Shown here in pieces: positions 1 through 64,000 of a stretch of 64,000 bases of DNA. The notes under the pieces were generated by a model that saw only the letters and a program-made list of their open reading frames with translations, did not search any database and was not told the DNA's origin. The first letter of the stretch is position 1; every line of letters begins with the position of its first letter. This DNA comes from Bradyrhizobium embrapense (lineage in GTDB: Bacteria; Pseudomonadota; Alphaproteobacteria; Rhizobiales; Xanthobacteraceae), in NCBI RefSeq assembly GCF_001189235.2, contig NZ_LFIP02000002.1, forward strand, positions 411 to 64,410, read 5' to 3'. A program made the translations under genes and the position numbers.

Positions 1-602
1 AGGCCATGCTCGCCAATCACTTCGCGCAAGGCCTGGAAGGTCGAGACCGTTCCTTCTTCCTCGACCAGGACCATCGAGTAGATCTCGCTGGTCGCATCGT
101 CCATCGTGACGATCAGGTCGCTCGCGGGCAGGCCTTCGATCCAAACGTGGCGCGATCCGTCCTGGTGCAGCAGCATGCCCCGAAGCGGCCGGCGTGGGCG
201 CTTCTTGCGGTGCGCCGAACGCTTCGGCGCCTTCCGCACCAAGCCCGCCGCGTGCAAGGCCAGCTTGGTCACCGTATAGCCCAGCCTATAGTCATGCCGC
301 TTTTGCAGCTGCTCGTGGAAATGCTTCACCGTGAAATCCGCGTACTTGTCCCGGAACAGCCCCAGCATCCGCTCGAGTTCTTCCTCCGGCGCCCGCCTCG
401 GCGATCGCCGACCCATACGCCGGTCGACAAGCCCGGCATCGCCCTCCGCCTCAAAGCGTTCCGCCCAGCGCTGAAACGTCCTTACGCTGATCCCCAGAAC
501 CTCCGACGCCGCCTCCTGCGTCAGCTCCTTGGCCTCCGTCCGCTCCAGCAAATCTGAAAACCGCATCCGTCGTACACCCTCGTGAATGGATGCCGTGCCC
601 AT
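1..602 (-). CDS. ISNCY-type transposase, 3' part beyond window
   Basis: About 200 N-terminal residues are visible; the rest lies left of the window. Seen: a helix-turn-helix near residues 28-47 (TQEAASEVLGISVRTFQRW), a basic linker, and the start of a DDE-type catalytic core with the motifs LHQDGSRHVWIEG and IVTMDDATSEIY. I recognise this as the ISNCY-type transposase common in Bradyrhizobium. The start is the ATG at 600-602 (MGTASIHEG). It probably cuts and rejoins DNA to move the element. Its upstream 295 bp are duplicated next door, so the element looks inserted into or beside an older copy of itself. Confidence 0.85.
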   Translation of the reverse strand, partial: MGTASIHEGVRRMRFSDLLERTEAKELTQEAASEVLGISVRTFQRWAERFEAEGDAGLVDRRMGRRSPRRAPEEELERMLGLFRDKYADFTVKHFHEQLQKRHDYRLGYTVTKLALHAAGLVRKAPKRSAHRKKRPRRPLRGMLLHQDGSRHVWIEGLPASDLIVTMDDATSEIYSMVLVEEEGTVSTFQALREVIGEHG

Positions 603-979
603 CGCGCCCCCTTGGTTCCGGGGCACCAAAAACACGACACTTCACGAGCTACAAACAGGCGACAGATCACGCGCTACTGACACTGCGCCCGCCTCGGCGA
701 TCGCCGACCCATACGCCGGTCGACAAGCCCGGCATCGCCCTCCGCCTCAAAGCGTTCCGCCCAGCGCTGAAACGTCCTTACGCTGATCCCCAGAACCTCC
801 GACGCCGCCTCCTGCGTCAGCTCCTTGGCCTCCGTCCGCTCCAGCAAATCTGAAAACCGCATCCGTCGTACACCCTCGTGAATGGATGCCGTGCCCATCG
901 CGCCCCCTTGGTTCCGGGGCACCAAAAACACGACACTTCACGAGCTACAAACAGGCGACAGATCACGCGCTACTGACAC
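389..979. repeat. Tandem duplication of the IS end, 295 bp x 2
   Basis: Positions 389-683 and 685-979 appear identical by eye, at a period of 296 bp with one unmatched base (684) between them. Each copy holds the first ~71 codons of the transposase, its start region and the outer end of the element, finishing GCTACTGACAC at 683 and 979. The shared sequence stops at 979, so that is the likely outer end of the element. A second copy inserting into the first, or a partial tandem duplication, would both give this structure. Confidence 0.85.
685..898 (-). pseudogene. Truncated transposase remnant (N-terminal ~71 codons)
   Basis: This is a second copy of the transposase start (ATG at 896-898). It reads through the helix-turn-helix and then runs into the outer end of the adjoining element instead of the catalytic core, with a stop shortly after at 674. 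It encodes no catalytic residues and is a remnant. It could still make a DNA-binding fragment of about 75 residues able to interfere with transposition; that is speculation. Confidence 0.75.
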
Positions 980-1140
980 GTTCGACCAGGGCCTTGACGC
1001 GTCGGGCAACTCAGGGGTACATTTCCAATATTCCGAAATCAGGCAGGCGCTCGCTCGCTCCACGGGGCATGTACGCACGTCTGTGACCGACGTTTCCACG
1101 TCGTGCCGGCGGCTGTTGACCAAGGCAGTCCAACCTCCTC

Positions 1141-1185
1141 GTCGTCCTGGCCCCCATGCGCAATTGCACGCCAGGCCGGGACGAC
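1141..1185. repeat. REP-like palindrome
   Basis: An imperfect palindrome centred on GCGCAATTGC, with arms GTCGTCCTGGCC and its near complement. This is the intergenic REP-type hairpin seen often in Bradyrhizobium. It lies between the IS end and the 3' end of the binding-protein gene, where it could act as a leftward terminator. The rest of 980-1217 shows no gene I can support. Confidence 0.55.
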
Positions 1186-1217
1186 GGTGGGGATGGAGTT
1201 GCGTTCAACAACGCCCC

Positions 1218-2423
1218 TCAATCATTCCCGATCGTGTCGCCGAACAGCTGCCAGGTCTCGCCGTTGAACTTCTGCAGCCGCATCGCCTCCACCGGGAAAT
1301 AGTCGGTCGGCGAGGTCTTCACCTTGATGCCGGGCAGCAGCATCGGCAGCGCGACGTCGAGGTTGGCGGCCTGCTTCATGATGTTCTCATGGGTGAGGTC
1401 GTCGCCGCATTGCTTCAAGACCTGCACCGTCGCCTCCGCCACCACATAGCCGTAGACGATCAGCTGGTCCTGCAGATTGCCGTCCGGGAAATACTTCTTC
1501 ATGAAGTCCTGCCAGGCGATCACGTCCGGATCCGCCTTCCATTGCGGATCGTTCGGATCCTTCAGCGAATAGGACGAGATGATGTCCTTGGAGTACTCGA
1601 AGCCGGCCGGCTTCAGCACCGAGGACACCGAGGTCGAGGTCGCCGCGAGGAAGAACAGGTCGGGCTTCCAGCCGATCTCGCCGATCTTCTTGATCGCCTG
1701 CGCTGCCTGCTTGGGGATCGCGTGCATGAACAGCACGTTGGCGCCGGAGGCCTTCAGCTTCACGATCTGGCTGTCGACCGTCGGATCCGTCGATTCATAG
1801 GTCGTCTCCGCCACCACCATTTTGGCGGTGTTGTCCGGCCCGAGGCCCTTCTTGAAGCCGTTGCCGTAATCCTTGCCGGCGTCGTCGTTCTGGTAGAACA
1901 GCGCAATCTTCGCGTCGGGCTTTTGGGTCAGCACATATTTGGCGTAGACCGCGGTCTCGGCCTGGTACGACGGCTGGAAGCCGATCGACCACGGATAATG
2001 CGCATAGTCGCCCCACAGCGTGGCGCCGGCGCCGACGAACAGCTGCGGCACCTTCTTGTCGTTGAGATATTTGCGCACGGCAAGCCCGGTCGGCGTGCCC
2101 AGCGGATTGAGGATCGCGGCGACCTCTTCCTGCTCGACCAGCTTGCGGGTCTGCTCCACCGTCTTCGGCGGCGAGTAGCCGTCGTCGAGCGTGATCAGGT
2201 TGATCCTGCGCCCGTTCACGCCGCCCTGGTCGTTGATCATCTTGAAGTAGGCGGCCTGCGTCTTCGCGATCACGCTGTAGGCCGACGCCGCGCCCGAGAA
2301 GGGCGAGGTCTGTCCGAGCTTGATCTCGGTATCGCTGGTACCAGCGCCGTATTTCTTCTCGGCGGCGTGCACTTGTGATGCGAGCGCCAGCGCGAGCGCT
2401 GCCGTGATGGCCTTCCAGATCAT
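1218..2423 (-). CDS. Branched-chain amino acid-type ABC transporter substrate-binding protein
   Basis: 401 residues, the usual length of LivK/Peripla_BP_6 binding proteins. A signal peptide (hydrophobic stretch to about Ala20, ending SQVHA) sends it to the periplasm. The mature part starts with the family pattern IKLGQTSPFSGAASAY, followed by a two-lobed fold with GGVNGRRINLITLDDGYSPP near 67-86. It should capture an amino acid or other small carboxylate for a membrane permease. No permease or ATPase genes are adjacent, so it is an orphan like many in this genus, and its ligand cannot be read from sequence. A purine-rich site precedes the ATG. Confidence 0.9.
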   Translation of the reverse strand: MIWKAITAALALALASQVHAAEKKYGAGTSDTEIKLGQTSPFSGAASAYSVIAKTQAAYFKMINDQGGVNGRRINLITLDDGYSPPKTVEQTRKLVEQEEVAAILNPLGTPTGLAVRKYLNDKKVPQLFVGAGATLWGDYAHYPWSIGFQPSYQAETAVYAKYVLTQKPDAKIALFYQNDDAGKDYGNGFKKGLGPDNTAKMVVAETTYESTDPTVDSQIVKLKASGANVLFMHAIPKQAAQAIKKIGEIGWKPDLFFLAATSTSVSSVLKPAGFEYSKDIISSYSLKDPNDPQWKADPDVIAWQDFMKKYFPDGNLQDQLIVYGYVVAEATVQVLKQCGDDLTHENIMKQAANLDVALPMLLPGIKVKTSPTDYFPVEAMRLQKFNGETWQLFGDTIGND

Positions 2424-2610
2424 CGTGAGCCTCCCTGTGCGTTTTTTGTTGGTCGCGAGGGCGAGCTTACGTGAGGTCGAGGGAGACAGGCTTGCGACGA
2501 GGCGCCGGGGCAGGGATGCGAAAATGCGGCGGGGCCGATGGTGGGGGTAATATCAGGCTGGCAAAATCAGCGAGTGTGCGGCGGCCTGCCGCGATGTGGA
2601 ATGATTGTCA

Positions 2611-2790
2611 AAATCTCTCCCCGCGTGGGGGGCGTTCCTTACCTCGCCCCGCTTGCGGGGAGAGGTCGGATCGCATGGAGCGTAGCGCAATGCGATCCGG
2701 GTGAGGGGGTACAGGTCTAACGGCGACCTAACGCGTGGAGAGATGCCCCTCACCCCGACCCTCTCCCCGCAAGGGCGGGGCGAGGGAGAA
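2611..2790. repeat. Inverted pair of GC-rich intergenic repeats
   Basis: Two facing copies of an element with a CTCTCCCCGC...GCGGGGAGAGG hairpin and CCCTCACCC ends. The same family recurs at 11027-11160 and, more diverged, at 26504-26636. It reaches within about 10 bp of the next gene's stop codon and could form a strong RNA structure or terminator. The remainder of 2424-2798 holds nothing else I can support. Confidence 0.7.
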
Positions 2791-2798
2791 CTCTTAAC

Positions 2799-3026
2799 TC
2801 AGCGATACCGCACGCTGCCGGTCGTGACCGGATCGGTCGGCAGCACGGTGGCGCCGGCTCTGCTGGCGGCGGCGGAGGTGATCATGCCGGGCTCGGCCGC
2901 GGCCTGCACATCGCGGGGCGGGGTGAATTCGAGGATGACGAGGACTGCCGTGGCAAGCACCGCCACCGCGGCGGTTGCAATCGCAGGCACCAGTCTTCCG
3001 CGCGTATCGGCTGCGCGAACTTGCAT
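2799..3026 (-). CDS. Small single-pass membrane protein, unknown function
   Basis: 75 residues. Seen: a short basic N-terminus (MQVRAADTRGR), one hydrophobic segment at about residues 12-33, and an Ala/Thr-rich tail ending TGSVRYR. Start taken as the ATG at 3024-3026 because AAGGAA lies about 10 nt upstream; a TTG sits one codon earlier. The layout suggests an inner-membrane anchor with a periplasmic tail. I do not recognise a named family. An 18-bp inverted repeat lies at 3129-3146, about 100 bp upstream, and could be an operator. Confidence 0.6.
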   Translation of the reverse strand: MQVRAADTRGRLVPAIATAAVAVLATAVLVILEFTPPRDVQAAAEPGMITSAAASRAGATVLPTDPVTTGSVRYR

Positions 3027-3837
3027 CAATCAATTCCTTTATCGGGGTCGTTCTTTGGACGTGATGTAGGAACGGCCAGGCTTCTTCCCAAGAGTGCGGC
3101 GCACATGCCTCACAATCAGTTGTACCGGCCGTGACGTCCGTCACGGTGTTCGAGCCGCGAATCGCAATCGTGTCGGACGGCTTGTTTGCACACCATGAGT
3201 TGGATGAGATCGTGGCGTTTTGCATGCGCCTCATGCGCTCGTGATGATGCGCAGTGATGTTGTGATTAACGGGCAGGCGAGAAGCCGTTTTTGCCTTTAT
3301 TTATAGGCTTTCTTGGTTGGTTAAGGTGCGTGCGTTAAGCGTTTCTTCACGCACGCGCCGCGCATCGGCAGAGATTCGCGCCGTGGCGAGCGATGACACC
3401 GCTGTCATTGGCGGGATCTGTTAGCGGACTTGCTGCAGCCTAAACGAAGCCGTCATTGCGAGGAAGGAAGCGACGAAGCAATCCATCTCTCTTCATGCGA
3501 CGTGATGGATGATTTTACTTCACACGCAATCGGGCAAAGAAGAATCCACTCACTGTTCTCCTCGGCGAGACTGGGCTTGCCGTCACCGACTTCGCAGACG
3601 CTTGCGCGCCCCGCGCGAGGACACCCGCCAAGAGGGCGTCAGGACCGCCCGCTTTCGCCATCCGCGATGTAGGCGCGCTCGTGTCGCGCACCTCTCAAAG
3701 GAGGCGGACGCGCCGCTTGTACTCGGGGGTGGCACTCAGGAAAGAGGAATATTTTCTCTGCGAGGACTGGACAGAGTGCTTCACGTTGAAAAAGATTGAT
3801 AATTCGACCAGCAAGTCGCGGTCACGGCGAGATCGGT
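3027..3837. other. Non-coding stretch with repeats, left edge of the defence island
   Basis: About 800 bp with no convincing gene. It holds an inverted repeat at 3129-3146 (arms CCGTGACG), a GTGCGTGCG hairpin near 3329-3360, the dispersed element GTCATTGCGAGGAAGGAAGC starting near 3452, and a long stretch at about 3560-3720 that I recognise as recurring between genes in Bradyrhizobium genomes. The short open frames here have no family features. Base composition turns AT-richer towards the Argonaute gene, so the island boundary probably lies in here. Confidence 0.5.
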
Positions 3838-5355
3838 TCAGATGTAATAGCGAAACGGGAGTGGCGCCTCTTGGTTCATTGGCGCAGCTGTCAAGACCTC
3901 GCCGACTGCGTCGGCAAACCTGAGCGTGACGGGGAGGCCGTCGGCAAAGAGGCAGGAGTTAAAGTTCACTTTAGTGAGTCCGAGGACATCTTTGAGTACC
4001 TCGTCCAGGTCCGCTTCACCTCTGCACACCTCGACCAATAGCGGGTTGGGAACCTCACGCCCGGGATAAGTATCGAGTTGAGGAATATATCCGGTAGTCC
4101 AGAGCAGAGCTCGATTCCTTGAAAGGCGATAACAGCTGCCTCTAATGACAGGCAGGCTTCCAGGCCCAAATAGCTTCATTTCGTTCGAACGAATGATTCG
4201 AACCCCCACCAAGTTTACGTGGCTAGGTACGCCGGATCTAAAGCCGTCCCATTCCTCATTGCTAAATCGAGTCTTGCCGTGAATAAAAAGCTCTCGCGGT
4301 TCGCGCTTGTGTTCTTGCACGTATGAATCGAACAAGCGACTTATCAAGTTCTTCGCTTCGTCGCGCGGGAGATGAAACTCTCTTGTTTGACTCGAATACC
4401 AAGGCCCCATAGCGCCTTTGAAAACTAAGCCATCGCCAGAATCGAGAAACATCTGAGCACCGCAACAGGCATTGCCTTTTGTGGGATCGGCCGTGTTCAT
4501 CTTGAAGACTAGGCCAATATAGCAAACGCCATCCCTAACGTTGGCAAGTTTCCAGGGGCGTCCGCCACTCTTAAAGAAAGTAGTTGTTCCCAGATTCCAT
4601 GCCACGGTTGCGGGGTCTTGAAGTCTTCGTCGATGCAGATCCTCATTTGAAGATCCACCGGAGAGCGTGCTTTCTCTAACAACTTGGATGACTGCGCGGG
4701 ATCGCACGAGCCGCGCCTTTAGTTGATGATGGAAGTTCAACTCATATCGATAGACCTCGGCTGCATCCATTTCTTCGGAAAACAGTGATGGCTCTCGAAA
4801 CAATCTGCGGGCGACGCGGGGGCCAAGGGAAGGACGGGAGTAGATTGCTTCTGATCGCGACACGCGGGACAAAGGTCGACCCAGCCGCCAAACTTCGTCC
4901 GGTACGACTACAAACCAGATGTCTACTTGAGAGTCGTCTTCACGGAGATGCCTTTTTATCGGTCGCTCGAACAGTGAAACGGTCTCGTAGATTGCTTGAT
5001 ATCGATCCGATTTCCGAATTGTATTTGCGACGTCTGCAGAAGAGACTGCAATTTCTACCGCTGGCTTGTTCGACCAACGCGTGCGGAACGCTGCCTCGAA
5101 GCCAGGAAAAGCAAACTGATGAGCGGAGCCTTCTGTGATCGCCGGTATAAATCGGTTCGCGCTATCGAGCCAATCTCGGAGGATGGATAATCCACTCGGG
5201 GTTCCGATCGCACCAAGGCGAATCGCTGGAGGCTTGCGATCTGCGATCGGCCCAAACAGAAATAGCCCATTTCTGGGATCCTCAATCTGCTGTTGATATC
5301 CGAACTCGAGCATCGGCTCTGGTAGAATAGTTATGCTTCGCTCGCCGATTGTCAT
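3838..5355 (-). CDS. Short prokaryotic Argonaute (MID-PIWI), SPARTA subunit
   Basis: 505 residues, the size of short pAgos, which lack N and PAZ domains. Seen: the opening LPEPMLEFGYQQQIEDPRNG with LFLFGP typical of the family; a MID 5'-end-binding region at about 200-232 with YELNFHHQLKAR and IQVVREST; and PIWI motifs TVAWNLGTTTFFKSGGRPW (250-268), VCYIGLVFK (277-285), LFIHGKTRF and LTKVNFNS (460-467). At the usual first PIWI aspartate position the sequence reads GLVF, so slicing activity is probably lost, as expected for short pAgos. In known SPARTA systems this subunit binds a guide RNA, recognises target DNA and switches on its TIR partner. Its ATG overlaps the TIR-APAZ stop (ATGA), implying coupled translation and a heterodimer. 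Confidence 0.9.
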   Translation of the reverse strand: MTIGERSITILPEPMLEFGYQQQIEDPRNGLFLFGPIADRKPPAIRLGAIGTPSGLSILRDWLDSANRFIPAITEGSAHQFAFPGFEAAFRTRWSNKPAVEIAVSSADVANTIRKSDRYQAIYETVSLFERPIKRHLREDDSQVDIWFVVVPDEVWRLGRPLSRVSRSEAIYSRPSLGPRVARRLFREPSLFSEEMDAAEVYRYELNFHHQLKARLVRSRAVIQVVRESTLSGGSSNEDLHRRRLQDPATVAWNLGTTTFFKSGGRPWKLANVRDGVCYIGLVFKMNTADPTKGNACCGAQMFLDSGDGLVFKGAMGPWYSSQTREFHLPRDEAKNLISRLFDSYVQEHKREPRELFIHGKTRFSNEEWDGFRSGVPSHVNLVGVRIIRSNEMKLFGPGSLPVIRGSCYRLSRNRALLWTTGYIPQLDTYPGREVPNPLLVEVCRGEADLDEVLKDVLGLTKVNFNSCLFADGLPVTLRFADAVGEVLTAAPMNQEAPLPFRYYI

Positions 5356-7280
5356 GGTCCATCATCCTCGGTCTCGTCGACCCATGCCTCCTGCATATCA
5401 TCGATGTCGTCTAGCTCATCGCTATCAAGCTCATCCTTCTCCGTTATGTCATCTGCTCCAGAAGGCGCGGACAACGATGCGGGCGACTCTAGCGACATGA
5501 GTGTAGGTGCAATCAAAATGCCGTGCTGTCCGTCTATAGGTAGTTTCTCATTCATGCTCGTATTGAGCCATGAAACAAACGCGATGAGCAAATCTCGCCA
5601 GCGATCGTTCCACCAACTCTTGCAAAAGCGTCGCCGAAGCAGGTGCATTCGTTCTTTGCTTGCAACGGGTGTTCTGCCGTCAGCTGTAAAAATGACGTGT
5701 GGTCGCAATACGAAATGCTGAGCGATTCCGACCGAAGGACGGCTTTCAACGGCAAAATGCCAGAACACCTTTCTTCGTTCGCTCCAGCCAACCAGCGACT
5801 TCCTACGTCGTTTTCCCGCCTCATCAATGTACTGAACTTTGTTTTGCTCAAGAAAGTGCGCTGGCATGTACCACGCATTGCCCCCAGCGGCCGTCGCGAA
5901 GGCAATGAGACCTTGATCCATCATCGCAAAGTCCCACGTCTGTCGAAGCAAGCTGGAAACGATCTTGCGAGCTTCGACCCCGCGCATACCGGGTAAGTCT
6001 GCCGTCTTGCCTCGCAGAAACTCCTCGATTGGTATTGCGTATTCTTCTTTAAACGAGATCTCGCTAGAGATGGAGCGATGAATCTCAGGTGCTTCAGAGA
6101 AGGATCCAACTAGTCTGTGATACCTGAAGCTTGGGACTCTGAGATTTGCCACGGCTCCTTGGATTTTTTCAAGCGGGAGGCTTATCGAGAAAAGCCTGAC
6201 GTGGCTGGGTAGTTGCGTGATTGGCAGCCAGTTACTTATGACTCGCTCAGGTGTTGCGACCAAGCGGCCTGTATTTCCCAGCTGAGATCTGATCCATCGA
6301 TTGATCGCGGAGACCTTCGGCCCTTCGGCTCGCGGTACCCGATCCTTCTCCAAAACAGAGGCGATCGCTTGCAGCCCAGTCGCCCAGTTAGCGCTAAAGT
6401 CCACAATGTTTTTGCGCCCAAGATTCGCCCGTACCTCGGAAAATGGTAAGTCATCGAGCCTGACCGGGAGAACGAAACGACGGAATGAATTCGCGCGTTC
6501 GATACGCACTGCTAGGTCAATTTCGTCCAACACACCAGGCTTATGCTGCGCGGACTTTGAAAGGACGACGATGACCTTTGCGGCCTCGCTCCTAATTGTT
6601 CGCTCGATGTCATCCCAGAAGAGCTCACCTCCGTCTAAGTTGGATATGTCAGCCCACACATCGTATCCGAGCAGAGATAGCTGCTGTGAAAGCCACGTCG
6701 CAAAGGCATTATCCTGCGGGTTCGCATGACTGATGAATATTACGCGTCTCTCTAGCTGAGGCGGCGACTCGATAGTGGGAACGCGAAGCACGTCCCATGG
6801 CTGAGTCAATCCGGGCAAGGCTTCGAGTAGAGACGAGATGTAATCCTCCGCCAATTGATCGCTATCAACTAGGAAAGCTAAGGGGCCCTCAATAGGGGCG
6901 TCACCTCGCGAGCTCAGGATTCTATCGGCCATTTCTCGAGGCGCTTGCTGGCTCATTTTGCCAGAAACGTCGAAGTACTGCGTGCCGCTTGAAGTGAAAA
7001 GGGCGAACACTCTTCGACGATTCAAGGAGCCGAGGTCAAACCTAGGAACTTTCCGAATGTCAATGACGGCTCTCGGACGCGAGCTGGAGATAGCAGTTGC
7101 AAAATCCGCCTCGGTTGTTTGGTCAACACCTATAAAGATTGCAAGTGATGTGTTTTCGCTAGCGAAGAGCGAATTCTGCCACCCGTGTCGAGCAAAGCTA
7201 TCGCGTGTCAGTTCGTTGCGTGGAGAAGTCGGTGTCACCAGACGCAAGAAGTTCGCTTTGGGAGGCTTTTGATCTGGCAT
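5352..7280 (-). CDS. TIR-APAZ protein with extra N-terminal domain, SPARTA NADase subunit
   Basis: 642 residues; characterised TIR-APAZ proteins are about 450. Residues 178-315 form a TIR domain: RRVIFISHANPQDNAFATWL, GYDVWADISNL, WDDIERTIR, VIVVLSKS and LDEIDLAV, with Glu253 the likely NADase glutamate. Residues about 320-600 match the APAZ region that stands in for the missing Argonaute lobes. The last 36 residues are strongly acidic. Residues 1-175 are additional and carry VIDIRKVPR and TQYFDVSG, resembling a DUF488-like fold; this is inference. In known SPARTA systems target recognition makes TIR domains assemble and consume NAD(P), killing or arresting the invaded cell. Start ATG shares one base with the deaminase stop (TAATG). 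Confidence 0.88.
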   Translation of the reverse strand: MPDQKPPKANFLRLVTPTSPRNELTRDSFARHGWQNSLFASENTSLAIFIGVDQTTEADFATAISSSRPRAVIDIRKVPRFDLGSLNRRRVFALFTSSGTQYFDVSGKMSQQAPREMADRILSSRGDAPIEGPLAFLVDSDQLAEDYISSLLEALPGLTQPWDVLRVPTIESPPQLERRVIFISHANPQDNAFATWLSQQLSLLGYDVWADISNLDGGELFWDDIERTIRSEAAKVIVVLSKSAQHKPGVLDEIDLAVRIERANSFRRFVLPVRLDDLPFSEVRANLGRKNIVDFSANWATGLQAIASVLEKDRVPRAEGPKVSAINRWIRSQLGNTGRLVATPERVISNWLPITQLPSHVRLFSISLPLEKIQGAVANLRVPSFRYHRLVGSFSEAPEIHRSISSEISFKEEYAIPIEEFLRGKTADLPGMRGVEARKIVSSLLRQTWDFAMMDQGLIAFATAAGGNAWYMPAHFLEQNKVQYIDEAGKRRRKSLVGWSERRKVFWHFAVESRPSVGIAQHFVLRPHVIFTADGRTPVASKERMHLLRRRFCKSWWNDRWRDLLIAFVSWLNTSMNEKLPIDGQHGILIAPTLMSLESPASLSAPSGADDITEKDELDSDELDDIDDMQEAWVDETEDDGP

Positions 7281-8875
7281 TACTTCGCTTTTGCTAACGC
7301 CGCTTCTAGTTCCACATAGCTAACACGGTGCAGGTGCCAAGGAGATCCCCAATCGGGGCTGCCGATCTTAAAGTCGCCTGAGGTTGGGTCTTTAAGATCG
7401 CGGTCTTTAAGGAAAGCTCTTTTGTATAGGCGCGGAGCAACTCCAGTGAATGCTCGGAACAGAACCTTGTGATTGCCACCGCGGCTAGGTTCTATCCAGC
7501 CCTTCGCGTTTACAGTGATTGCATCGGCGTGGAGGGCTAGCGCCTGGCTTTTTGGGTATGGCTCGATGTACTGGACCTCGTCTATGCCGGCCGCGACGAT
7601 TCCTCGCGCGCAATAGTGACACGGGAACGTAGTGACAAAAAGGCGAGTCCCGACCGTCGTGGTGCCCTTTCGCGCGGCGGTGAAAACCGCATCCATCTCG
7701 GCATGGACGGCTCGGCTAAATTCTAGAAGGTCGCCAACCCGGCTCGCGCGTAGTTCGAGTTTCAACCGAGCTCTGCGTATCGCATCCAGGCTCTTCAATT
7801 CTGGAATGTCGTCGATGAGGTCATCGATAATCTTATTTTGCTCTCGCGTGTTGCTGCAGAACTTTCCCAGCTTCTGGAATACACATCGATGATCTTCGGT
7901 CTCGTGCAGGAATGATTCGCCATAAACGCCGCCACCGGGACGAGGGACTTCATTTGTGCCTGTCGCGATCACGTTGCCCGACTTGTCGAGAAGCGCTGCT
8001 CCAACTTGCCTCGATAGGCAGGAACTCTGCATTGCGGCGCCGTAAGCGTCATGCATGGCTGTCTCTGAAACAGTGGGGCGGACAACCTCGGCGGCGGTCA
8101 TGATTTTAATTAGGCGCGATAGGGAGTCATTGATGTCCCAATCGGGATTTGGTTCGCCGTCCTCGAATTGGTCGATCGTATTATCCACGAAGAAGTCTGC
8201 CATATGGAACGCGTCGGAAACGCGTTGACCATGTTTTTCCGCTGCGCGAGCGTCTCTAGCCATAAAGGCTGCGGCGTCCTCCATGCCAGCATTTCGATAT
8301 TTTTTTACAATACGGTTCTGTCTCACGTTTGCTTCACAAACCACGCCAACCAGGACAAACGCATCTTGGTAGACTTTGCGAAGTAGCTCCACTTCCGCAG
8401 GGTGCCTTATTGAATCGAGGACGTAAGCTCGTCGAGTGCCATCAGGGCGAACCGGATCTTCGCCGGGACTCTTGATGCCCAAGCGAGATGCGCGAGTTAG
8501 GCGAATTGCTTCGATAAGGCTCCGTGCGACGATCGCGTGATCTCCAGAAGACCGCATCTGATCTCCTAGATCTTGATATGCTACGGTCGTCTTTAGGTCA
8601 TTCGCTGGTGTCGTTGGAAGTGGGTGATCAGTCTTTCTCGCCCATTCTTCGATCATCTTTCTCGCTTTGAGTACCTCGACGTCAAACTTGCCGCCTGGCA
8701 AAGCGTCGCTCTCAAGTAGCCCTCTGAGCGTTGTAGCAATCTCGCTTGTTCCGGAGCCAACGTAGCCAACAACTGCGAAGACGACTTCGTTGGTTGCATT
8801 CTCTTCGATGTGTGCTTTCGCAGTCTTTCGATTTTCTGAGCTAAGTGATGCGACCGCAACTGGCTTGTTGGCCAT
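7280..8875 (-). CDS. Anti-phage-type dCTP deaminase (P-loop plus deaminase fusion)
   Basis: 531 residues. The N-terminal half is a P-loop kinase-like domain with GYVGSGTSE at 37-45. The C-terminal half is a zinc deaminase with HAE at 391-393 (ligand and proton shuttle) and PCHYC at 418-422 (cysteine ligands). This architecture matches defence deaminases of the DCD/AvcD type, which convert dCTP (and dCMP) to the uracil form during infection and starve phage DNA synthesis. It is the first gene of a three-gene leftward operon; its stop overlaps the TIR-APAZ start. The lead region is AT-rich with only a weak ribosome site. A plain dCMP deaminase is unlikely given the length and the fused P-loop. 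Confidence 0.87.
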   Translation of the reverse strand: MANKPVAVASLSSENRKTAKAHIEENATNEVVFAVVGYVGSGTSEIATTLRGLLESDALPGGKFDVEVLKARKMIEEWARKTDHPLPTTPANDLKTTVAYQDLGDQMRSSGDHAIVARSLIEAIRLTRASRLGIKSPGEDPVRPDGTRRAYVLDSIRHPAEVELLRKVYQDAFVLVGVVCEANVRQNRIVKKYRNAGMEDAAAFMARDARAAEKHGQRVSDAFHMADFFVDNTIDQFEDGEPNPDWDINDSLSRLIKIMTAAEVVRPTVSETAMHDAYGAAMQSSCLSRQVGAALLDKSGNVIATGTNEVPRPGGGVYGESFLHETEDHRCVFQKLGKFCSNTREQNKIIDDLIDDIPELKSLDAIRRARLKLELRASRVGDLLEFSRAVHAEMDAVFTAARKGTTTVGTRLFVTTFPCHYCARGIVAAGIDEVQYIEPYPKSQALALHADAITVNAKGWIEPSRGGNHKVLFRAFTGVAPRLYKRAFLKDRDLKDPTSGDFKIGSPDWGSPWHLHRVSYVELEAALAKAK

Positions 8876-9010
8876 ATTTTATGATCCAATGTCCTGAAAT
8901 TAAACGAGTCTCGAATCTGTGCTGCGATGTTACCTTTGATTGTCTAGGAAGTCCCTTTATACGTTTGGGTTGTCTTCGCGCTGCTCGTTCAGCACCTAAA
9001 CGATTAGTCA
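8876..9010 (-). promoter_or_regulatory. Leader/promoter region of the defence operon
   Basis: 135 bp between the deaminase ATG and the rpmB terminator, markedly AT-rich. Reading leftward, a TATAAA at 8956-8961 could be a -10 element about 80 bp before the start, but no good -35 stands at the right distance. A TTGACT further upstream is not well spaced either. I saw no AvcI-like partner RNA, though such RNAs are hard to see by eye. Confidence 0.3.
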
Positions 9011-9044
9011 AAACAAAAACGGCCGGGTCATCGACCCGGCCGTT
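9011..9044 (-). terminator. Rho-independent terminator of rpmB
   Basis: A 12-bp perfect stem (AACGGCCGGGTC paired with GACCCGGCCGTT, 9018-9044) followed, reading leftward, by a T-rich run. It lies about 40 bp past the rpmB stop. It separates rpmB from the defence operon, which runs in the same direction. Confidence 0.85.
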
Positions 9045-9082
9045 CAAAACTCTTCCCGCGAATTCCGCTTGCGCAGTCTCGC

Positions 9083-9391
9083 TCAGCTCGCCTTCTTCAC
9101 CGGGGCCGGCTTGCCGACCTTCTTCTCGATCGCGCGCTTCAGGTCGAGGGCGCGGGGCGAGAGCACGTCGGCCTTGGCCTTGAGCAGATAGGCGTCGAGG
9201 CCGCCATTGTGGTCGACGCTCTTCAGCGCGTTGGTCGAGACGCGCAGGCGCACGTTGCGGCCGAGCGCGTCCGAGATGAAGGTCACGTTGGCCAGGTTCG
9301 GCAGGAAGCGCCGCTTGGTCTTGATGTTGGAGTGGCTCACCTTGTGGCCCGTCTGGGGGCCCTTGGCCGTCAGTTCGCAGCGCCGGGACAT
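9083..9391 (-). CDS. rpmB: 50S ribosomal protein L28
   Basis: 102 residues, the length of alphaproteobacterial L28. Opening [20 protein letters not shown] and the central [10 protein letters not shown] are diagnostic. It is a structural protein of the large ribosomal subunit. It has a strong housekeeping promoter 95 bp upstream and its own hairpin terminator downstream, so it is a single-gene unit. The alphaproteobacterial C-terminal extension ([13 protein letters not shown]) is present. It marks the return to conserved chromosome at the right edge of the defence island. Confidence 0.97.
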
Positions 9392-9492
9392 CTTACAAAA
9401 TCCTTATTTCATCCCCGCCTCGTCTCAGGCGTGCATTCGCACGGCCCGCGCGGGGGTTTTGAATTCGCGTCCATTTTCCAGGAACCGCGGGT

Positions 9493-9521
9493 GTATAGGG
9501 GCAGAATACCCAAGCGTCAAG
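9493..9521 (-). promoter_or_regulatory. Sigma-70-type promoter of rpmB
   Basis: Reading leftward: TTGACG (9516-9521), a 17-bp spacer, then TATACA (9493-9498). Transcription would start near 9486, giving a leader of about 95 nt before the L28 ATG. The rest of 9392-9723 shows no gene. Confidence 0.7.
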
Positions 9522-9723
9522 ATTATATCGCCGCATAACCGTACCGGGAAATGGCGGTTCATAAGCGCTACCAGCCACTTAACCGCGGATATGGCAACCA
9601 TATAAAGGGCGTATTCGGCTGCAAGTCTTGGTTCCATAAGAGACGCGCCCGTTGTCCGGCCGAATTGAACGACCAGATGGACAGCGAACAGAGCGCCGAT
9701 AGCAGGACCGTCAGGTAGGTTAA

Positions 9724-10575
9724 GTGACCACCGCCATTGCCCTTTTGCCCCCGCTCGGCCGGCTCCTCGGCCTGTGCGCCGGTGTTGTTTTGCTGTTCTG
9801 CGCCGAGCGCGCCAGCGCGCAGGGGCGGCTCGACGCCCAGTATGAGGCGACGCTCGCCGGTATCCCGGTCGGCAAGGGCTCCTGGACCATCGAAATCGGC
9901 GACGACAGCTTCTCGGCCGCAGCCCAGGGCGGCACCGCGGGCCTCTTGAAGGCGTTTTCCGGCGGCACCGGCTCAGGCGCCTCGCAGGGCCGCGTCGTCA
10001 ACGGCGCGCTGGTCGCCGCCGCCTACACCGCGACCACCACCACCTCGAAGAAGTCGGAGACGATCCGGATGGTGCTTGCCAATGGCGGCATCAAGGACTC
10101 CGCGATCGAGCCGGAGCCGCCGGTCGATGCCGACCGCCTGCCGGTGACCGATGCGCAGAAGAAGAACGTGTTCGATCCGATGACCGGCTCGTTCCTGCGC
10201 GCGCCCGGCAATGCCGAATTGATGAGTCCCGATGTCTGCCGCACCAGTGCCGGCATCTTCGACGGCCGCATGCGCTACGACCTCAAGCTCGATTTCAAGC
10301 GGGTCGAGATCGTCAAGGCCGAGCGCGGCTATCACGGCCCGGCGCTGGTCTGCGCGCTCTATTTCGTGCCGATCTCGGGCTACATCCCGGATCGCCCCGT
10401 GATCAAATACCTCGCCGCCCAGCGCAACATCGAAATCGCCTTCGTGCCGATCGCCGGCACCCGCCTCTTGGTGCCGTTCCGCATGACGATCCCGACCCCG
10501 CTCGGCCAGGCCATGCTGGAGGCCACCTCGTTCGTCACCACAGCCGCGCCGCCGCGCGTGGCGAAGACGCAGTAG
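9724..10575 (+). CDS. DUF3108 family periplasmic protein
   Basis: 283 residues with a GTG start. A signal peptide covers about residues 1-33 (hydrophobic LLGLCAGVVLLFCAERASA, cleavage before QGRLDAQY). The mature part begins with YEATLAGIPVGKGSWTIEI, typical of the DUF3108 family, a beta-rich periplasmic protein of uncertain role, with MRYDLKLDFKRVE further on. It is divergent from rpmB, an arrangement I associate with Bradyrhizobium and Rhodopseudomonas. Function is unknown; a role in envelope maintenance is only a guess. A palindromic repeat follows the stop and may end transcription. Confidence 0.85.
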   Translation: MTTAIALLPPLGRLLGLCAGVVLLFCAERASAQGRLDAQYEATLAGIPVGKGSWTIEIGDDSFSAAAQGGTAGLLKAFSGGTGSGASQGRVVNGALVAAAYTATTTTSKKSETIRMVLANGGIKDSAIEPEPPVDADRLPVTDAQKKNVFDPMTGSFLRAPGNAELMSPDVCRTSAGIFDGRMRYDLKLDFKRVEIVKAERGYHGPALVCALYFVPISGYIPDRPVIKYLAAQRNIEIAFVPIAGTRLLVPFRMTIPTPLGQAMLEATSFVTTAAPPRVAKTQ

Positions 10576-10581
10576 CTCACG

Positions 10582-10664
10582 CCGTCATTCCGGGGCGATG
10601 CGGAAGCATCGAACCCGGAATCTCGAGATTCCGGGTTCGCGCTGCGCGCGCCCCGGAATGACGG
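10582..10664. repeat. Palindromic repeat of the CGTCATTCCGGGGCG family
   Basis: Facing copies of CGTCATTCCGGGGCG and CGCCCCGGAATGACGG, with a second inner hairpin around CCCGGAATCTCGAGATTCCGGG. This is a common intergenic repeat in Bradyrhizobium. It sits directly after the DUF3108 gene and could act as a terminator. Confidence 0.75.
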
Positions 10665-11026
10665 GTATTGAGCGACTTCGGGCATGCAACAAACGTCATG
10701 GAATCCAGTTGACTCTTGCCCGGTTCTGATTCGACTCGGCCACCCTTGGAATTTAAGGAATTCAGTCCGCATATCCCCTGCTTGTGGAGCCCTGTCAAAC
10801 TTGATCTAGTGCCGCCGCCGTCGGCCTACCCGAGATGTTGCGGTGAACGTTTCGAGCCTGGAATGGAGTCAGCGATTCGGCCGCGATTCGTTCTAGACTC
10901 GTTCCGAAGCTTAAGGGCGGCCCGGAAAGCGTCGCATTGTGAGACAGATTTTGCGAAAGGATGCGTGAATCCGATGAAGTTGGTGGATCGCGCCGGAGTG
11001 ACGATATTGGACGTGTGCGCTGCATT
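10665..11026. other. Non-coding, nothing recognised
   Basis: About 360 bp between two repeat elements. Open frames here lack ribosome sites and family features. Composition is less GC-rich than the flanking genes. It may carry the helicase promoter, but I see no clear -35/-10 pair. Confidence 0.4.
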
Positions 11027-11160
11027 CTTCTCCCTCGCCCCGCTCTTGCGGGGAGAGGGCTGGGGTGAGGGGCTCTCGCCACGAGAGCTGCTCGCGGATG
11101 GTCCCCCTCACCCGCCGCGCAAACGCGCGGCGACCTCTCCCCGCGCGCGGGGCGAGGTGA
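11027..11160. repeat. GC-rich intergenic repeat, same family as 2611-2790
   Basis: Two adjoining hairpins built from CTCGCCCCGCTCTTGCGGGG and CTCTCCCCGCGCGCGGGGCG, with GGTGAGGGG / CCCCCTCACC between them. It ends about 50 bp before the helicase start. Confidence 0.7.
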
Positions 11161-11213
11161 CTTTCTAGGCGCGCATCCGCGCGACACGCCGTAACAAGAA
11201 ACACCTGCAAAAA

Positions 11214-14200
11214 ATGGTTTTCTCAACTTCGTTCGGAAATGACCGCGTGCCCGGCGCAGGCGTCACTGCGGTGCTGGGGCCGACCAACACCGGCAAGACG
11301 CATCTTGCGATCGAGCGCATGCTTGCGCATTCGTCGGGGCTCATTGGCCTGCCGCTGCGGCTCTTGGCGCGCGAGGTCTACAACAAGATCGCCGACCGCG
11401 CCGGCGTCGACAACGTCGCGCTGATCACCGGCGAGGAGAAGATCAAGCCGAAGGCGCCGCGCTTCTGGGTCTCGACCGTGGAGGCGATGCCGCGCGATCT
11501 CGACGTGTCGTTTCTCGCGGTCGACGAGATCCAGATCGCCGCCGATCTCGAGCGCGGGCATGTCTTCACCGATCGCATCCTCAACCGCCGCGGCCGCGAC
11601 GAGACGCTGCTGCTGGGCGCTGCGACGATGCGGCCGATGATCGAACGGCTGCTGCCGGGCGCCTCGATCGTCACGCGGCCGAGGCTGTCGCAGCTCGAAT
11701 TCGCCGGCGACCGCAAGATCACGCGGCAGCCGCGCAGAACAGCAATCGTCGCGTTCTCGGCCGATGAGGTCTATGCGATCGCCGAACTGATCCGCCGCCA
11801 GCATGGCGGCGCGGCCGTGGTGCTGGGCTCGCTCTCGCCCCGTACGCGCAATGCGCAGGTCGCGATGTTTCAGAACGGCGATGTCGATTACCTCGTCGCC
11901 ACCGATGCGGTCGGGATGGGGCTCAATCTCGATGTCGATCATGTCGCCTTTGCCTCCGACCGCAAATATGACGGCTACCAGTTCCGCCGGCTGACGCCGG
12001 CCGAGTTCGCGCAGATCGCAGGCCGCGCCGGGCGCGCCACGCGCAACGGCACCTTTGGTACGACGGGACGCTGCGCACCGTTCGAGCCGGAGCTCGTCAA
12101 TGCGCTGCAGAACCACACCTTCGACAGCGTCAAGATGCTGCAATGGCGCAATGCCAGGCTGGACTTCTCCTCGCTCGGCGCGTTGCAGGTGTCGCTGGCG
12201 CTGACGCCCAATCATGAGGCACTGACGCGGGCCCCGGTGGCCGAGGATCTGCGGGTGCTCGAACATGTCGCACGCGACGCCGAGGTGCGCGAATGGGCGC
12301 ATGGGGCCAAGGCGGTGGAGCGGCTGTGGGAGGCCTGCCAGGTTCCGGACTACCGAAAGCTGTCGCCGGCCGCCCATGCCGAACTCGTGACCACGCTGTA
12401 TGGCTTCCTGATGCAAAAGGGGCGTATCCCCGACGCATGGTTTGCCGCCCAGGTCGACCAAGCCAACCGGACCGACGGCGATATCGACACGCTATCGGGC
12501 CGGATCGCGCAGATTCGGACCTGGACCTTCGTTGCCAACCGGCCGGACTGGCTTTACGACCCGGACCACTGGCAGGGGATCACGCGCGATCTCGAAAATA
12601 AATTATCCGATGCGCTGCATGAACGGCTCACGGAGCGTTTCGTTGACAGGCGGACCAGTGTATTGATGCGCCGCCTGCGGGAGAACTCAGTTTTGAATAC
12701 GGAAATTGGCAAGACCGGTGAAGTGATCGTGGAAGGCCACGTGATCGGCCGGCTCGATGGTTTCACCTTCGCACCCGATGCGGCCGAGGCCGGCAGCGAC
12801 GCCAAGGCGCTGCAAGCCGCTGCCCAGCAGGTGCTGGCGCGCGAGATCGATACCCGTGCCGAGAAACTGGGCGCCGCCCCCGACGAGCAGTTCGTGCTGA
12901 CTTCCGACGGCACCATCCGCTGGACCGGCGATGCGGTCGCCAAGCTGGTGGCCGCCGACGACGCATTGCATCCGCGGCTGCGCATCATCTCCGACGAGCG
13001 GCTGACCGGCGCCTCCCGCGAAGCCGTGCAGACCCGGCTCGATCTCTGGCTCAAGACGCATATCGAAAAGCTGCTCGGGCCGCTGTTCGAATTGTCCAAG
13101 GCCGAGGATATCCAGGGCATCGCCCGCGGCATCGCCTTCCAGCTCGTCGAGGCGCTCGGCGTGCTCGAGCGCAGCAAGATCGCGGCCGAGATGAAGGATC
13201 TCGACCAGCCCTCGCGCGCCGCGCTGCGCAAATACGGCGTGCGCTTCGGCGCCTACCACATCTATTTCCCGCAGCTCTTGAAGCCCGCGGCGCGCTCGCT
13301 GGCCTCGCTGCTGTGGGCCGAGAAGCAGAGCAATGTCGACATGGCCGCGCTTTCGAACGTGCAGCATCTGGCGAGTAGCGGTCGCACCTCGTTCCCGGTC
13401 GACAAGACCTTGCCGCGCGATGGCTATCGCGTGCTCGGCTATCGCCAGTGCGGCGAGCGCGCGGTGCGCGTCGACATTCTCGAGCGGCTCGCCGATCTGA
13501 TCCGCCCCGCATTGGCCTGGCGCGAGACCTCGCCGGGCGAGAAGCCCGCCGGTGCGTTCGATGGCCGCGGCTTTGTCGTGACGCAAGCGATGACCTCGCT
13601 GACCGGCTCGGCGGGCGAAGATTTTGCCTCGATCCTGCGCGCGCTCGGCTACCGCATGGACCGCCGTCCTCCCCTGCCGCCGAAGCCCGTCGAGGCTGCG
13701 CCGGTCGAGACCACCGAGACGGTCGCTGCCGAGACGCCGCCGGCCGAGGCGACGTCCGACGCTGCCGTGGATGCGCCGGTGGATGCCGCTGCCGAGGTCA
13801 CGGCCGATGCGCCGGAGGCTGCGGTCGAACAGCCGGTGTCCGGCGATCCGGCGCCGTCGGCCGCGCTGCTGCCCGATGTCGGCTTTGCCGAGGTGGTGCC
13901 AAGCGAAGCCACGCCTGTCGTGATTGAGACCCATCAGGATGCCATCGCCGAGCGCGCCGCGCCGGTCGATGAGCTCGCTGTTGCCGAAGCCCCGGCTGCC
14001 GAAGTTGCCGCCGAACCCGCGCCTGCCGTGGAAGCCGCGGCGGAGACGCCGCCTGAGGCTGCTGAGACACCGTCACAGCACGCCGCTGAGGCGCCTGCAG
14101 AGACCGCGAGCGCGGACGCCGCGCCCGCGGAGGCGGCCCCCGCCGCCGCGGAGACGCCGGCCGAGCCGCAAATGGTCGAAGTCTGGCGGCCCGGTGGCCG

Positions 14201-14720
14201 CTCCGACGAGCGCCGTCCGCATCATCGCGGCCACGACCGCAACCGCGGCCGTCATCAGGGCAAGCCCGCCGAGGGCGCGCAGGCCACCGAAGGCGGCGGC
14301 GAGGGCGACAACAAGCGCGAGCAGCATCGCCGGCCGCGCCGCCACCAGGATTTCCGTGCACCGCGCCCCGGCGCGCCCGCTGACGGCTCTGCTCCGGCCG
14401 CTGCCGCGCCGGCCGATGGCGCGCCGCGCGAGGACAGGGGCCAGCGCCGCGAGCGCTTCGAAGGTAAAGGCCGCGATCGCGACAATGAGCGTCGCCGCGA
14501 CAACAAGTTCGGCGGTGGCGATCGCAAGGGCGATCGCGGCGATCGTGACCGCGGTGGCCGCGATTTCGGCAAGGGCGGCCGCGACAAGCGCGAGAGCGGC
14601 CCGTCGCATCGGCCCTACGCGTCGAGCGCGCCGCGCGAGCGCGACCGTCCGATCGATCCGAACTCGCCATTCGCCAAGCTCGCTGCCCTGAAAGAGCAGC
14701 TCGCCGGCCGGAAGGAATAA
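11214..14720 (+). CDS. SUV3-like DExH RNA helicase with long disordered tail
   Basis: 1168 residues. The helicase core has Walker A GPTNTGKT at 22-29, motif II DEIQ at 104-107 and motif VI QIAGRAGR at 267-274, the pattern of the mitochondrial Suv3 / bacterial helicase-related family that unwinds RNA for degradation. The middle part to about 830 matches the family C-terminal domains. About 830-1000 is an Ala/Pro/Glu-rich low-complexity stretch, then about 1010-1150 is rich in Arg, Gly and Asp (many GDR, RGG-like blocks), likely an RNA-binding tail. It probably works in RNA turnover. The S4 protein gene follows 32 bp later on the same strand. Confidence 0.88.
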   Translation: MVFSTSFGNDRVPGAGVTAVLGPTNTGKTHLAIERMLAHSSGLIGLPLRLLAREVYNKIADRAGVDNVALITGEEKIKPKAPRFWVSTVEAMPRDLDVSFLAVDEIQIAADLERGHVFTDRILNRRGRDETLLLGAATMRPMIERLLPGASIVTRPRLSQLEFAGDRKITRQPRRTAIVAFSADEVYAIAELIRRQHGGAAVVLGSLSPRTRNAQVAMFQNGDVDYLVATDAVGMGLNLDVDHVAFASDRKYDGYQFRRLTPAEFAQIAGRAGRATRNGTFGTTGRCAPFEPELVNALQNHTFDSVKMLQWRNARLDFSSLGALQVSLALTPNHEALTRAPVAEDLRVLEHVARDAEVREWAHGAKAVERLWEACQVPDYRKLSPAAHAELVTTLYGFLMQKGRIPDAWFAAQVDQANRTDGDIDTLSGRIAQIRTWTFVANRPDWLYDPDHWQGITRDLENKLSDALHERLTERFVDRRTSVLMRRLRENSVLNTEIGKTGEVIVEGHVIGRLDGFTFAPDAAEAGSDAKALQAAAQQVLAREIDTRAEKLGAAPDEQFVLTSDGTIRWTGDAVAKLVAADDALHPRLRIISDERLTGASREAVQTRLDLWLKTHIEKLLGPLFELSKAEDIQGIARGIAFQLVEALGVLERSKIAAEMKDLDQPSRAALRKYGVRFGAYHIYFPQLLKPAARSLASLLWAEKQSNVDMAALSNVQHLASSGRTSFPVDKTLPRDGYRVLGYRQCGERAVRVDILERLADLIRPALAWRETSPGEKPAGAFDGRGFVVTQAMTSLTGSAGEDFASILRALGYRMDRRPPLPPKPVEAAPVETTETVAAETPPAEATSDAAVDAPVDAAAEVTADAPEAAVEQPVSGDPAPSAALLPDVGFAEVVPSEATPVVIETHQDAIAERAAPVDELAVAEAPAAEVAAEPAPAVEAAAETPPEAAETPSQHAAEAPAETASADAAPAEAAPAAAETPAEPQMVEVWRPGGRSDERRPHHRGHDRNRGRHQGKPAEGAQATEGGGEGDNKREQHRRPRRHQDFRAPRPGAPADGSAPAAAAPADGAPREDRGQRRERFEGKGRDRDNERRRDNKFGGGDRKGDRGDRDRGGRDFGKGGRDKRESGPSHRPYASSAPRERDRPIDPNSPFAKLAALKEQLAGRKE

Positions 14721-14752
14721 TCCAACCCCTGATCCACCTCTTGGTTTGACGA

Positions 14753-15037
14753 TTGGATCGACAGCGCCTCGACAAATGGCTGTGGCACGCACGGGTGGTG
14801 AAGGCCCGCACCAGCGCGGCTGAACTCGTCGCATCAGGTCATGTCCGCATCAACGGCACGCGCGAGAAATCGCCGGGCCATGCGGTGAAGGCGGGCGACG
14901 TCATCACCGTCGCGCTCGACAACAGCGTCCGCGTGCTGAAGGTCACCGGCTTCGCCGAGCGGCGCGGCGATGCCGGTTCGGCGCGCGTGCTATATGAGGA
15001 TTTGCAGGCCGGCAATTTGCAAGCCGGTAAGGAGTAG
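14753..15037 (+). CDS. S4-domain RNA-binding protein (Hsp15-like)
   Basis: 94 residues, TTG start. The S4 fold is clear: QRLDKWLWHARVVKARTSAA, then ASGHVRINGTRE and KAGDVITVAL. Hsp15 proteins of this type bind stalled 50S subunits carrying nascent peptide and help recycle them; whether this protein does so is inferred. It lies directly after the SUV3-like helicase, suggesting a shared transcript and an RNA-related role. The basic C-terminal tail of enterobacterial Hsp15 is absent; this protein ends LQAGNLQAGKE. Confidence 0.87.
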   Translation: MDRQRLDKWLWHARVVKARTSAAELVASGHVRINGTREKSPGHAVKAGDVITVALDNSVRVLKVTGFAERRGDAGSARVLYEDLQAGNLQAGKE

Positions 15038-15062
15038 TTATTTAGCGCTTGCTATCTCAATT

Positions 15063-15134
15063 GAGCATGATCCGGACAAGTGGGTCCGGTTTTCCTCGCG
15101 ACAAACGCATAGCGTTTGCCCGGGGATCATGCTC
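15063..15134. repeat. GAGCATGATCC hairpin repeat
   Basis: Exact 11-bp arms GAGCATGATCC and GGATCATGCTC enclose a GC-rich interior with GGACAAGTGGGTCC and ACAAACGCATAGCGTTTG hairpins. A degenerate relative lies at 25115-25163. It separates the S4 gene from fdxA. Confidence 0.7.
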
Positions 15135-15254
15135 CCCATAAAACCGGTGGCAGGGGCGTGAGAATACTGGCGTTTTTCAGAGGCGGCTTCCCTTGCGGCC
15201 CCGGTATTCCTGCGCTACGCAACCCCAGAAAAATAGATCGTTCCGGAGTTTTGG

Positions 15255-15593
15255 ATGACCTACGTCGTCACTGAAGCCTGCATCAAGTGCAAATACACCG
15301 ACTGCGTCGAGGTCTGCCCCGTCGATTGCTTCTACGAGGGCGAGAACATGCTGGTCATCCATCCCGACGAATGCATCGATTGCGGCGTGTGCGAGCCGGA
15401 ATGCCCGGCTGACGCCATCAAGCCGGACACCGAGCCGGGGCTGGAGAAGTGGCTCGAGGTCAACCGCGACTACGCCAAGAGCTGGCCGAATATCACCCAG
15501 AAGAAGGACTCGCCCGAGGACGCCAAGGAGTGGGAAGGCAAGGAAGGCAAGTTCGAGAAATATTTTTCTCCGAATCCGGGCAGCGGCGACTGA
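15255..15593 (+). CDS. fdxA: Seven-iron ferredoxin FdxA
   Basis: 112 residues, soluble. The N-terminal cluster region has Cys9, 12, 17 and 21 ([18 protein letters not shown]), the pattern of [3Fe-4S]/[4Fe-4S] ferredoxins, and a second set at Cys40, 43, 46 and 50 ([12 protein letters not shown]). The C-terminal region [18 protein letters not shown] is typical of FdxA. It carries electrons in the cytoplasm. The fdxA-carD neighbourhood is common in the order. The ATG follows GTTCCGGAGTTTTGG, with GGAG as ribosome site. Confidence 0.95.
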
Positions 15594-15741
15594 TTCGTTG
15601 GCGTTTGCCATCAACTGTCAGACTACCCTGATAGGGGCGAGACTGGACCCGCGGCGGCTTCCGTTGGGCCGCCGATTTAACCCTAATGACGGACATATGA
15701 CCTGAGGATGCCCTGTTATGCCCGGAATCGGGCGTAAATCA

Positions 15742-15769
15742 TTGATTTTTGCGGAAAATGTGCTATATC
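15742..15769 (+). promoter_or_regulatory. Sigma-70-type promoter of carD
   Basis: TTGATT at 15742-15747, 16-bp spacer, TATATC at 15764-15769. Transcription would start about 24 nt before the ATG at 15800, which favours the longer CarD reading. Confidence 0.55.
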
Positions 15770-15799
15770 TGACACATTACAGGCCAAGAACCCCCTGCC

Positions 15800-16828
15800 A
15801 TGCGTACCTTGTGGCTTCGAGGTTCCCGCAACATCGAACAGGGGCGTGGCAGTTTCCGCGCGCAGGCTGTGTCACAGAAAACGCGTAAAAAGAGTGCTTC
15901 AAAGACGACGAAGAAAGCCGCTGTCGTTGCTCGCAGCGCAACCAAGGGCCGTGCCAAGGCGCCCGTGAAGGGGGCCAAGAAGGCGGCGGCTGCAAAGTCC
16001 TCAAAGAACAAAAGAAGCGTGATGCCAGAAAAGACTGCCAAGACTGCCGCGAAAGCGGCAGCTGCGAAGCCCGCTGCTGCGAAGGTCGCCCCCAAGCCCG
16101 CCGTGACCAAGGCTGCTGCTGTTGCGCCGAAGCCGGCCGCCCCGAAGGCTGCCGTACCCGCCGCTGCTCCGAAGGCTGCCGCCAAGCCGGCCGCTCCGGC
16201 CCGTCCGGAAGAGAAGAAGGTCGTGACCCAGCGCCAGGGCTTCAAGGCCAATGAATTCGTCGTCTATCCCGCCCACGGCGTCGGCCAGATCCTGGCGATC
16301 GAGGAGCAGGAGATCGCGGGCGCCAAGCTCGAGCTGTTCGTGATCAATTTCATGAAGGACAAGATGACGCTGCGCGTCCCGACGGCGAAGGTCGCCAATG
16401 TCGGCATGCGCAAGCTGTCGGAGCCAGCGCTGGTCAAGAAGGCGCTGGAGACGCTGAAGGGCCGCGCCCGCGTCAAGCGCACCATGTGGTCGCGCCGCGC
16501 CCAGGAATACGAAGCGAAGATCAATTCGGGCGACATCGTCGCGATCGCCGAGGTGGTCCGCGACCTCTATCGTTCGGAATCGCAGCCCGAGCAGTCCTAC
16601 TCTGAACGCCAGCTCTACGAAGCGGCGCTCGACCGTCTGTCGCGCGAAATCGCCGTCGTGCAGCACTCGACCGAGACCGAGGCGATCAAGGAGATCGAAG
16701 GCCAGCTCGCCAAGAGCCCGCGCCGCGGCGCCAAGGCGGAAGCCGAGGGTGAAGGCGAGGGCGATGCCGACGGCGAGGATGCCGACAGCGAAGGCGACGA
16801 CACCTCGGTTGAGGACGAAGCCGCCTGA
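15800..16828 (+). CDS. carD: CarD family transcription regulator with histone H1-like N-terminus
   Basis: 342 residues. The CarD/CdnL domain begins at about 148: GFKANEFVVYPAHGVGQIL, then KMTLRVPTAKV and a helical C-terminal part to about 310. CarD binds RNA polymerase beta and promoter DNA and stabilises open complexes, chiefly at rRNA-type promoters. Residues 25-140 are Lys/Ala/Pro-rich and resemble a histone H1 tail; the last 30 residues are acidic. An internal ATG at 16022 (MPEKTAK) with AGAAG upstream is an alternative start and would remove about half of the basic region. The promoter at 15742-15769 supports the longer form. A terminator follows. Confidence 0.9.
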   Translation: MRTLWLRGSRNIEQGRGSFRAQAVSQKTRKKSASKTTKKAAVVARSATKGRAKAPVKGAKKAAAAKSSKNKRSVMPEKTAKTAAKAAAAKPAAAKVAPKPAVTKAAAVAPKPAAPKAAVPAAAPKAAAKPAAPARPEEKKVVTQRQGFKANEFVVYPAHGVGQILAIEEQEIAGAKLELFVINFMKDKMTLRVPTAKVANVGMRKLSEPALVKKALETLKGRARVKRTMWSRRAQEYEAKINSGDIVAIAEVVRDLYRSESQPEQSYSERQLYEAALDRLSREIAVVQHSTETEAIKEIEGQLAKSPRRGAKAEAEGEGEGDADGEDADSEGDDTSVEDEAA

Positions 16829-16850
16829 AAGGGTTCGACGGATTGAAACC

Positions 16851-16879
16851 AAAAGCCCGGTCGCAAGGCCGGGCTTTTT
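16851..16879 (+). terminator. Terminator of carD
   Basis: AAAAGCCCGG and CCGGGCTTTTT form a stem of about 10 bp ending in a T run, 23 bp after the carD stop. Confidence 0.85.
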
Positions 16880-17042
16880 GTTGGCGCGCCGTGTCGCCCC
16901 GCACCGGGCGCGTGGCAAGAGGCAGGGATCCGCGAGCTGATGTCCCTCGATGGATCATGACACCTTGCCCGCGTGGGCTGGTTCCAGGTCATCCGCGTGC
17001 CATCCGGACGAATCGCACTTCATTGCCGAATTCTCCCGAAAC

Positions 17043-17067
17043 GGAACGGCGGTAACTTTCGCGCGTT
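17043..17067 (+). promoter_or_regulatory. EcfG-type general stress promoter
   Basis: GGAAC at 17043-17047, 16-bp spacer, CGTT at 17064-17067. This matches the alphaproteobacterial EcfG (sigma-EcfG/RpoE2) consensus. It is followed by GGAGGAGA and the ATG at 17094, giving a leader of about 20 nt. Confidence 0.7.
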
Positions 17068-17093
17068 CGCTCGGCATTGGAGGAGAGCGGACC

Positions 17094-17654
17094 ATGGCAT
17101 CAAAGGCAGTCATTTTCTTCGCGGGCGTCGGAACAACCTTCATCATGCTCGGTGCCGGGTTCGGTGGAGGACTGCTGATGGCAAGCTCGGCGCTCAAGGA
17201 TTCCGCCGGCGCCCAGACGCGCGTCGCTTCGACGGCAGCTGCGGAACCGGCACGCGTTGTCCTGCCATCTACTGCAGAAGCCGCGCCGGCACCGCAACCG
17301 GCCACCCAACGCGAGCCCGCCGCTGCAGAGGCAGCCGTGCAACCTCCGCCGCCACAGGTGCAAGCCGAGCCGGTGAAAGACGTGCAAGCGCCCGTCGAAA
17401 AACAGGCAGATGCAGTGGATGCGAAAAAATCCGAAACGGAAGAGAAGGCGCAGCGCAAGCGCTATGCTGAACGCAAGGCGAAGCGTATCGCGTCCGAGCA
17501 GGCGAGACGCCAGCAGCGGCGGATCGAGCAAGGCGATCAACGCCGTGAAGCACCGGTGCTCGTGGAGCAGGCAGAGCGCCGCGACGTGCCGATCATGGCG
17601 TCCGAAGATGACGCCCCCCGTCGTCCGTTTGTGAGCTTCTTCGGGGATGACTGA
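17094..17654 (+). CDS. Membrane-anchored Lys/Arg-rich protein, likely stress induced
   Basis: 186 residues, no family recognised. Seen: one N-terminal membrane segment (residues 5-30, VIFFAGVGTTFIMLGAGFGG), an Ala/Pro-rich linker to about 110, then a highly charged likely helical stretch (EEKAQRKRYAERKAKRIASE region, about 120-160), ending FVSFFGDD. Start chosen at the ATG preceded by GGAGGAGA. The EcfG-type promoter just upstream indicates control by the general stress response. The layout suggests an inner-membrane anchor with a basic soluble region; no enzyme motif is visible. Confidence 0.7.
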   Translation: MASKAVIFFAGVGTTFIMLGAGFGGGLLMASSALKDSAGAQTRVASTAAAEPARVVLPSTAEAAPAPQPATQREPAAAEAAVQPPPPQVQAEPVKDVQAPVEKQADAVDAKKSETEEKAQRKRYAERKAKRIASEQARRQQRRIEQGDQRREAPVLVEQAERRDVPIMASEDDAPRRPFVSFFGDD

Positions 17655-17679
17655 GCGCATCACTCGGTGAGGAGGTCGA

Positions 17680-17705
17680 GGAACAGTCCGCGTCCAGGAT
17701 GCGTT
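17680..17705 (+). promoter_or_regulatory. Second EcfG-type promoter
   Basis: GGAAC at 17680-17684, 17-bp spacer, CGTT at 17702-17705. It lies 30 bp before the next small gene and 26 bp after the preceding stop. Together with 17043-17067 it gives two adjacent genes separate stress promoters. Confidence 0.65.
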
Positions 17706-17734
17706 GGTGTTGATCCAGAAGGTGCGTTCGTCCG

Positions 17735-17950
17735 ATGGCTAGCGAAAACTCCATGGCATCCACCGTCAGCCCTGAACAACGCATAGAGCAGGCGTCGGAA
17801 GCGATCCGTCAGATGGCTGAGCACGCCGTATTCGAACCCTTGCCGCAACAGGATCGGTGGCTGCATCATTTGAGTGAGGCGACCAAGGCGGCGCCGCTGC
17901 AATCACTCGCCGTTGCCTTCTTGCTGGGGGTCTACCTGGCGCGACGGTAG
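17735..17950 (+). CDS. Small protein with C-terminal membrane segment, likely stress induced
   Basis: 71 residues. An amphipathic first half (SPEQRIEQASEAIRQMAEHA) is followed by a hydrophobic C-terminus (PLQSLAVAFLLGVYLARR). The order helical region, short hydrophobic tail and terminal arginines recalls ElaB/YqjD/DUF883-type inner-membrane proteins, some of which tether ribosomes in stationary phase; similarity is by layout only. An ATG six codons downstream (MASTVS) is an alternative start. An EcfG-type promoter precedes it. Confidence 0.65.
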   Translation: MASENSMASTVSPEQRIEQASEAIRQMAEHAVFEPLPQQDRWLHHLSEATKAAPLQSLAVAFLLGVYLARR

Positions 17951-17985
17951 CCTTCGGCGGCCGCTGGATTCGCGGACTGGCCGAC

Positions 17986-18016
17986 CCCGGATTGCGCTTC
18001 GCTCCATCCGGCCTAC
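17986..18016. repeat. Half copy of the GTAGCCCGGATGGAGC repeat
   Basis: CGGATTGCGCTTCGCTCCAT followed by CCGGCCTAC matches the right half of the elements at 33363-33448 and 57449-57536. The left half is degenerate. It lies between the convergent small stress gene and actR. Confidence 0.5.
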
Positions 18017-18034
18017 GGGAGCCAACGGCTCTAG

Positions 18035-18571
18035 CTACTTCACCCGCTGCTTCTCGAGCTTCCTTGCCAGCGTGCGGCGGTGCATGCCGAGCCTTCGCGC
18101 GGCCTCGGAGATGTTGAACTCGGTCTCGATCAGGGTCTGGTGGATACGCTCCCATTCCAGCGTCTTGATCGAGGTCGGCCGCGCGCCGACCTCGATGGCG
18201 GCGTTGCCTTGCGCCTTGAGGAACGCGGCCTCGATGTCGTCGGTGTTCGACGGCTTGGCGAGATAATGGCAGGCGCCGAGCTTGATCGCCTCCACCGCTG
18301 TCGCGATGCTGGCAAATCCGGTCAGCACCACGATCAGCATTTCCGGGTCGTGCGCGTGCAGCGCTTCGACGCAGGCAAGGCCCGACGCGCCGCCGGCGAG
18401 CTTCAGGTCGACGACGGCATAGCCGGGCGATTGCTGCTCGAGCAGCTCGCGGACCTCGTCGAGCGAGGCCGACACCGCGACGCCGTAACCGCGGCGCTCG
18501 AACGAGCGCTTCAGCGTGCGGGCAAAGCCTGCATCGTCCTCGACGATCAGGAGCTGGCGTTCATCCGTCAA
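18035..18571 (-). CDS. ActR/RegA/PrrA-type redox response regulator
   Basis: 178 residues with a TTG start, the usual RegA length. The receiver has the acidic pocket VEDD at about 10-13, phospho-acceptor Asp55 (YAVVDLKL), Thr84 (LTGFASIATA) and Lys106. The C-terminal Fis-type helix-turn-helix reads NISEAARRLGMHRRTLARKL, almost invariant in RegA/ActR proteins. These regulators activate respiration, carbon and nitrogen fixation genes at low oxygen or acid stress. The start overlaps the kinase stop by 11 bp, so both are coupled. It is the last gene of the cyo-surf1-actS-actR operon. Upstream in-frame codons inside the kinase gene were ignored. Confidence 0.93.
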   Translation of the reverse strand: MTDERQLLIVEDDAGFARTLKRSFERRGYGVAVSASLDEVRELLEQQSPGYAVVDLKLAGGASGLACVEALHAHDPEMLIVVLTGFASIATAVEAIKLGACHYLAKPSNTDDIEAAFLKAQGNAAIEVGARPTSIKTLEWERIHQTLIETEFNISEAARRLGMHRRTLARKLEKQRVK

Positions 18572-19946
18572 GAGGATCTCCGATCGCAAGCGTCGAGAGC
18601 GGCAGCTCGAGCCGGACCGCGGCACCGATGTCCGGCCGGTTGCGTGCCGTCACCACGCCCCCCAGCTTGCGCACCACATTGACCACCAGGAACAGGCCGA
18701 GGCCGCTGCCGGGACTGCCCTTGGTCGATTGATACGGCTTGCCGACATGCGCCAGCATTTCGCGCGAGAAGCCCGGGCCGCGATCGGTCACCGACAGCAC
18801 GAGCTTGTCGGCATTGCGCTCGGCCATCAGCTCGATCCAGTCGCGCGAGACCTCGGCGGCATTGTCGAGCACGTTGAAGATCGCCTGCTTGAGCGCGACG
18901 TCGGATACGATCGCCAGATCCGTGCCGAAGGCGTTGCGGAAATACAGCGTGGCCGATGGCCGCGTCGTCCGCCATTCCTCCACCAGCGCAGTCAGGAACG
19001 CTGCGACCGTGGTCGGCGAGGAACCTTCGCCGCGGGCTTCGCCGGCCGACAGCAGGATGCCCGTGACGATCGATTTGCAGCGCTGCACCGAGATCTCCAT
19101 CTCGCCGAGGTCTTGCGACAATTCGGGGTCGGAGGCGAGCGCGGGCATCCGGCGCCAGTCGCCCAGGATGACCGAGAGCGAGGCGAGCGGCGTGCCGAGC
19201 TCATGCGCGGCGCCGGAGGCCAAGAGGCCCATCTGGACGATGTGGTCCTGCTCGGCCGCCTGCTGGCGCAGTGCCGCGAGCCGGAGGTCGCGATCGCGCA
19301 GATTGCGGTTGATCCGCGTCATGAACACCACGAGCAGCACGGCGTCGAGCACGAGGCCGATGAAGGTGCCGGCGATATAGAGATTGAAGGCCTCGGCACC
19401 GCCCGGTTGCGGCAGTTCCAGCGGCCGATAGTAGCTGGTCAGCCAGGCGAAGTTCATGCAGACCAGCGCCACCAGCGACCAGGTCGAGGGTGCATCGAGC
19501 AGCACCGCGCCGAGCGTCACCTGCAGCAGGTAGAGCGAGGTGAAGGGATTGGTGGCGCCGCCGCTGAGATAGAGCAGCGCGGTCAGTGCCGCGACGTCGA
19601 GCGCCAGCGCGACCAGCAGCTCGCGGTTGTTGATGTCGGCGCGATAGCGCAGCCACAGCAGGCTGATGAGGTTGAGCGCCACGAGCCCTGAAATCACCGC
19701 GGCCATCGGCAGCAGCGGCAGCGCCACGCCCATCCAGAACTGCACGAAGCCGATGGTGACGATCTGCCCGATCACTGCGATCCAGCGCAGCTGGACCAGC
19801 AAAGCCATGTTCTTGCGATTGGTCGCGATGTCGGCGGGCGCTACGAGATCGAGCGGCATGCCGGCAGTCGCGCTCACGGCGGACGACATCACGGCCGTGC
19901 CGGTCGCGGTGTTTTCGTCATGCAGATCCGATATGCGCTCGAGCAT
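18561..19946 (-). CDS. ActS/RegB/PrrB-type redox sensor histidine kinase
   Basis: 461 residues, inner membrane. About six hydrophobic segments occupy residues 48-210. The ubiquinone-binding signature GGATNPF is at 129-135, the phospho-histidine is His248 in AAHELGTPLAS, and Cys290 (QRCKSIV) fits the redox-active cysteine of RegB. The ATPase part shows NVLDNAAEVS, DRGPGFS and GSGLGLFLV. Known RegB kinases sense the ubiquinone pool and cytoplasmic redox and phosphorylate RegA. The gene overlaps the surf1 end by 29 bp. Linkage to a quinol oxidase operon fits a sensor of quinone state. Confidence 0.93.
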   Translation of the reverse strand: MLERISDLHDENTATGTAVMSSAVSATAGMPLDLVAPADIATNRKNMALLVQLRWIAVIGQIVTIGFVQFWMGVALPLLPMAAVISGLVALNLISLLWLRYRADINNRELLVALALDVAALTALLYLSGGATNPFTSLYLLQVTLGAVLLDAPSTWSLVALVCMNFAWLTSYYRPLELPQPGGAEAFNLYIAGTFIGLVLDAVLLVVFMTRINRNLRDRDLRLAALRQQAAEQDHIVQMGLLASGAAHELGTPLASLSVILGDWRRMPALASDPELSQDLGEMEISVQRCKSIVTGILLSAGEARGEGSSPTTVAAFLTALVEEWRTTRPSATLYFRNAFGTDLAIVSDVALKQAIFNVLDNAAEVSRDWIELMAERNADKLVLSVTDRGPGFSREMLAHVGKPYQSTKGSPGSGLGLFLVVNVVRKLGGVVTARNRPDIGAAVRLELPLSTLAIGDPLDG

Positions 19947-20751
19947 CTGGGCCTGGGTCGCGAGATAGCTTGCGGGCTGCGCCGATCAGGCGGCGCACGG
20001 CGGCGCGCCTTGAACCCCACCTTGGCTCGGAGGCGCCGGCGCGGCCCCTGCCGCTGATGATGCGCAGGAGGGCGCCCGCCAGCATAAGGGCCAGTGCGAG
20101 CCATGTCAGCGCGTAAATCAGGTGGTTGTTCGGAAACCGCACGATCGTGAGCCCGCCGACGGGAATGCCGCCCGGATTGGGCGTCGCATCGGCGTCGACG
20201 AAGAAGGGGGCGACCTGCGACAACCCGTGCGTGGCGGCGATCGCCGCGACGTCGCGCGAATACCAGCGGCCCGCCACGGGGTCGTTGCTGCGCAGGAAGC
20301 CGCCCTTCGGCTCCGACATCCGCAACAGCCCGGTGACGCGGACCTCACCCTGCGGTTCGCCGTCGCGCCGCGTCGCGGGATCGCGCCGGTCGGGCGGAAC
20401 AAAGCCGCGATTGACCAGGACCGTCGTTCCGTCGGCCAATTGCAGCGGGGTCAGCACCCAGAAGCCGGGACCCTCGGCCGTAACGGCCTGCACCAGCGTC
20501 TCGTCGGCATGCAGGAACGTGCCGAGCACGGTGACGCGTCGGTATTCGTCGCCCGCGGCCGTGACCGCCGGCCATGACGATGGGGGCGGCGGCGCGACCG
20601 GCGCCGCGTGCATGCGCTGCTCCACCCGCTCGATCAGCGCCAGCTTCCAGGTCCGGCGTTCGATCTGCCAGATACCAAGCGCGCTCAGCAGCACCACGCC
20701 CAGCATGCCGAGCGTGAGCAGCGCAAGCGATGGTCTGGCAGACCGCTTCAT
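19918..20751 (-). CDS. SURF1 family oxidase assembly protein
   Basis: 277 residues. SURF1 layout: an N-terminal membrane helix (LALLTLGMLGVVLLSALGIWQIER), a periplasmic domain with RRVTVLGTFLHADETLV and VLVNRGFVPPDRRDP, and a C-terminal helix ending ALTWLALALMLAGALL after FPNNHLIYA. SURF1 proteins help insert haem during haem-copper oxidase assembly. The ATG shares one base with the cyoD stop (TGATG); a GTG one codon upstream was rejected. A basic C-terminal extension of about 45 residues overlaps the kinase start. Placement after cyoABCD points to maturation of this quinol oxidase. Confidence 0.92.
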   Translation of the reverse strand: MKRSARPSLALLTLGMLGVVLLSALGIWQIERRTWKLALIERVEQRMHAAPVAPPPPSSWPAVTAAGDEYRRVTVLGTFLHADETLVQAVTAEGPGFWVLTPLQLADGTTVLVNRGFVPPDRRDPATRRDGEPQGEVRVTGLLRMSEPKGGFLRSNDPVAGRWYSRDVAAIAATHGLSQVAPFFVDADATPNPGGIPVGGLTIVRFPNNHLIYALTWLALALMLAGALLRIISGRGRAGASEPRWGSRRAAVRRLIGAARKLSRDPGPDARAHIGSA

Positions 20752-21152
20752 CACGGCATCTGGCTCATGTCGTGGATCGGCATCATGTTGATGTTGAGGT
20801 GATGCATGACCCAGAGTGAGCCGGTCAGCGCGATCACCACCATGACCACGGTGAAGATCATCGCCATCATGGTCCAGCCGTTCTCGGACCGCGTGTTCAT
20901 GTGCAGGAAGTAGATCATGTGCACGACGATCTGCACCGCGGCCAGCACCAGCACGATCAGCGCGGTGACCTGCTTGTCGGCGATGGCGCCGGTCATCACC
21001 AGCCAGAACGGAATGGCGGTGAGGACGACCGAGAGGCCGAAGCCGATCAGATAGCTCTTCAGCGAGCCGTGAGCGGCGCCACCGTGATCGTCATGGTCGT
21101 GTCCGGCATTGGCTTCGAGGGTATGAGCTTCGGCGTGAGCTTTTGTTGTCAT
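20751..21152 (-). CDS. cyoD: Cytochrome o ubiquinol oxidase subunit IV
   Basis: 133 residues with three membrane helices after a His/Asp-rich soluble N-terminus (AGHDHDDHGGAAHG). GSLKSYLIGFGLSVVLTAIP and HMIYFLHM are family hallmarks. Subunit IV is a small integral subunit that assists assembly of the CuB centre. Start taken at the ATG at 21150-21152 (MTTKAHAE), overlapping the cyoC stop by 4 bp; the longer frame into cyoC is rejected. The His-rich N-terminus might bind metal, which is speculation. Confidence 0.95.
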   Translation of the reverse strand: MTTKAHAEAHTLEANAGHDHDDHGGAAHGSLKSYLIGFGLSVVLTAIPFWLVMTGAIADKQVTALIVLVLAAVQIVVHMIYFLHMNTRSENGWTMMAMIFTVVMVVIALTGSLWVMHHLNINMMPIHDMSQMP

Positions 21153-21778
21153 CGCAGCATTCCCAGGAGGTAGACGAAGGTGAAGACGCCGATCCAGACC
21201 ACGTCGAGGAAGTGCCAGAACATCGAAAGGCACATCAGCCGGCGCCGGTTGGCTTCGGTGAGGCCGAAGCGCGCGGTCTGCACCATCAGCGTCACCAGCC
21301 AGACCAGGCCGAAGGTGACGTGCAGGCCGTGGGTGCCGACCAGCGTGAAGAACGACGACAGGAAGGCGCTGCGCTGCGGCGTGGCGCCTTCATGGATCAT
21401 GTGGGCGAATTCGGTGAGCTCGATGCCGAGGAAGGCGAGGCCGAACAGCCCGGTGATCGCGAGCCAGAGCTGGGTCTGGCCGATCCTGGACTTCTCCATC
21501 GTCAGCATGGCGAAGCCATAGGTGATCGAGGAGAGCAGCAGCATCGTGGTGTTGAGCGCGACCAGCTTGAGGTCGAACAGGTCCTTCGGCGACGGGCCGG
21601 CGGCATAGCTGCCGCCGAGCACGCCATAGGTCGCAAACAGCATCGCGAAGATGAGGCAGTCGCTCATCAGGTAGATCCAGAAGCCCAGCATGGTGCTGGC
21701 GCCTTCCGGATGATCGTGCTCGTCGATGACGTGGAAGACCGGCTCGGAGTCCTGTGTGGTTATTGTAGCAACGCTCAT
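21149..21778 (-). CDS. cyoC: Cytochrome o ubiquinol oxidase subunit III
   Basis: 209 residues, five membrane helices, as for CyoC. Recognisable parts are [42 protein letters not shown] and [18 protein letters not shown]. It is a core integral subunit of the bo3-type quinol oxidase. ATGA overlaps with cyoB upstream and cyoD downstream indicate tight translational coupling. Confidence 0.96.
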
Positions 21779-23778
21779 GACTGGGCTCCCGCGGTAAGAA
21801 CGCGTGTCCGCGCGTCTTCCGTCCGCACCACCTCATCCGCCGGGATGTGGAAGTCGCGGTGATAGTTGAAGGTGTGGCCGATCGCGACAGCGAGCAGCGC
21901 AAGGAAGCTGACGGCGGCGAGCCACCAGATGTACCAGATCAGCGCGAAGCCCATCACCGTCGCGAAGCCGGCGAGGATGATGCCGGTGCCGGTGTTGGAC
22001 GGCATATGGATCGGCTTGAAGCCGGTCAGCGGGCGCCTGTAGCCGCGGCGCTTCATGTCCCACCAGGCGTCGTTGTCGTAGACGACCGGTGTAAAGGCGA
22101 AGTTGTAGTCCGGCGGCGGCGAGGAAGTCGCCCATTCCAGCGTGCGCCCGTCCCAGGGATCGCCGGTGGCGTCCTTTAGCTGCTCGCGGCGCAGGATGCT
22201 GACCGCGAACTGTACCAGCATCGCGCCGATGCCGAGCAGGATCAGGAAGGCGCCGAAGGCCGCGATGACGAACCAGATCTGCAGGGACGGATCGTCGAAC
22301 ACGCGGAGCCGTCTCGTCACGCCCATCAGGCCGAGCACGTAGAGCGGCATGAAGGCGAAGTAGAAACCCGAGACCCAGAACCAGAACGACAGCTTGCCCC
22401 AGAACGGATCGAGCCTGAAGCCGAACGCCTTCGGGAACCAGTAGTTGATGCCGGCGAACAGGCCGAACAGCACCCCGCCGATGATCACGTTGTGGAAATG
22501 CGCGATCAGGAACAGGCTGTTATGCAGCACGAAATCGGCCGGCGGCACCGCGAGCAGGACGCCGGTCATGCCGCCGATCACGAAGGTCAGCATGAACGCC
22601 ACCGTCCACATCATCGGCAGCTCGAAGCGGATCCGGCCGCGATACATCGTGAACAGCCAGTTGAACATCTTCGCGCCCGTCGGGATCGAGATGATCATGG
22701 TGGTGATGCCGAAGAACGAGTTGACGCTGGCGCCGGAGCCCATCGTGAAGAAATGATGCAGCCAGACCAGATAGGACAGGATGGTGATGACGACGGTGGC
22801 GTAGACCATCGAGGTGTAGCCGAACAGCCGCTTGCCGGAGAACGTCGCGGTCACCTCCGAGAAGATGCCGAACGCCGGCAGCACCAGGATGTAGACCTCG
22901 GGGTGGCCCCAGATCCAGATCAGGTTCACGTACATCATCGGGTTGCCGCCGAAGTCGTTCGTGAAGAAGTTGGTGCCGACGTAGCGGTCGAGCGACAGCA
23001 GCGCCAGCACCGCCGTGAGGACCGGGAAGGAGGCGACGATCAGGACGTTGGTGCAGAGCGAGGTCCAGGTGAACACCGGCATCTTCATCATCGTCATGCC
23101 CGGCGCGCGCAGCTTGACGATGGTGCAGACCAGGTTGATGCCCGATAGCGTCGTGCCGACGCCGGCGACCTGTAGTCCCCATATGTAGTAGTCGACGCCG
23201 ACGTCCGGACTGTAGCCGATGTTGGACAGCGGCGGGTAGGCGAGCCAGCCGGTGCGGGCGAATTCGCCGACGAACAGCGACATCATCACCAGCACGGCGC
23301 CGCCGACCGTCATCCAGAAGCTGAAATTGTTGAGGAAGGGGAACGAGACGTCGCGGGCGCCGATCTGCAGCGGCACCACGTAGTTCATCAGGCCGGTGAC
23401 CAGCGGCATCGCCACGAAGAAGATCATGATCACGCCGTGCGCGGTGAAGATCTGGTCGTAGTGATGGGCCGGGAGGTAGCCGTCGGAGCCGCCGAAGGCG
23501 ATCGCCTGCTGCAGGCGCATCATCAGCGCATCCGCGAAGCCGCGCAGCAGCATCACGATGCCGAGGATCATGTACATGATGCCGATGCGCTTGTGGTCGA
23601 CGGTGGTGAACCACTCGCGCCACAGATACGTCCACAGCCGGAAGTAGGTGACGAGGGCGAACAGCACGAGCCCACCGGTCGCGACCACCGCGAAGGTGCC
23701 GACCAGGATCGGCTCATGGATCGGCAGCGCGTCCAGATTGAGACGGCCGAAGATCATCTTGATGAGATCGGGATTCAT
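21775..23778 (-). CDS. cyoB: Cytochrome o ubiquinol oxidase subunit I
   Basis: 667 residues with the many membrane helices of CyoB. Haem/CuB ligands are visible: His114 (FTAHGV), His292 with cross-linking Tyr296 (WGHPEVYIL), His341-His342 (HHFFTMG) and His427/His429 (AHFHNV). Proton-channel residues are present: Asp143 (GARDV) and Lys370 (PTGAKMFNW). The quinol site pattern [10 protein letters not shown] around Arg79 and Asp83 supports a quinol rather than cytochrome c oxidase. It reduces O2 to water while pumping protons. Confidence 0.97.
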
Positions 23779-23788
23779 GCGGCGCTCC

Positions 23789-24955
23789 TCAGGAGTCTGA
23801 TTTCGGGCGCTGGCCGAGCAGCAAGGATGTCGATGACGGATGGGCGGGAGAGAACGGCGGGCGCTTCAGCCCGACGCCGCGCAGCGGCGTCAGGTCGAGC
23901 GGCGCCAGAACGTCGCGCGACGGTGCGTCCTTGATCTCGTCCATCGAGCAGATGCCGGCGACGAAGGTCGGCTCGGCTCCCAGCGGCGCGCCGCGGCGGG
24001 CGTATTTGTCGTAAGTGAGCGGCAAGGTGTTGTTGAGGCCTTCGCGGCCGAGGCCGCCCTTGGCGTCGATCGCCATCATCTCGCTCATGCACATCTTGCC
24101 GGGCTCGACGCACATGTTGAGGATCGCCTTGTAGAGATCGCGATCGACCGAGCGATAGAGCCGCACCGGATCGTTCTCGCTCGGACGCTCGAGCTGCAGA
24201 TAATCGGTACGGCCGAGCATGTTGCCGCTGGCCCTGGCGGTGCCGATCCACTTGTCGAAATCGGCGCTCGAGAGGCTCTTGAACTCGAAATGCATGCCGG
24301 AGAAGCCGGCGCCGCTGTAATTGGCGGAGAAGCCGCGATAGGTGCCTGCCGTGTTAGCCACCGCGTGCAGTTTGGTCTCCATGCCGGGCATGGCGTAGAT
24401 CTGGCCGGCCAGCGCAGGGATGTAGAACGAGTTCATCACGGAAGAGGCCGTGATGCGGAAGCGGATCGGGCGGTCGACGGGTGCTGCGAGCTCGTTGACG
24501 GCGGCGACGCCGTAATCCGGGTAGATGAACAGCCACTTCCAGTCGAGCGCGACCACCTCGACACTGAGCGCGGCGTCCTTGCTCTCGATCGGCTTGTCGG
24601 CGGCGATGCGGCCCAGCGAGCGGTAGGGATCGAGCAGATGGGTGCCCATCCAGGTCAGCGCGCCCAGGCAGATGATGATCAGAAGCGGCGCCGACCAGAT
24701 CACCAGCTCGAGCTGGGTCGAATGATCCCACTCCGGCTCGTAGGGGGCTGCGGTATTGGACTGGCGGTAGCGCCAGGCGAAGAACACGGTCAGCGCCATC
24801 ACCGGAAGCACGATGATCAGCATCAGGATGGTCGAGATCACGACGAGGTCGCGCTGCTGCACGGCGACGTCGCCGGCAGGGGCCAGGACGACGAAATCGC
24901 ACCCGCCAAGGAGCGCCGCGAACGGCAATAAGGCCAACAATTTCAAGGCGCGCAC
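23789..24955 (-). CDS. cyoA: Cytochrome o ubiquinol oxidase subunit II, lipoprotein
   Basis: 388 residues, GTG start with GAGGTGAG upstream. Lipobox LLGGC gives a lipid-modified Cys19. Two membrane helices follow (about 40-62 and 85-105), then a periplasmic cupredoxin domain with [15 protein letters not shown] and [10 protein letters not shown]. The CuA-binding Cys/His set is absent: where CuA proteins carry cysteines this reads [13 protein letters not shown], as in quinol oxidases. A C-terminal extension of about 90 residues contains three cysteines ([10 protein letters not shown] and GICSMDE), similar to other CyoA tails. First gene of the operon. Confidence 0.96.
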
Positions 24956-25016
24956 GGCTCACCTCACTTGAATTTTATGAGTTCCGCCAAGGGGTAGCTG
25001 CGATGCAGCAAAGTTG

Positions 25017-25039
25017 ACATTGGACAATTTGTCCAATGT
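25017..25039. promoter_or_regulatory. Perfect 23-bp palindrome between cyoA and the MFS gene
   Basis: Arms ACATTGGACAA and TTGTCCAATGT, complementary over 11 bp around a single central T. It lies 62 bp upstream of cyoA and 145 bp upstream of the divergent MFS gene. The size and symmetry suit a dimeric repressor site. The core TTGGACAA-T-TTGTCCAA is not a FNR/FixK box. Which regulator binds is unknown. Confidence 0.6.
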
Positions 25040-25114
25040 TGCACTGCGGGATAGAAGCGCAGAAGGTGAGGTGGACCGCGAGGCAAAGGCTGCCCGTGGC
25101 CTCATCTCAGGTTT

Positions 25115-25163
25115 GAGCATGACCTGTTCGGAAAACCGGTTTCCACGTTTCCGGGTCAGGCTC
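25115..25163. repeat. Degenerate GAGCATGA hairpin repeat
   Basis: GAGCATGACC and GGGTCAGGCTC flank GAAAACCGGTTTCC. Related to the element at 15063-15134. It ends 20 bp before the MFS start. Confidence 0.55.
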
Positions 25164-25183
25164 CAAAGGACGGTTCTCCGGCG

Positions 25184-26494
25184 ATGGCACAGGCCCCAGC
25201 AATGGCTCACGGCACCCCGACCGCGTCAGGTCACGGGCAGGCGAAACCCGGCGAAATCGCGATCGGCGTCATCATCGGACGCACGTCGGAATTCTTCGAC
25301 TTCTTCGTCTACGCAATCGCCTCGGTGATCGTGTTCCCGAAGCTGGTGTTCCCGTTCGTCAACGAACTGACCGGCACACTCTATTCATTCGGCATCTTCG
25401 CGCTGGCTTTTGCGGCGCGGCCGCTCGGCACCGTGATCTTCATGGCGGTCGACCGCCGCCACGGCAAGGGCGCAAAGCTCGTCATCGCGCTGTTCCTGCT
25501 CGGCACCGCCACGGTCGCGCTCGCGTTCCTGCCCGGTTACGACACGATCGGCGTCGCGGCGATCTGGCTTTTGGCCGCCGCGCGCGTGCTGCAGGGCATC
25601 GCCTGGGGCGGCGCTTGGGACGGCCTCGCCTCGCTGCTCGCGATGAATTCGCCGGCGAACAAGCGCGGCTGGTACGCGATGGTGCCGCAGCTCGGCGCGC
25701 CGCTCGGCCTGATCGTGGCGAGCGCGCTGTTCGCGTTCTTCGCCGGCAACCTCTCGGCGGATGATTTCTTCGATTGGGGCTGGCGCTATCCGTTCTTCGT
25801 CGCCTTCGCCATCAACGTGGTGGCGCTGTTCGCGCGGCTGCGCATGGTGGCGACCGACGAATATTCCGAGCTGTTCGAAAGCCGTGACCTCGAGCCGGCG
25901 CGGGTCGGCGAGACGGTGGCGCAGGAAGGCCGCAACATCCTGCTCGGCGCCTTCGCGCCGCTGGCGAGCTTTGCCCTGTTCCACATGGTCACGGTGTTTC
26001 CGCTGTCCTGGGTGTTCCTGTTCACCAGGGAAAGCCCGGTGCGCTTCCTGATCATCGAAATGATCGGCGCCATGGTCGGGGTGGTCGCGATCATCGCCTC
26101 CGGCATGCTCGCCGACCGCGTCGGGCGCAAGCCGCTGCTGCTCGGGTCTGCGGTCGCGATCGCGGTCTATAGCGGCTTTGCGCCGCAGCTGCTCGATGCC
26201 GGAGCATTCGGCGAGACGATCTACATGGTGCTTGGCTTCGTGCTGCTCGGCCTGTCGTTCGGCCAGTCGTCGGGTGCGATCGCCTCGAACTTCGCGCGCA
26301 ACTATCGCTACACGGCTTCGGCGCTGACCTCGGATTTTGCCTGGCTGTTCGGCGCCGGCTTCGCGCCGCTCGCCGCGCTGCTGCTGGCGACGCATTTCGG
26401 CTTGATCTCGGCCGGCGCGTACCTGTTGTCGGGCGCGGTGTGGACGCTGCTGGCGCTGTGGCTGAGCGGGCTGCGCGAGGTCGAAGTCAGCTAA
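25184..26494 (+). CDS. MFS transporter of the metabolite:H+ symporter type
   Basis: 436 residues, twelve predicted membrane helices. The MHS-type signature is visible: GVIIGRTSEFFDFFVYAIAS, then AFAARPLGTVIFMAVDRRHG (MFS motif A), a central loop around 215-240 and GMLADRVGRKPLLLG in the second half. Family members import organic acids, betaines or alpha-ketoglutarate with protons; the substrate here is not readable. AAAGGA stands 13 nt upstream of the ATG. Divergent from cyoA with the 23-bp palindrome between. Confidence 0.9.
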   Translation: MAQAPAMAHGTPTASGHGQAKPGEIAIGVIIGRTSEFFDFFVYAIASVIVFPKLVFPFVNELTGTLYSFGIFALAFAARPLGTVIFMAVDRRHGKGAKLVIALFLLGTATVALAFLPGYDTIGVAAIWLLAAARVLQGIAWGGAWDGLASLLAMNSPANKRGWYAMVPQLGAPLGLIVASALFAFFAGNLSADDFFDWGWRYPFFVAFAINVVALFARLRMVATDEYSELFESRDLEPARVGETVAQEGRNILLGAFAPLASFALFHMVTVFPLSWVFLFTRESPVRFLIIEMIGAMVGVVAIIASGMLADRVGRKPLLLGSAVAIAVYSGFAPQLLDAGAFGETIYMVLGFVLLGLSFGQSSGAIASNFARNYRYTASALTSDFAWLFGAGFAPLAALLLATHFGLISAGAYLLSGAVWTLLALWLSGLREVEVS

Positions 26495-26503
26495 GTCACG
26501 CTC

Positions 26504-26636
26504 TTCTCCTTCCCCCTGAAAGGGGGAAGGTCGGGATGGGGGTCCCAGCCGCAGGCGACGCTGCAAGCGGAGAGAGCAGATCCCCACCCGCTCTGCTCTG
26601 CCGAGCAAAGCGACCTCGCCTTTTCAAGGGGAAGTA
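26504..26636. repeat. Intergenic repeat (CTTCTCCTTCCCCCT...GGGGGAAG family)
   Basis: CTTCCCCCTGAAAGGGGGAAGG forms a hairpin at the left and CGCCTTTTCAAGGGGAAG closes the right. It lies between convergent genes. Its right end overlaps the last codons and stop of the outer-membrane protein gene. Confidence 0.55.
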
Positions 26637-27448
26637 GATGAGCGAAACAGCCCGTCGACGCGGAACGAATAGCCGAGGCCGACGATATAATTTGGCGAGT
26701 TGCGGTTGAGCCCGAACGCGACGTGGAGATCGACCTGCTGGGTCGGCGTGATCCGGTATACTCCGCCGGAATTGATCAGCTGGATCGGCCGGGCGCCGTC
26801 GGGATAGTCGCCGACATATTCGGTGAACACGCTGATCCGCTCGGTCAATTTCTTCTCGATCACGAAAGTCGCCTCCGACATGTGCTTGCTAGTCGGCTCG
26901 GCCGGGCGGAAGAATTCCGTGAACATGCCGCTGACGCCCCAGCCGTCATGCAGCTCCCATGACCATGGCAGCTGGATGTAGGGCTGCGCGCCGCGCCCGG
27001 CGACGGCAGCCGCACCGGTCGGCAGCGCGACACCGGCGGTGATCGAGAGGTCGATCTTCCCGGGCACCGGGCTGATCTGCCATTTGAGGGCAGGCGCGAC
27101 GTCCGAAAATCCCAAGGCTCCCGGCGACTTCAGCGTGCCGACATAGCTCGGCAGGTCGACCAGCACTTCGAGGCAGGGCGCGATGCCGAGCCGCCAGCGG
27201 CTGTTGCTGCCGTCGATACTGCGGCCAACGTCGCGGCCGTTCAGGTTGACGCCGTTCTCATTTTGGAGGCTCCCGACCGGCACGACGAGACTCGAATTGG
27301 TGACGTCGGGCCGATCGGTCGCAATCTCGTCGCTCGGCTTGGGACAGCCGTCCGCGCGCGCGGCGGTGGCTGCTGCGAGTGTGAGCGCAGCAAGCACGCA
27401 CCCGAGTTCGGCAAGTCGAGCGACGGCGCCAAACCGATTGTGAAACAC
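26624..27448 (-). CDS. Outer-membrane beta-barrel protein of the phenol-degradation MetA type
   Basis: 274 residues with a GTG start (MFHNRFGAV); GGAG 8 nt upstream supports this over a TTG 34 codons earlier. A signal peptide ends about residue 30 (LAALTLAAATAARA). The mature part starts DEIATDRPDVTNSS, typical of the pfam13557-like barrel family, followed by alternating strands (WRLGIAPCLEVLVDLPSY, DLSITAGVALPTGA, DLHVAFGLNRNSPN). Usually annotated as a transporter; the substrate is unknown. The final residues SSTSP and the stop come from the repeat, so the C-terminus may have been altered by the repeat's arrival. Divergent from a cytochrome gene. Confidence 0.75.
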   Translation of the reverse strand: MFHNRFGAVARLAELGCVLAALTLAAATAARADGCPKPSDEIATDRPDVTNSSLVVPVGSLQNENGVNLNGRDVGRSIDGSNSRWRLGIAPCLEVLVDLPSYVGTLKSPGALGFSDVAPALKWQISPVPGKIDLSITAGVALPTGAAAVAGRGAQPYIQLPWSWELHDGWGVSGMFTEFFRPAEPTSKHMSEATFVIEKKLTERISVFTEYVGDYPDGARPIQLINSGGVYRITPTQQVDLHVAFGLNRNSPNYIVGLGYSFRVDGLFRSSTSP

Positions 27449-27653
27449 TGGGGATGCTCCAAAAACCCGGCGCCGCTGCGGAGGTGGCAGCTTGGATAAT
27501 GATCGTTTGATCACGCGGATATTCCCCGCGGGCGGGAAAAATCTCAACAAGAGGTGCTGACGTCGGCGATCGCTGCGGCCGGCGACGAAATCTCAGGGAA
27601 TAGAACGGCAGGCAGGCTGCTCCTGTTGAGGTGGCAAACAGGAGATCCCGGGA

Positions 27654-28055
27654 ATGACCATTCGTCCGATCGCAGGCGTGCTGGCGCCGCGGCACGCCAA
27701 AATCGCCGCGATGGCGGCCATCGCGATCCTGCTCGCACTGAACAGCGCACGGGCGGCGGGCGATCCGGCGCGCGGCGCCACGCTGTACCAGGGCTGCGGC
27801 GATTGCCATTCGATTGACAAGAACGACGTCGGCCCGATGCACAAGGGGGTCGTCGGGCGCCTTGCCGGCTCGGTCGCGGGCTACAATTACTCGCCGGCGC
27901 TGAAGAACTCGAAGATCGTGTGGACCGAGGCCAATCTCGACAAATGGCTGTCCGGTCCGGACGCGATGGTGCCCGGCACCAAGATGTTCTACGAGGTTCA
28001 GGATCCGAAGGACCGCGCCGACATCATCGCCTTCCTCAAGGAGAAGGCGAAGTAA
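27654..28055 (+). CDS. Class I c-type cytochrome
   Basis: 133 residues. A signal peptide covers about 1-34 (MAAIAILLALNSARA). Mature: GDPARGATLYQ, haem motif CGDCH at 48-52, GVVGRLAGSVAGYNYSPAL, and the axial methionine Met111 in PGTKMFYEV. This is the classical cytochrome c fold of about 100 residues, a soluble periplasmic electron carrier. AACAGGAGATCC precedes the ATG. Its partner oxidase is not visible; the nearby cyo enzyme oxidises quinol and would not need it. Confidence 0.93.
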   Translation: MTIRPIAGVLAPRHAKIAAMAAIAILLALNSARAAGDPARGATLYQGCGDCHSIDKNDVGPMHKGVVGRLAGSVAGYNYSPALKNSKIVWTEANLDKWLSGPDAMVPGTKMFYEVQDPKDRADIIAFLKEKAK

Positions 28056-28073
28056 GGCTACGTTCTTGATACC

Positions 28074-29582
28074 TCAATCCACCACGATCTTGACGCGGTC
28101 GCGCGGCTTCACCTGGGCGTGGGCGTCGAGGCCGTTGAGCACACGGAAGCGCTCGGCCGGATGATCGACGCCGGCCATCCGATGCGACAGCGATTCCACG
28201 GTGTCGCCGGGCTGCACGTTGATGACCTTGATGCGCAGCGGCCGGGCGGCCTGGATCTCGTCAAGGGTCAGGCGACGGAATGAATTCACGGTCTCGCGCG
28301 CATTGCGCTCGCTCTCGGTGGATTTCTGCTTGGCGGCGAAGATGAAGCGGTAGACGTCGCTGCCGAAGCGCAGAGCGTAGACCTTGAACTGCCACTGGTC
28401 GCCATGCGCAGTGGCGGAGGCGGCTGGAAAGCCGTTGATGTTGAGATCCTCTGTCGAGGACTTCTCGACGCCTTCCATCCAGCCGGAATTCAGATAGTCG
28501 CCGAGCGACTGCTCGGCCGGCACCCGCACCACGTCGAAGCGCATCGCCTGGCTGCCGCCCTCGCGGACGCCGATCACTGCCTGTGCGGTGTTGTCGAGCG
28601 TGAAATTGTCGGGCGCGGTGAAGGTGAAGCCGAGCTTGGGGTGCAGGAAGCGGCGGCCGCGCACGAAGCCTTCACTGGGATCCTCGCCATAGACGATATT
28701 GTCGATCGCGGCGAGATAGGTCTCGCGGTCGCGGTCGTTGTTCTCGGGCGACGAATATTGCCGCGCGGTGGTCTGCGCATTGTTGATGCGCTCCGGCGTT
28801 GCCGGATGCGATGAGGTGAAATCCTGTGCGCGCGGATCGAGCGCGGTCTTGCCGATCTTGAGCGCGGCATTGCGCTCCATCGCGGTCAGGAAGCGCGCCG
28901 CGCCGTAGGGATCGAAATGCGCACGCGCCGCGATGCCGACGCCGATGCCGTCGGCCTCGAACTCCTGCTGGCGCGAGAAGCTCGCCATCGTCAGCTTGGT
29001 TTTGGCGAGCGCCAGCGCGGTGAGGTCGGGGTCGGTGCTCATGTCGGTGACGACGCGCGTCACCACCGCCGCCTGGCGCGCCTGGTCCTCGCGCATCGCG
29101 GCGTGCTTGGCCAGCACATGCGCCATCTCGTGGCTTAGCACCGAGGAGAGCTCGGAGGTGTCGCTGGCGAGCGCGATCAGGCCGCGGGTGACGTAGAGCT
29201 GGCCGGTCGGCAGCGCGAAGGCGTTGACCGCGCCGGAATTGAGGATCGTGACCTTGTAGGCCTGGTCGGGCCGCTCGGAGGCGGCGACCAGCCGCTCGAC
29301 GGTCTTGCTGATCAGGGCCTCGAGCTTCGGGTCGTCATAGGCGCCGCCATAGGACGACAGAATGCGCTCGTGCTCGCGCTCGCTGTTGGGCGTCTGCTGC
29401 ACCACCCGGTTCGGCTTCACCGGTGCCGCCGCGGCGGTCGGCGTGGGCTGCTCGAACCGGCCGATATTGCCGCAGGCGGACAGCGTCAGGGCCGCGCAGA
29501 CGAGCGCCGGCGCAGCCGAAAGCCGGCGGCCGGTTCCATCTTCACGCCGTCCAGCGCGTTCAATCACGTCAAAAACCCACAA
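28074..29582 (-). CDS. M48 family metalloprotease, LysM-containing lipoprotein
   Basis: 502 residues. Lipobox LTLSAC at about 32-37 predicts a lipoprotein. The zinc site is HEMAH (151-155) with the third ligand in QQEFEAD (205-211). The C-terminal about 50 residues are LysM-like (VQPGDTVESLSHRMAG ... LKPRD-type end), suggesting peptidoglycan contact. Relatives such as BepA act on misassembled outer-membrane proteins. Start is TTG at 29582; a GTG five codons on is also possible. Convergent with the cytochrome gene, 18 bp apart. Confidence 0.88.
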   Translation of the reverse strand: MWVFDVIERAGRREDGTGRRLSAAPALVCAALTLSACGNIGRFEQPTPTAAAAPVKPNRVVQQTPNSEREHERILSSYGGAYDDPKLEALISKTVERLVAASERPDQAYKVTILNSGAVNAFALPTGQLYVTRGLIALASDTSELSSVLSHEMAHVLAKHAAMREDQARQAAVVTRVVTDMSTDPDLTALALAKTKLTMASFSRQQEFEADGIGVGIAARAHFDPYGAARFLTAMERNAALKIGKTALDPRAQDFTSSHPATPERINNAQTTARQYSSPENNDRDRETYLAAIDNIVYGEDPSEGFVRGRRFLHPKLGFTFTAPDNFTLDNTAQAVIGVREGGSQAMRFDVVRVPAEQSLGDYLNSGWMEGVEKSSTEDLNINGFPAASATAHGDQWQFKVYALRFGSDVYRFIFAAKQKSTESERNARETVNSFRRLTLDEIQAARPLRIKVINVQPGDTVESLSHRMAGVDHPAERFRVLNGLDAHAQVKPRDRVKIVVD

Positions 29583-29621
29583 ATTGTCCCGTGGCCGGCC
29601 GGGCCGTGGCCTGTCGGCCCC

Positions 29622-30392
29622 CTAGTTCCCGCCGAGCAGCTCAATCTGCCCCACCCGGAGCAACTCGATTCGCGGCCCACGTCGTGCTTCCACCCAGCCT
29701 CGGACACGAATCCTGCGATTTTCCAGAGACTTGGGCGCAAGCCCGGCCGCCTCGAACGCAGGGACTATGCGCCTTGAAATAGTCAGAGCAAAGTCCCGAG
29801 TCCAGTTTCGGCCGAAATTCAGGTAAGTCGTCGCCCCGGCTTGACGCACGGACAAAACCCTGCCCTCGACCACCGTAAAGCGCCCGATCCCGGCCAAAAT
29901 ATCGTCCGGACTTTCGGCGTTTTTTATGACCGTGCTCTCGGCCCAGGTTCCCGACCGGGCGGTCCGCGCCTCGGCCTCCGCCGCCATCAGCGCCGTCGCG
30001 CAGTCCTTGTCGGCGATCTCGGACGACACCAGCGCGAGGCCCTGGCGCAGCAACTCGCTTTGCACGGGCTTCCCGCTGCCATCGAGGAATGCGTAGGCCG
30101 GCTGCCGGCCATAGCGGTCCGGCGTGTCGTCCTGGCCGCGCAGCGTCACCTCACGGCCGACCAGCAGCGCCGATAGTGCGGCGGCGGCCTTCGCCCGGTC
30201 CGCCACCTCGATGCCGGCGAGCTTGACCTCACGGCCGTCGCCCAGCCGCAGGCTGCGCGCATCGACCACTGCGGCGACGCGACCCTCGCCCTGAATCTCG
30301 AAATTGCATCCGGCGGCATGGCCCTGATCGCATGCAAACAGCGTCGCGCACGCGAGGAGCGCGCTGCGAGCGGGCGTCAGCAGAATCCGCAT
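29622..30392 (-). CDS. Secreted staphylococcal-nuclease-like (SNase) domain protein
   Basis: 256 residues from the ATG at 30390-30392 (MRILLTPARS), chosen because AGG stands 8 nt upstream; ATG at 30407 is possible. A signal peptide ends near residue 24 (CDQGHA). SNase-like features: VAAVVDARSLRLGDGREVKLAGIEV (target-strand barrel), then RYGRQPAYAFL and ELLRQGLALVS, which match the thermonuclease fold. The usual catalytic arginines are not all obvious, so nuclease activity is uncertain. A second half of about 90 residues (GRVLSVRQAGATTYLNFGRN) resembles an OB-like domain. Periplasmic or secreted. The open frame continues far upstream into the next gene's antisense, which is not coding. Confidence 0.78.
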   Translation of the reverse strand: MRILLTPARSALLACATLFACDQGHAAGCNFEIQGEGRVAAVVDARSLRLGDGREVKLAGIEVADRAKAAAALSALLVGREVTLRGQDDTPDRYGRQPAYAFLDGSGKPVQSELLRQGLALVSSEIADKDCATALMAAEAEARTARSGTWAESTVIKNAESPDDILAGIGRFTVVEGRVLSVRQAGATTYLNFGRNWTRDFALTISRRIVPAFEAAGLAPKSLENRRIRVRGWVEARRGPRIELLRVGQIELLGGN

Positions 30393-30560
30393 CGACAACA
30401 CCTGCATCAGTTGATCTTGGCACATTACAGCCATTCCGTTCAGCGGAAAACACGTGACAGCTCCGCGACTTGCCGCTGTAGATGGCATGCGGCATGATCC
30501 GCGCGCGTGAAACGGACCGGCTGCAATGGAATGTGGCACGGCGTTCAAGGGAGGATCTGA

Positions 30561-31766
30561 ATGAGACGGGTTTTGGCCGGCGTGTTGGCCTGTGTGTTTG
30601 CGATCTCGGCGAATGCGTCGCTGGCGCAGGACAAACCCCCGCTGAAGCTCGGCGGCATCCTCGACATGTCGAGCCTCTATGCCGACATCACCGGTTCGGG
30701 CAGCGAAACTGCCGCCAAGATGGCGGTGGAGGATTTCGGCGGCACGGTGCTCGGCCGCAAGGTCGAGATCGTGGTCGGCGATCACCTCAACAAGGCCGAC
30801 CTTGCCGCCAACATCGCCCGCGACATGATCGACAACCAGGGCGTCGAGATGATTTTCGACGTCGCGGCGTCTGCGACCGCGCTTGCCGCCGGCGAGATCG
30901 CCAAGGCGCGCGGCAAGATCATCATGTTCAATGGCCCGGGTTCGATCCGCCTCTCCAATGAGGCCTGCGGCCCCTATACCGTGCATTACGTGTTCGACAC
31001 TTTCGCGCAGGCCAATGTGACCGGCCTTGCCGCGGTGAAATCCGGCCTCGACACCTGGTTCTTCCTGACCGCGGACTATGCGTTCGGCCAGGACCTCGAA
31101 AAGGACACCAGCAATGTCGTGGTGAAGTCGGGCGGCAAGGTGCTCGGCAGCGTGCGGCATCCGATCAACACCTCGGACTTCTCATCCTTCCTGCTGCAGG
31201 CGCAGGCCTCCAAGGCCAAGGTGATCGGGCTCGCCAATGCCGGCGGCGACACCATCAACGCGATCAAGCAGGGCGCCGAGTTCGGCATCACCAAGGGCGG
31301 TCAGAAGATCTCGCCGCTCCTGGCCTTCGTGACCGATATCGACAGCGTCGGGCTCGAGACCGCGCAGGGGTTGCTGCTCGCGGAAGCGTTCTACTGGGAC
31401 CTCAATGACGACACCCGCGCCTTCACCAAGCGCTTCATGGAGCGCACCAAGCGGGTGCCGACCTCGGCCCAGGCCGGCGTCTACTCCTCCGTTCTGCATT
31501 ACTTGCAGGCGGTGAAGGCCGCCGGCACCACCGATGCGGCCGCCGTCATGAAGGTGATGAAGGAGACCCCGATCAACGACATGTTCGCCAAGAACGGCAA
31601 GATCCGTGAGGACGGCCGCATGGTGCACGACATGTATCTGTTCGAGGTCAAGAAGCCCTCGGAGTCGAAGGGCCGCTGGGACGACTACAAGCTGCTCGCG
31701 ACCGTGCCGGGTGACCAGGCGTTCCAGCCGCTGTCGGAGTCGCGCTGCCCGCTCGTGAAGAAATGA
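30561..31766 (+). CDS. ABC transporter substrate-binding protein (branched-chain type)
   Basis: 401 residues. Signal peptide to about residue 22 (CVFAISANASLAQ). Family start LKLGGILDMSSLYADITGSG and the two-lobed Peripla_BP_6 pattern (FFLTADYAFGQDLEKD, SDFSSFLLQAQASKAKVIGL). Ligand-binding in the periplasm. GGGAGGATCTGA precedes the ATG. It heads a run of acyl-CoA genes on the same strand, suggesting that it captures a carboxylic or aromatic acid feeding them; this is inference, and no permease genes are adjacent. Confidence 0.9.
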   Translation: MRRVLAGVLACVFAISANASLAQDKPPLKLGGILDMSSLYADITGSGSETAAKMAVEDFGGTVLGRKVEIVVGDHLNKADLAANIARDMIDNQGVEMIFDVAASATALAAGEIAKARGKIIMFNGPGSIRLSNEACGPYTVHYVFDTFAQANVTGLAAVKSGLDTWFFLTADYAFGQDLEKDTSNVVVKSGGKVLGSVRHPINTSDFSSFLLQAQASKAKVIGLANAGGDTINAIKQGAEFGITKGGQKISPLLAFVTDIDSVGLETAQGLLLAEAFYWDLNDDTRAFTKRFMERTKRVPTSAQAGVYSSVLHYLQAVKAAGTTDAAAVMKVMKETPINDMFAKNGKIREDGRMVHDMYLFEVKKPSESKGRWDDYKLLATVPGDQAFQPLSESRCPLVKK

Positions 31767-31803
31767 CGCTGTAACAACCAACAACAACGAAAGGCAAAAT
31801 GCC

Positions 31804-32598
31804 ATGAGCGATAATCAGATGGTTCTCCAATCCCTCGACAAGGGCCTGCTCACCATCACCATGAACCGGCCGGATCGGCGCAACGCGCTCAATCCGGACA
31901 TGACGCGCGGCCTGGTCGAGGCGGCGCGGCGGGCGCAGGACGATACCGAGGTGCGTGCCGTGCTGATCCGGGGCGCCGGCGGCACCTTCTGCGTCGGCGG
32001 TGACGTCAAGTCGATGGCTGAAGGTCGCGCGCCGCTGCCGTTCGAGGCCAAAATGGCGAACCTGCGCCGTGGCATGGAGGTCTCGCGCATCCTGCACACG
32101 ATGCCGAAGCCCGTGGTGGCGCAGCTCGACGGCGCGGCCGCCGGTGCCGGCCTTTCGATCGCGCTGTCCTGCGATCTCCGCGTCGCCAGCGCCTCCTGCA
32201 AGATCACCACGGCGTTTGCCAAGGTCGGCTTCTCCGGCGACTACGGCGGAACGTATTTCCTGACCAAGATGCTCGGCAGCGCCAAGGCGCGCGAGCTCTA
32301 CATGATGTCGCCGGTGCTGTCGGCGCAGGAAGCCTACAATCTCGGCATGGTCTCCAAGGTGGTGCCCGATGCCGAAATCGAGGCCGAGACGCTGGAGCTG
32401 GCCCGGTCGCTGGCACAGGGCCCGTCGGTGGCGCTCGGCTACATCAAGCGCAACATCAACAATGCCGAGACGATGACGCTCGAGGCTTGCTTCGACGGCG
32501 AGGCGATCCATCACACCCGTGCCGGCGAGACCACCGACCACAAGGAAGCGGCCAAGGCCTTCGTCGAGAAGCGCAAGCCCACCTTCCAGGGACAGTAA
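31804..32598 (+). CDS. Enoyl-CoA hydratase/isomerase family protein
   Basis: 264 residues, crotonase fold. Seen: LLTITMNRPDRRNALNPDM, the oxyanion-hole strands GTFCVGGDVK and DGAAAGAGLSIALSCD, then FAKVGFSGDYGGTYFL. It hydrates or isomerises an enoyl-CoA in the cytoplasm. A crotonase catalytic glutamate is replaced around GFSGDYGG by Asp, so the exact reaction is uncertain. Starts 37 bp after the binding-protein gene; AAAGGC precedes the ATG. The VOC gene follows after 3 bp. Confidence 0.9.
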   Translation: MSDNQMVLQSLDKGLLTITMNRPDRRNALNPDMTRGLVEAARRAQDDTEVRAVLIRGAGGTFCVGGDVKSMAEGRAPLPFEAKMANLRRGMEVSRILHTMPKPVVAQLDGAAAGAGLSIALSCDLRVASASCKITTAFAKVGFSGDYGGTYFLTKMLGSAKARELYMMSPVLSAQEAYNLGMVSKVVPDAEIEAETLELARSLAQGPSVALGYIKRNINNAETMTLEACFDGEAIHHTRAGETTDHKEAAKAFVEKRKPTFQGQ

Positions 32599-32601
32599 GT
32601 G

Positions 32602-33357
32602 ATGGCCGAGTACATGCGGCTGCGGCAGATCTGCCTGGTGGCACCGCAGCTTGCGCCCGTGATCGCGGATATCTCCGCGATCATGGGCCTCGACGTCTGC
32701 TTCCGCGACGGCAACGTCGCCAAATATGGCCTCGAGAACGCGCTGCTGCCGGTCGATACCATCCTGCTGGAAGTCGTATCGCCGTTCCAGCCAGGGCCGG
32801 GCACAGCGGCCGGCCGCTTCATCGAAAAGACCGCCGGCCGCGGCGGCTACATGGCGATCTTCTGCTGCGAAGATCCCGATGCGCGCGGCGCCAAAGCCAA
32901 TGCGATCGGCGTGCGGACCGCGAACGTGATCACGCATGCGCCCTATCACGGCGTGCAGTTGCACCCGCGCGACTGCCGCGCCGCCTTCATCGAGTTCAAC
33001 CACACTGACGGCAGCGACGATATTCTTGGGCCATATCCGCCGGCCGGGCCGGACTGGCAGAAGTCGATCCGCAAGGACACGACTTTGGCGCTGACCGAGG
33101 TCGAGATGCAGAGCCCCGAGCCGGAGGGGCTGGCGGCGCATTGGGGCAAGATCCTCGGCATTCCCGCCGACGGCGCCGTGGTCAAGCTGCCGAACGCGAC
33201 CTTCCGCTTCGTCAAGGGCGACAGCGAGATCATGAGCGGCTTGACCTTCAAGGTCGCCAGCAAGGCCAAGGTGCTGGACGCCGCGAAAGCTCGGGGCTGT
33301 GCTGTCGATGGCGATGAGTTCCTGCTCTGCGGAGTGATGTTCAAGCTGACGGCATGA
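32602..33357 (+). CDS. VOC (glyoxalase/dioxygenase fold) family protein
   Basis: 251 residues. Two VOC modules: about 1-120 (RLRQICLVAPQLAPVIADIS, GRGGYMAIFCCED) and about 130-250 (TLALTEVEMQSPEPEGLAAH, LTFKVASKAKVLDAA). Such proteins may be metal-dependent isomerases, lyases or dioxygenases; the metal ligands are not obvious by eye. Start at the ATG three bases after the hydratase stop; the GTG one codon upstream is less likely. Tight coupling with enoyl-CoA hydratase and a CoA ligase suggests work on the same acyl substrate. Confidence 0.8.
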   Translation: MAEYMRLRQICLVAPQLAPVIADISAIMGLDVCFRDGNVAKYGLENALLPVDTILLEVVSPFQPGPGTAAGRFIEKTAGRGGYMAIFCCEDPDARGAKANAIGVRTANVITHAPYHGVQLHPRDCRAAFIEFNHTDGSDDILGPYPPAGPDWQKSIRKDTTLALTEVEMQSPEPEGLAAHWGKILGIPADGAVVKLPNATFRFVKGDSEIMSGLTFKVASKAKVLDAAKARGCAVDGDEFLLCGVMFKLTA

Positions 33358-33362
33358 TCGTC

Positions 33363-33448
33363 GTAGCCCGGATGCAGCGGAGCGAAATCCGGGACTGCGC
33401 TCTCCGCGGATAGGCCCCCCGGATTGCTCTGCGCTCCATCCGGGCTAC
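33363..33448. repeat. GTAGCCCGGATG...CATCCGGGCTAC hairpin repeat
   Basis: Terminal arms GTAGCCCGGATG and CATCCGGGCTAC with inner AGCGAAATCCGGG. Same family as 57449-57536 and the half copy at 17986-18016. It lies between the VOC and CoA-ligase genes and could attenuate transcription. Confidence 0.75.
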
Positions 33449-33472
33449 AAGAAGAATAACAAGGAACGCCCC

Positions 33473-35584
33473 ATGCCGCATCCGCTCGATTCCTTCTTCG
33501 CCCCAAAGAGCATCGCGCTGATCGGCGCCTCGCGCGATCATGAGAAGATTCCCGGCCGGCTGCTCGCGATGCTGCGCAAGAACGGCTATCCCGGTGCGCT
33601 CTATCCGATCAATCCGAACTATGACGAGATCGACGGCTTGAAATGTTTCACGTCGATCGCCGAGATCGGCGCGCCGATCGATCTCGCCGTCATCGTGATT
33701 CCTGCACGTGCGGTGCTGCCGGCGCTGGAGCAATGCGCGGCCGCCGGCGTCAGGAACGCGGTCATCATCTCCTCCGGCTTTGCCGAGGAGGGCGGCGACA
33801 GCGCAGCGATGCAGGATGCGATCGTGGCGCTGGCGAAGCGGACCGGGATGCGTATCAGCGGTCCGAATGCCGAAGGATTCTACAGCCAGGTGCAGAAGGT
33901 CGCTGCGACCTTCAGCCCGACCGTCGACGTCAAGCCGGACGCGCCGGCACTCGTTGCGACCAAGCGGCGGATCGGCATCGTCGCGCAGAGCGGCGGCATC
34001 GGCTTTGCGATCTATCATCGCGCCAAAGCGCTGGGCGTTGCGCTGAGTTACGTGGTCAGCGCCGGCAATGAGAGCGATCTCGGCGCCGGTGAATTCCTCG
34101 ACTACATGGTGCAGGATCCATCGACCGACGTGATCCTGCTGTTCATCGAAGGCATCCGCGACGTCGACAAGTTTTTGGCGGCGGCGAAGCGCGCGGCGGA
34201 GCTCAGGAAGCCCATCATCGTCACCAAAGTGGGTCGCTCCGGCGCCGGCGAGCGCGCGGCAGCCTCGCACACCGCGAGCATGGCGGGCTGGTCGGCGGCC
34301 TATGACGCGGTGTTCGCCAAATATGGCTTCATCGTTTCCAACGACCTCGACGAGGCCGTGACGATTGCTGCCGTGTTGACCACCAATCCGCTGCCGAAGG
34401 GCGATCGCGTCGCGGTGCTGACGGTGTCCGGCGGCGCCGGCATCTGGGGCGCCGACACCGTGTCGATGCAGGGCTTGCAGGTGCCGGAACTCTCGGCCGA
34501 TATTCAAGGCCAGATTAAGCAATGGATGCCGTCCTACGGTGCGGCCGGCAATCCGGTCGACGTGACAGCGCAGGGTGTTTCGTCCGGTGGCCTGCAGAAG
34601 AGCATCGAGCTGTTCGACGCGTCCGATGAAGTGGATGCGACGCTGGTCGTGCTGTCGCTGTCGAGCGAGACGCGGATGCCGTTCAAGGAGGCCGAGCTAA
34701 AGCCTCTGATCGCACGGCAGAGTAAACCGGTGGTGTTCTATTCCTACACGCTGCCGTCGCATTTCGCGCGGCAGGAGCTTGCGAAGTCGGGCGTCGTCGT
34801 GCTGTCGGGGCTGACCCATGTCGCCGTCGCAATGCGGCGGTTGGCGGATTATGCCAGCTTCAAGCCCTTACCGGAGATCGCGGCATCTGCTTCGCCGATA
34901 CACGATCTTTCGGTGCATCTTGCGGCGAAAACCCTTTCCGAGCATGACAGCAAGTCGCTGCTCCGCGCCGCCGGGATCGCATTGCCCGACGAGGTGCTGG
35001 TGACCGACCGCGACGGGTTAGACGCGGCGATCGAGCGTACCGGGTTTCCGCTTGTCATGAAGATCCAGTCGCCGGCGATCGCGCACAAGAGCGAGGTCGG
35101 CGGCGTCCGCGTCAACATCGCCGCCAAGGGCGCGGCGTTTACGGCCTATCGCGACATGCTGGAAAGCGTGCAGCAGCAGCGACCGGATGCTGCGATTCAG
35201 GGCGTGCTGGTCGGGCCGATGGCGAAGAAAGGCGTCGAGATCATTGTCGGCACCATGACCGACAGCACCTTCGGGCCGATGGTGATGGTGGGCCTCGGCG
35301 GCATCACCACCGAGCTGTTCAAGGATGTGGTCTATCGCCCGGCGCCGGTGAGCGCGGCCGAGGCGACCAGCATGCTGGAAACTCTGAAGGCAGCGCCGCT
35401 GCTGCACGGTTTCCGCGGCGCGCCGAAAGCCGATGTCGCGGCGCTCGCACAATTGATCTCGCGAATTTCGGTGCTGGCGGCGCAGCATGCAGGCGAGATC
35501 GCCGAGATCGAGGTCAATCCGGTGCTGGTGCATCCGGAGGGGCAGGGCGTGACGATCGTCGACGCGCTGGTGGTGCCGAAGTAA
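33473..35584 (+). CDS. ADP-forming acyl-CoA synthetase family protein (acetate-CoA ligase type)
   Basis: 703 residues with alpha and beta parts fused. The CoA-binding Rossmann domain opens PKSIALIGASRDHEKIPGRL; the succinyl-CoA-ligase-like domains follow (IAQSGGIGFAIYHRA region at 180-200, TVSGGAGIWGADTVS at 320-336). The C-terminal part from about 480 is an ATP-grasp domain (SLLRAAGIALPDEVLV, GFPLVMKIQSPAIAHKSEVGG, VMVGLGGITTELFKDV). It converts a carboxylic acid plus CoA plus ATP to acyl-CoA, or the reverse. GGAACGCCCC precedes the ATG. Likely the activation step of this acyl-CoA region. Confidence 0.92.
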   Translation: MPHPLDSFFAPKSIALIGASRDHEKIPGRLLAMLRKNGYPGALYPINPNYDEIDGLKCFTSIAEIGAPIDLAVIVIPARAVLPALEQCAAAGVRNAVIISSGFAEEGGDSAAMQDAIVALAKRTGMRISGPNAEGFYSQVQKVAATFSPTVDVKPDAPALVATKRRIGIVAQSGGIGFAIYHRAKALGVALSYVVSAGNESDLGAGEFLDYMVQDPSTDVILLFIEGIRDVDKFLAAAKRAAELRKPIIVTKVGRSGAGERAAASHTASMAGWSAAYDAVFAKYGFIVSNDLDEAVTIAAVLTTNPLPKGDRVAVLTVSGGAGIWGADTVSMQGLQVPELSADIQGQIKQWMPSYGAAGNPVDVTAQGVSSGGLQKSIELFDASDEVDATLVVLSLSSETRMPFKEAELKPLIARQSKPVVFYSYTLPSHFARQELAKSGVVVLSGLTHVAVAMRRLADYASFKPLPEIAASASPIHDLSVHLAAKTLSEHDSKSLLRAAGIALPDEVLVTDRDGLDAAIERTGFPLVMKIQSPAIAHKSEVGGVRVNIAAKGAAFTAYRDMLESVQQQRPDAAIQGVLVGPMAKKGVEIIVGTMTDSTFGPMVMVGLGGITTELFKDVVYRPAPVSAAEATSMLETLKAAPLLHGFRGAPKADVAALAQLISRISVLAAQHAGEIAEIEVNPVLVHPEGQGVTIVDALVVPK

Positions 35585-35586
35585 TT

Positions 35587-35618
35587 CGGGTCGTCCCGGC
35601 CTACGCCGGGACGACCCG
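35587..35618. terminator. Bidirectional hairpin terminator
   Basis: Perfect 14-bp arms CGGGTCGTCCCGGC and GCCGGGACGACCCG around a CTAC loop, between two convergent genes. No long T run, so it may be a repeat of the REP type doing this job. Confidence 0.6.
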
Positions 35619-35638
35619 TGGATAGAGCCGCTCGCGCC

Positions 35639-36439
35639 TCATCGTCCCTTGAAGTTCGCGACGCGGCGTTCGGCGGTGGCCTTGACGCCTTCCTTGAAGT
35701 CCTCGGTCGCGCGCAGCTTGGTCTGCTCTTCCAGCTCATGGTTGGTCGCGGCGAGCACGCGGTCGGCGAGGCCGGCGCGCATGGTGGCGCGGGTCGAGAC
35801 CAGACCGAGCGGTGAGCATTCGGCGATCTCCTGCGCGAGCTTCATCGCCTCGGCGCGCACCTGGTCCTGCGGCACCAGCACGTTGGCGAGACCCCAGCGA
35901 TAGGCCTCTTCGCCGGTGACGCGGCGGCTGGTGTAGAACATCAGCTCGGCGTTGTTCTTGCCGATCAGCTCCGGCAGCGTCGTGGTGAGGCCAAAGCCCG
36001 GATGGAAGCCGAGCTTGGTGAAGTTCGCCGCGAAGCGCGCCTCGGGGCAGGCGACGCGGAAGTCGGCCGAGACCGCAAGGCCGAGGCCGCCGCCGATCGC
36101 GGCGCCGTGGATCGCCGCAACGATCGGCTTCTTGTTGCGGAAGATGCGCACCGCCTGGACGTAGAGATGGTTGATCGGCAGGTTGGAGGCCGGATCGCTC
36201 TTGGCGCGCTCCTCCTGCTCCTGCCGGGCCGGGTCGCCGAAATTGGCGCCGGCGCAGAACGCCTTGCCTTGCGCCGCCAGCACCGAGGCGCGGATCTCGA
36301 TATTGTTGTCGAACTCTTCCAGCGCGTCGGCGATCTGGTTGATCAGCGCGACGTCGAAGAAGTTCAGCGGGGGTTTTCGGATTTCGATCAGGCCGACATG
36401 GCCGTGGGTCTCGACGCCGATATCAGTATACTTGGTCAT
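35639..36439 (-). CDS. Enoyl-CoA hydratase/isomerase family protein
   Basis: 266 residues. Crotonase features: VGLIEIRKPPLNFFD, AFCAGANFGDPA and the oxyanion loop HGAAIGGGLGLAVSADFRV, then TKLGFHPGFGLTTTLPE. Start at the ATG at 36437-36439 (MTKYTDIGV), with GAGGAC 5 nt upstream; the longer upstream frame is not coding. It probably acts in beta-oxidation-like breakdown together with the two acyl-CoA dehydrogenases upstream in this leftward operon. Confidence 0.9.
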   Translation of the reverse strand: MTKYTDIGVETHGHVGLIEIRKPPLNFFDVALINQIADALEEFDNNIEIRASVLAAQGKAFCAGANFGDPARQEQEERAKSDPASNLPINHLYVQAVRIFRNKKPIVAAIHGAAIGGGLGLAVSADFRVACPEARFAANFTKLGFHPGFGLTTTLPELIGKNNAELMFYTSRRVTGEEAYRWGLANVLVPQDQVRAEAMKLAQEIAECSPLGLVSTRATMRAGLADRVLAATNHELEEQTKLRATEDFKEGVKATAERRVANFKGR

Positions 36440-36456
36440 GATCTGTCCTCGTTGGA

Positions 36457-37617
36457 TTAGCGTAGGCCCAAGCCGCGGGCGATGATGCCGCGCAGCACCT
36501 CGGTGGTGCCGCCCTGGATCGTCAGCTTGGGCGCGGTCTTGATGGCGAAATCGAGCTGCTTTTCCAGTGTCTCGCGGTTGGTCGCGGTCTCCTCGACGAA
36601 CGCCGCGAGATCGCGCACGCGATGCGGCAGCTGCTGCTCCCACACCGTGCCGATGTCCTTGACGATGGAAGCCTCCACCACCGGCTCCTTGCCGGCCTGC
36701 AGCATGCCGGCGACCGACACCGACATGCGGCGCATGGTGTGCACTTGTGCCACCAGCCGGCCGATGCCTTCGGCGCTGCGGGTGTCCGGGTTCTTGCCGA
36801 CGGCCCGCACCAGCTCGGTGAGCACGTAATAGGTCTCGAGGAAGCGCTCGGGGCCGGAGCGCTCATAGGCGAGTTCGGAGGTCGCCTGCTTCCAGGCGCC
36901 GTCGACTTCGCCCAGCACGTGATCGTCGGGCACGAAGTAATCGGTGAACACCACCTCGTTGAATTCGAACTGGCCCGTGATCTGGCCGATCGGATTCACC
37001 TGGATGCCCGGCTGCTTCATCTTGACCAGGAACTGGGTCAGGCCGTGGCGGCGGTTTTCCTTGGTCGGCGGTGACGTCCGGAAAATCGCGATCATGTAGT
37101 CGGCTATGTGCGCCGACGAGGTCCAGATCTTGGTGCCGTTGATCAGGTAGCCGCCGTCGGTCTTGGTGGCGCGGGTCTTCGCCGCGAACAGGTCGGAGCC
37201 GGAGTTCGGCTCGCTCATGCCGATCGCGAAGCAGACCTCGCCGCGGCAGATGCGCGGCAGGATGTCCATCTTGATGTGCTCGGGCGCATATTTCAAAAGC
37301 ACCGGCCCGCTCTGGCGGTCGGCGACGAAGAAGCGCCGGGTCGGCGCGTTCGCCACCCGCATCTCCTCGGTTACGACATAGCGCTCGAGGAAGGAGCGCT
37401 CCTGGCCGCCATACTTCTTCGGCCAGGTCATGCCGAGCCAGCCCTTGGCGCCGACGCGACGGGAGAATTCCGGCGCGTCATTGTCCTCGCGGTTCGGCGC
37501 GTGGGGATCGAAGGTGCCGGCGGCGATTTCCTCGGCAAGGAAGGCACGCACTTCCTTGCGGAGCTGCTCGCATTTTTCCGGCAGGCGGATCGGATCGAAA
37601 CGAAGGGCTGCAGTCAT
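36457..37617 (-). CDS. Acyl-CoA dehydrogenase (large subunit type)
   Basis: 386 residues, standard length. Seen: a helical N-terminal part (LRKEVRAFLAEEIAAGTFDP), GWLGMTWPKKYGGQ, the FAD/substrate motif FAIGMSEPNSGSDLFA, TKIWTSSAHIADYM, and the C-terminal QGGTTEVLRGIIARGLGL. It introduces a trans double bond into an acyl-CoA, passing electrons to ETF. Start is MTAALRF at 37617; the frame upstream runs antisense to nothing coding. Paired acyl-CoA dehydrogenase genes of different type often form heteromers acting on cyclic or steroid-like acyl-CoAs; this pairing suggests that, but the substrate is unknown. Confidence 0.92.
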   Translation of the reverse strand: MTAALRFDPIRLPEKCEQLRKEVRAFLAEEIAAGTFDPHAPNREDNDAPEFSRRVGAKGWLGMTWPKKYGGQERSFLERYVVTEEMRVANAPTRRFFVADRQSGPVLLKYAPEHIKMDILPRICRGEVCFAIGMSEPNSGSDLFAAKTRATKTDGGYLINGTKIWTSSAHIADYMIAIFRTSPPTKENRRHGLTQFLVKMKQPGIQVNPIGQITGQFEFNEVVFTDYFVPDDHVLGEVDGAWKQATSELAYERSGPERFLETYYVLTELVRAVGKNPDTRSAEGIGRLVAQVHTMRRMSVSVAGMLQAGKEPVVEASIVKDIGTVWEQQLPHRVRDLAAFVEETATNRETLEKQLDFAIKTAPKLTIQGGTTEVLRGIIARGLGLR

Positions 37618-37648
37618 GATGTCCAGTCCTGATCTCTTTGGCCTGATC

Positions 37649-38716
37649 TCAGCGCGAAGCCACCAGCGGCCACAATTCGTCGGCGCCACGGTCAGCAACG
37701 AGCTTGCCGAGCTCGACCGCCCAATAGCTCTCGGAGCCGAAATCGTCGCGCCACGCCAATGCGCGCAGCGAATAACGATGCAGGATGTGCTCGATGGTGA
37801 AGCCGATCGCGCCATGCACCTGATGGGCGATGCCGCTGCCCTTCTCGGCCGCTTCCGAGCAGCGGATCTTCGCCGCCGCGGCTTCGAGGAACACCGCGTC
37901 ATTGTCGAGCGAAGTGGCGCTGGCGATGGTGTCGGCCGCCGAGGTCGCGGCGGCCAGCGCCGCGGCGGACTCGCCGGCGAGCCGGGCGAGATTGTGCTGC
38001 ACCGCCTGGAATTTGGAGATCTTCTTCTCGAAGGCGACGCGCTCGTTGGAATAGCGCACGGAGATGTCGAGCATCGATTCCAGGGAGCCCGCGATCTGGA
38101 GCGATCGCACCACACCGCCCATCAGCATCAGCGTGGTCTGGTCGAAGCTCTTCGGCGCCGGCTTGACGGTGACCGGCTGCACCTTGTCGAGCGTCACGGT
38201 GTCGTTGTGATCGCCGCCGAGCCCGATGCCGGATTCGACCCGGCACTTCGCGGCATCGACCAGCGCGATCGAGGTGCCGTCCTTGCCGCTTGCCAGCACG
38301 GCGAAGTGTTTTGCCTCTTTCGCGAACGGCACGCCGCGGGCACGGCCGGAGAGCGAGCCATCGGCGCCAACCGTGACGCGGTCCTTCGGGCTCGCGGGGA
38401 CAACCGTCATCTCGCCCTCGGGAGATGCGATCTTGCCCTGCGTCAGCAGCCAGCCGGCCAGCATTGTTTCGGCCAGCGGAACGGCGATCGCGTGCCGCCC
38501 GGCGACGTTGAGGACGCTGAAACCTTCCGCGAGGCTGGCGCCGGAACCGCCGAGATCGTCGGGCACCCAGGACAGCGGCAGGCCGGCTTCGGTCAGCGCC
38601 TGCCATAGCGGCGCCTTCCATGCGCCGTGCTTGTCGTGATTGATGGTCTGGGCATCCGCGAGATCGGCGAAAATCTTTTCCGCGGTCTCGGCGACGATGT
38701 TCTCACTCTCCGCCAC
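37649..38716 (-). CDS. Acyl-CoA dehydrogenase (small subunit type)
   Basis: 355 residues, GTG start. Shorter and more diverged than its neighbour. Seen: GLPLSWVPDDLGGSGASLAE, a middle region without the usual SEP-N-GSD motif (instead MTVVPASPKDRVTVGADG), and the C-terminal helices with YSNERVAFEKKISKFQAVQH and HQVHGAIGFTIEHILHRYSL. The loss of the central FAD motif fits a partner subunit in a heteromeric acyl-CoA dehydrogenase. First gene of the three-gene leftward operon; 31 bp before the next. Confidence 0.88.
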   Translation of the reverse strand: MAESENIVAETAEKIFADLADAQTINHDKHGAWKAPLWQALTEAGLPLSWVPDDLGGSGASLAEGFSVLNVAGRHAIAVPLAETMLAGWLLTQGKIASPEGEMTVVPASPKDRVTVGADGSLSGRARGVPFAKEAKHFAVLASGKDGTSIALVDAAKCRVESGIGLGGDHNDTVTLDKVQPVTVKPAPKSFDQTTLMLMGGVVRSLQIAGSLESMLDISVRYSNERVAFEKKISKFQAVQHNLARLAGESAAALAAATSAADTIASATSLDNDAVFLEAAAAKIRCSEAAEKGSGIAHQVHGAIGFTIEHILHRYSLRALAWRDDFGSESYWAVELGKLVADRGADELWPLVASR

Positions 38717-39068
38717 AGCGTTCCTCGTGTTGATTGGCTTGGGGCTCGCCGTTCGGCTCGCCCTGCTTGCGATGTTGTCTTGCGCTCAATGATGCGGAAA
38801 AGCCATAGCCGTGACAAGCGCTGCCCGCAGGGCCACTTGCGCGGACGGCATGAAGCCGGGCGCGGCGCATGAATTCCGCATTGTGAACTTTCGACTGCCT
38901 CGGTTTGTATGCCACGCGCGGGCGCAGATGGGCCGGTGACATCGGTTCAGTCCGCCAGATGAAACTCGATCGCCTCTGCGACCGGCGGGTCATTACGACG
39001 GCGCCTGCAGACGGCGCGACCAGAAGGCATATGCGTTTCCATCGCCTCATGGTTAGCTTGGCGCTGAG
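38717..39068. other. Non-coding divergent region
   Basis: 350 bp between the acyl-CoA dehydrogenase operon and the divergent MBL gene. It contains CGGCGCCTGCAGACGGCGCG, a short hairpin near 39000. I see no clear promoter pair or small gene. Confidence 0.4.
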
Positions 39069-39845
39069 ATGGCAGGTAACAAGATGAAGATGCACATGCT
39101 GTCGGGCGGACGTTTGCGGATGTCCAAGCGGACCTATCTGCCTGATGCCGCGCGCGGCGAGACGATCGATCTGCCGGTGTCCTGCGTGCTGTTGCGGCAC
39201 ACGCAGGGCAATGTGCTGTTCGACACCGGATGCCATCCCGATGTCGCGACCGATCCCGAACGGCGGCTCGGCACGCTTGCCAAATACATGCAGCCGATCA
39301 TGCCGGCCGACGATCATGTGCTGACGAGCCTGAAGGCGGTCGGCCTCGGCCCCGACGACATCGACGTCGTGATCTGCTCTCACCTGCACACCGATCATTG
39401 CGGCTGCAACGCCTTCTTCAAGAAGGCGACGATCTTCGTCCATGCTCTCGAGGTCGAAGCCGCGAACGCGGATAACGCGCTCGATCGCGGATACATCAGG
39501 GCGGATTGGGATCATCCGCTGAAGATGGAAATCTTCGACCGGCAGATGGACGTGTTCGGCGACGGCAAACTGACGCTGATCCCGTTGCCGGGACACTCGA
39601 AGGGAACGACCGGCGCGCTGGTCAAGCTCGACAACAGCGGCGAATACCTGCTGGCGTCCGACTCGCTCAGCGTGCGCGCCAATCTCGATCAGCGGACGTC
39701 GCCGCGGAACAGCCTTGATGTCGATCAGTTCCTGAACTCGCTCGACGAGATCGCCAGGATCGAGGCCTCCGGCGTCAAGATCATCTGTGGCCATGACGAG
39801 GCACAATGGGCCAGTTTGCAGAAGGGCCCACACGCATACACTTAG
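39069..39845 (+). CDS. N-acyl homoserine lactonase-like MBL-fold hydrolase
   Basis: 258 residues. Metallo-beta-lactamase zinc motif HLHTDH at 105-110 (SHLHTDHCGCN), later metal ligand His in PLPGHSKGTTGAL, and DSLSVRANL with CGHDEAQW near the end. PVSCVLLRHTQGNVLFDTGC is typical of the AiiA/AttM (BlcC) branch that opens the lactone ring of AHL signals. It might quench quorum-sensing signals or hydrolyse another lactone; family features do not decide this. Two ATGs lie near the start (39069 and 39084). Confidence 0.85.
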   Translation: MAGNKMKMHMLSGGRLRMSKRTYLPDAARGETIDLPVSCVLLRHTQGNVLFDTGCHPDVATDPERRLGTLAKYMQPIMPADDHVLTSLKAVGLGPDDIDVVICSHLHTDHCGCNAFFKKATIFVHALEVEAANADNALDRGYIRADWDHPLKMEIFDRQMDVFGDGKLTLIPLPGHSKGTTGALVKLDNSGEYLLASDSLSVRANLDQRTSPRNSLDVDQFLNSLDEIARIEASGVKIICGHDEAQWASLQKGPHAYT

Positions 39846-39935
39846 GAGCCCGGCGCGGTTTGCAGATATTGCTCCGCGCGATATGGTATGCCGCCGCCGG
39901 AGCTCATCTGGCTCACGACAACAAGGAAAATGCAG

Positions 39936-40718
39936 ATGTCCAAGGATGGTTTGTGCGCGATCGTGACGGGATCGGCATCGGGGCTCGGCGCCGCCACCGC
40001 GCAAATTCTCGCCACAGAGGGCGCGCGCCTCGTCATCAACTATTCCAACAGCAAGGCGGAAGCCGAGGCGACCGCGGACGCCTGCCGCAAGCGGGGTGCC
40101 GAGGTGCTGGTGGTGCAGGGCGACGTCTCGCGCGATGAGGACTGCAGGAAGATCGCAGCCGCCGCGCAGGGTTGGGGCCGCCTCGACGTTCTCGTCAACA
40201 ATGCCGGCACCACCAAGCACGTGCCGCATCACGATCTCGACGGCCTGACCGCGGAGGATTTCCAGCGCATCTACGCCGTCAACACCATCGGTCCGTTCCA
40301 GATGGTCCGTGCCGCGCGGGCGCTGCTCGAAGCCGGCGCGAAGGCGTCCGGCCGTCCGGCGGCGGTGGTCAACGTCTCCTCGATCGCCGGCATTTCCGGC
40401 GGTGGCTCGTCGGTCGCCTATGCCGCGAGCAAGGGCGCGCTCAACACCATGACGCAGTCGCTGGCGCGCGCGCTGGCACCGCTGATCCGCGTCAACACGG
40501 TGTGTCCGGGCTATATCGATACGCCCTGGTTCACCAAGGGCCGCGGCGAGGATGGCGCCAAGCAGGTGCGCGATGCCGTGATCGCGCGCGTGCCGCTGAA
40601 GGTCGCGTCAACGGCCGAAGATATCGCCAATCTGGTCTGCTTCCTGGCGAGCCCGGCGTCGAGCAATATGACCGGCGAGTTCGTCCGTATGGACGCCGGT
40701 ATGCATCTCATTCAGTGA
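39936..40718 (+). CDS. Short-chain dehydrogenase/reductase
   Basis: 260 residues. NAD(P) motif TGSASGLGAAT near the start, LVNNAGTT, VVNVSSIAG and the active-site YAASK, with typical VNTVCPGYIDTPW after it. Classical SDR that oxidises or reduces a hydroxyl/keto group; FabG-like but no specific substrate is readable. Start taken as the ATG at 39936 because AAGGA is 8 nt upstream; ATG at 39930 and a longer frame from 39888 are alternatives. A terminator follows. Confidence 0.9.
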   Translation: MSKDGLCAIVTGSASGLGAATAQILATEGARLVINYSNSKAEAEATADACRKRGAEVLVVQGDVSRDEDCRKIAAAAQGWGRLDVLVNNAGTTKHVPHHDLDGLTAEDFQRIYAVNTIGPFQMVRAARALLEAGAKASGRPAAVVNVSSIAGISGGGSSVAYAASKGALNTMTQSLARALAPLIRVNTVCPGYIDTPWFTKGRGEDGAKQVRDAVIARVPLKVASTAEDIANLVCFLASPASSNMTGEFVRMDAGMHLIQ

Positions 40719-40753
40719 CCTGGCCACCCACGTCGTCAGTGCTTGCAGAAACG

Positions 40754-40784
40754 AAAATGCCCGGGCCATGCCCGGGCATTTTTT
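40754..40784. terminator. Bidirectional terminator
   Basis: AAAATGCCCGGG and CCCGGGCATTTT form a 12-bp stem with T/A runs on both sides, between the convergent SDR and GlsB genes. Confidence 0.88.
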
Positions 40785-40804
40785 CAATCAGTGCCGCTGC
40801 GACT

Positions 40805-41083
40805 TTACTTGTTTCCGATATCGGGGATCACGCGCGCTGCGACCAGCCGGTTCCAGATGAACAGCACCACCAGCGCGCCGATCGTGGCGGTGATGAAGCC
40901 GGCGCCCTGTTCAGGACCGTAATGGCCGATCGCCTGGCCGATGAAGGTCGCGAGAAACGCGCCGGCGATGCCGAGCACGGTGGTGAGAATGAAGCCGCTC
41001 GGATTATTGGGGCCCGGCGACAGGAACCGCGCGATGATCCCCGCGACAAAGCCGACGATGATGACCCAGATGATGCCGCCCAT
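40805..41083 (-). CDS. GlsB/YeaQ/YmgE family stress membrane protein
   Basis: 92 residues with three hydrophobic segments. Family pattern IIWVIIVGFVAGIIARFLSPG, PSGFILTTVLGIAGAFLATFIGQAIG and ITATIGALVVLFIWNRL. Small glycine-rich inner-membrane proteins of this family (transglycosylase-associated) are commonly stress induced; biochemical role is unsettled. Lies 33 bp after the YidB-like gene in the same direction, so probably cotranscribed. GAGGACGAC precedes the ATG. Confidence 0.9.
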   Translation of the reverse strand: MGGIIWVIIVGFVAGIIARFLSPGPNNPSGFILTTVLGIAGAFLATFIGQAIGHYGPEQGAGFITATIGALVVLFIWNRLVAARVIPDIGNK

Positions 41084-41116
41084 GACTGTCGTCCTCCTCA
41101 GATGGAATCGATGCTG

Positions 41117-41719
41117 TCAGAGCCTGCCGCTCAGCTCGTCGCCGCTCGGCAGCCGTCCGTCCGGCGTCAGATGATTGATCGCTTCGGGCAGATACTGGCT
41201 CAAGCCCTGCAGCAATTGGTCGCGCGACATGCCGCTTTGCGACGCGAGCGAGTCGATCTGGTCGGCACCGAGCGCGTTGGCGAGATCCCCGGGCGAGATC
41301 TGCTTGTTGGGACCGTTGCTGACCCAGGAATTGGCCGCGTCGCCGTGGCCCTTCTGCTGCAATTGATTAAGCAGATCGCCGAGGCCGCCGCTGAGCACGG
41401 TGCCGGCCGCGCCGCCGGCGAGCAGGCCGCCAAGGCCGCCCTTGAGCAGATCACCGAGCCCGCCGCCACCGGCGCCGCCGGGCAGGCTCGCGGTGACGTT
41501 GCCGGGGAGCTGTGGCGCCTGCGCTGGCTTCGGTTCAGGAGCGCTCGCGCCCGGCTGGCCGCCGGAGAAATGCTTGACTGCCTTCCAGGCGAGCAGCGCC
41601 AGGATAGCCATGGTCATCGGCGACATTCCGCCGCCGCTTGAACTGTCGGACGGGGTGCTTGGCGCGCTTGGACCGCGGGGGCCGTTCTGCATGCCGTTGA
41701 GTACGTCGAGTAAACCCAT
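41117..41719 (-). CDS. YidB/DUF937 family protein
   Basis: 200 residues. N-terminal MGLLDVLNGMQNG, a Gly/Pro/Ala-rich middle (GGAGGGGLGDLLKGGLGG) and the conserved C-terminal region VSNGPNKQISPGDLANALG, DQLLQGLSQYLPEAINHLTP. The YidB family is widespread but of unknown function. GGAGA stands 7 nt before the ATG. Paired with the GlsB-type gene, so an envelope or stress setting is likely. One hydrophobic segment (MTMAILALLAWKAV) may touch the membrane. Confidence 0.88.
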   Translation of the reverse strand: MGLLDVLNGMQNGPRGPSAPSTPSDSSSGGGMSPMTMAILALLAWKAVKHFSGGQPGASAPEPKPAQAPQLPGNVTASLPGGAGGGGLGDLLKGGLGGLLAGGAAGTVLSGGLGDLLNQLQQKGHGDAANSWVSNGPNKQISPGDLANALGADQIDSLASQSGMSRDQLLQGLSQYLPEAINHLTPDGRLPSGDELSGRL

Positions 41720-41870
41720 GATCGTCTCCTGCCGCAACCGTGCCCCGAGCGGGAAACATAGCTTCGGCCCATGACGGTTACAAGGCGGACCGCCCCGGGC
41801 GGCGGCGCGCGGAAATAGGCAGGCAACCCCAGTTCTGCTATCGAACCACGATGAACGGACGTTTGGCCAG

Positions 41871-42905
41871 ATGAATGCGGACCGGCCGATCGGCATCGCG
41901 GGCGCCGGAAGCATAGGCTGCTTCGTCGGCGGCATGCTGGCTGCGTCCGGCCGCCGGGTCGCGCTGCTGGCGCGGCCGCGGTTGATCCAGGAGATCGCAG
42001 GGAACGGCTTGCGGGTCAGCAGTTTCGACGGCTCTGAGCGGATGGTATCCGCCGACCGGCTCATTCTGTCCGACGATCCGTCGATCCTGCGCGACGTCGA
42101 TACCGTGCTGGTGACGGTGAAGAGTGCCGATACGGGCGAGATCGCCGAATTGATCGCACGCCACGCAGCTGCCGATGCCGCGGTGATCAGCCTGCAGAAC
42201 GGCGTCGGCAATGTGCCGCTGCTGCGCGACCGCCTGCCGGGCCGCAAGGTGCTCGGCGGCATGGTGCCGTTCAACGTGGTCGCGCTCGGCGACGGCCGCT
42301 TCCATCGCTCGACCTCGGGCGACATCGTGATCGCGCAGGATGATGCCGCCACCGCGGCGCTTCTGTCGGTGCCGGGCCTCGCGTTTAACAGCACCGGCAA
42401 CATCGACGGCGTGCAGTGGGGCAAGCTGATCGTCAATCTCAACAACGCGCTCAATGCGCTGTCCAACATCCCGCTGCGGCAGCAACTCGCACAGCGCGGC
42501 TGGCGACGATTGTTCGCCGACCAGATGGCGGAGGGTTTGGCCGCGATTAGCGCCGAAGGGATCGTGCCGGTGTCGCCGACGCCATTGCCCTCGAATTGGA
42601 TGCCGACATTGTTGCGGCTGCCGGACGCGCTGTTCGACATGCTGCTCGGCCGCACCATGAAGATCGATCCCGAAGCGCGCTCCTCGATGTGGGAAGATCT
42701 GCAGCGGGGCCGGCGCACCGAGATCGACTATCTGCAGGGCGTGATCACCGCGATCGCGGATCGCCGCGGCCTTGAGGCTCCGCTGTCGCGCCGCGTCATC
42801 GCGCTGATCCGGAAGGCGGAAGCCGACGGCAAGGGCTCGCCGGGGCTGACGCCGGAACAGATTCGCGACGGCTCCGCCACAGCGATTCAACAATCAAGGA
42901 GGTGA
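41871..42905 (+). CDS. 2-dehydropantoate 2-reductase family protein
   Basis: 344 residues. N-terminal NADP Rossmann motif IGIAGAGSIGCFVGGMLA, the substrate-loop VTVKSADTGEIAE and SLQNGVGN, the catalytic-lysine region GVQWGKLIVNLNNALNAL, and the C-terminal helix part (SSMWEDLQRGRRTEIDYLQG). This is the PanE/ApbA family, which reduces ketopantoate to pantoate in coenzyme A synthesis. A second copy lies at 58362-59336, so one or both may have other keto-acid substrates. No gene symbol is assigned for that reason. Confidence 0.9.
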   Translation: MNADRPIGIAGAGSIGCFVGGMLAASGRRVALLARPRLIQEIAGNGLRVSSFDGSERMVSADRLILSDDPSILRDVDTVLVTVKSADTGEIAELIARHAAADAAVISLQNGVGNVPLLRDRLPGRKVLGGMVPFNVVALGDGRFHRSTSGDIVIAQDDAATAALLSVPGLAFNSTGNIDGVQWGKLIVNLNNALNALSNIPLRQQLAQRGWRRLFADQMAEGLAAISAEGIVPVSPTPLPSNWMPTLLRLPDALFDMLLGRTMKIDPEARSSMWEDLQRGRRTEIDYLQGVITAIADRRGLEAPLSRRVIALIRKAEADGKGSPGLTPEQIRDGSATAIQQSRR

Positions 42906-42909
42906 CGTC

Positions 42910-43104
42910 ATGAAACGATCCTGCATCATGCTGCTCATGCTTGTCGCGCTCGCTGGTCCGGTTCGCGCGGCGCCGCCGACCGTGGTGCCTTCGCCAGGCT
43001 ACGATGCGCGATTGCAGGAGCAGCGCGCGGCGGCGAGCCGATCGGCCGCGCCTGCGCATCAACCGGTCGCGCATCGACGCCACAAGCGCGGGCACGCGCG
43101 CTGA
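42910..43104 (+). CDS. Small secreted basic protein, unknown
   Basis: 64 residues. A clear signal peptide (MKRSCIMLLMLVALAGPVRA) and a short His/Arg-rich mature part (HQPVAHRRHKRGHAR). AAGGAGGTGACGTC gives a strong ribosome site just before the ATG, 4 bp after the reductase stop. No family recognised. It may be cotranscribed with the reductase and the CAP-domain gene; a metal-binding or cationic peptide role is only a guess. Confidence 0.65.
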   Translation: MKRSCIMLLMLVALAGPVRAAPPTVVPSPGYDARLQEQRAAASRSAAPAHQPVAHRRHKRGHAR

Positions 43105-43126
43105 TCCATGGGAGAGACTATCTGAG

Positions 43127-43549
43127 ATGAAGCCGCTCGTTCTTGCACTCACCCTTCTGCTTGGCTCTGTCGCGACGGCAAGCGCCGCCGACTATGCCGG
43201 CTCGATCAGCGCCTACCGACGCGCCAACGGCATGCCTGCGGTGAAGCTCGACGCGAAGCTGAATGCGATGGCGCTGAAGCAGGCGCAGGCGATGTCGGCG
43301 ACCGGATCGGTCAGCCACTCTGCGGGCGGCAGCTTCTTCACCCGTATCGCACCGCTGAAGAAGCAGCGCGCCGCGGAAAATATCGGTGCCGGTTTCATCG
43401 CTTTCGGCGAGATGCTGAAGCAGTGGGAGGACTCGGCGGGGCATCGCGAGAATCTCTTGATGCCGGGCGCGAAGCGCGTCGGCGTGGCCTTCGTCGACAA
43501 TCCGACGTCGCCGTACCGCAGGTTCTGGGCGATGGTGATTACCGACTGA
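43127..43549 (+). CDS. CAP (SCP/PR1) domain protein, secreted
   Basis: 140 residues. Signal peptide to about 20 (LVLALTLLLGSVATASA). CAP-domain pattern: ISAYRRANGMPAVKLDAKL, ALKQAQAMSATGSVSHSAGG, ENIGAGF, WEDSAGHRENLLMPGAKRVG, ending FWAMVITD. Bacterial CAP proteins are extracytoplasmic, often linked to the envelope; enzymatic function is mostly unclear. The last 11 bp overlap the convergent gene on the other strand. Confidence 0.9.
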   Translation: MKPLVLALTLLLGSVATASAADYAGSISAYRRANGMPAVKLDAKLNAMALKQAQAMSATGSVSHSAGGSFFTRIAPLKKQRAAENIGAGFIAFGEMLKQWEDSAGHRENLLMPGAKRVGVAFVDNPTSPYRRFWAMVITD

Positions 43550-44225
43550 CGTCTGTTCGCTTCGCGAGTTTGGTCGGCGGCGACGACGCCGGTGTGAACA
43601 GCTTCTTCAGGCCGTCCAATCCTTCGGAAAGCCGCGGCCATTCACAGGAGAACGTACCCTTCACGCAATTTGCCGCCTGCGGCCGTACCCTGGGAAGAGG
43701 CGCGGCAGCGACCCGCGGTTTAGCCGGGCGTGCGACCGGTGCCGGGACTTTCGCCGGCTCGCTGCGCACCGGCTCGCTCTGCAGTGATGCCTGCTGAAGC
43801 TGCGGCGGCCGCTCCTGCCGCTTTTCCTGCCGCTCGAGCTGCTTGGCATTGAACGCCGCGACGATGCTGGAGCGGCGCTCCTTTTCGAGATAGCCGGTAT
43901 ACTCCTGGTCGATCTTCTTCTGCTCCTCCGGCGTCGGATTGGGGCCGGCGATGTCGAAGCTGCGGTCCTGCATGAAGTCGTAGTAAGTGTAACCCCCACC
44001 GGGCTTGCGGCGGCCGGCAAACTTGGCATTGCAGTCGGCAAGTTGCGCAGTCTTGTCTTCCCTGGTCTTCGCTTTCTCAGCGAGGTCGGCGCAATCCTCA
44101 AAATCCTTCGGCGCGCTGCGCCACCATTGCGCATGCGCGCTCATCGGCGCCAGCGCGGACGCGGCGACGAAAACGGCAACAGCCAACGTCGATGATCGTG
44201 ACGGCATCACGGACATTGCAACCAA
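43539..44225 (-). CDS. Secreted Pro/Gln-rich protein, unknown
   Basis: 228 residues. Signal peptide ending about residue 32 (APMSAHA, mature QWWRSAPKDFED). An N-terminal cysteine-containing region (DCADLAEKAKTREDKTAQLADC), GGGYTYYDFMQDRSFDIAGP, a charged stretch (EYTGYLEKERRSS), a Gln/Pro-rich linker, and a C-terminal CVKGTFSCEWP with paired cysteines. I do not recognise the family. Start is the first ATG of three near 44205-44225. Convergent overlap of 11 bp with the CAP gene. Confidence 0.75.
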   Translation of the reverse strand: MVAMSVMPSRSSTLAVAVFVAASALAPMSAHAQWWRSAPKDFEDCADLAEKAKTREDKTAQLADCNAKFAGRRKPGGGYTYYDFMQDRSFDIAGPNPTPEEQKKIDQEYTGYLEKERRSSIVAAFNAKQLERQEKRQERPPQLQQASLQSEPVRSEPAKVPAPVARPAKPRVAAAPLPRVRPQAANCVKGTFSCEWPRLSEGLDGLKKLFTPASSPPTKLAKRTDVSR

Positions 44226-44423
44226 ATCCGAACGACAGAGAGTAAGCCGATTGTCGCCATTTTAGTGACGCTTGTCACCCCGGAACCGGACGCTTTCCCT
44301 GATCAATTAAGTCGCAGACCGGCCGCCTGGCCTGATCGGATAATCGCTGCAGGCATTTGTAATATTTCAAGAATTCCTGCCGTGCCGGCGCGCCGGATGT
44401 CGGAACAATTCGTCTCGAATCGT

Positions 44424-45521
44424 TCACTTGACCCGATGCAGCAGTGCGACGAGTTCCGCCTGCCGGTGCGTGCCGGTCTTCTGGAAGATCGTCTTGAGCT
44501 GATTGCGCGCGGTGGCAAGGGCAATGCCGGCTTCCTGTGCGGCCGCCTCGACCGAATCGCCGCGCGCAAGCCGCGTGGCGAGGCGCGCCTGCGCCGGCGT
44601 CAGCTCGAACGTCGCCGCCAGCAACGCCTGATCGAACGCGGCGTTGCCTTCAAGATCGCGGATCAACAGGATCGCGCGCGCGCCGAGAAACGGCGAGCGC
44701 GCGGCGGGAGGCACCGGCTGCATCTGGATCACGATCGGCCGCTTGTCGATCCTGCGCACCACGATCGGCGCTGTCGGGAGCGGATGCAGGTCCGAACTGT
44801 GGGCCAAAAGATCGATCAGCCTGGCCAGATCGGCATTGGCCTGCCGGTCGGCCAAGGTGAGGCGGTTGTTGCGGATCGCAAGGTCATGGCCGAGGCAGGC
44901 TTCCGCATGGCCGTTCATGCCGATGACGGCGCCGAAGCGGCCCACGGCGATTGCAGCGACCTGGATCAGGTCGAGTGCGCTGGTGATGCCCGAAATCGCG
45001 GAGCGGCCGACGACGGTGGACAGCGTCGCGGCTTCGGTCAGCCGCGCCGACACGCGCGAGAGTGCCTTGACCTCGTCGGCCTCGAACATGCCTTCCTTCG
45101 GCGTGCGCTGGATGCTCATTGCCCATAATGCCGGGCCGGCGCGGAAGCCGATGGCGGCAAACCATTTCAGCCCGAATGCGCCGAGCGTCGCGTAAAGCGG
45201 ATCGCGCATCATCTCGGCTTCGGACTCGAAAAGGTCCGCATCGGTGATGACATTGACCCCGGCGTTCATCAAGGGCACGCCGCGTGCCGCGCGGATGTCG
45301 GTGAGATGAAGATTGTGCGGGAAATAGGTTTTGGTGAAATAGTCGCTGATCGATTCCGAGCGCGGAATGTCTTCGGTGCGAATATCGCTCTGGAGCATCG
45401 CAGCCCCGGTCGCGCCGACCGACGCGCAGACCTCGTCCATGAAGGACGGCCAGGTCGCTGGATCGAGAACCACGTCGCCGAGGCGCGCAGTCACATCGTC
45501 TAGCCTGTGCAGGTCGACCAA
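44424..45521 (-). CDS. LuxR-type helix-turn-helix regulator
   Basis: 365 residues. The C-terminal 60 residues are a LuxR-type DNA-binding domain: FELTPAQARLATRLARGDSVEAAA and ATARNQLKTIFQKTGTHRQAEL. The N-terminal 300 residues lack the AHL-binding pattern and resemble a sensory domain of large helix-turn-helix proteins in rhizobia; the ligand is unknown. No partner gene is tightly linked; the upstream 190 bp to the TetR gene hold nothing I can name. It may act as a stand-alone activator. Confidence 0.85.
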   Translation of the reverse strand: MVDLHRLDDVTARLGDVVLDPATWPSFMDEVCASVGATGAAMLQSDIRTEDIPRSESISDYFTKTYFPHNLHLTDIRAARGVPLMNAGVNVITDADLFESEAEMMRDPLYATLGAFGLKWFAAIGFRAGPALWAMSIQRTPKEGMFEADEVKALSRVSARLTEAATLSTVVGRSAISGITSALDLIQVAAIAVGRFGAVIGMNGHAEACLGHDLAIRNNRLTLADRQANADLARLIDLLAHSSDLHPLPTAPIVVRRIDKRPIVIQMQPVPPAARSPFLGARAILLIRDLEGNAAFDQALLAATFELTPAQARLATRLARGDSVEAAAQEAGIALATARNQLKTIFQKTGTHRQAELVALLHRVK

Positions 45522-45712
45522 AGTTCAGCTCCGCCGATGCGAACAGCGTTGTTTTGACAGGCGAAACAGGCTGCGCCTCGTTGCGCCCGGTACCGGGCAT
45601 AAGACAACCCAGGGCGCCCGATATGCAAGTTAAATCAGCGACAGGCTAGAAGCTCGGCCCGCAAGCCATGGCGAAACATGATCGAAAATCGGCGAGTGGC
45701 GCGAGCCCACCG

Positions 45713-46363
45713 CTACGGCAAATGCAAGCCCCGGCGGCGATCGGCCTCGGTCAATGCCACACGGCAGAAGCCGGCGGCGATCGCGACGACGTCCTCAACG
45801 GCTTGCGGATATTGCTTCGAGACCCAGCGCAGCGCGATCGAGATGACGGCGCCGACCATGCCGATCGAGAGCAGCGTGGCAGCCCCGGCTTTTTCACCCT
45901 GTTTGGGCTCTGATGTCGGCGGCACCAGGATGTCGCCGAAGACGCGCAGGGCGTCGAGCTTGACCGCATCGACCGCCGGACTGATGCCGGAAATCTCCAG
46001 CAGGAAGACCCGCGCGGGCTTCGGGTGCTCCTTCAATCGGGTGAAATACAGCGTCAGCGCGGCCCGCAGCCGCATCTCGGCATCGTCGCCAGCCGCCACC
46101 GCAGCTGCCGTCATCTCCTCGTGGAGGTGGCCGACGACATGGTTGTAGGCGGCGATCAGCAAGGCTTCGCTGTTGGCAAAGGATTCGTAGAAATAGCGTT
46201 CGGTGAGCTCGGCCGCCTCGCAGATCGCCTTCACGGTCGCGCCGCGATAGCCGACCTCGCCATAGACCTCGATCGCCGCGTCGATCAGCTTCAATCGCCG
46301 CTCGGCGCGGCGTTCCTCGGCGTCCATGCCGCCATAGAGGCGGGCTTTGCGGCTGCTTGCCAT
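45713..46363 (-). CDS. TetR family repressor
   Basis: 216 residues. N-terminal TetR helix-turn-helix: RRLKLIDAAIEVYGEVGYRGATVKAICEAAELTERYFYE in sequence (residues 22-60), followed by the ligand domain. Start at the ATG at 46361-46363 (MASSRKARL). Divergent from a Baeyer-Villiger-type monooxygenase with a set of inverted repeats between them, the same arrangement as EthR/EthA. It probably represses the monooxygenase, and its own gene, until an inducer binds. Confidence 0.9.
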   Translation of the reverse strand: MASSRKARLYGGMDAEERRAERRLKLIDAAIEVYGEVGYRGATVKAICEAAELTERYFYESFANSEALLIAAYNHVVGHLHEEMTAAAVAAGDDAEMRLRAALTLYFTRLKEHPKPARVFLLEISGISPAVDAVKLDALRVFGDILVPPTSEPKQGEKAGAATLLSIGMVGAVISIALRWVSKQYPQAVEDVVAIAAGFCRVALTEADRRRGLHLP

Positions 46364-46384
46364 GAAAGTGTATTGACACGGGCC

Positions 46385-46423
46385 ATTGTCAGATGTCAAG
46401 TTATCTGACAATACATATTGTCA
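46385..46423. promoter_or_regulatory. Likely TetR operator between regulator and monooxygenase
   Basis: Inverted repeat ATTGTCAGAT (46385-46394) and ATCTGACAAT (46403-46412) with an 8-bp spacer; a second, overlapping one TGACAAT (46406-46412), ACAT, ATTGTCA (46417-46423). TGACAAT half-sites thus occur three times. It lies 22 bp from the TetR start and 25 bp from the monooxygenase start. Confidence 0.65.
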
Positions 46424-46447
46424 ATTCTGCCGCGGGAGGGTCAGGGC

Positions 46448-47953
46448 ATGTCTGCTCATTTCGACGTGTTGATCGTGGGTGCCGGGCTGTCGGGCATTGG
46501 CGCCGGCTATCATCTGCAGACCAATTGTCCGGACCGCAGCTACGCCATCCTCGAAGGCCGCGATTGCATCGGCGGGACCTGGGACCTGTTCCGCTATCCC
46601 GGCATCCGCTCCGATTCCGACATGTACACGCTCGGCTATTCGTTCCGGCCGTGGACCGAGCCGAAGGCGATCGCCGACGGCCCGTCGATCCTGAACTATG
46701 TGCGCGAGACCGCGCGCGTGTACGGCATCGACAAGAACATCCGCTTCAACCATCGCGTCGTGCGTGCCGACTGGTCGTCGGCCGACTCGCAATGGACGGT
46801 CGAGGTCGAGCGCGGGCCGGAGAAGACGATCGAGCATCTCACCTGCAACTTCCTGTTCATGTGCAGCGGCTACTACAAATATGAGCACGGCTACACGCCT
46901 GAATTCCCCGGCATCGCCGATTTCGCCGGCCGCGTCGTCCATCCGCAGAAGTGGACCGACGACATCGACTATACTGCCAAGAAGGTGGTGGTGGTCGGCA
47001 GCGGCGCGACCGCGGTGACGCTGGTGCCGGAGATGGCCAAGACCGCCGCTCACGTCACGATGCTGCAGCGTTCGCCGACCTATGTCGTGGCGCGGCCGGA
47101 CGAGGACAAGGTCGCCAACTGGCTGCGGGCGCGGCTGCCGGCAAAGCTCGCCTACGGCCTCACGCGCTGGAAGAACGTCCTGTTCGGCATGTATTTCTAC
47201 CGGCTCTGCAAGCGCGATCCGGAGCGCGTGAAGAAGCTGATCCTCGGCGGCGTGCGCCACGCGCTCGGTCCCGACTACGACGTCGCCACCCATTTCACGC
47301 CGCGCTACAATCCGTGGGACCAGCGGCTCTGCCTGGTGCCGAACGGCGATCTCTTTCAGTCGTTGCGCAGCGGTCGATCGTCCGTTGTCACCGACGAGAT
47401 CGAGACCTTCACGCCGGGCGGCATCAAGCTCAAGAGCGGCAATGTGCTCGACGCCGACGTCGTGGTGACCGCGACCGGTCTCGATCTGCAGGTGCTCGGC
47501 GGGCTCGAGATCAAGGTCGACGGCGCGCCGGTCGATCTGTCGAAGACCATGAACTACAAGGGGCTGATGTATTCGGGCGTGCCGAACCTTGCTGCTGCCT
47601 TCGGCTACACCAATGCGTCCTGGACGCTGAAATGCGACCTGACCTGCGAATATGTCTGCCGCATGCTCAATCACATGAAGGCGAATGGCTACGCGCAAGT
47701 CACGCCGCGGCGGAACGATCCTGATGTGACCGAGCTGCCCTGGGTGGATTTCTCCTCGGGCTATATCCAGCGCGCCGCCGCCAGGTTCCCCAAGCAGGGC
47801 TCGCGCCGGCCGTGGCGGCTGTACCAGAACTATGCACTCGATATCATGACGCTGCGTTTCGGCTCGCTGAAGGACGAAGCGATCGAGTTTCTGCCGGCGC
47901 GCCGGGCCGGCGCGGCGAATGCCGCCGCGAATCCGGCCCGGCAGGTGGCGTAG
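46448..47953 (+). CDS. Flavin-containing Baeyer-Villiger-type monooxygenase
   Basis: 501 residues, cytoplasmic. FAD motif VGAGLSGIGAG at 10-20, the Baeyer-Villiger fingerprint FAGRVVHPQKW at 159-169, and NADPH motif VVGSGATAV at 182-190. GGTWDLFRYPGIRSDSDM is typical of the family, which includes EthA. It inserts oxygen next to a ketone or oxidises sulfur/nitrogen compounds using NADPH and O2. GGGAGGGTCAGGGC precedes the ATG. Regulation by the divergent TetR gene is likely. Confidence 0.93.
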   Translation: MSAHFDVLIVGAGLSGIGAGYHLQTNCPDRSYAILEGRDCIGGTWDLFRYPGIRSDSDMYTLGYSFRPWTEPKAIADGPSILNYVRETARVYGIDKNIRFNHRVVRADWSSADSQWTVEVERGPEKTIEHLTCNFLFMCSGYYKYEHGYTPEFPGIADFAGRVVHPQKWTDDIDYTAKKVVVVGSGATAVTLVPEMAKTAAHVTMLQRSPTYVVARPDEDKVANWLRARLPAKLAYGLTRWKNVLFGMYFYRLCKRDPERVKKLILGGVRHALGPDYDVATHFTPRYNPWDQRLCLVPNGDLFQSLRSGRSSVVTDEIETFTPGGIKLKSGNVLDADVVVTATGLDLQVLGGLEIKVDGAPVDLSKTMNYKGLMYSGVPNLAAAFGYTNASWTLKCDLTCEYVCRMLNHMKANGYAQVTPRRNDPDVTELPWVDFSSGYIQRAAARFPKQGSRRPWRLYQNYALDIMTLRFGSLKDEAIEFLPARRAGAANAAANPARQVA

Positions 47954-48068
47954 CGCACGCAGCGCCGAACTCGCGCAACGCACGCCCCAGTGTGGCGTGG
48001 GCTGGCGATCACCCGGTAGCTCTGCTATGGGAGGGCGGCGCCCGCATGCTTCGGCTTGCGGGGGGTGC

Positions 48069-48145
48069 GGTCCCGTAGCTCAGCCGGATAGAGCGACGGT
48101 TTCCTAAACCGTAGGTCGGAAGTTCGAGTCTTCCCGGGATCGCCA
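48069..48145 (+). tRNA. tRNA-Arg (anticodon CCT)
   Basis: 77 nt cloverleaf: acceptor GGTCCCG paired with CGGGATC (one G-T pair), D-arm GCTC/GAGC, anticodon stem ACGGT/ACCGT around TTCCTAA, T-arm GGAAG/CTTCC with TTCGAGT, discriminator G and encoded CCA. It decodes AGG. A T-rich patch follows. No integrase or attachment repeat was seen next to it. Confidence 0.97.
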
Positions 48146-48352
48146 TTTTCCGCCTGGCCCGCTCCGCAGGTCGGCAGCCCGCCCGTTCGCAGCTTCCTTG
48201 CGCCAATCGATGGCTGAATCCGAGATTCGGCTCCATGACCGGCGGAGTTGCGGTCGGCGCAGCACTGCAATGTCGCAAGCGTGTGCCGCCCGGGCGCGAC
48301 TTTCGCTGGACGCTGCGTCGGCCGCAGTGATAACGGCTGCGAAAACCATCTC

Positions 48353-49201
48353 ATGACGGGCCGCATGCCGAAACCTCCGCCTCCTTCCCATCGCGGGCCC
48401 AGCCCATCCCCGGTTCTGCAGCGCGCGATGATGGCGTTGCAGATGGGGCAGGTCGTCGAAGCCGAGCGGCTGGCGGCTGAGGTGTTGAAGGCAAACCGGA
48501 ACGATGTCGGCGCGGCCTCGATCCTGGCACGGGCGCTGATGGCCCAGCGGCGCAACGAGGAGGCGATCGCGCCGCTCGAGCGCGCCACGCGCCGCGTCGA
48601 GGATGCCGGCCTCGAGACCCTGCTCGGCGCAGCGCTCGCCGGCGCCGGTCGCCGCAGCGAGGCGATCGATGTGTTGCGGCGAACCACCGCGCGGCGGCCG
48701 CCGTTTCTTCCGGCATTTCAGGAACTGGCGGGACAGTTGGCCTCGGCCAGCCGCTTCGACGAGGCGGTGACCGTCGTCGAGAGCGCGCTTGCTCTCGCGC
48801 CCGCGAGCCTCGAGTTGCAGCTCTTGCTCGGACAGATCCTGCCCCATCGCAATGAGCGCGGCCGGGCGCGCACGATTCTGGAGAAGCTGCGCACCGCGGT
48901 GCCGGGGCATCCCGACATTCTGGCCGCGCTCGCGCGGGTGCTGCTGCTCGACGGCGAATATGCGGCCGCGGCGGATCTCTACCGTCAGGTGCTGGCGCAG
49001 CGCCCCGATGATCCCCTGGCGCGGACCAGCTTCTCCGCCTGTCTGCTGGAAATGGGCGACCGCGCGGCCGGCGAAGCCAATCTGCGTCTTGCGTTGCGCG
49101 GCCGGCCGCAAATGATCGGCCGCACGGCATCCGCGCTGGTCATGTCATCGCATGGCCGCTTCTTCTTCCGTCCCAGCGCGGTTGCGAAGTTTCTGACCTA
49201 G
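48353..49201 (+). CDS. TPR-repeat protein
   Basis: 282 residues. About six tetratricopeptide units are visible from residue 20 on: for example QRAMMALQMGQVVEAERLAA, ALMAQRRNEEAIAPLERAT, LASASRFDEAVTVVESALA and LLLDGEYAAAADLYRQVLAQ. TPR units form a helical scaffold for protein binding; no enzyme domain is attached. No signal peptide, so probably cytoplasmic. Start at the ATG at 48353; the ATG at 48365 (MPKPP) is possible. The partner is unknown. Confidence 0.85.
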   Translation: MTGRMPKPPPPSHRGPSPSPVLQRAMMALQMGQVVEAERLAAEVLKANRNDVGAASILARALMAQRRNEEAIAPLERATRRVEDAGLETLLGAALAGAGRRSEAIDVLRRTTARRPPFLPAFQELAGQLASASRFDEAVTVVESALALAPASLELQLLLGQILPHRNERGRARTILEKLRTAVPGHPDILAALARVLLLDGEYAAAADLYRQVLAQRPDDPLARTSFSACLLEMGDRAAGEANLRLALRGRPQMIGRTASALVMSSHGRFFFRPSAVAKFLT

Positions 49202-49307
49202 GCAAGGTTCGGGCACAAGCTGCGCCACACACTCAGTGTCGTCCCTGCTTGCGCATTGCTTGCGCAGGGACGTCGGACGGCGGGAGCGCGCAACGCGGCC
49301 GCTCGCG

Positions 49308-50021
49308 CTACGTCCGGAACTGGCGGCGATAGAGCCCGGGCTCGCGGGCCATCCGGTTGGACAGTTCCTGCGCGCGCGACGTTTCCTCCGGCGTCATCGG
49401 AGCGGTCTGCGCAACCCAGTTCTCGCGCTTCACCGGAAAACATTGTGCAACCGGCGTGCCCCTGGGCAGGACGCCGCTGAAATTGGTGTCGTGCCAGCGC
49501 GCCGGGAAATGAATCCAGCTGTCGTGAAACAGGTCGCAATCGACCATTCCGGTCAGCGTGGTGAACGGCAGGTCGAACCGGTTGACCGGATGCGTGAAGA
49601 ACAGCGAGTAGCCCGCCGGCGCCTCGATGGTCCATAGATTGATGAACTTGATGAGGAAGCGATCGTGTTCGAACAGCGGCGAGCCGATCACCTGGCTTTC
49701 GTCATGGAATCCGATCGGCGAACGCGGGAATTCGAGAACGCCGCCGGACGGAAGGTCGTTGTCCCATGTGATCTCGCCATTCTCGATCTTGAGGTCGCAG
49801 ATCAGCGGCATCAGAAAGCCCGATGTCATCGCATCGACGAATGGCGGGCAGCGCTTGACGGTATCCTCCTCGCGATTGCTCATCGCATTGAAAGCCTGCG
49901 TCGGCATCGATTTGAGCCATCCGGGAAGGCCCAATGAGGCGGGCACCGGCGGCGGAATCTTGCCTTCGAGCTCCGCCGGGCAGCGGAATTTGATCGCTAT
50001 CGCTTCGTTGTTGTTGGACAC
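49308..50021 (-). CDS. Conserved protein of unknown function (DUF6065-like)
   Basis: 237 residues, no signal peptide or membrane segment. Features: IPPPVPASLGLPGWLKSMPT, RCPPFVDAMTSGFLMPLICD, a central beta-rich part (FEHDRFLIKFINLWTIEAPAGY, FFTHPVNRFDLPF) and a C-terminal VAQCFPVKRENWVAQ. My recollection places it with the DUF6065 family; I cannot confirm that here. The repeated aromatic/Pro pattern suggests a beta-sandwich fold. Function is not inferred. It stands alone on the minus strand. Confidence 0.75.
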   Translation of the reverse strand: MSNNNEAIAIKFRCPAELEGKIPPPVPASLGLPGWLKSMPTQAFNAMSNREEDTVKRCPPFVDAMTSGFLMPLICDLKIENGEITWDNDLPSGGVLEFPRSPIGFHDESQVIGSPLFEHDRFLIKFINLWTIEAPAGYSLFFTHPVNRFDLPFTTLTGMVDCDLFHDSWIHFPARWHDTNFSGVLPRGTPVAQCFPVKRENWVAQTAPMTPEETSRAQELSNRMAREPGLYRRQFRT

Positions 50022-50254
50022 GGCTTGGCCCTTGGTTCGTTCAGTGTCGGCAGCGCCCTTGCGCCAGTCGATGCTGATCTAGCACGCGATGACGGGGCAG
50101 AGAAAGCAGCCGCATCTCGCGCAGGGCGAGCCGCGGCATGGAGATATAAGTTGTTGTTATCATGACGGATAAGGCAACCCTTCGACTCCGGCTGCGGCGC
50201 GCATGCCGATCCCGTTTCAACGCGCCTTTTCGTTCGCCGGTGTGCAAGACTTCA

Positions 50255-50285
50255 CCGATGGGCATTGGCTTTCGATGCCCATCGG
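50255..50285 (+). promoter_or_regulatory. Stem-loop in the aspartase leader
   Basis: Perfect 11-bp arms CCGATGGGCAT and ATGCCCATCGG around a 9-nt loop, 58 bp before the aspartase ATG. It lacks a T run, so it is more likely a regulatory or mRNA-stabilising hairpin than a terminator. Otherwise the region 50022-50342 has no gene I can support. Confidence 0.5.
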
Positions 50286-50342
50286 GCGCATCATGGCCGG
50301 TGTCGCTGACGACAAGATCTGCGAGAGGTAACGGAGAGACCG

Positions 50343-51887
<1,545 letters not shown>

Positions 51888-52083
51888 GCGCAAGCGTTAC
51901 GGATCCCGCCCGACGAACATCCGTTCTGGCCGTTGCAGGACGGACCTGCCGGCCGCATGCCGACGCGTCCGTGATGACGCTTTGTGAAGCCGGTCACACG
52001 TCCATCGGAGATGTATGATACGATGAAGCAACTTTAGATAATTGATGTACCGCGCTCGCGGCACAGGGATTGCGAGGTTTGCC

Positions 52084-53172
52084 ATGGCCACGCCCAACCT
52101 GCCGACGCCAGATTTCGCCTTCGATCCCAATCAGCCCGGCTCCTGCATTGCAGGCGTGCGGCCTTATCGCAACGGATCGTACCGGCTGGATGCCGAAACC
52201 ATCTCGCAGAAGTTCGTCGTGCATAACTACGGCCATGGCGGTGCCGGCATCACGTTGAGCTTTGGCTGCGCCGCAAAGGTCCGCGACATCGTCAGCGATC
52301 ATCTGGCCGCAAGCCGTGGGGTCACCGAACCCGCCGTGCTCGGCGCCGGCGTGATGGGTCTGACCGCCGCGACATTGCTGCTCGATCTCGGGCTCAAGGT
52401 CACGGTCTTTTCCGATCGCGCGCCGCTCGAGACCACCTCCGCCAAAGCCGGCGGCCAGTGGGCCGTTTCGGTGGTGGAATTCGCCGGCAAGGAGCGCGAG
52501 CTCACCGACATCATCAAGAGCGCCTATCGTGCGTTCAAGGATCGGATCGGGCAGGGGTTCGGCGTGTTCGAGCGGCCGAACTACACCGCGACGCGCGCGC
52601 ACAATCTCGACATCGTGCTGCAACTCGCGCCCGGCCTGATCCCGCCGCGACAGCCGCTGCAGCGCTTGCCCTTCGCGCGCCACACCAAACCCGGCTTCGT
52701 CTATCAGACCCTGCTGATTGAGCCCCCGGTCCTGCTCACCAAGCTGAAGGCCGACCTCGACCAGCGCGGCGTCAGCTTCGCGTCGAAGCAGTTCGTCAAC
52801 CGCTCAGATGTCCTCGCCAGCGTTCCGCAGCCGATCATCGTCAACTGCACCGGGCTCGGATCGATGACGCTGTGGAGCGACACCAAAATGATGCCGATCA
52901 AGGGACAGCTTGCGTTGCTGCGGCCGCAGCCGACGCTGCAATATCTCTACGGCCAGAACGGCTACCTGTTCCCGCGCGGCGACCACGTCGTGATCGGCGG
53001 CACCTTCGAGCCCGGCGTCAACAACGAGGCCCCGGACAAGACGGTGTGCCAGGGCCTCGTCGATCACATCGCCTCGCTGTTCGGCAGGGCGCCGGCGAGG
53101 CCGCTGCCCGACATCCATATCCACAACCCCGCCCACGCGCCGATCGTCAACCCGGCAGTTCCCGAGGTCTGA
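52084..53172 (+). CDS. D-amino-acid-oxidase-like flavoprotein in circularly permuted order
   Basis: 362 residues from the ATG at 52084 (MATPNLPTPD). In usual D-amino acid oxidases the FAD Rossmann motif is at the N-terminus and GFRPVR...HNYGHGGxGxT is near the C-terminus. Here GVRPYRNGSYRLDAE (24-38) and VVHNYGHGGAGITLS (45-59) come first, and the Rossmann motif VLGAGVMGLTAATLLL follows at 85-100. The C-terminus (YLFPRGDHVVIGGTFEPG) matches the part that normally precedes HNYGHGG. It may oxidise an amine or D-amino acid, giving an imine and H2O2. The next flavoenzyme gene follows after 9 bp. Confidence 0.82.
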   Translation: MATPNLPTPDFAFDPNQPGSCIAGVRPYRNGSYRLDAETISQKFVVHNYGHGGAGITLSFGCAAKVRDIVSDHLAASRGVTEPAVLGAGVMGLTAATLLLDLGLKVTVFSDRAPLETTSAKAGGQWAVSVVEFAGKERELTDIIKSAYRAFKDRIGQGFGVFERPNYTATRAHNLDIVLQLAPGLIPPRQPLQRLPFARHTKPGFVYQTLLIEPPVLLTKLKADLDQRGVSFASKQFVNRSDVLASVPQPIIVNCTGLGSMTLWSDTKMMPIKGQLALLRPQPTLQYLYGQNGYLFPRGDHVVIGGTFEPGVNNEAPDKTVCQGLVDHIASLFGRAPARPLPDIHIHNPAHAPIVNPAVPEV

Positions 53173-53181
53173 GGGATCGCC

Positions 53182-54501
53182 ATGGAACATCCGCTTCGCG
53201 TCGGCGAGTTCTTGCCCTCCGATACGCCGGTTGCGGCCGTCGACGCCGAGATCGCCTCGCCGCCGGCGCAGGCCGTGGCACCGCTGCCGCCATTGCCGAA
53301 CCTGCCGGCGACCGACGTTCAGTTCCTCCGGCCGCAGGACGCGCACTATGCGGATTACCTGCCTGCCGCGAGCAAGCGCATGCAATTGGCGCCAGCGCTT
53401 CGTGCAGTCTGCAAGACCGAGCACGCGGTTGCCGTGATGGTCGACTGGGTGCGCAGTAACGGATTGAGCTTCGCCGTTCGCTGCGGCGGGCATTCCTATG
53501 AAGGCCTGTCGCAATCGTCCGGGGTTGCGATCGACGTGCGCGGATTGCAGCAGATTGTGGTCGACAAGGCTTCGAACCTCGTCACGGCAGGCTCCGGCGT
53601 GTCGCTGTACGCGCTCTATTCGGCGTTGGCCGCCGAGGGCCTCGCACTGCAGGCAGGGAGTTGCCCAACCGTCGGCATCTCCGGCCATCTCACCGGCGGC
53701 GGCCACGGCCTGCTCGCGCGCTCGCATGGACTGACCTGCGACGGCCTGCTGCAGGCGAACGTCGTCGATGCCCAGGCGCGTGTGCTGCAGGCCAATGCGA
53801 CATCGGAGCCGGACCTCTGGTGGGCTTGCCGCGGCGGCGGCGGTGGCAGCTTCGGCATCGCGACCGAGTTCAAGATCGAGGTGTTTTCCTTGAAAACGGC
53901 GCGGGTGTTCGGTGTCTCCTGGAAGCTGTCGCAGGCCCACGCCGCGCAATTGTTCGCCGCCTGGCAGGACTGGGCGCCGAATGCGCCGTCGAACATCACT
54001 TCGATCATGAAGGTCGGTCCGGCCGGCCAGGGCCTGATCACGATGCGCTGCATCGGCCAGTCGGTCGGCAGCGAGAGCGAACTGCGCAGTGAACTCCGGA
54101 GATTGACGGCGGTGCGACCGCCGTCATCGGCGCTGTCGGTGCAATCGCTGGCCTTCCTCGATGCGGTCAAGCACTTTGCCGGACCGCTCGCCTATGAGTC
54201 GGTGCTGATGAAGGCGAAGTCGGACTATGTGCTGACGCCGCTCGTCTCCGACGGCATCGAAGCCATGATGGCGGCGGTCGCGCCGATCGTGCCCGGCGGC
54301 ATCGTGCTGCTGTGCGATTCCTACGGCGGTCGGATCGCCGATGTTGCCGCCGACGCCACCGCATTCCCGCGCCGCGCCGGCACGCAGTACTGTATCCAGT
54401 ATTTTTCGAGCTGGAGCCGATCCGCCGACACCGCGGCGCGTCTCGCTGACGTCGCTGGAGTCTATGCGGCGATGCGCCCCTTCATGCCCGGCGCGTCCTA
54501 A
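53182..54501 (+). CDS. FAD-linked oxidase, berberine-bridge type, truncated by in-frame stop
   Basis: 439 residues up to a TAA at 54499-54501. FAD-binding (PCMH) domain: FAVRCGGHSYEGLSQSSGVA, with the likely covalent His, then TVGISGHLTGGGHGLLARSHG and GLTCDGLL. The substrate domain follows. The C-terminal BBE segment is missing: the coding frame continues without shift after the stop for 49 more codons. The truncated protein may be unstable or the gene a recent pseudogene. A sequencing error cannot be excluded. Nine base pairs after the DAAO-like gene; probably one operon of two flavoenzymes. Confidence 0.8.
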   Translation: MEHPLRVGEFLPSDTPVAAVDAEIASPPAQAVAPLPPLPNLPATDVQFLRPQDAHYADYLPAASKRMQLAPALRAVCKTEHAVAVMVDWVRSNGLSFAVRCGGHSYEGLSQSSGVAIDVRGLQQIVVDKASNLVTAGSGVSLYALYSALAAEGLALQAGSCPTVGISGHLTGGGHGLLARSHGLTCDGLLQANVVDAQARVLQANATSEPDLWWACRGGGGGSFGIATEFKIEVFSLKTARVFGVSWKLSQAHAAQLFAAWQDWAPNAPSNITSIMKVGPAGQGLITMRCIGQSVGSESELRSELRRLTAVRPPSSALSVQSLAFLDAVKHFAGPLAYESVLMKAKSDYVLTPLVSDGIEAMMAAVAPIVPGGIVLLCDSYGGRIADVAADATAFPRRAGTQYCIQYFSSWSRSADTAARLADVAGVYAAMRPFMPGAS

Positions 54502-54651
54502 GTCAATTATTGCGATCTCGACCTCGACGACTATGCGTCTGCCTATTGGGGTGACAACCTCGCCCGCCTGGTCGCGGTGAAGCAGCAATATGATCCCGAT
54601 GATCTATTCCATCACGCCCAGAGCGTGCCGCTCAGCGTCCCGGCGGCATGA
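54502..54651 (+). pseudogene. Detached C-terminal BBE segment of the preceding oxidase
   Basis: In the same frame as the oxidase, after the TAA, codons read VNYCDLDLDDYASAYWGDNL and then VKQQYDPDDLFHHAQSVPL, ending at TGA 54649-54651. That is the berberine-bridge C-terminal motif (NY.D...YWG.N...L..VK..YDP...F). In relatives a tyrosine commonly stands before VNY; a change of TAC or TAT to TAA would explain the stop. Confidence 0.75.
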
Positions 54652-54666
54652 GGAGCAGGCCGAAGC

Positions 54667-56502
54667 TCAAAGCGTCTTGATGAACTCGATCAAAGCGCGG
54701 CGCTCGCCTTCCTTCAGCTCCGGTCCGATCACGCCGAGGTGCTTCTCGTTCGAGAATTCGTGTCCGGAGTTGCTGTTGCCGCGCTTGGCGGTGTCGAGCA
54801 AGAAGGCATTCTTGATGTTGTCCTTCCAGACATAGCCGAGATCCCTGGGATCATACTCCCGGTTGCCGAGATAGAAGGTCGCGGGACGTTCCTTCACCGG
54901 CGACAGCAGCGCGTAGATCGTCGGCACCGATCCATTGTGCAGGTAAGGTGGCGTCGCCCAGATGCCGTTGAGCGGCCGGACCTTGTAGGCGAGCGGCGCC
55001 TGGATATCGTTCGGCCGGTAGCCGTTGATGCGCTTGCGATCCTCGGGTGGGATCTTGTTCTGGTCGTACCAGGTGTCGACGGTCTTCTCGACGAGATCGC
55101 CGAGTGCCGGCCCGAAGCTGCCATCCTTGATCTTCAGATTGGCCGGCGTCTCGACGGTACGGCTCGCGAGGCCCTCGGCCTGTGCGCTGTCGGTGCCGAT
55201 ATGGCTGATCGGAATCATCTCGACGTCGAGCAGCGGCTGGCCGGCGTCGTTCTTGATCCAGCGCTTCTTGTCCTTGAACAGCGCGAGGGCTTCGCTCGGC
55301 GGCAGCGCCTTGCTGTCGATCGCCGGGCCGTGGCACCCCTGGCAGTGCGTCTTGTAGAGCTCGCCGCCCTTCTTCGCGATATCCATGTTGATCTGCCCCA
55401 GGATGCCCTCGGGCCATTTCGGCGACGCCAGGCCGCCAAAGCCCTTGTCCTCGCTGGGCGGTTCGCCGGCGATCATCCGCTCCATCTCGTGCAGGACATC
55501 GATCCGCGCGCTCGACTTGAAAAGGCCCCTGGACTCGTCGAGCAGATTGAGCTCGGCGCTGACGCCGAGCGCCTCGCCGGCATTGCGCACCATCGGCTGC
55601 ATGATCGAACCGTCATACTGCACCCAGCTGAACCACGGCGCGTTCCAGATCCGCGGGAAATGCACCGGCGCCGAGTGCGAGGCGTAGTTGTTCGGATTGT
55701 TCAGGTCGATCGAAAACACCTGGTTGCCGATCCGGTTCAGCGCGTCGAGCCGTGCATAGCCTTCCTCGACGCTGTTGGCGGCGACCTTGGTCTCCAATGC
55801 GTTGATGTTGGCATATTGCTTCAGCACCAGATCGAGCTGGCCGCGCAGCGCCATGCGCTCGTCGAGGCTGGCATCCTTGCCGAGGATCTCGTCGGCGAAG
55901 CGCGCGAAGCGGCCCGGCCAGAACCGGGTCAACAGCAGCGAGACGCCGACGCTTTTCTGGAATTCGAACAGATTGGTGTTGGCGGGCCCGCCGTCGATCA
56001 CGACCTCGGTGCCGCGATAGCTGAAGCTGCCGGTGTGGCAGGCGGAGCAGGTCAACCCGACCCCGTTCATGTCGGCCTTGCTGTGCGGGTTGCGCCACGG
56101 CGCGCCGTTGGCATCCGCCATCGGGCCGCCTCGCGCAAATCCGATCGGCAGTGCATCGGGGCTGCCCGGAATCACGGTGTCGGGAATAAAACCGAAGCGG
56201 CCGAGATAATTCGTCTCGCTGAGCCGCGGTGCCGCAGTGAGCAGCGGCCAGACCGTCGGCTGCTCCAGCGCCATGAACCACTCAAGCGGAATGCCGAACG
56301 TCCGCGTGCCCTGGTCGGCGTGATAGAACCAGCGCAGCCGTTCGGCGCTGACATTCTGATCCAGCCACACCGTCTTTGCCGGCGGTTGGTAGTCGACGAC
56401 CTTGACGCGGAAGCCGCTCACCACAGTCTCGATGTCGTCCTTGAAATAGAGGACGCCGGCGACAATCAGCAGCCCGATGAAGAAGATCGTCTTGCGAGGC
56501 AT
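54667..56502 (-). CDS. Di-haem c-type cytochrome of the peroxidase/RoxA-like group
   Basis: 611 residues. A single N-terminal membrane or signal segment (FFIGLLIVAGVLYF). Two haem c motifs: CSACH at 152-156 and CQGCH at 387-391. Between them, WNAPWFSWVQYDGSIMQPMV and YARLDALNRIGNQVFSID; near the end YRPNDIQAPLAYKVRPLNGIWATPPYLHNGS in continuous sequence, the pattern of di-haem cytochrome c peroxidase relatives. The length and the haem spacing recall rubber oxygenase RoxA more than MauG or CcpA. It is periplasmic, possibly membrane anchored. Whether it acts as peroxidase or oxygenase is open. Transcribed alone; converges on the oxidase remnant. Confidence 0.8.
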   Translation of the reverse strand: MPRKTIFFIGLLIVAGVLYFKDDIETVVSGFRVKVVDYQPPAKTVWLDQNVSAERLRWFYHADQGTRTFGIPLEWFMALEQPTVWPLLTAAPRLSETNYLGRFGFIPDTVIPGSPDALPIGFARGGPMADANGAPWRNPHSKADMNGVGLTCSACHTGSFSYRGTEVVIDGGPANTNLFEFQKSVGVSLLLTRFWPGRFARFADEILGKDASLDERMALRGQLDLVLKQYANINALETKVAANSVEEGYARLDALNRIGNQVFSIDLNNPNNYASHSAPVHFPRIWNAPWFSWVQYDGSIMQPMVRNAGEALGVSAELNLLDESRGLFKSSARIDVLHEMERMIAGEPPSEDKGFGGLASPKWPEGILGQINMDIAKKGGELYKTHCQGCHGPAIDSKALPPSEALALFKDKKRWIKNDAGQPLLDVEMIPISHIGTDSAQAEGLASRTVETPANLKIKDGSFGPALGDLVEKTVDTWYDQNKIPPEDRKRINGYRPNDIQAPLAYKVRPLNGIWATPPYLHNGSVPTIYALLSPVKERPATFYLGNREYDPRDLGYVWKDNIKNAFLLDTAKRGNSNSGHEFSNEKHLGVIGPELKEGERRALIEFIKTL

Positions 56503-56762
56503 GCCCCATTCCCCAATTCGCGGTACCCGCGCGTCATATTGATGAGATACTAAAAATCGCCGAAACAGGTTCGCGTTAAGCGTGTGATGCGCCGCGCACC
56601 ATCCTACAGTGGCGGCTCTCGGTCAAACAACGGAAATGTTGCAAAGGAAATGTCGATCGGCTGTGAGCCAGTTCATTTGCAGCGCAAGCGGCGCGGCGGC
56701 ATTTGCGCGCATGGCTTCCTGCGGCTAGAAATGACGGAGCAACAACTCCTCGAGATGTCGTC

Positions 56763-57452
56763 TTGAACGCATCAGGCGCAAAGCCGCTCACGATCACGGT
56801 CTCGGACGACAACACGGTGTCCGCGCTGCTGCTGCGCCCGGCGCAGGCGCGTAGCGCCTATGTGTTCGCGCATGGTGCCGGCGCCGGCATGACCCATGCC
56901 TCGATGGAGACGATTGCGGTCGGCCTTGCCGAGCGCGGCATCGCGACCTTGCGCTATCAGTTTCCCTACATGGAGAAGGGCAGCAAGCGGCCCGATCCGC
57001 CCGCCGTCGCGCAGGCGACGGTGCGCGCCGCGGTGGCGGAGGCCGCGCGGCGTTGCGGCGAACTGCCGCTGTTCGCCGGCGGCAAGTCGTTCGGCGGGCG
57101 CATGACCTCGCAGGCGCAGGCCAAAGCACCGCTGGCCGGTGTGCGCGGGCTGGTGTTCCTCGGCTTTCCCCTGCATCCCGCCGGCAAGCCGTCGAGCGAG
57201 CGGGCCAAACATCTCACCGGGATCAAGATCCCGATGCTGTTCCTGCAAGGCACGCGTGACGCGCTGGCCGAGCTCGATCTGCTCGAGCCCGTGGTGAAGG
57301 GGCTGGGTGCGCGGGCAACGCTGCATCTGGTGCAGGAGGCCGACCATTCCTTTCACGTCCTGAAGCGCTCCGGCCGCAACGATGGCGAGGTGATGGCCGA
57401 GGTGCTGGACGCATTCGCGGCCTGGGTCACGAAGCATTCATGGGATTCGTAG
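56763..57452 (+). CDS. Alpha/beta hydrolase of the KANL3/Tex30 type
   Basis: 229 residues from a TTG (MNASGAKPLT). The start is uncertain, as another TTG lies 20 codons upstream and neither has a good ribosome site. Features: YVFAHGAGAGMTHASMETIA, the nucleophile elbow GGKSFGGRM, LVFLGFPLHPAGKPSSERAK, a later acid near GTRDALAEL, and HSFH. This small family of serine-type hydrolases occurs in bacteria and eukaryotes; substrates are not settled. The stop codon overlaps the first bases of the following palindromic repeat. Confidence 0.85.
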   Translation: MNASGAKPLTITVSDDNTVSALLLRPAQARSAYVFAHGAGAGMTHASMETIAVGLAERGIATLRYQFPYMEKGSKRPDPPAVAQATVRAAVAEAARRCGELPLFAGGKSFGGRMTSQAQAKAPLAGVRGLVFLGFPLHPAGKPSSERAKHLTGIKIPMLFLQGTRDALAELDLLEPVVKGLGARATLHLVQEADHSFHVLKRSGRNDGEVMAEVLDAFAAWVTKHSWDS

Positions 57453-57536
57453 CCCGGATGGAGCGAAGCGAAATCCGGGATCGGTCCTTCCGTCTGTGAC
57501 ACCGTTCCGGATTGCGCTCCGCTCCATCCGGGCTAC
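57449..57536. repeat. GTAGCCCGGATGGAGC hairpin repeat
   Basis: Arms GTAGCCCGGATGGAGC and GCTCCATCCGGGCTAC, 16 bp, with inner AGCGAAATCCGGG and CCGGATTGCGCT. Same family as 33363-33448. It lies between convergent genes and supplies the hydrolase stop. Confidence 0.8.
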
Positions 57537-57539
57537 GCG

Positions 57540-58322
57540 TCAGCTTGACGTCGCGCCGCCATAGATCCGGTCGCGCAGGCGGCGCATGCCGGCCAGCCAG
57601 CGCTCGCGGTTGGTGGCCTTGCGCTGCATGTATTCCTGCACCTGGGGATGCGAGAGGATCAGGAAGCGCTCCTCGGCCATCGCCTCGATCACCATCCGTG
57701 CCACTTCACCGGGCTGCAGCACGCCGTCGACGCGCGCGGCACTCGGGCCCGGCGTCGTCATCCCGGTCTGCACCGATTGCGGGCAGAGCACGGAGACGCG
57801 GATGCCGCGATCGCCATACTGGATGGCGAGATGTTCGGCGAGCGCGACCGCGGCGTTCTTGGTCACGCCGTAAGGCATCGAGTTCAGCGAGGCCAACAGC
57901 CCCGCCGCGGACGCCGTATTGAGCAGATAGCCGGAGCCGCGCGCCAGCATGCCGGGCACCAGCGCACGCGCGGCGAACACGTGGCTCATCACATGCACGC
58001 GCCAGCTGACGTCCCAGTCGGCATCGGACGCGGTTTCCTGTCCCTTGCGCGACAGCCCGGCATTGGAGAAGAACACGTCGACCGGGCCGTACTTGTCCTC
58101 GGCCGCCGCGATCAGCGCCTTGACGTCCTCCTCGAGCCCGACATCGGCGGTGACCGCGAGCCCGTCAATGTCGCCGGCGACGCTGGCGAGCCGGTCGCGC
58201 GATGTCTTGAGATCGGCGACCACGACGCCGCGCGCGCCGGCGTCCGCATAGGCCCGCGCCACTGCTTCGCCGATCCCGCTGGCGCCGCCGGTGACAACGC
58301 AGACCTTGTCCTTAACTTGCAT
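57540..58322 (-). CDS. Short-chain dehydrogenase/reductase
   Basis: 260 residues. NAD(P) motif VTGGASGIGEAVAR at 9-22, FFSNAGLS, and the active site YGVTK with an upstream Ser (NTASAAG). The C-terminal tail (LAGMRRLRDRIYGG) is longer than in FabG. Substrate unknown. It follows the ketopantoate-reductase-like gene by 39 bp in the same direction, so the two are probably one operon. Ends 3 bp after the palindromic repeat. Confidence 0.9.
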   Translation of the reverse strand: MQVKDKVCVVTGGASGIGEAVARAYADAGARGVVVADLKTSRDRLASVAGDIDGLAVTADVGLEEDVKALIAAAEDKYGPVDVFFSNAGLSRKGQETASDADWDVSWRVHVMSHVFAARALVPGMLARGSGYLLNTASAAGLLASLNSMPYGVTKNAAVALAEHLAIQYGDRGIRVSVLCPQSVQTGMTTPGPSAARVDGVLQPGEVARMVIEAMAEERFLILSHPQVQEYMQRKATNRERWLAGMRRLRDRIYGGATSS

Positions 58323-58361
58323 GGCTCGATGTTCCCGCTTGATATCGTGGTGTTCGGATTG

Positions 58362-59336
58362 TCAGCCCTGATAGAGCCCCTTGTCACGCGCCTTCTGGAT
58401 CGCGAGCGCGGCCATCAGGTCGAGCATCGGGGTCGGAATATCAGCTGCGCGGGCAAACGCCGCCGGTGCGCGCACCAGCACATCGATCTCCATCGCGCGG
58501 CCGAGCTCGTAATCCTGCAGGATCGACGGCTTGTGGTCGGGCGCCGGCCCCGAGCGGGTGACGCGCCTGACCTCGGCAATGTAATGCGTCGCCACCGCGT
58601 TGGCCTCGTCGAGCAGGCGCGGGATCACGTCCTGCATGTCGGGATCGTCGCGGACGCCGCGCGCGGTCAGTCCCGTCAGCAGGCAGAGCACCGACATCGA
58701 CATGTTGGTCAAGAGCTTCGACCAGATCGTCTCGCGGATCTCCTTGACCTCGGGCGATTCGATCGCGGCGTCGTTCAGCGCCGCGCGAAGCGCGACGATG
58801 CGCTCGCTCTGCCGATCGTCGCATTCGCCGATCAGGAGGCGGTTGCGGTCCGGCGACAGGTTCGCGGCAACGCCCGGCGCGATCACCTCATTGGAGGAGA
58901 GGATCACGCCGCCGATGATCCGCTCCTTCGGGATCGCGGCGCGCAGGCGCCCGCCGGGATCGAGGAAGCCGAGATCGGGAATGGCGGGATGCTGCGGCGG
59001 CAGGCCGAGATCGTACCACCAGGGAATGCCGTTCTGCGCGAACACGACCATCGTGTCGCGTCCAAGCAGTGGCGGAAGTCCGGTTGCGAGCGCGGCGAGG
59101 CCGGTCGCCTTCAGCGTGCTGATGACGACGTCCTGCGGCCCGAGCTCGGCAGGATCGGCCGACGCCTTCACCTGCGCGGTGACGCTGCTGTCGCCGACCT
59201 TCAGCGTCAGCCCGTTGGATTTGACCGCGTCGAGATGCGGCCCGCGCATCACGCAGGACACATCGTGGCCGGCGTGTGCCAGCCGGACCGCAAAGTGGCT
59301 GCCGACGGCGCCCGCGCCGAAAATGCAAATACGCAT
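58362..59336 (-). CDS. 2-dehydropantoate 2-reductase family protein, second copy
   Basis: 324 residues from MRICIFGAGAVGSHFAVRLA, an N-terminal NADP Rossmann start. VISTLKATGLAAL, FAQNGIPWWYDLGLP, and the Lys-containing region IRETIWSKLLTNMSMS fit PanE/ApbA. The WYDLGLP insert and the longer middle differ from the copy at 41871-42905, so the two probably handle different 2-keto acids. Divergent from an enoyl-CoA hydratase gene with about 166 bp between. Confidence 0.88.
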   Translation of the reverse strand: MRICIFGAGAVGSHFAVRLAHAGHDVSCVMRGPHLDAVKSNGLTLKVGDSSVTAQVKASADPAELGPQDVVISTLKATGLAALATGLPPLLGRDTMVVFAQNGIPWWYDLGLPPQHPAIPDLGFLDPGGRLRAAIPKERIIGGVILSSNEVIAPGVAANLSPDRNRLLIGECDDRQSERIVALRAALNDAAIESPEVKEIRETIWSKLLTNMSMSVLCLLTGLTARGVRDDPDMQDVIPRLLDEANAVATHYIAEVRRVTRSGPAPDHKPSILQDYELGRAMEIDVLVRAPAAFARAADIPTPMLDLMAALAIQKARDKGLYQG

Positions 59337-59502
59337 CAGTGGAACATTCCTTGCAAGCTGCCGCGTCAGTTTCCACAAGCGCGGGGCATTGCGCAACCCG
59401 CCATGCATGCGGCGCGACCGTGCGCCCTCGAAAGTGATGGATCAAGTCATCTCTGCTCGCCATAGTGGCCGCAAGAGCAATGCCGAACGAGGGAGAACGT
59501 TC

Positions 59503-60303
59503 ATGTCGGCCAGTCCAGTCCTGTGGAGCCTCGATGCGCGCGGGGTCGCGACCGTCACGCTGAACCGGCCCGAGGTCAACAACGCCTATGACGGCGCGCT
59601 GATCGCGGGCGTGCTGGCGGCGATCGACGATCTCTCGGCCAAGCCGGTGCGCGTCGTCGTGCTGAACGGCAACGGCAAGCATTTCCAGGCCGGCGCCGAC
59701 CTGAAATGGATCAACGGCGTGCGTCCGAAATCATCTGAGGAGAACGAGGCGGCGTCGCGCGCCACATTCGAGGCGGTGCAGCGCCTCAACACGCTGCCGG
59801 TCCCGACCGTGGCGCTGGTGCAGGGCGGCTGCTTCGGCGGCGGAACCGGCGTGATCGCGGCCTGCGATATCGTGATTGCGGCCGACAACGCGCTGTTCTC
59901 GATCACCGAGGTGCGCTGGGGCCTGACCGCTGCGATCATCATCCCGCAGCTTTGCGACGCCATCGGCGTCCGCCAGGTTCGCCGCTACGCGCTGACCGGC
60001 GAACGGTTCGGCGCCGAAGACGCGCGGCGCATCGGCCTCGTCCACGAGGTGGTCCCGCTCAACGATCTGGAAAGCGCCGGCGCCAAGGTCGTGGAGCAGT
60101 TGCTCGGCAACGCCCCGGATGCGATGGCCGAGACCAAGAAGCTCGCGATGGAGAGCTCGTTCGGCGGCATGGCGGTGGACGATGTGGCCTACAAGCGCCT
60201 CGTCCATCTGCATTCGGCCAAGCGGCAGACCGCCGAGGCCGCCGAAGGGCTGGCGTCCTTTGCCGAGAAGCGCGCGGGTAGGTGGGGCGGCGGCAAGGCG
60301 TAA
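59503..60303 (+). CDS. Enoyl-CoA hydratase/isomerase family protein
   Basis: 266 residues. ATVTLNRPEVNNAYDGALIA, the oxyanion strands HFQAGADLKWIN and VQGGCFGGGTGVIAACDIVI, and ITEVRWGLTAAIIIPQL with a catalytic-type glutamate (TEVRWG). Similar to methylglutaconyl-CoA or other short-chain hydratases. GAGGGAGAAC precedes the ATG. It stands alone; the substrate is not readable. Confidence 0.92.
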   Translation: MSASPVLWSLDARGVATVTLNRPEVNNAYDGALIAGVLAAIDDLSAKPVRVVVLNGNGKHFQAGADLKWINGVRPKSSEENEAASRATFEAVQRLNTLPVPTVALVQGGCFGGGTGVIAACDIVIAADNALFSITEVRWGLTAAIIIPQLCDAIGVRQVRRYALTGERFGAEDARRIGLVHEVVPLNDLESAGAKVVEQLLGNAPDAMAETKKLAMESSFGGMAVDDVAYKRLVHLHSAKRQTAEAAEGLASFAEKRAGRWGGGKA

Positions 60304-60318
60304 GCCTCGCCGCTCAGC

Positions 60319-60582
60319 TCAACAGCCGCGGCAGATGCCGCGCATGCTGCGATAGACCTCCTCGTCGTCGCGGCGCATCTGCTGCAACTGATCGAACGTC
60401 TTCGATTCGCTCGACTGCGTGATCGGTGGCTCGGGCTTGCGCTTGGCCGCCAGCTCCTGCTCCTGGCGATGGTAGCAGGCCTCGCGCTCCGCCTTGGCCT
60501 CGATGAACCGACAGGTCTCGACCGCCGTCGCGGGCGTCGCGACGATGATGAGACCGAGCGACACTGAGATCAGGAGTTTCAA
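60319..60582 (-). CDS. Small secreted cysteine-containing protein, unknown
   Basis: 87 residues, TTG start with AAAGGA 9 nt upstream. Signal peptide to about 20 (LLISVSLGLIIVATPATA). Mature part starts VETCRFIEAKAEREACYHRQ and ends RSMRGICRGC: four cysteines that could form two disulfides. A Lys/Glu-rich middle. No family recognised. Lies between the hydratase and the LysR gene, on the same strand as LysR. Confidence 0.65.
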   Translation of the reverse strand: MKLLISVSLGLIIVATPATAVETCRFIEAKAEREACYHRQEQELAAKRKPEPPITQSSESKTFDQLQQMRRDDEEVYRSMRGICRGC

Positions 60583-60644
60583 GCGTGCGATCCTTTCGTG
60601 CTGTTGTCTCAGGTCCGCCTGTGAGGGGCAAGACCGCCGTTGCA

Positions 60645-61529
60645 TCACAGCGATTGCGACAGCGACTTCTTCAATGTCTTCAGCAGCGCCTGCACCGCGG
60701 CGGCGTTGATGCGGCGCTCGGGAACGGCGGCCTTCACCCACAGTTCCGGGATCGGAAACTCAGCGAGGATCGGCTGCAACGCGCCATCGCGCAACGCGTC
60801 GGCGACCAGATAATGCGACAGCAGCGCGATGCCGTTGCCGGCGATCGCGCTTTGTGTCAGCACGCGGCCCTCGTTCGACGAGAGAATTGGGCGGACCTGG
60901 ACATTGATGCGGCCGCGCGGTCCTTCGAACGGCCATTCCGGGCCGGTCGGCAGGAAGCTGAGGCAGCGATGATCGACCAGATCGCGCGGATGCTTCGGCG
61001 TGCCGTGCTTCTTGAGATACGCCGGCGACGCGCACAACAGCCGCGGCAGCCGGCACAGCGGCTCGTCGACGACCCCGCCGAAGGAATGCGGGAAGGCGCC
61101 GATCGCGATGTCGAAACCCTCGGTCACCGGATCGACCGGGCGGTCGATCATCACGATCTCCAGCTTCACGCTTCTGTTCTGCTTCTGGAAGATCGTGAAG
61201 GCATCGGCGAGCCGCGCCACCGTCAGCGAAGTCGGCGCTTTGACGCGCAGGTGATCGGTGAGATCGCGCTGCTTCTCGCCCATCCGCGACAAGAGATCGC
61301 CGACATCGGCGACCACGCCGCGGGCGCGATGGACGTATCGCTGCCCGGCCTCGGTCAGCCGCAGCTGGCGGGTCGAGCGCTGGAACAGCGCGGTGCCGAT
61401 CCGCTCCTCGAGCTGGGTGACGCGCTTGGCGACGACCGATGTCGCGACATTGAGCTTGCGCGCCGCGGCGGAGAAGCCTCCGGCGTCGGCGGTGGCGAGG
61501 AAGGCTTCGAGGTTGACCAGCGTATCCAT
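60645..61529 (-). CDS. LysR family regulator
   Basis: 294 residues, standard LysR length. N-terminal winged helix: NLEAFLATADAGGFSAAARKLNVATSVVAKRV in sequence (residues 6-37), followed by TQLEERIGTALFQRSTRQLRLT. The C-terminal inducer-binding domain follows (VKAPTSLTVARLADAF, GNGIALLSHYLVADAL). Divergent from the FAD oxidoreductase and binding-protein genes, which it probably controls; an inverted repeat lies between. Confidence 0.93.
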   Translation of the reverse strand: MDTLVNLEAFLATADAGGFSAAARKLNVATSVVAKRVTQLEERIGTALFQRSTRQLRLTEAGQRYVHRARGVVADVGDLLSRMGEKQRDLTDHLRVKAPTSLTVARLADAFTIFQKQNRSVKLEIVMIDRPVDPVTEGFDIAIGAFPHSFGGVVDEPLCRLPRLLCASPAYLKKHGTPKHPRDLVDHRCLSFLPTGPEWPFEGPRGRINVQVRPILSSNEGRVLTQSAIAGNGIALLSHYLVADALRDGALQPILAEFPIPELWVKAAVPERRINAAAVQALLKTLKKSLSQSL

Positions 61530-61582
61530 CTGCTCTCCCTGTAACTTTTCTCGATTCGCGAAAGCTGATTACATAATTTGGT

Positions 61583-61599
61583 GGATTGTACTGCAATCC
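61583..61599. promoter_or_regulatory. Inverted repeat between LysR and its divergent target
   Basis: GGATTG, 5-nt spacer, CAATCC. It lies 53 bp from the LysR start and 45 bp from the FAD oxidoreductase start, where a LysR site would sit. Only 6-bp arms, so the support is modest. Confidence 0.4.
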
Positions 61600-61643
61600 G
61601 CATCAATTCATAGTTGGCCCAATCAACTTTGTTCAGGGCGGAA

Positions 61644-63008
61644 ATGATGCTGATGAGCACGATCGAAGAGCCTGCGCGGCAGGTCCCCCTTTATGGCGAA
61701 TATGACGTCGTGGTGCTCGGCGGCGGTCCAGCCGGCATCGCGGCAGCCGTCGGCGCGGCGCGCGCCGGGCGGCGGACGCTGCTGATCGAGCGCTACGGCT
61801 TTCTCGGAGGCATGGGCACCGCCGCGGGCGTGACCAATTTCTGCGGCCTCCACGCCAACATTTACGGCGAGATGCACCGCGTGGTGCAGGGCATCGCCTC
61901 CGACCTCTTGGCGCGGATCGACCGGCTCGGCGGGCTGAACGCGCCGCATCTGATCCTCGGCAAGATCCTCGCGCAGGCCTACGACACCGCAGCTTACAAG
62001 ATCGCGGCGGACGATCTGCTGGCGCATCACAAGGTCGACGTCCTGTTCCATGCGCTTGGCGCCGGTGTCGTGATGGACGGCGCGCACATCCGCGCGCTGA
62101 TGGTGGAGACCAAGGCCGGCCGGCAGGCGGTCGTGGCCAGCATCTTCATCGATTGCTCCGGTGACGGCGACCTCGCGGTATGGGCGGGCGCGCCCTATGA
62201 GGTCGGCGACAACAAGGGCGGCATGCTCTACCCCTCGATGATGTTCCGCCTCAACGGCATCGATCCGGCGAAAGCCGGCGATGCCTGGCGGACCATCCCG
62301 GCGCTGATGGCGGAGGCGGAGGCTGCCGGCACCCATCAATTCCCGCGCAAATCCGCGATCGTGCGGCCGCAGAAATCGCAGATCGAATGGCGGGTAAATT
62401 TCACCCAGGTGACGCGGAGCGACGGCGGCGCCATTTCCGGGATCGATCCCGATGACATGACGCGCGGCGAGATCGAGGGCCGTCGCCAGGCGGTCGAGGC
62501 CTTCAAGTTCCTGCGCACGGTGCCGGGCTTCGAGAATTCCTACATCGTCGATCTGCCGCCGCAGCTCGGCATCCGCGAGACGCGGCGCGTGATCGGCGGC
62601 TACATGCTGTCAGGTGAGGACGTGCTGGGCTGCGCCTCGTTCGCCGACTCGATCGGCGTCAATGGCTGGCCGATGGAAAAGCATGTGCCGGGCGACGTGA
62701 CTTTCGAGTTTCCGCCGATCCCGGAGAGCCGCGGCTACAACGAGTTGCCGTACCGCATGCTGGTGCCTGACGGCGTCGATAACCTGCTTGTCGCCGGCCG
62801 CTGCGCGTCGATGACCCATGAGGGGCAATCGGCGGCGCGCGTCTCCGGTGCCTGTTTCGTGATGGGCGAGGCGGCGGGAACCGCGGCGGCGCTGGCGCTG
62901 TCGGGCAATACGATTCCGCGCGACATTTCCGTCGAAAAGTTGCAACAACAGCTCGGCAAACAGGGCGCGTTCATCGGCCGCGATCAGGCGGTGCCCGAAG
63001 GATTATGA
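61644..63008 (+). CDS. FAD-dependent oxidoreductase (FAD_oxidored family)
   Basis: 454 residues from the ATG at 61644; ATGs at 61647 and 61653 (MSTIEEP) are alternatives, the last with GGA 10 nt before. FAD motif VVLGGGPAGIAAAVGAARAG near 30-49, then RYGFLGGMGTAAGVTNFCG and IDCSGDGDLAVWAGAPYE, and C-terminal ESRGYNELPYRMLVPDGVDN with VAGRCASMTHEGQSAAR. This is the FAD-dependent family found beside ABC binding proteins in rhizobia. Substrate unknown. The binding-protein gene follows after 12 bp, so uptake and oxidation of one compound is likely. Confidence 0.9.
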   Translation: MMLMSTIEEPARQVPLYGEYDVVVLGGGPAGIAAAVGAARAGRRTLLIERYGFLGGMGTAAGVTNFCGLHANIYGEMHRVVQGIASDLLARIDRLGGLNAPHLILGKILAQAYDTAAYKIAADDLLAHHKVDVLFHALGAGVVMDGAHIRALMVETKAGRQAVVASIFIDCSGDGDLAVWAGAPYEVGDNKGGMLYPSMMFRLNGIDPAKAGDAWRTIPALMAEAEAAGTHQFPRKSAIVRPQKSQIEWRVNFTQVTRSDGGAISGIDPDDMTRGEIEGRRQAVEAFKFLRTVPGFENSYIVDLPPQLGIRETRRVIGGYMLSGEDVLGCASFADSIGVNGWPMEKHVPGDVTFEFPPIPESRGYNELPYRMLVPDGVDNLLVAGRCASMTHEGQSAARVSGACFVMGEAAGTAAALALSGNTIPRDISVEKLQQQLGKQGAFIGRDQAVPEGL

Positions 63009-63020
63009 GTGGAGACGGCA

Positions 63021-64000
63021 ATGAAGGGTTGGGCGCGGCTCGCACTCGCGGGTCTCCTGGTGTGGGCCGCGAGCGGCATCGCGCGGGCCGATGATCTCCT
63101 GAAAGCGAAGATCGGTGTCTTGCGGCTGTCGTCCTCGGCGCCGGTGTTCATCGCGCAGGACAAGGGCTATTTCCGCGATGCCGGCCTCGATGTCGAGCTG
63201 AAGTTCTTCGACGCGGCGCAGCCGATCGCGGTCGCGACCGCCTCAGGCGATGTCGATTTCGGCGTCACCGCCGTCACCGCAGGTCTCTACAATCTCGCCG
63301 GCAAGGGCACGCTGAAGGTGATCGGCGGCATGAGCCGCGAAAAGGCCGGCTATCCCCTGATCGGCTATTTCGCCAGCAACAATGCCTATGCGGCCGGCCT
63401 CAAGACGCCGAAGGATCTGGCCGGCAAGCGCGTGGCGGTGACCCAGGTCGGCTCCAGTTTCCATTACTCGCTCGGCCTGCTCGCCGACAAATACGGCTTC
63501 AGGCTGTCCGAGGTGAAGATCGTGCCGCTGCAATCGCTGTCGAATGCGGTCGCGGCGCTGAAGGGCGAAACCGTCGACGCGGCGCTGCTGCCGGTCTCGA
63601 CCGCGCGAACGCTGATCGATGCCAACGGCGCGAAGCTCCTTGGCTGGGTCGGCGACGAGACGCCGTGGCAGTTGGGCGCCATCTTCGCTTCGCCGAAGAC
63701 GCTGACCAATGCACAGCTGGTAACGAAGCTGCTCACCGCGCTCACCCGCGCCGACCACGAATATCACGACGTGATCCTGACTGCGATCAAGGACGGCGTG
63801 GCGCCGATCAACGACAAGACAAAGCCGCTGCTCGAGATCATCGCCAAGTACACCAATCTGCCGGTCGAGCAGGTGGTCGGCAACTGCGCCTATATCGATC
63901 CCGACGGCAAGCTCGACGTCAAGAACGTCGACAACCAGATCAAATGGCTGCAAGGGCAGGGGTTCGTCGACAAGGGCTTTGACGCGAACGCGATCATCGC
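63021..64000 (+). CDS. NMT1/SsuA-type ABC substrate-binding protein, 3' end beyond window
   Basis: About 326 residues are visible and the frame is open to the right edge. Signal peptide to about residue 23 (LAGLLVWAASGIARA). Mature part: KIGVLRLSSSAPVFIAQDKG, YFRDAGLDVELKFFDAAQPI, GDVDFGVTAVTAGLYNLAG and DLAGKRVAVTQVGSS, the pattern of NMT1/SsuA-like proteins that bind nitrate, sulfonates, taurine or thiamin precursors. GTGGAGACGGCA precedes the ATG. Permease and ATPase genes would be expected just to the right. Confidence 0.9.
   Translation, partial: MKGWARLALAGLLVWAASGIARADDLLKAKIGVLRLSSSAPVFIAQDKGYFRDAGLDVELKFFDAAQPIAVATASGDVDFGVTAVTAGLYNLAGKGTLKVIGGMSREKAGYPLIGYFASNNAYAAGLKTPKDLAGKRVAVTQVGSSFHYSLGLLADKYGFRLSEVKIVPLQSLSNAVAALKGETVDAALLPVSTARTLIDANGAKLLGWVGDETPWQLGAIFASPKTLTNAQLVTKLLTALTRADHEYHDVILTAIKDGVAPINDKTKPLLEIIAKYTNLPVEQVVGNCAYIDPDGKLDVKNVDNQIKWLQGQGFVDKGFDANAII

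What the first reader, a model, noticed from the sequence alone, without database searches (positions are those of the whole stretch)
3838..8875. Three-gene defence operon joining a dCTP deaminase to a SPARTA-type Argonaute/TIR system
Seen: a leftward cluster in which the deaminase stop and TIR-APAZ start share one base (TAATG) and the TIR-APAZ stop and Argonaute start overlap (ATGA). The deaminase has a P-loop (residues 37-45) plus HAE and PCHYC, the TIR-APAZ has the TIR motifs and Glu253, and the Argonaute has MID and PIWI motifs. Known: SPARTA systems use guide-directed DNA recognition to trigger TIR NAD(P) loss, and DCD/AvcD deaminases deplete dCTP during phage infection. Inference: translational coupling makes one module that can strike both NAD and nucleotide pools, possibly with the deaminase as a third subunit or a parallel early response. 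I do not recall this coupling being described.
Basis: partly seen in the sequence, partly recalled or inferred. Interest (0 to 1): 0.93.

Follow-up and report, generated by a model that had tools for sequence, protein, structure and literature searches.

The report
Argonaute alarm wired to dCTP destroyer
A bacterial gene cassette puts an anti-phage-type dCTP deaminase gene directly before an Argonaute/TIR defence pair, and the TIR protein carries at its front a domain that in other bacteria is a separate gene sitting right behind the same kind of deaminase; this domain likely ties the two together, so that one detector of foreign DNA would starve the infected cell of both a DNA building block and NAD.

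Summary
The cassette (3838-8875, minus strand) encodes an NF041025 anti-phage dCTP deaminase, a TIR-APAZ protein and a short pAgo, with TAATG and ATGA junctions. Seven of seven other testable X-TIR-APAZ loci have the deaminase directly upstream; 0 of 28 plain SPARTA loci do. X also occurs as a small separate gene directly behind the same deaminase clade, with no SPARTA gene seen beside it, in 14 further loci. X is related to DUF488 (profile-profile 92-96%), is under purifying selection and marks one deaminase clade with a nested fused clade. The 5.46 kb that hold the three genes are absent from two sister genomes. Most likely X is the deaminase's partner, and its fusion to TIR-APAZ wires dCTP depletion to SPARTA's guide-directed alarm. 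Physical contact, joint triggering and enzyme activities are untested. My paper searches listed no description of either arrangement. New variant of a known kind, of high interest.

The parts
7280..8875 (-). anti-phage-type dCTP deaminase, 531 aa (HAE 391-393, PCHYC 418-422)
   Evidence: NF041025 433 bits, cut-off 400; PADLOC dCTPase; motifs
7283..7423 (-). C-terminal tail of the deaminase (residues 485-531), alike in X-linked deaminases; candidate contact with X (inferred)
   Evidence: tails read to the stop codon in 50 deaminases
7278..7282 (-). TAATG junction, deaminase stop / TIR-APAZ start
   Evidence: sequence
5352..7280 (-). X-TIR-APAZ protein, 642 aa
6771..7280 (-). domain X (residues 1 to about 170), DUF488-related, elsewhere a separate gene behind the deaminase
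6351..6749 (-). TIR domain (residues 178-310) with catalytic Glu253
   Evidence: Pfam TIR_2; alignment to solved SPARTA
5352..6320 (-). APAZ part (residues 321-642, acidic C-terminus included)
   Evidence: PADLOC PNTD1-PNTD2 model; solved SPARTA
5352..5355 (-). ATGA junction, TIR-APAZ stop / pAgo start
   Evidence: sequence
3838..5355 (-). short pAgo, 505 aa
3551..9010 (.). stretch absent from two sister genomes (about 188 bp there instead)
9017..9045 (-). terminator-like hairpin after the upstream gene (9083-9391, looks like rpmB, name recalled); the cassette then has its own 141-nt leader
   Evidence: terminator-like sites in the region are no more frequent than in shuffles

Best explanation
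The cassette encodes an anti-phage-type dCTP deaminase, a TIR-APAZ protein whose N-terminal domain X occurs elsewhere as a separate gene right behind the same deaminase clade, and a short Argonaute; X is likely the deaminase's own partner subunit, and its fusion to TIR-APAZ would put the deaminase under the control of SPARTA's guide-directed DNA alarm. Shown from sequence: the three overlapping genes; the X domain; that X lay directly behind a deaminase in every locus read; that X exists both fused to TIR-APAZ and free; that both forms are under purifying selection; that the stretch is absent as a whole from two sister genomes. Inferred: X binds the deaminase, perhaps through the deaminase's C-terminal tail, and holds it quiet or in place. 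Inferred from solved SPARTA: target recognition by pAgo and guide makes X-TIR-APAZ oligomerise, which would switch on NAD(P) hydrolysis and at the same time free or activate the deaminase, so that the infected cell loses NAD and dCTP together. In the free form X would answer to some other, unknown trigger.
For: X and the deaminase: 7 of 7 X-TIR-APAZ loci against 0 of 28 plain SPARTA loci. Copies of X found without using the deaminase as query: the window, seven fused and seven free, all 15 directly behind a deaminase. Deaminase-based searches added seven more free copies. In protein lists 22 of 93 TIR proteins share a contig length with one of the 120 best deaminases, jittered mean 0.69 and maximum 4; all 22 carry X. 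One X-linked deaminase clade (99/94) with a nested fused clade (89/96). Nearest start codons lie -14 to +15 bases from the deaminase stop, mostly -4, -1 or +1, except L142. Invariant residues shared by fused and free X. dN/dS of X 0.077, 0.099, 0.117. Shared deaminase tail in 18 of 20 X-linked rows. Absent as a whole from two sister genomes. Catalytic Glu of the TIR kept.
Against: No physical contact, transcript or activity was tested. Single-gene anti-phage deaminases without X are the larger part of the family here. X in L197 and L200 is divergent, and their deaminases lack the tail; one X-less deaminase, L249, has a partly similar tail start. The pAgo tree needs two changes for the fused group, with long branches meeting, and the fused deaminase clade is not fully supported. 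One deaminase beside a fused X (L031) is split in two frames. The fold of X gave no confident match. Contexts of most metagenomic X proteins were not seen.
Confidence: 0.6

Rival explanations
1. Two independent effectors share one transcript. The deaminase works alone, like single-gene anti-phage deaminases, SPARTA works alone, and coupling only sets dosage; X is a structural or oligomerisation domain of TIR-APAZ.
For: X-less deaminases without a SPARTA neighbour are common; one genome (G673) has a plain SPARTA and an X-less deaminase about 600 kb apart.
Against: X also exists free, behind the deaminase, with no TIR-APAZ seen, so it is not just a TIR-APAZ part. Plain SPARTA never had the deaminase in 28 testable loci.
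Confidence: 0.2
2. X is an enzyme of the deaminase pathway (for example one that acts on the deaminase product) or an immunity protein against deaminase toxicity; in the fused form SPARTA only carries it along, without triggering the deaminase.
For: X has invariant Asp, Arg, Arg and Tyr residues and a DUF488 relation, so a pocket or catalysis is possible; the fixed neighbour is the deaminase.
Against: No enzymatic family is recognised and no confident fold match. It does not explain why X was fused to a guide-directed effector and kept so in several genera.
Confidence: 0.15
3. Mere neighbours in a defence hot spot: the three genes were brought together by general clustering of defence genes, without functional link.
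For: Defence genes cluster in general (established knowledge); two free deaminase-X pairs lie beside a multi-ubiquitin / ThiF locus.
Against: Order, strand and overlapping or touching codons are kept; the association is specific to X-bearing TIR-APAZ; the stretch missing from sister genomes holds these three genes and no other long gene.
Confidence: 0.05

Closest known systems
SPARTA (short pAgo + TIR-APAZ; PDB 8fex, 8ifk, 8j8h and others)
   Same: homologous TIR-APAZ and pAgo over their whole known length, same order, ATGA overlap, catalytic Glu kept
   Different: extra N-terminal domain X on TIR-APAZ and a dCTP deaminase gene directly upstream; neither in the 28 plain loci compared
Anti-phage dCTP deaminase / AvcD (NCBIfam NF041025; AvcID of PMC10511110)
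   Same: above the NF041025 cut-off; zinc motifs; lysine-less P-loop as in the other deaminases aligned
   Different: a separate clade with protein partner X; the 141-nt leader shows no excess RNA structure (z 0.34), whereas AvcD is held by the RNA AvcI, minimum about 171 nt (PMC10511110, passages)
DUF488 (PF04343)
   Same: profile-profile probability 92-96% (E 2e-9 to 6e-7) over 57-94 columns, with the D-x-R motif and a following Tyr aligned; two controls gave 0.1-0.2%
   Different: none of 7 X sequences reaches the Pfam cut-off (best E 0.25); the neighbours of the DUF488 genes were not examined
Clover (CloA dGTPase + CloB regulator, PMC12265719; abstract seen)
   Same: works like it in logic: a nucleotide-depleting effector with a dedicated regulatory partner gene
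   Different: the effector is a deaminase and X shows no nucleotidyltransferase match; no Argonaute there

Membership tests
SPARTA | short pAgo homologous to solved SPARTA pAgos | tested here: met
   E 2e-131 to 8fex_B, residues 8-505
SPARTA | TIR-APAZ protein encoded directly upstream of pAgo | tested here: met
   E 9e-59 over residues 178-628; ATGA overlap
SPARTA | catalytic TIR glutamate (Glu77 of the solved protein) | tested here: met
   Glu253 aligns with it; E77A is the catalytic mutant in PMC10474274 (passage)
SPARTA | guide-RNA/target-DNA triggered NAD(P)ase | not testable with these tools
   needs biochemistry
Anti-phage dCTP deaminase (NF041025) | NF041025 score above curated cut-off | tested here: met
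   433 bits against 400
Anti-phage dCTP deaminase (NF041025) | zinc-binding HAE and PCxxC | tested here: met
   391-393 and 418-422
Anti-phage dCTP deaminase (NF041025) | dCTP/dCMP deamination during infection | not testable with these tools
   needs biochemistry
AvcID type III toxin-antitoxin | structured antitoxin RNA upstream of the deaminase gene | tested here: inconclusive
   leader 8876-9016 folds no better than shuffles (z 0.34); no Rfam match there; only one leader was folded
DUF488 (PF04343), for domain X | Pfam gathering score | tested here: not met
   12.4 bits at best against 22.2, in 1 of 7 sequences; X is therefore called DUF488-related, not a member
DUF488 (PF04343), for domain X | profile-profile similarity | tested here: met
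   probability 92-96%, controls 0.1-0.2%
Clover | dGTPase effector with nucleotidyltransferase partner | tested here: not met
   the effector is a deaminase; X has no nucleotidyltransferase match in Pfam

The most novel reading that the evidence does not exclude
There is an undescribed two-gene dCTP-deaminase defence system with a dedicated DUF488-like control protein X; in some bacteria X was transplanted onto TIR-APAZ, which made a three-subunit Argonaute machine that, once a guide finds invader DNA, destroys NAD and dCTP at the same time.
Probability: 0.5. Interest if true: 0.9.

Novelty: new variant of a known kind. Interest (0 to 1): 0.8.

Why it matters
If right, it is the first case known to me of a guide-directed Argonaute alarm wired to a second, unrelated metabolic effector, through an adaptor domain borrowed from that effector's own partner gene. 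How anti-phage dCTP deaminases other than AvcID are kept in check would become directly testable: X is the obvious candidate. It would add a third component to short-pAgo systems and give a recognisable tag (X) for finding more coupled systems.

Tried and rejected

Chance was rejected. Simple defence-island stacking was disfavoured. A start-codon artefact for the N-terminal extension was rejected because 84 of 93 listed proteins, the window's own included, carry it.

The deaminase tail: most X-less rows had been cut at the end of their local match, so the comparison was repeated with tails read to the stop codon: 18 of 20 X-linked rows share it (all but L197 and L200); the 30 X-less rows have other tails, L249 with a partly similar start.

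A deaminase-APAZ chimera protein (P0119) is not taken as evidence of contact: no X was found in it and it may be a deletion or an assembly error. Synonymous sites are saturated for window/L035 and L037/L060, so dN/dS was read only from L031/L042, L187/L188 and L189/L190; the deaminase value of L031/L042 is meaningless because L031's deaminase is split.

Rows dropped: of 42 SPARTA loci listed, three had no TIR hit and four of the remaining 39 had under 2.2 kb upstream. L002-L013 carry too little upstream sequence and were not in that list. L202, with an internal stop, was left out of 20 DUF488 loci. L089, L143, L144 and L160 were not counted again: they lie on contigs with the lengths and matches of L036 and L035. 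L190 was left out of the deaminase tree as a fragment, and L031 as split. The chance model used contig lengths under 60 kb. Genome scans scored only a few candidates per genome and can miss copies.

Full report
WHAT IS THERE. The window lies in a genome of 8.27 Mb. Its genus is probably Bradyrhizobium: a same-genus genome, G332, holds X-TIR-APAZ on a contig of 16,972 bases, the length of the Bradyrhizobium sp. sGM-13 contig found by name; this is inferred. On the minus strand, 8875 to 3838, lie three ORFs that overlap by one and four bases. They encode an anti-phage dCTP deaminase (NF041025, 433 bits against a cut-off of 400), a TIR-APAZ protein (PADLOC E 7e-137) and a short pAgo (E 2e-131 to the pAgo of PDB 8fex). 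The deaminase has HAE and PCHYC. Its P-loop-like stretch GYVGSGTS has no lysine at the Walker position, nor do any of the 42 of 50 aligned deaminases with a residue there. TIR Glu253 aligns with Glu77, named as the catalytic mutant in PMC10474274 (passages seen).

THE HIDDEN PART. Solved TIR-APAZ proteins match only from residue 178. Residues 1 to about 170 form a separate domain, X. It is found in 84 of the 93 listed proteins of the TIR-APAZ search, the window's own included. Modelled alone it reaches mean pLDDT 83, and the full-length model has a low-confidence stretch at 172-174 between X and TIR. X has no Pfam or PADLOC match above noise, but profile-profile comparison links it to DUF488 (92-96% against 0.1-0.2% for two controls). 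DUF488 was chosen because of a motif resemblance, and apart from the controls it was the only family compared.

X AND THE DEAMINASE GO TOGETHER. Of 39 SPARTA-type loci with a TIR hit, 35 had at least 2.2 kb upstream. All 7 with X have the deaminase directly upstream: Rhizobium gallicum plasmid L031 (deaminase split in two frames), Bradyrhizobium L035, MAGs L036 and L047, Sphingopyxis MAG L037, Neorhizobium L042, Sphingomonas L060. None of the 28 without X has one anywhere in the fetched stretch (Fisher 1.5e-7, loci not independent). In the genus, 2 of 195 genomes have X-TIR-APAZ, both with the deaminase; seven others match over TIR and APAZ only (one with a stop inside), and none of these seven has a full deaminase match. 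The other near-full-length deaminases of the genus share 33-40% identity and lie in other genomes. In the protein lists 22 of 93 TIR proteins share a contig length with one of the 120 best deaminases; jittered lengths gave a mean of 0.69 and a maximum of 4 in 2,000 rounds, and all 22 carry X.

X AS A SEPARATE GENE. Scans with TIR-APAZ/X profiles found frames of 176-227 codons that are X alone: in three genomes among 385 of the class (L140, L141, L142) and four copies in three genomes among 398 of the phylum (L187-L190). All seven lie directly behind a deaminase on the same strand; in L188 and L190 the deaminase is cut by the contig end. Deaminase-based searches added two divergent cases (L197, L200), two named plasmids (Rhizobium sp. 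CIAT894 L242, Pseudosulfitobacter pseudonitzschiae L243) and three viral contigs (L246-L248). That makes 14 free copies. The start codon nearest the deaminase stop lies -14 to +15 bases from it, most often -4, -1 or +1; for L142 the nearest is 70 bases inside the deaminase gene.

SPECIFICITY AND HISTORY. Of 16 genomes among the 385 with a deaminase match below E 1e-30, 7 have X: all 5 at 50% identity or more, and 2 of the 11 at 42% or less. In viral contigs X follows 3 of 3 deaminases at 55% or more and 0 of 9 at 42% or less. Of 43 plasmid records with a deaminase, the three best by identity have X (one fused, two free); two others read have none, and 38 were not read. No convincing coupled small gene follows the X-less deaminases in 19 loci, though a few short ORFs overlap their ends. 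On the deaminase tree (34 rows) the X-linked deaminases form one clade (99/94) and the fused ones a nested clade (89/96). The pAgo tree (45 rows) clusters the fused ones but needs two changes, with long branches meeting. A C-terminal deaminase tail is shared by 18 of 20 X-linked rows (not L197, L200); 30 X-less rows have other tails, L249 with a partly similar start. X is under purifying selection in both forms (dN/dS 0.077 fused, 0.099 and 0.117 free).

PRESENT OR ABSENT AS A WHOLE. In two same-genus genomes (G304, G299) both flanks are found and about 188 bp stand where the window has 3551-9010. Whether the window gained the stretch or the sisters lost it is not shown. In the other ten genus loci compared the left flank did not align well enough to tell.

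HOW IT LIKELY WORKS. X is the predicted partner of the deaminase. By fusion, TIR-APAZ carries that partner, so deaminase, X-TIR-APAZ and pAgo would form one assembly. Known SPARTA tetramerises on target DNA (PMC10474274, passages seen); the same change would switch on the NADase and release or activate the deaminase. The sign of X (inhibitor, anchor or sensor) is open; I favour an inhibitory anchor.

IS IT KNOWN? The 2018 pAgo survey (PMC6299218) and the 2009 one (PMC2743648) do not contain 'deaminase' in their main text (find); supplements were not read. Nine full-text searches listed no paper that, from its title and the start of its abstract, describes a deaminase coupled to a short pAgo or a DUF488-like partner of the deaminase. 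Most listed papers were not opened; the library lacks most subscription journals and holds no bioRxiv set, so absence in print is not shown.

Noticed in passing
L042:9857-13321 (Neorhizobium huautlense): X, TIR, APAZ and pAgo read as one open frame: a natural single-chain fusion of the whole SPARTA pair, behind the deaminase.
   Followed up: partly
L031:4279-5896 (Rhizobium gallicum pRGM101a): The deaminase beside X-TIR-APAZ is split into two overlapping frames; whether it is inactive is not known.
   Followed up: no
L242:1-1354 and L243:6558-8851: Both free deaminase-X pairs on named plasmids lie near a Multi_ubiq / Prok-E2_E gene and a ThiF gene.
   Followed up: partly
L040:11404-15438: A Rhodothermales MAG has about 4 kb between TIR-APAZ and its pAgo, which elsewhere overlap.
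   Followed up: no
G000:C14:111587-112402 (own genome, outside the window): A second, distant short-pAgo-like match in the same genome (30% identity, frame of 471 aa).
   Followed up: no
P0119 (641 aa, longest contig 4,621 bases): A metagenomic deaminase whose end reads as APAZ C-terminus, a deletion chimera or assembly error.
   Followed up: no
G673:C1 (L149, L195): One genome holds a plain SPARTA and an X-less deaminase about 600 kb apart, that is, both systems without coupling.
   Followed up: no
window 48069-48145, plus strand: A tRNA-Arg (anticodon cct), the only tRNA in the window and far from the cassette.
   Followed up: no
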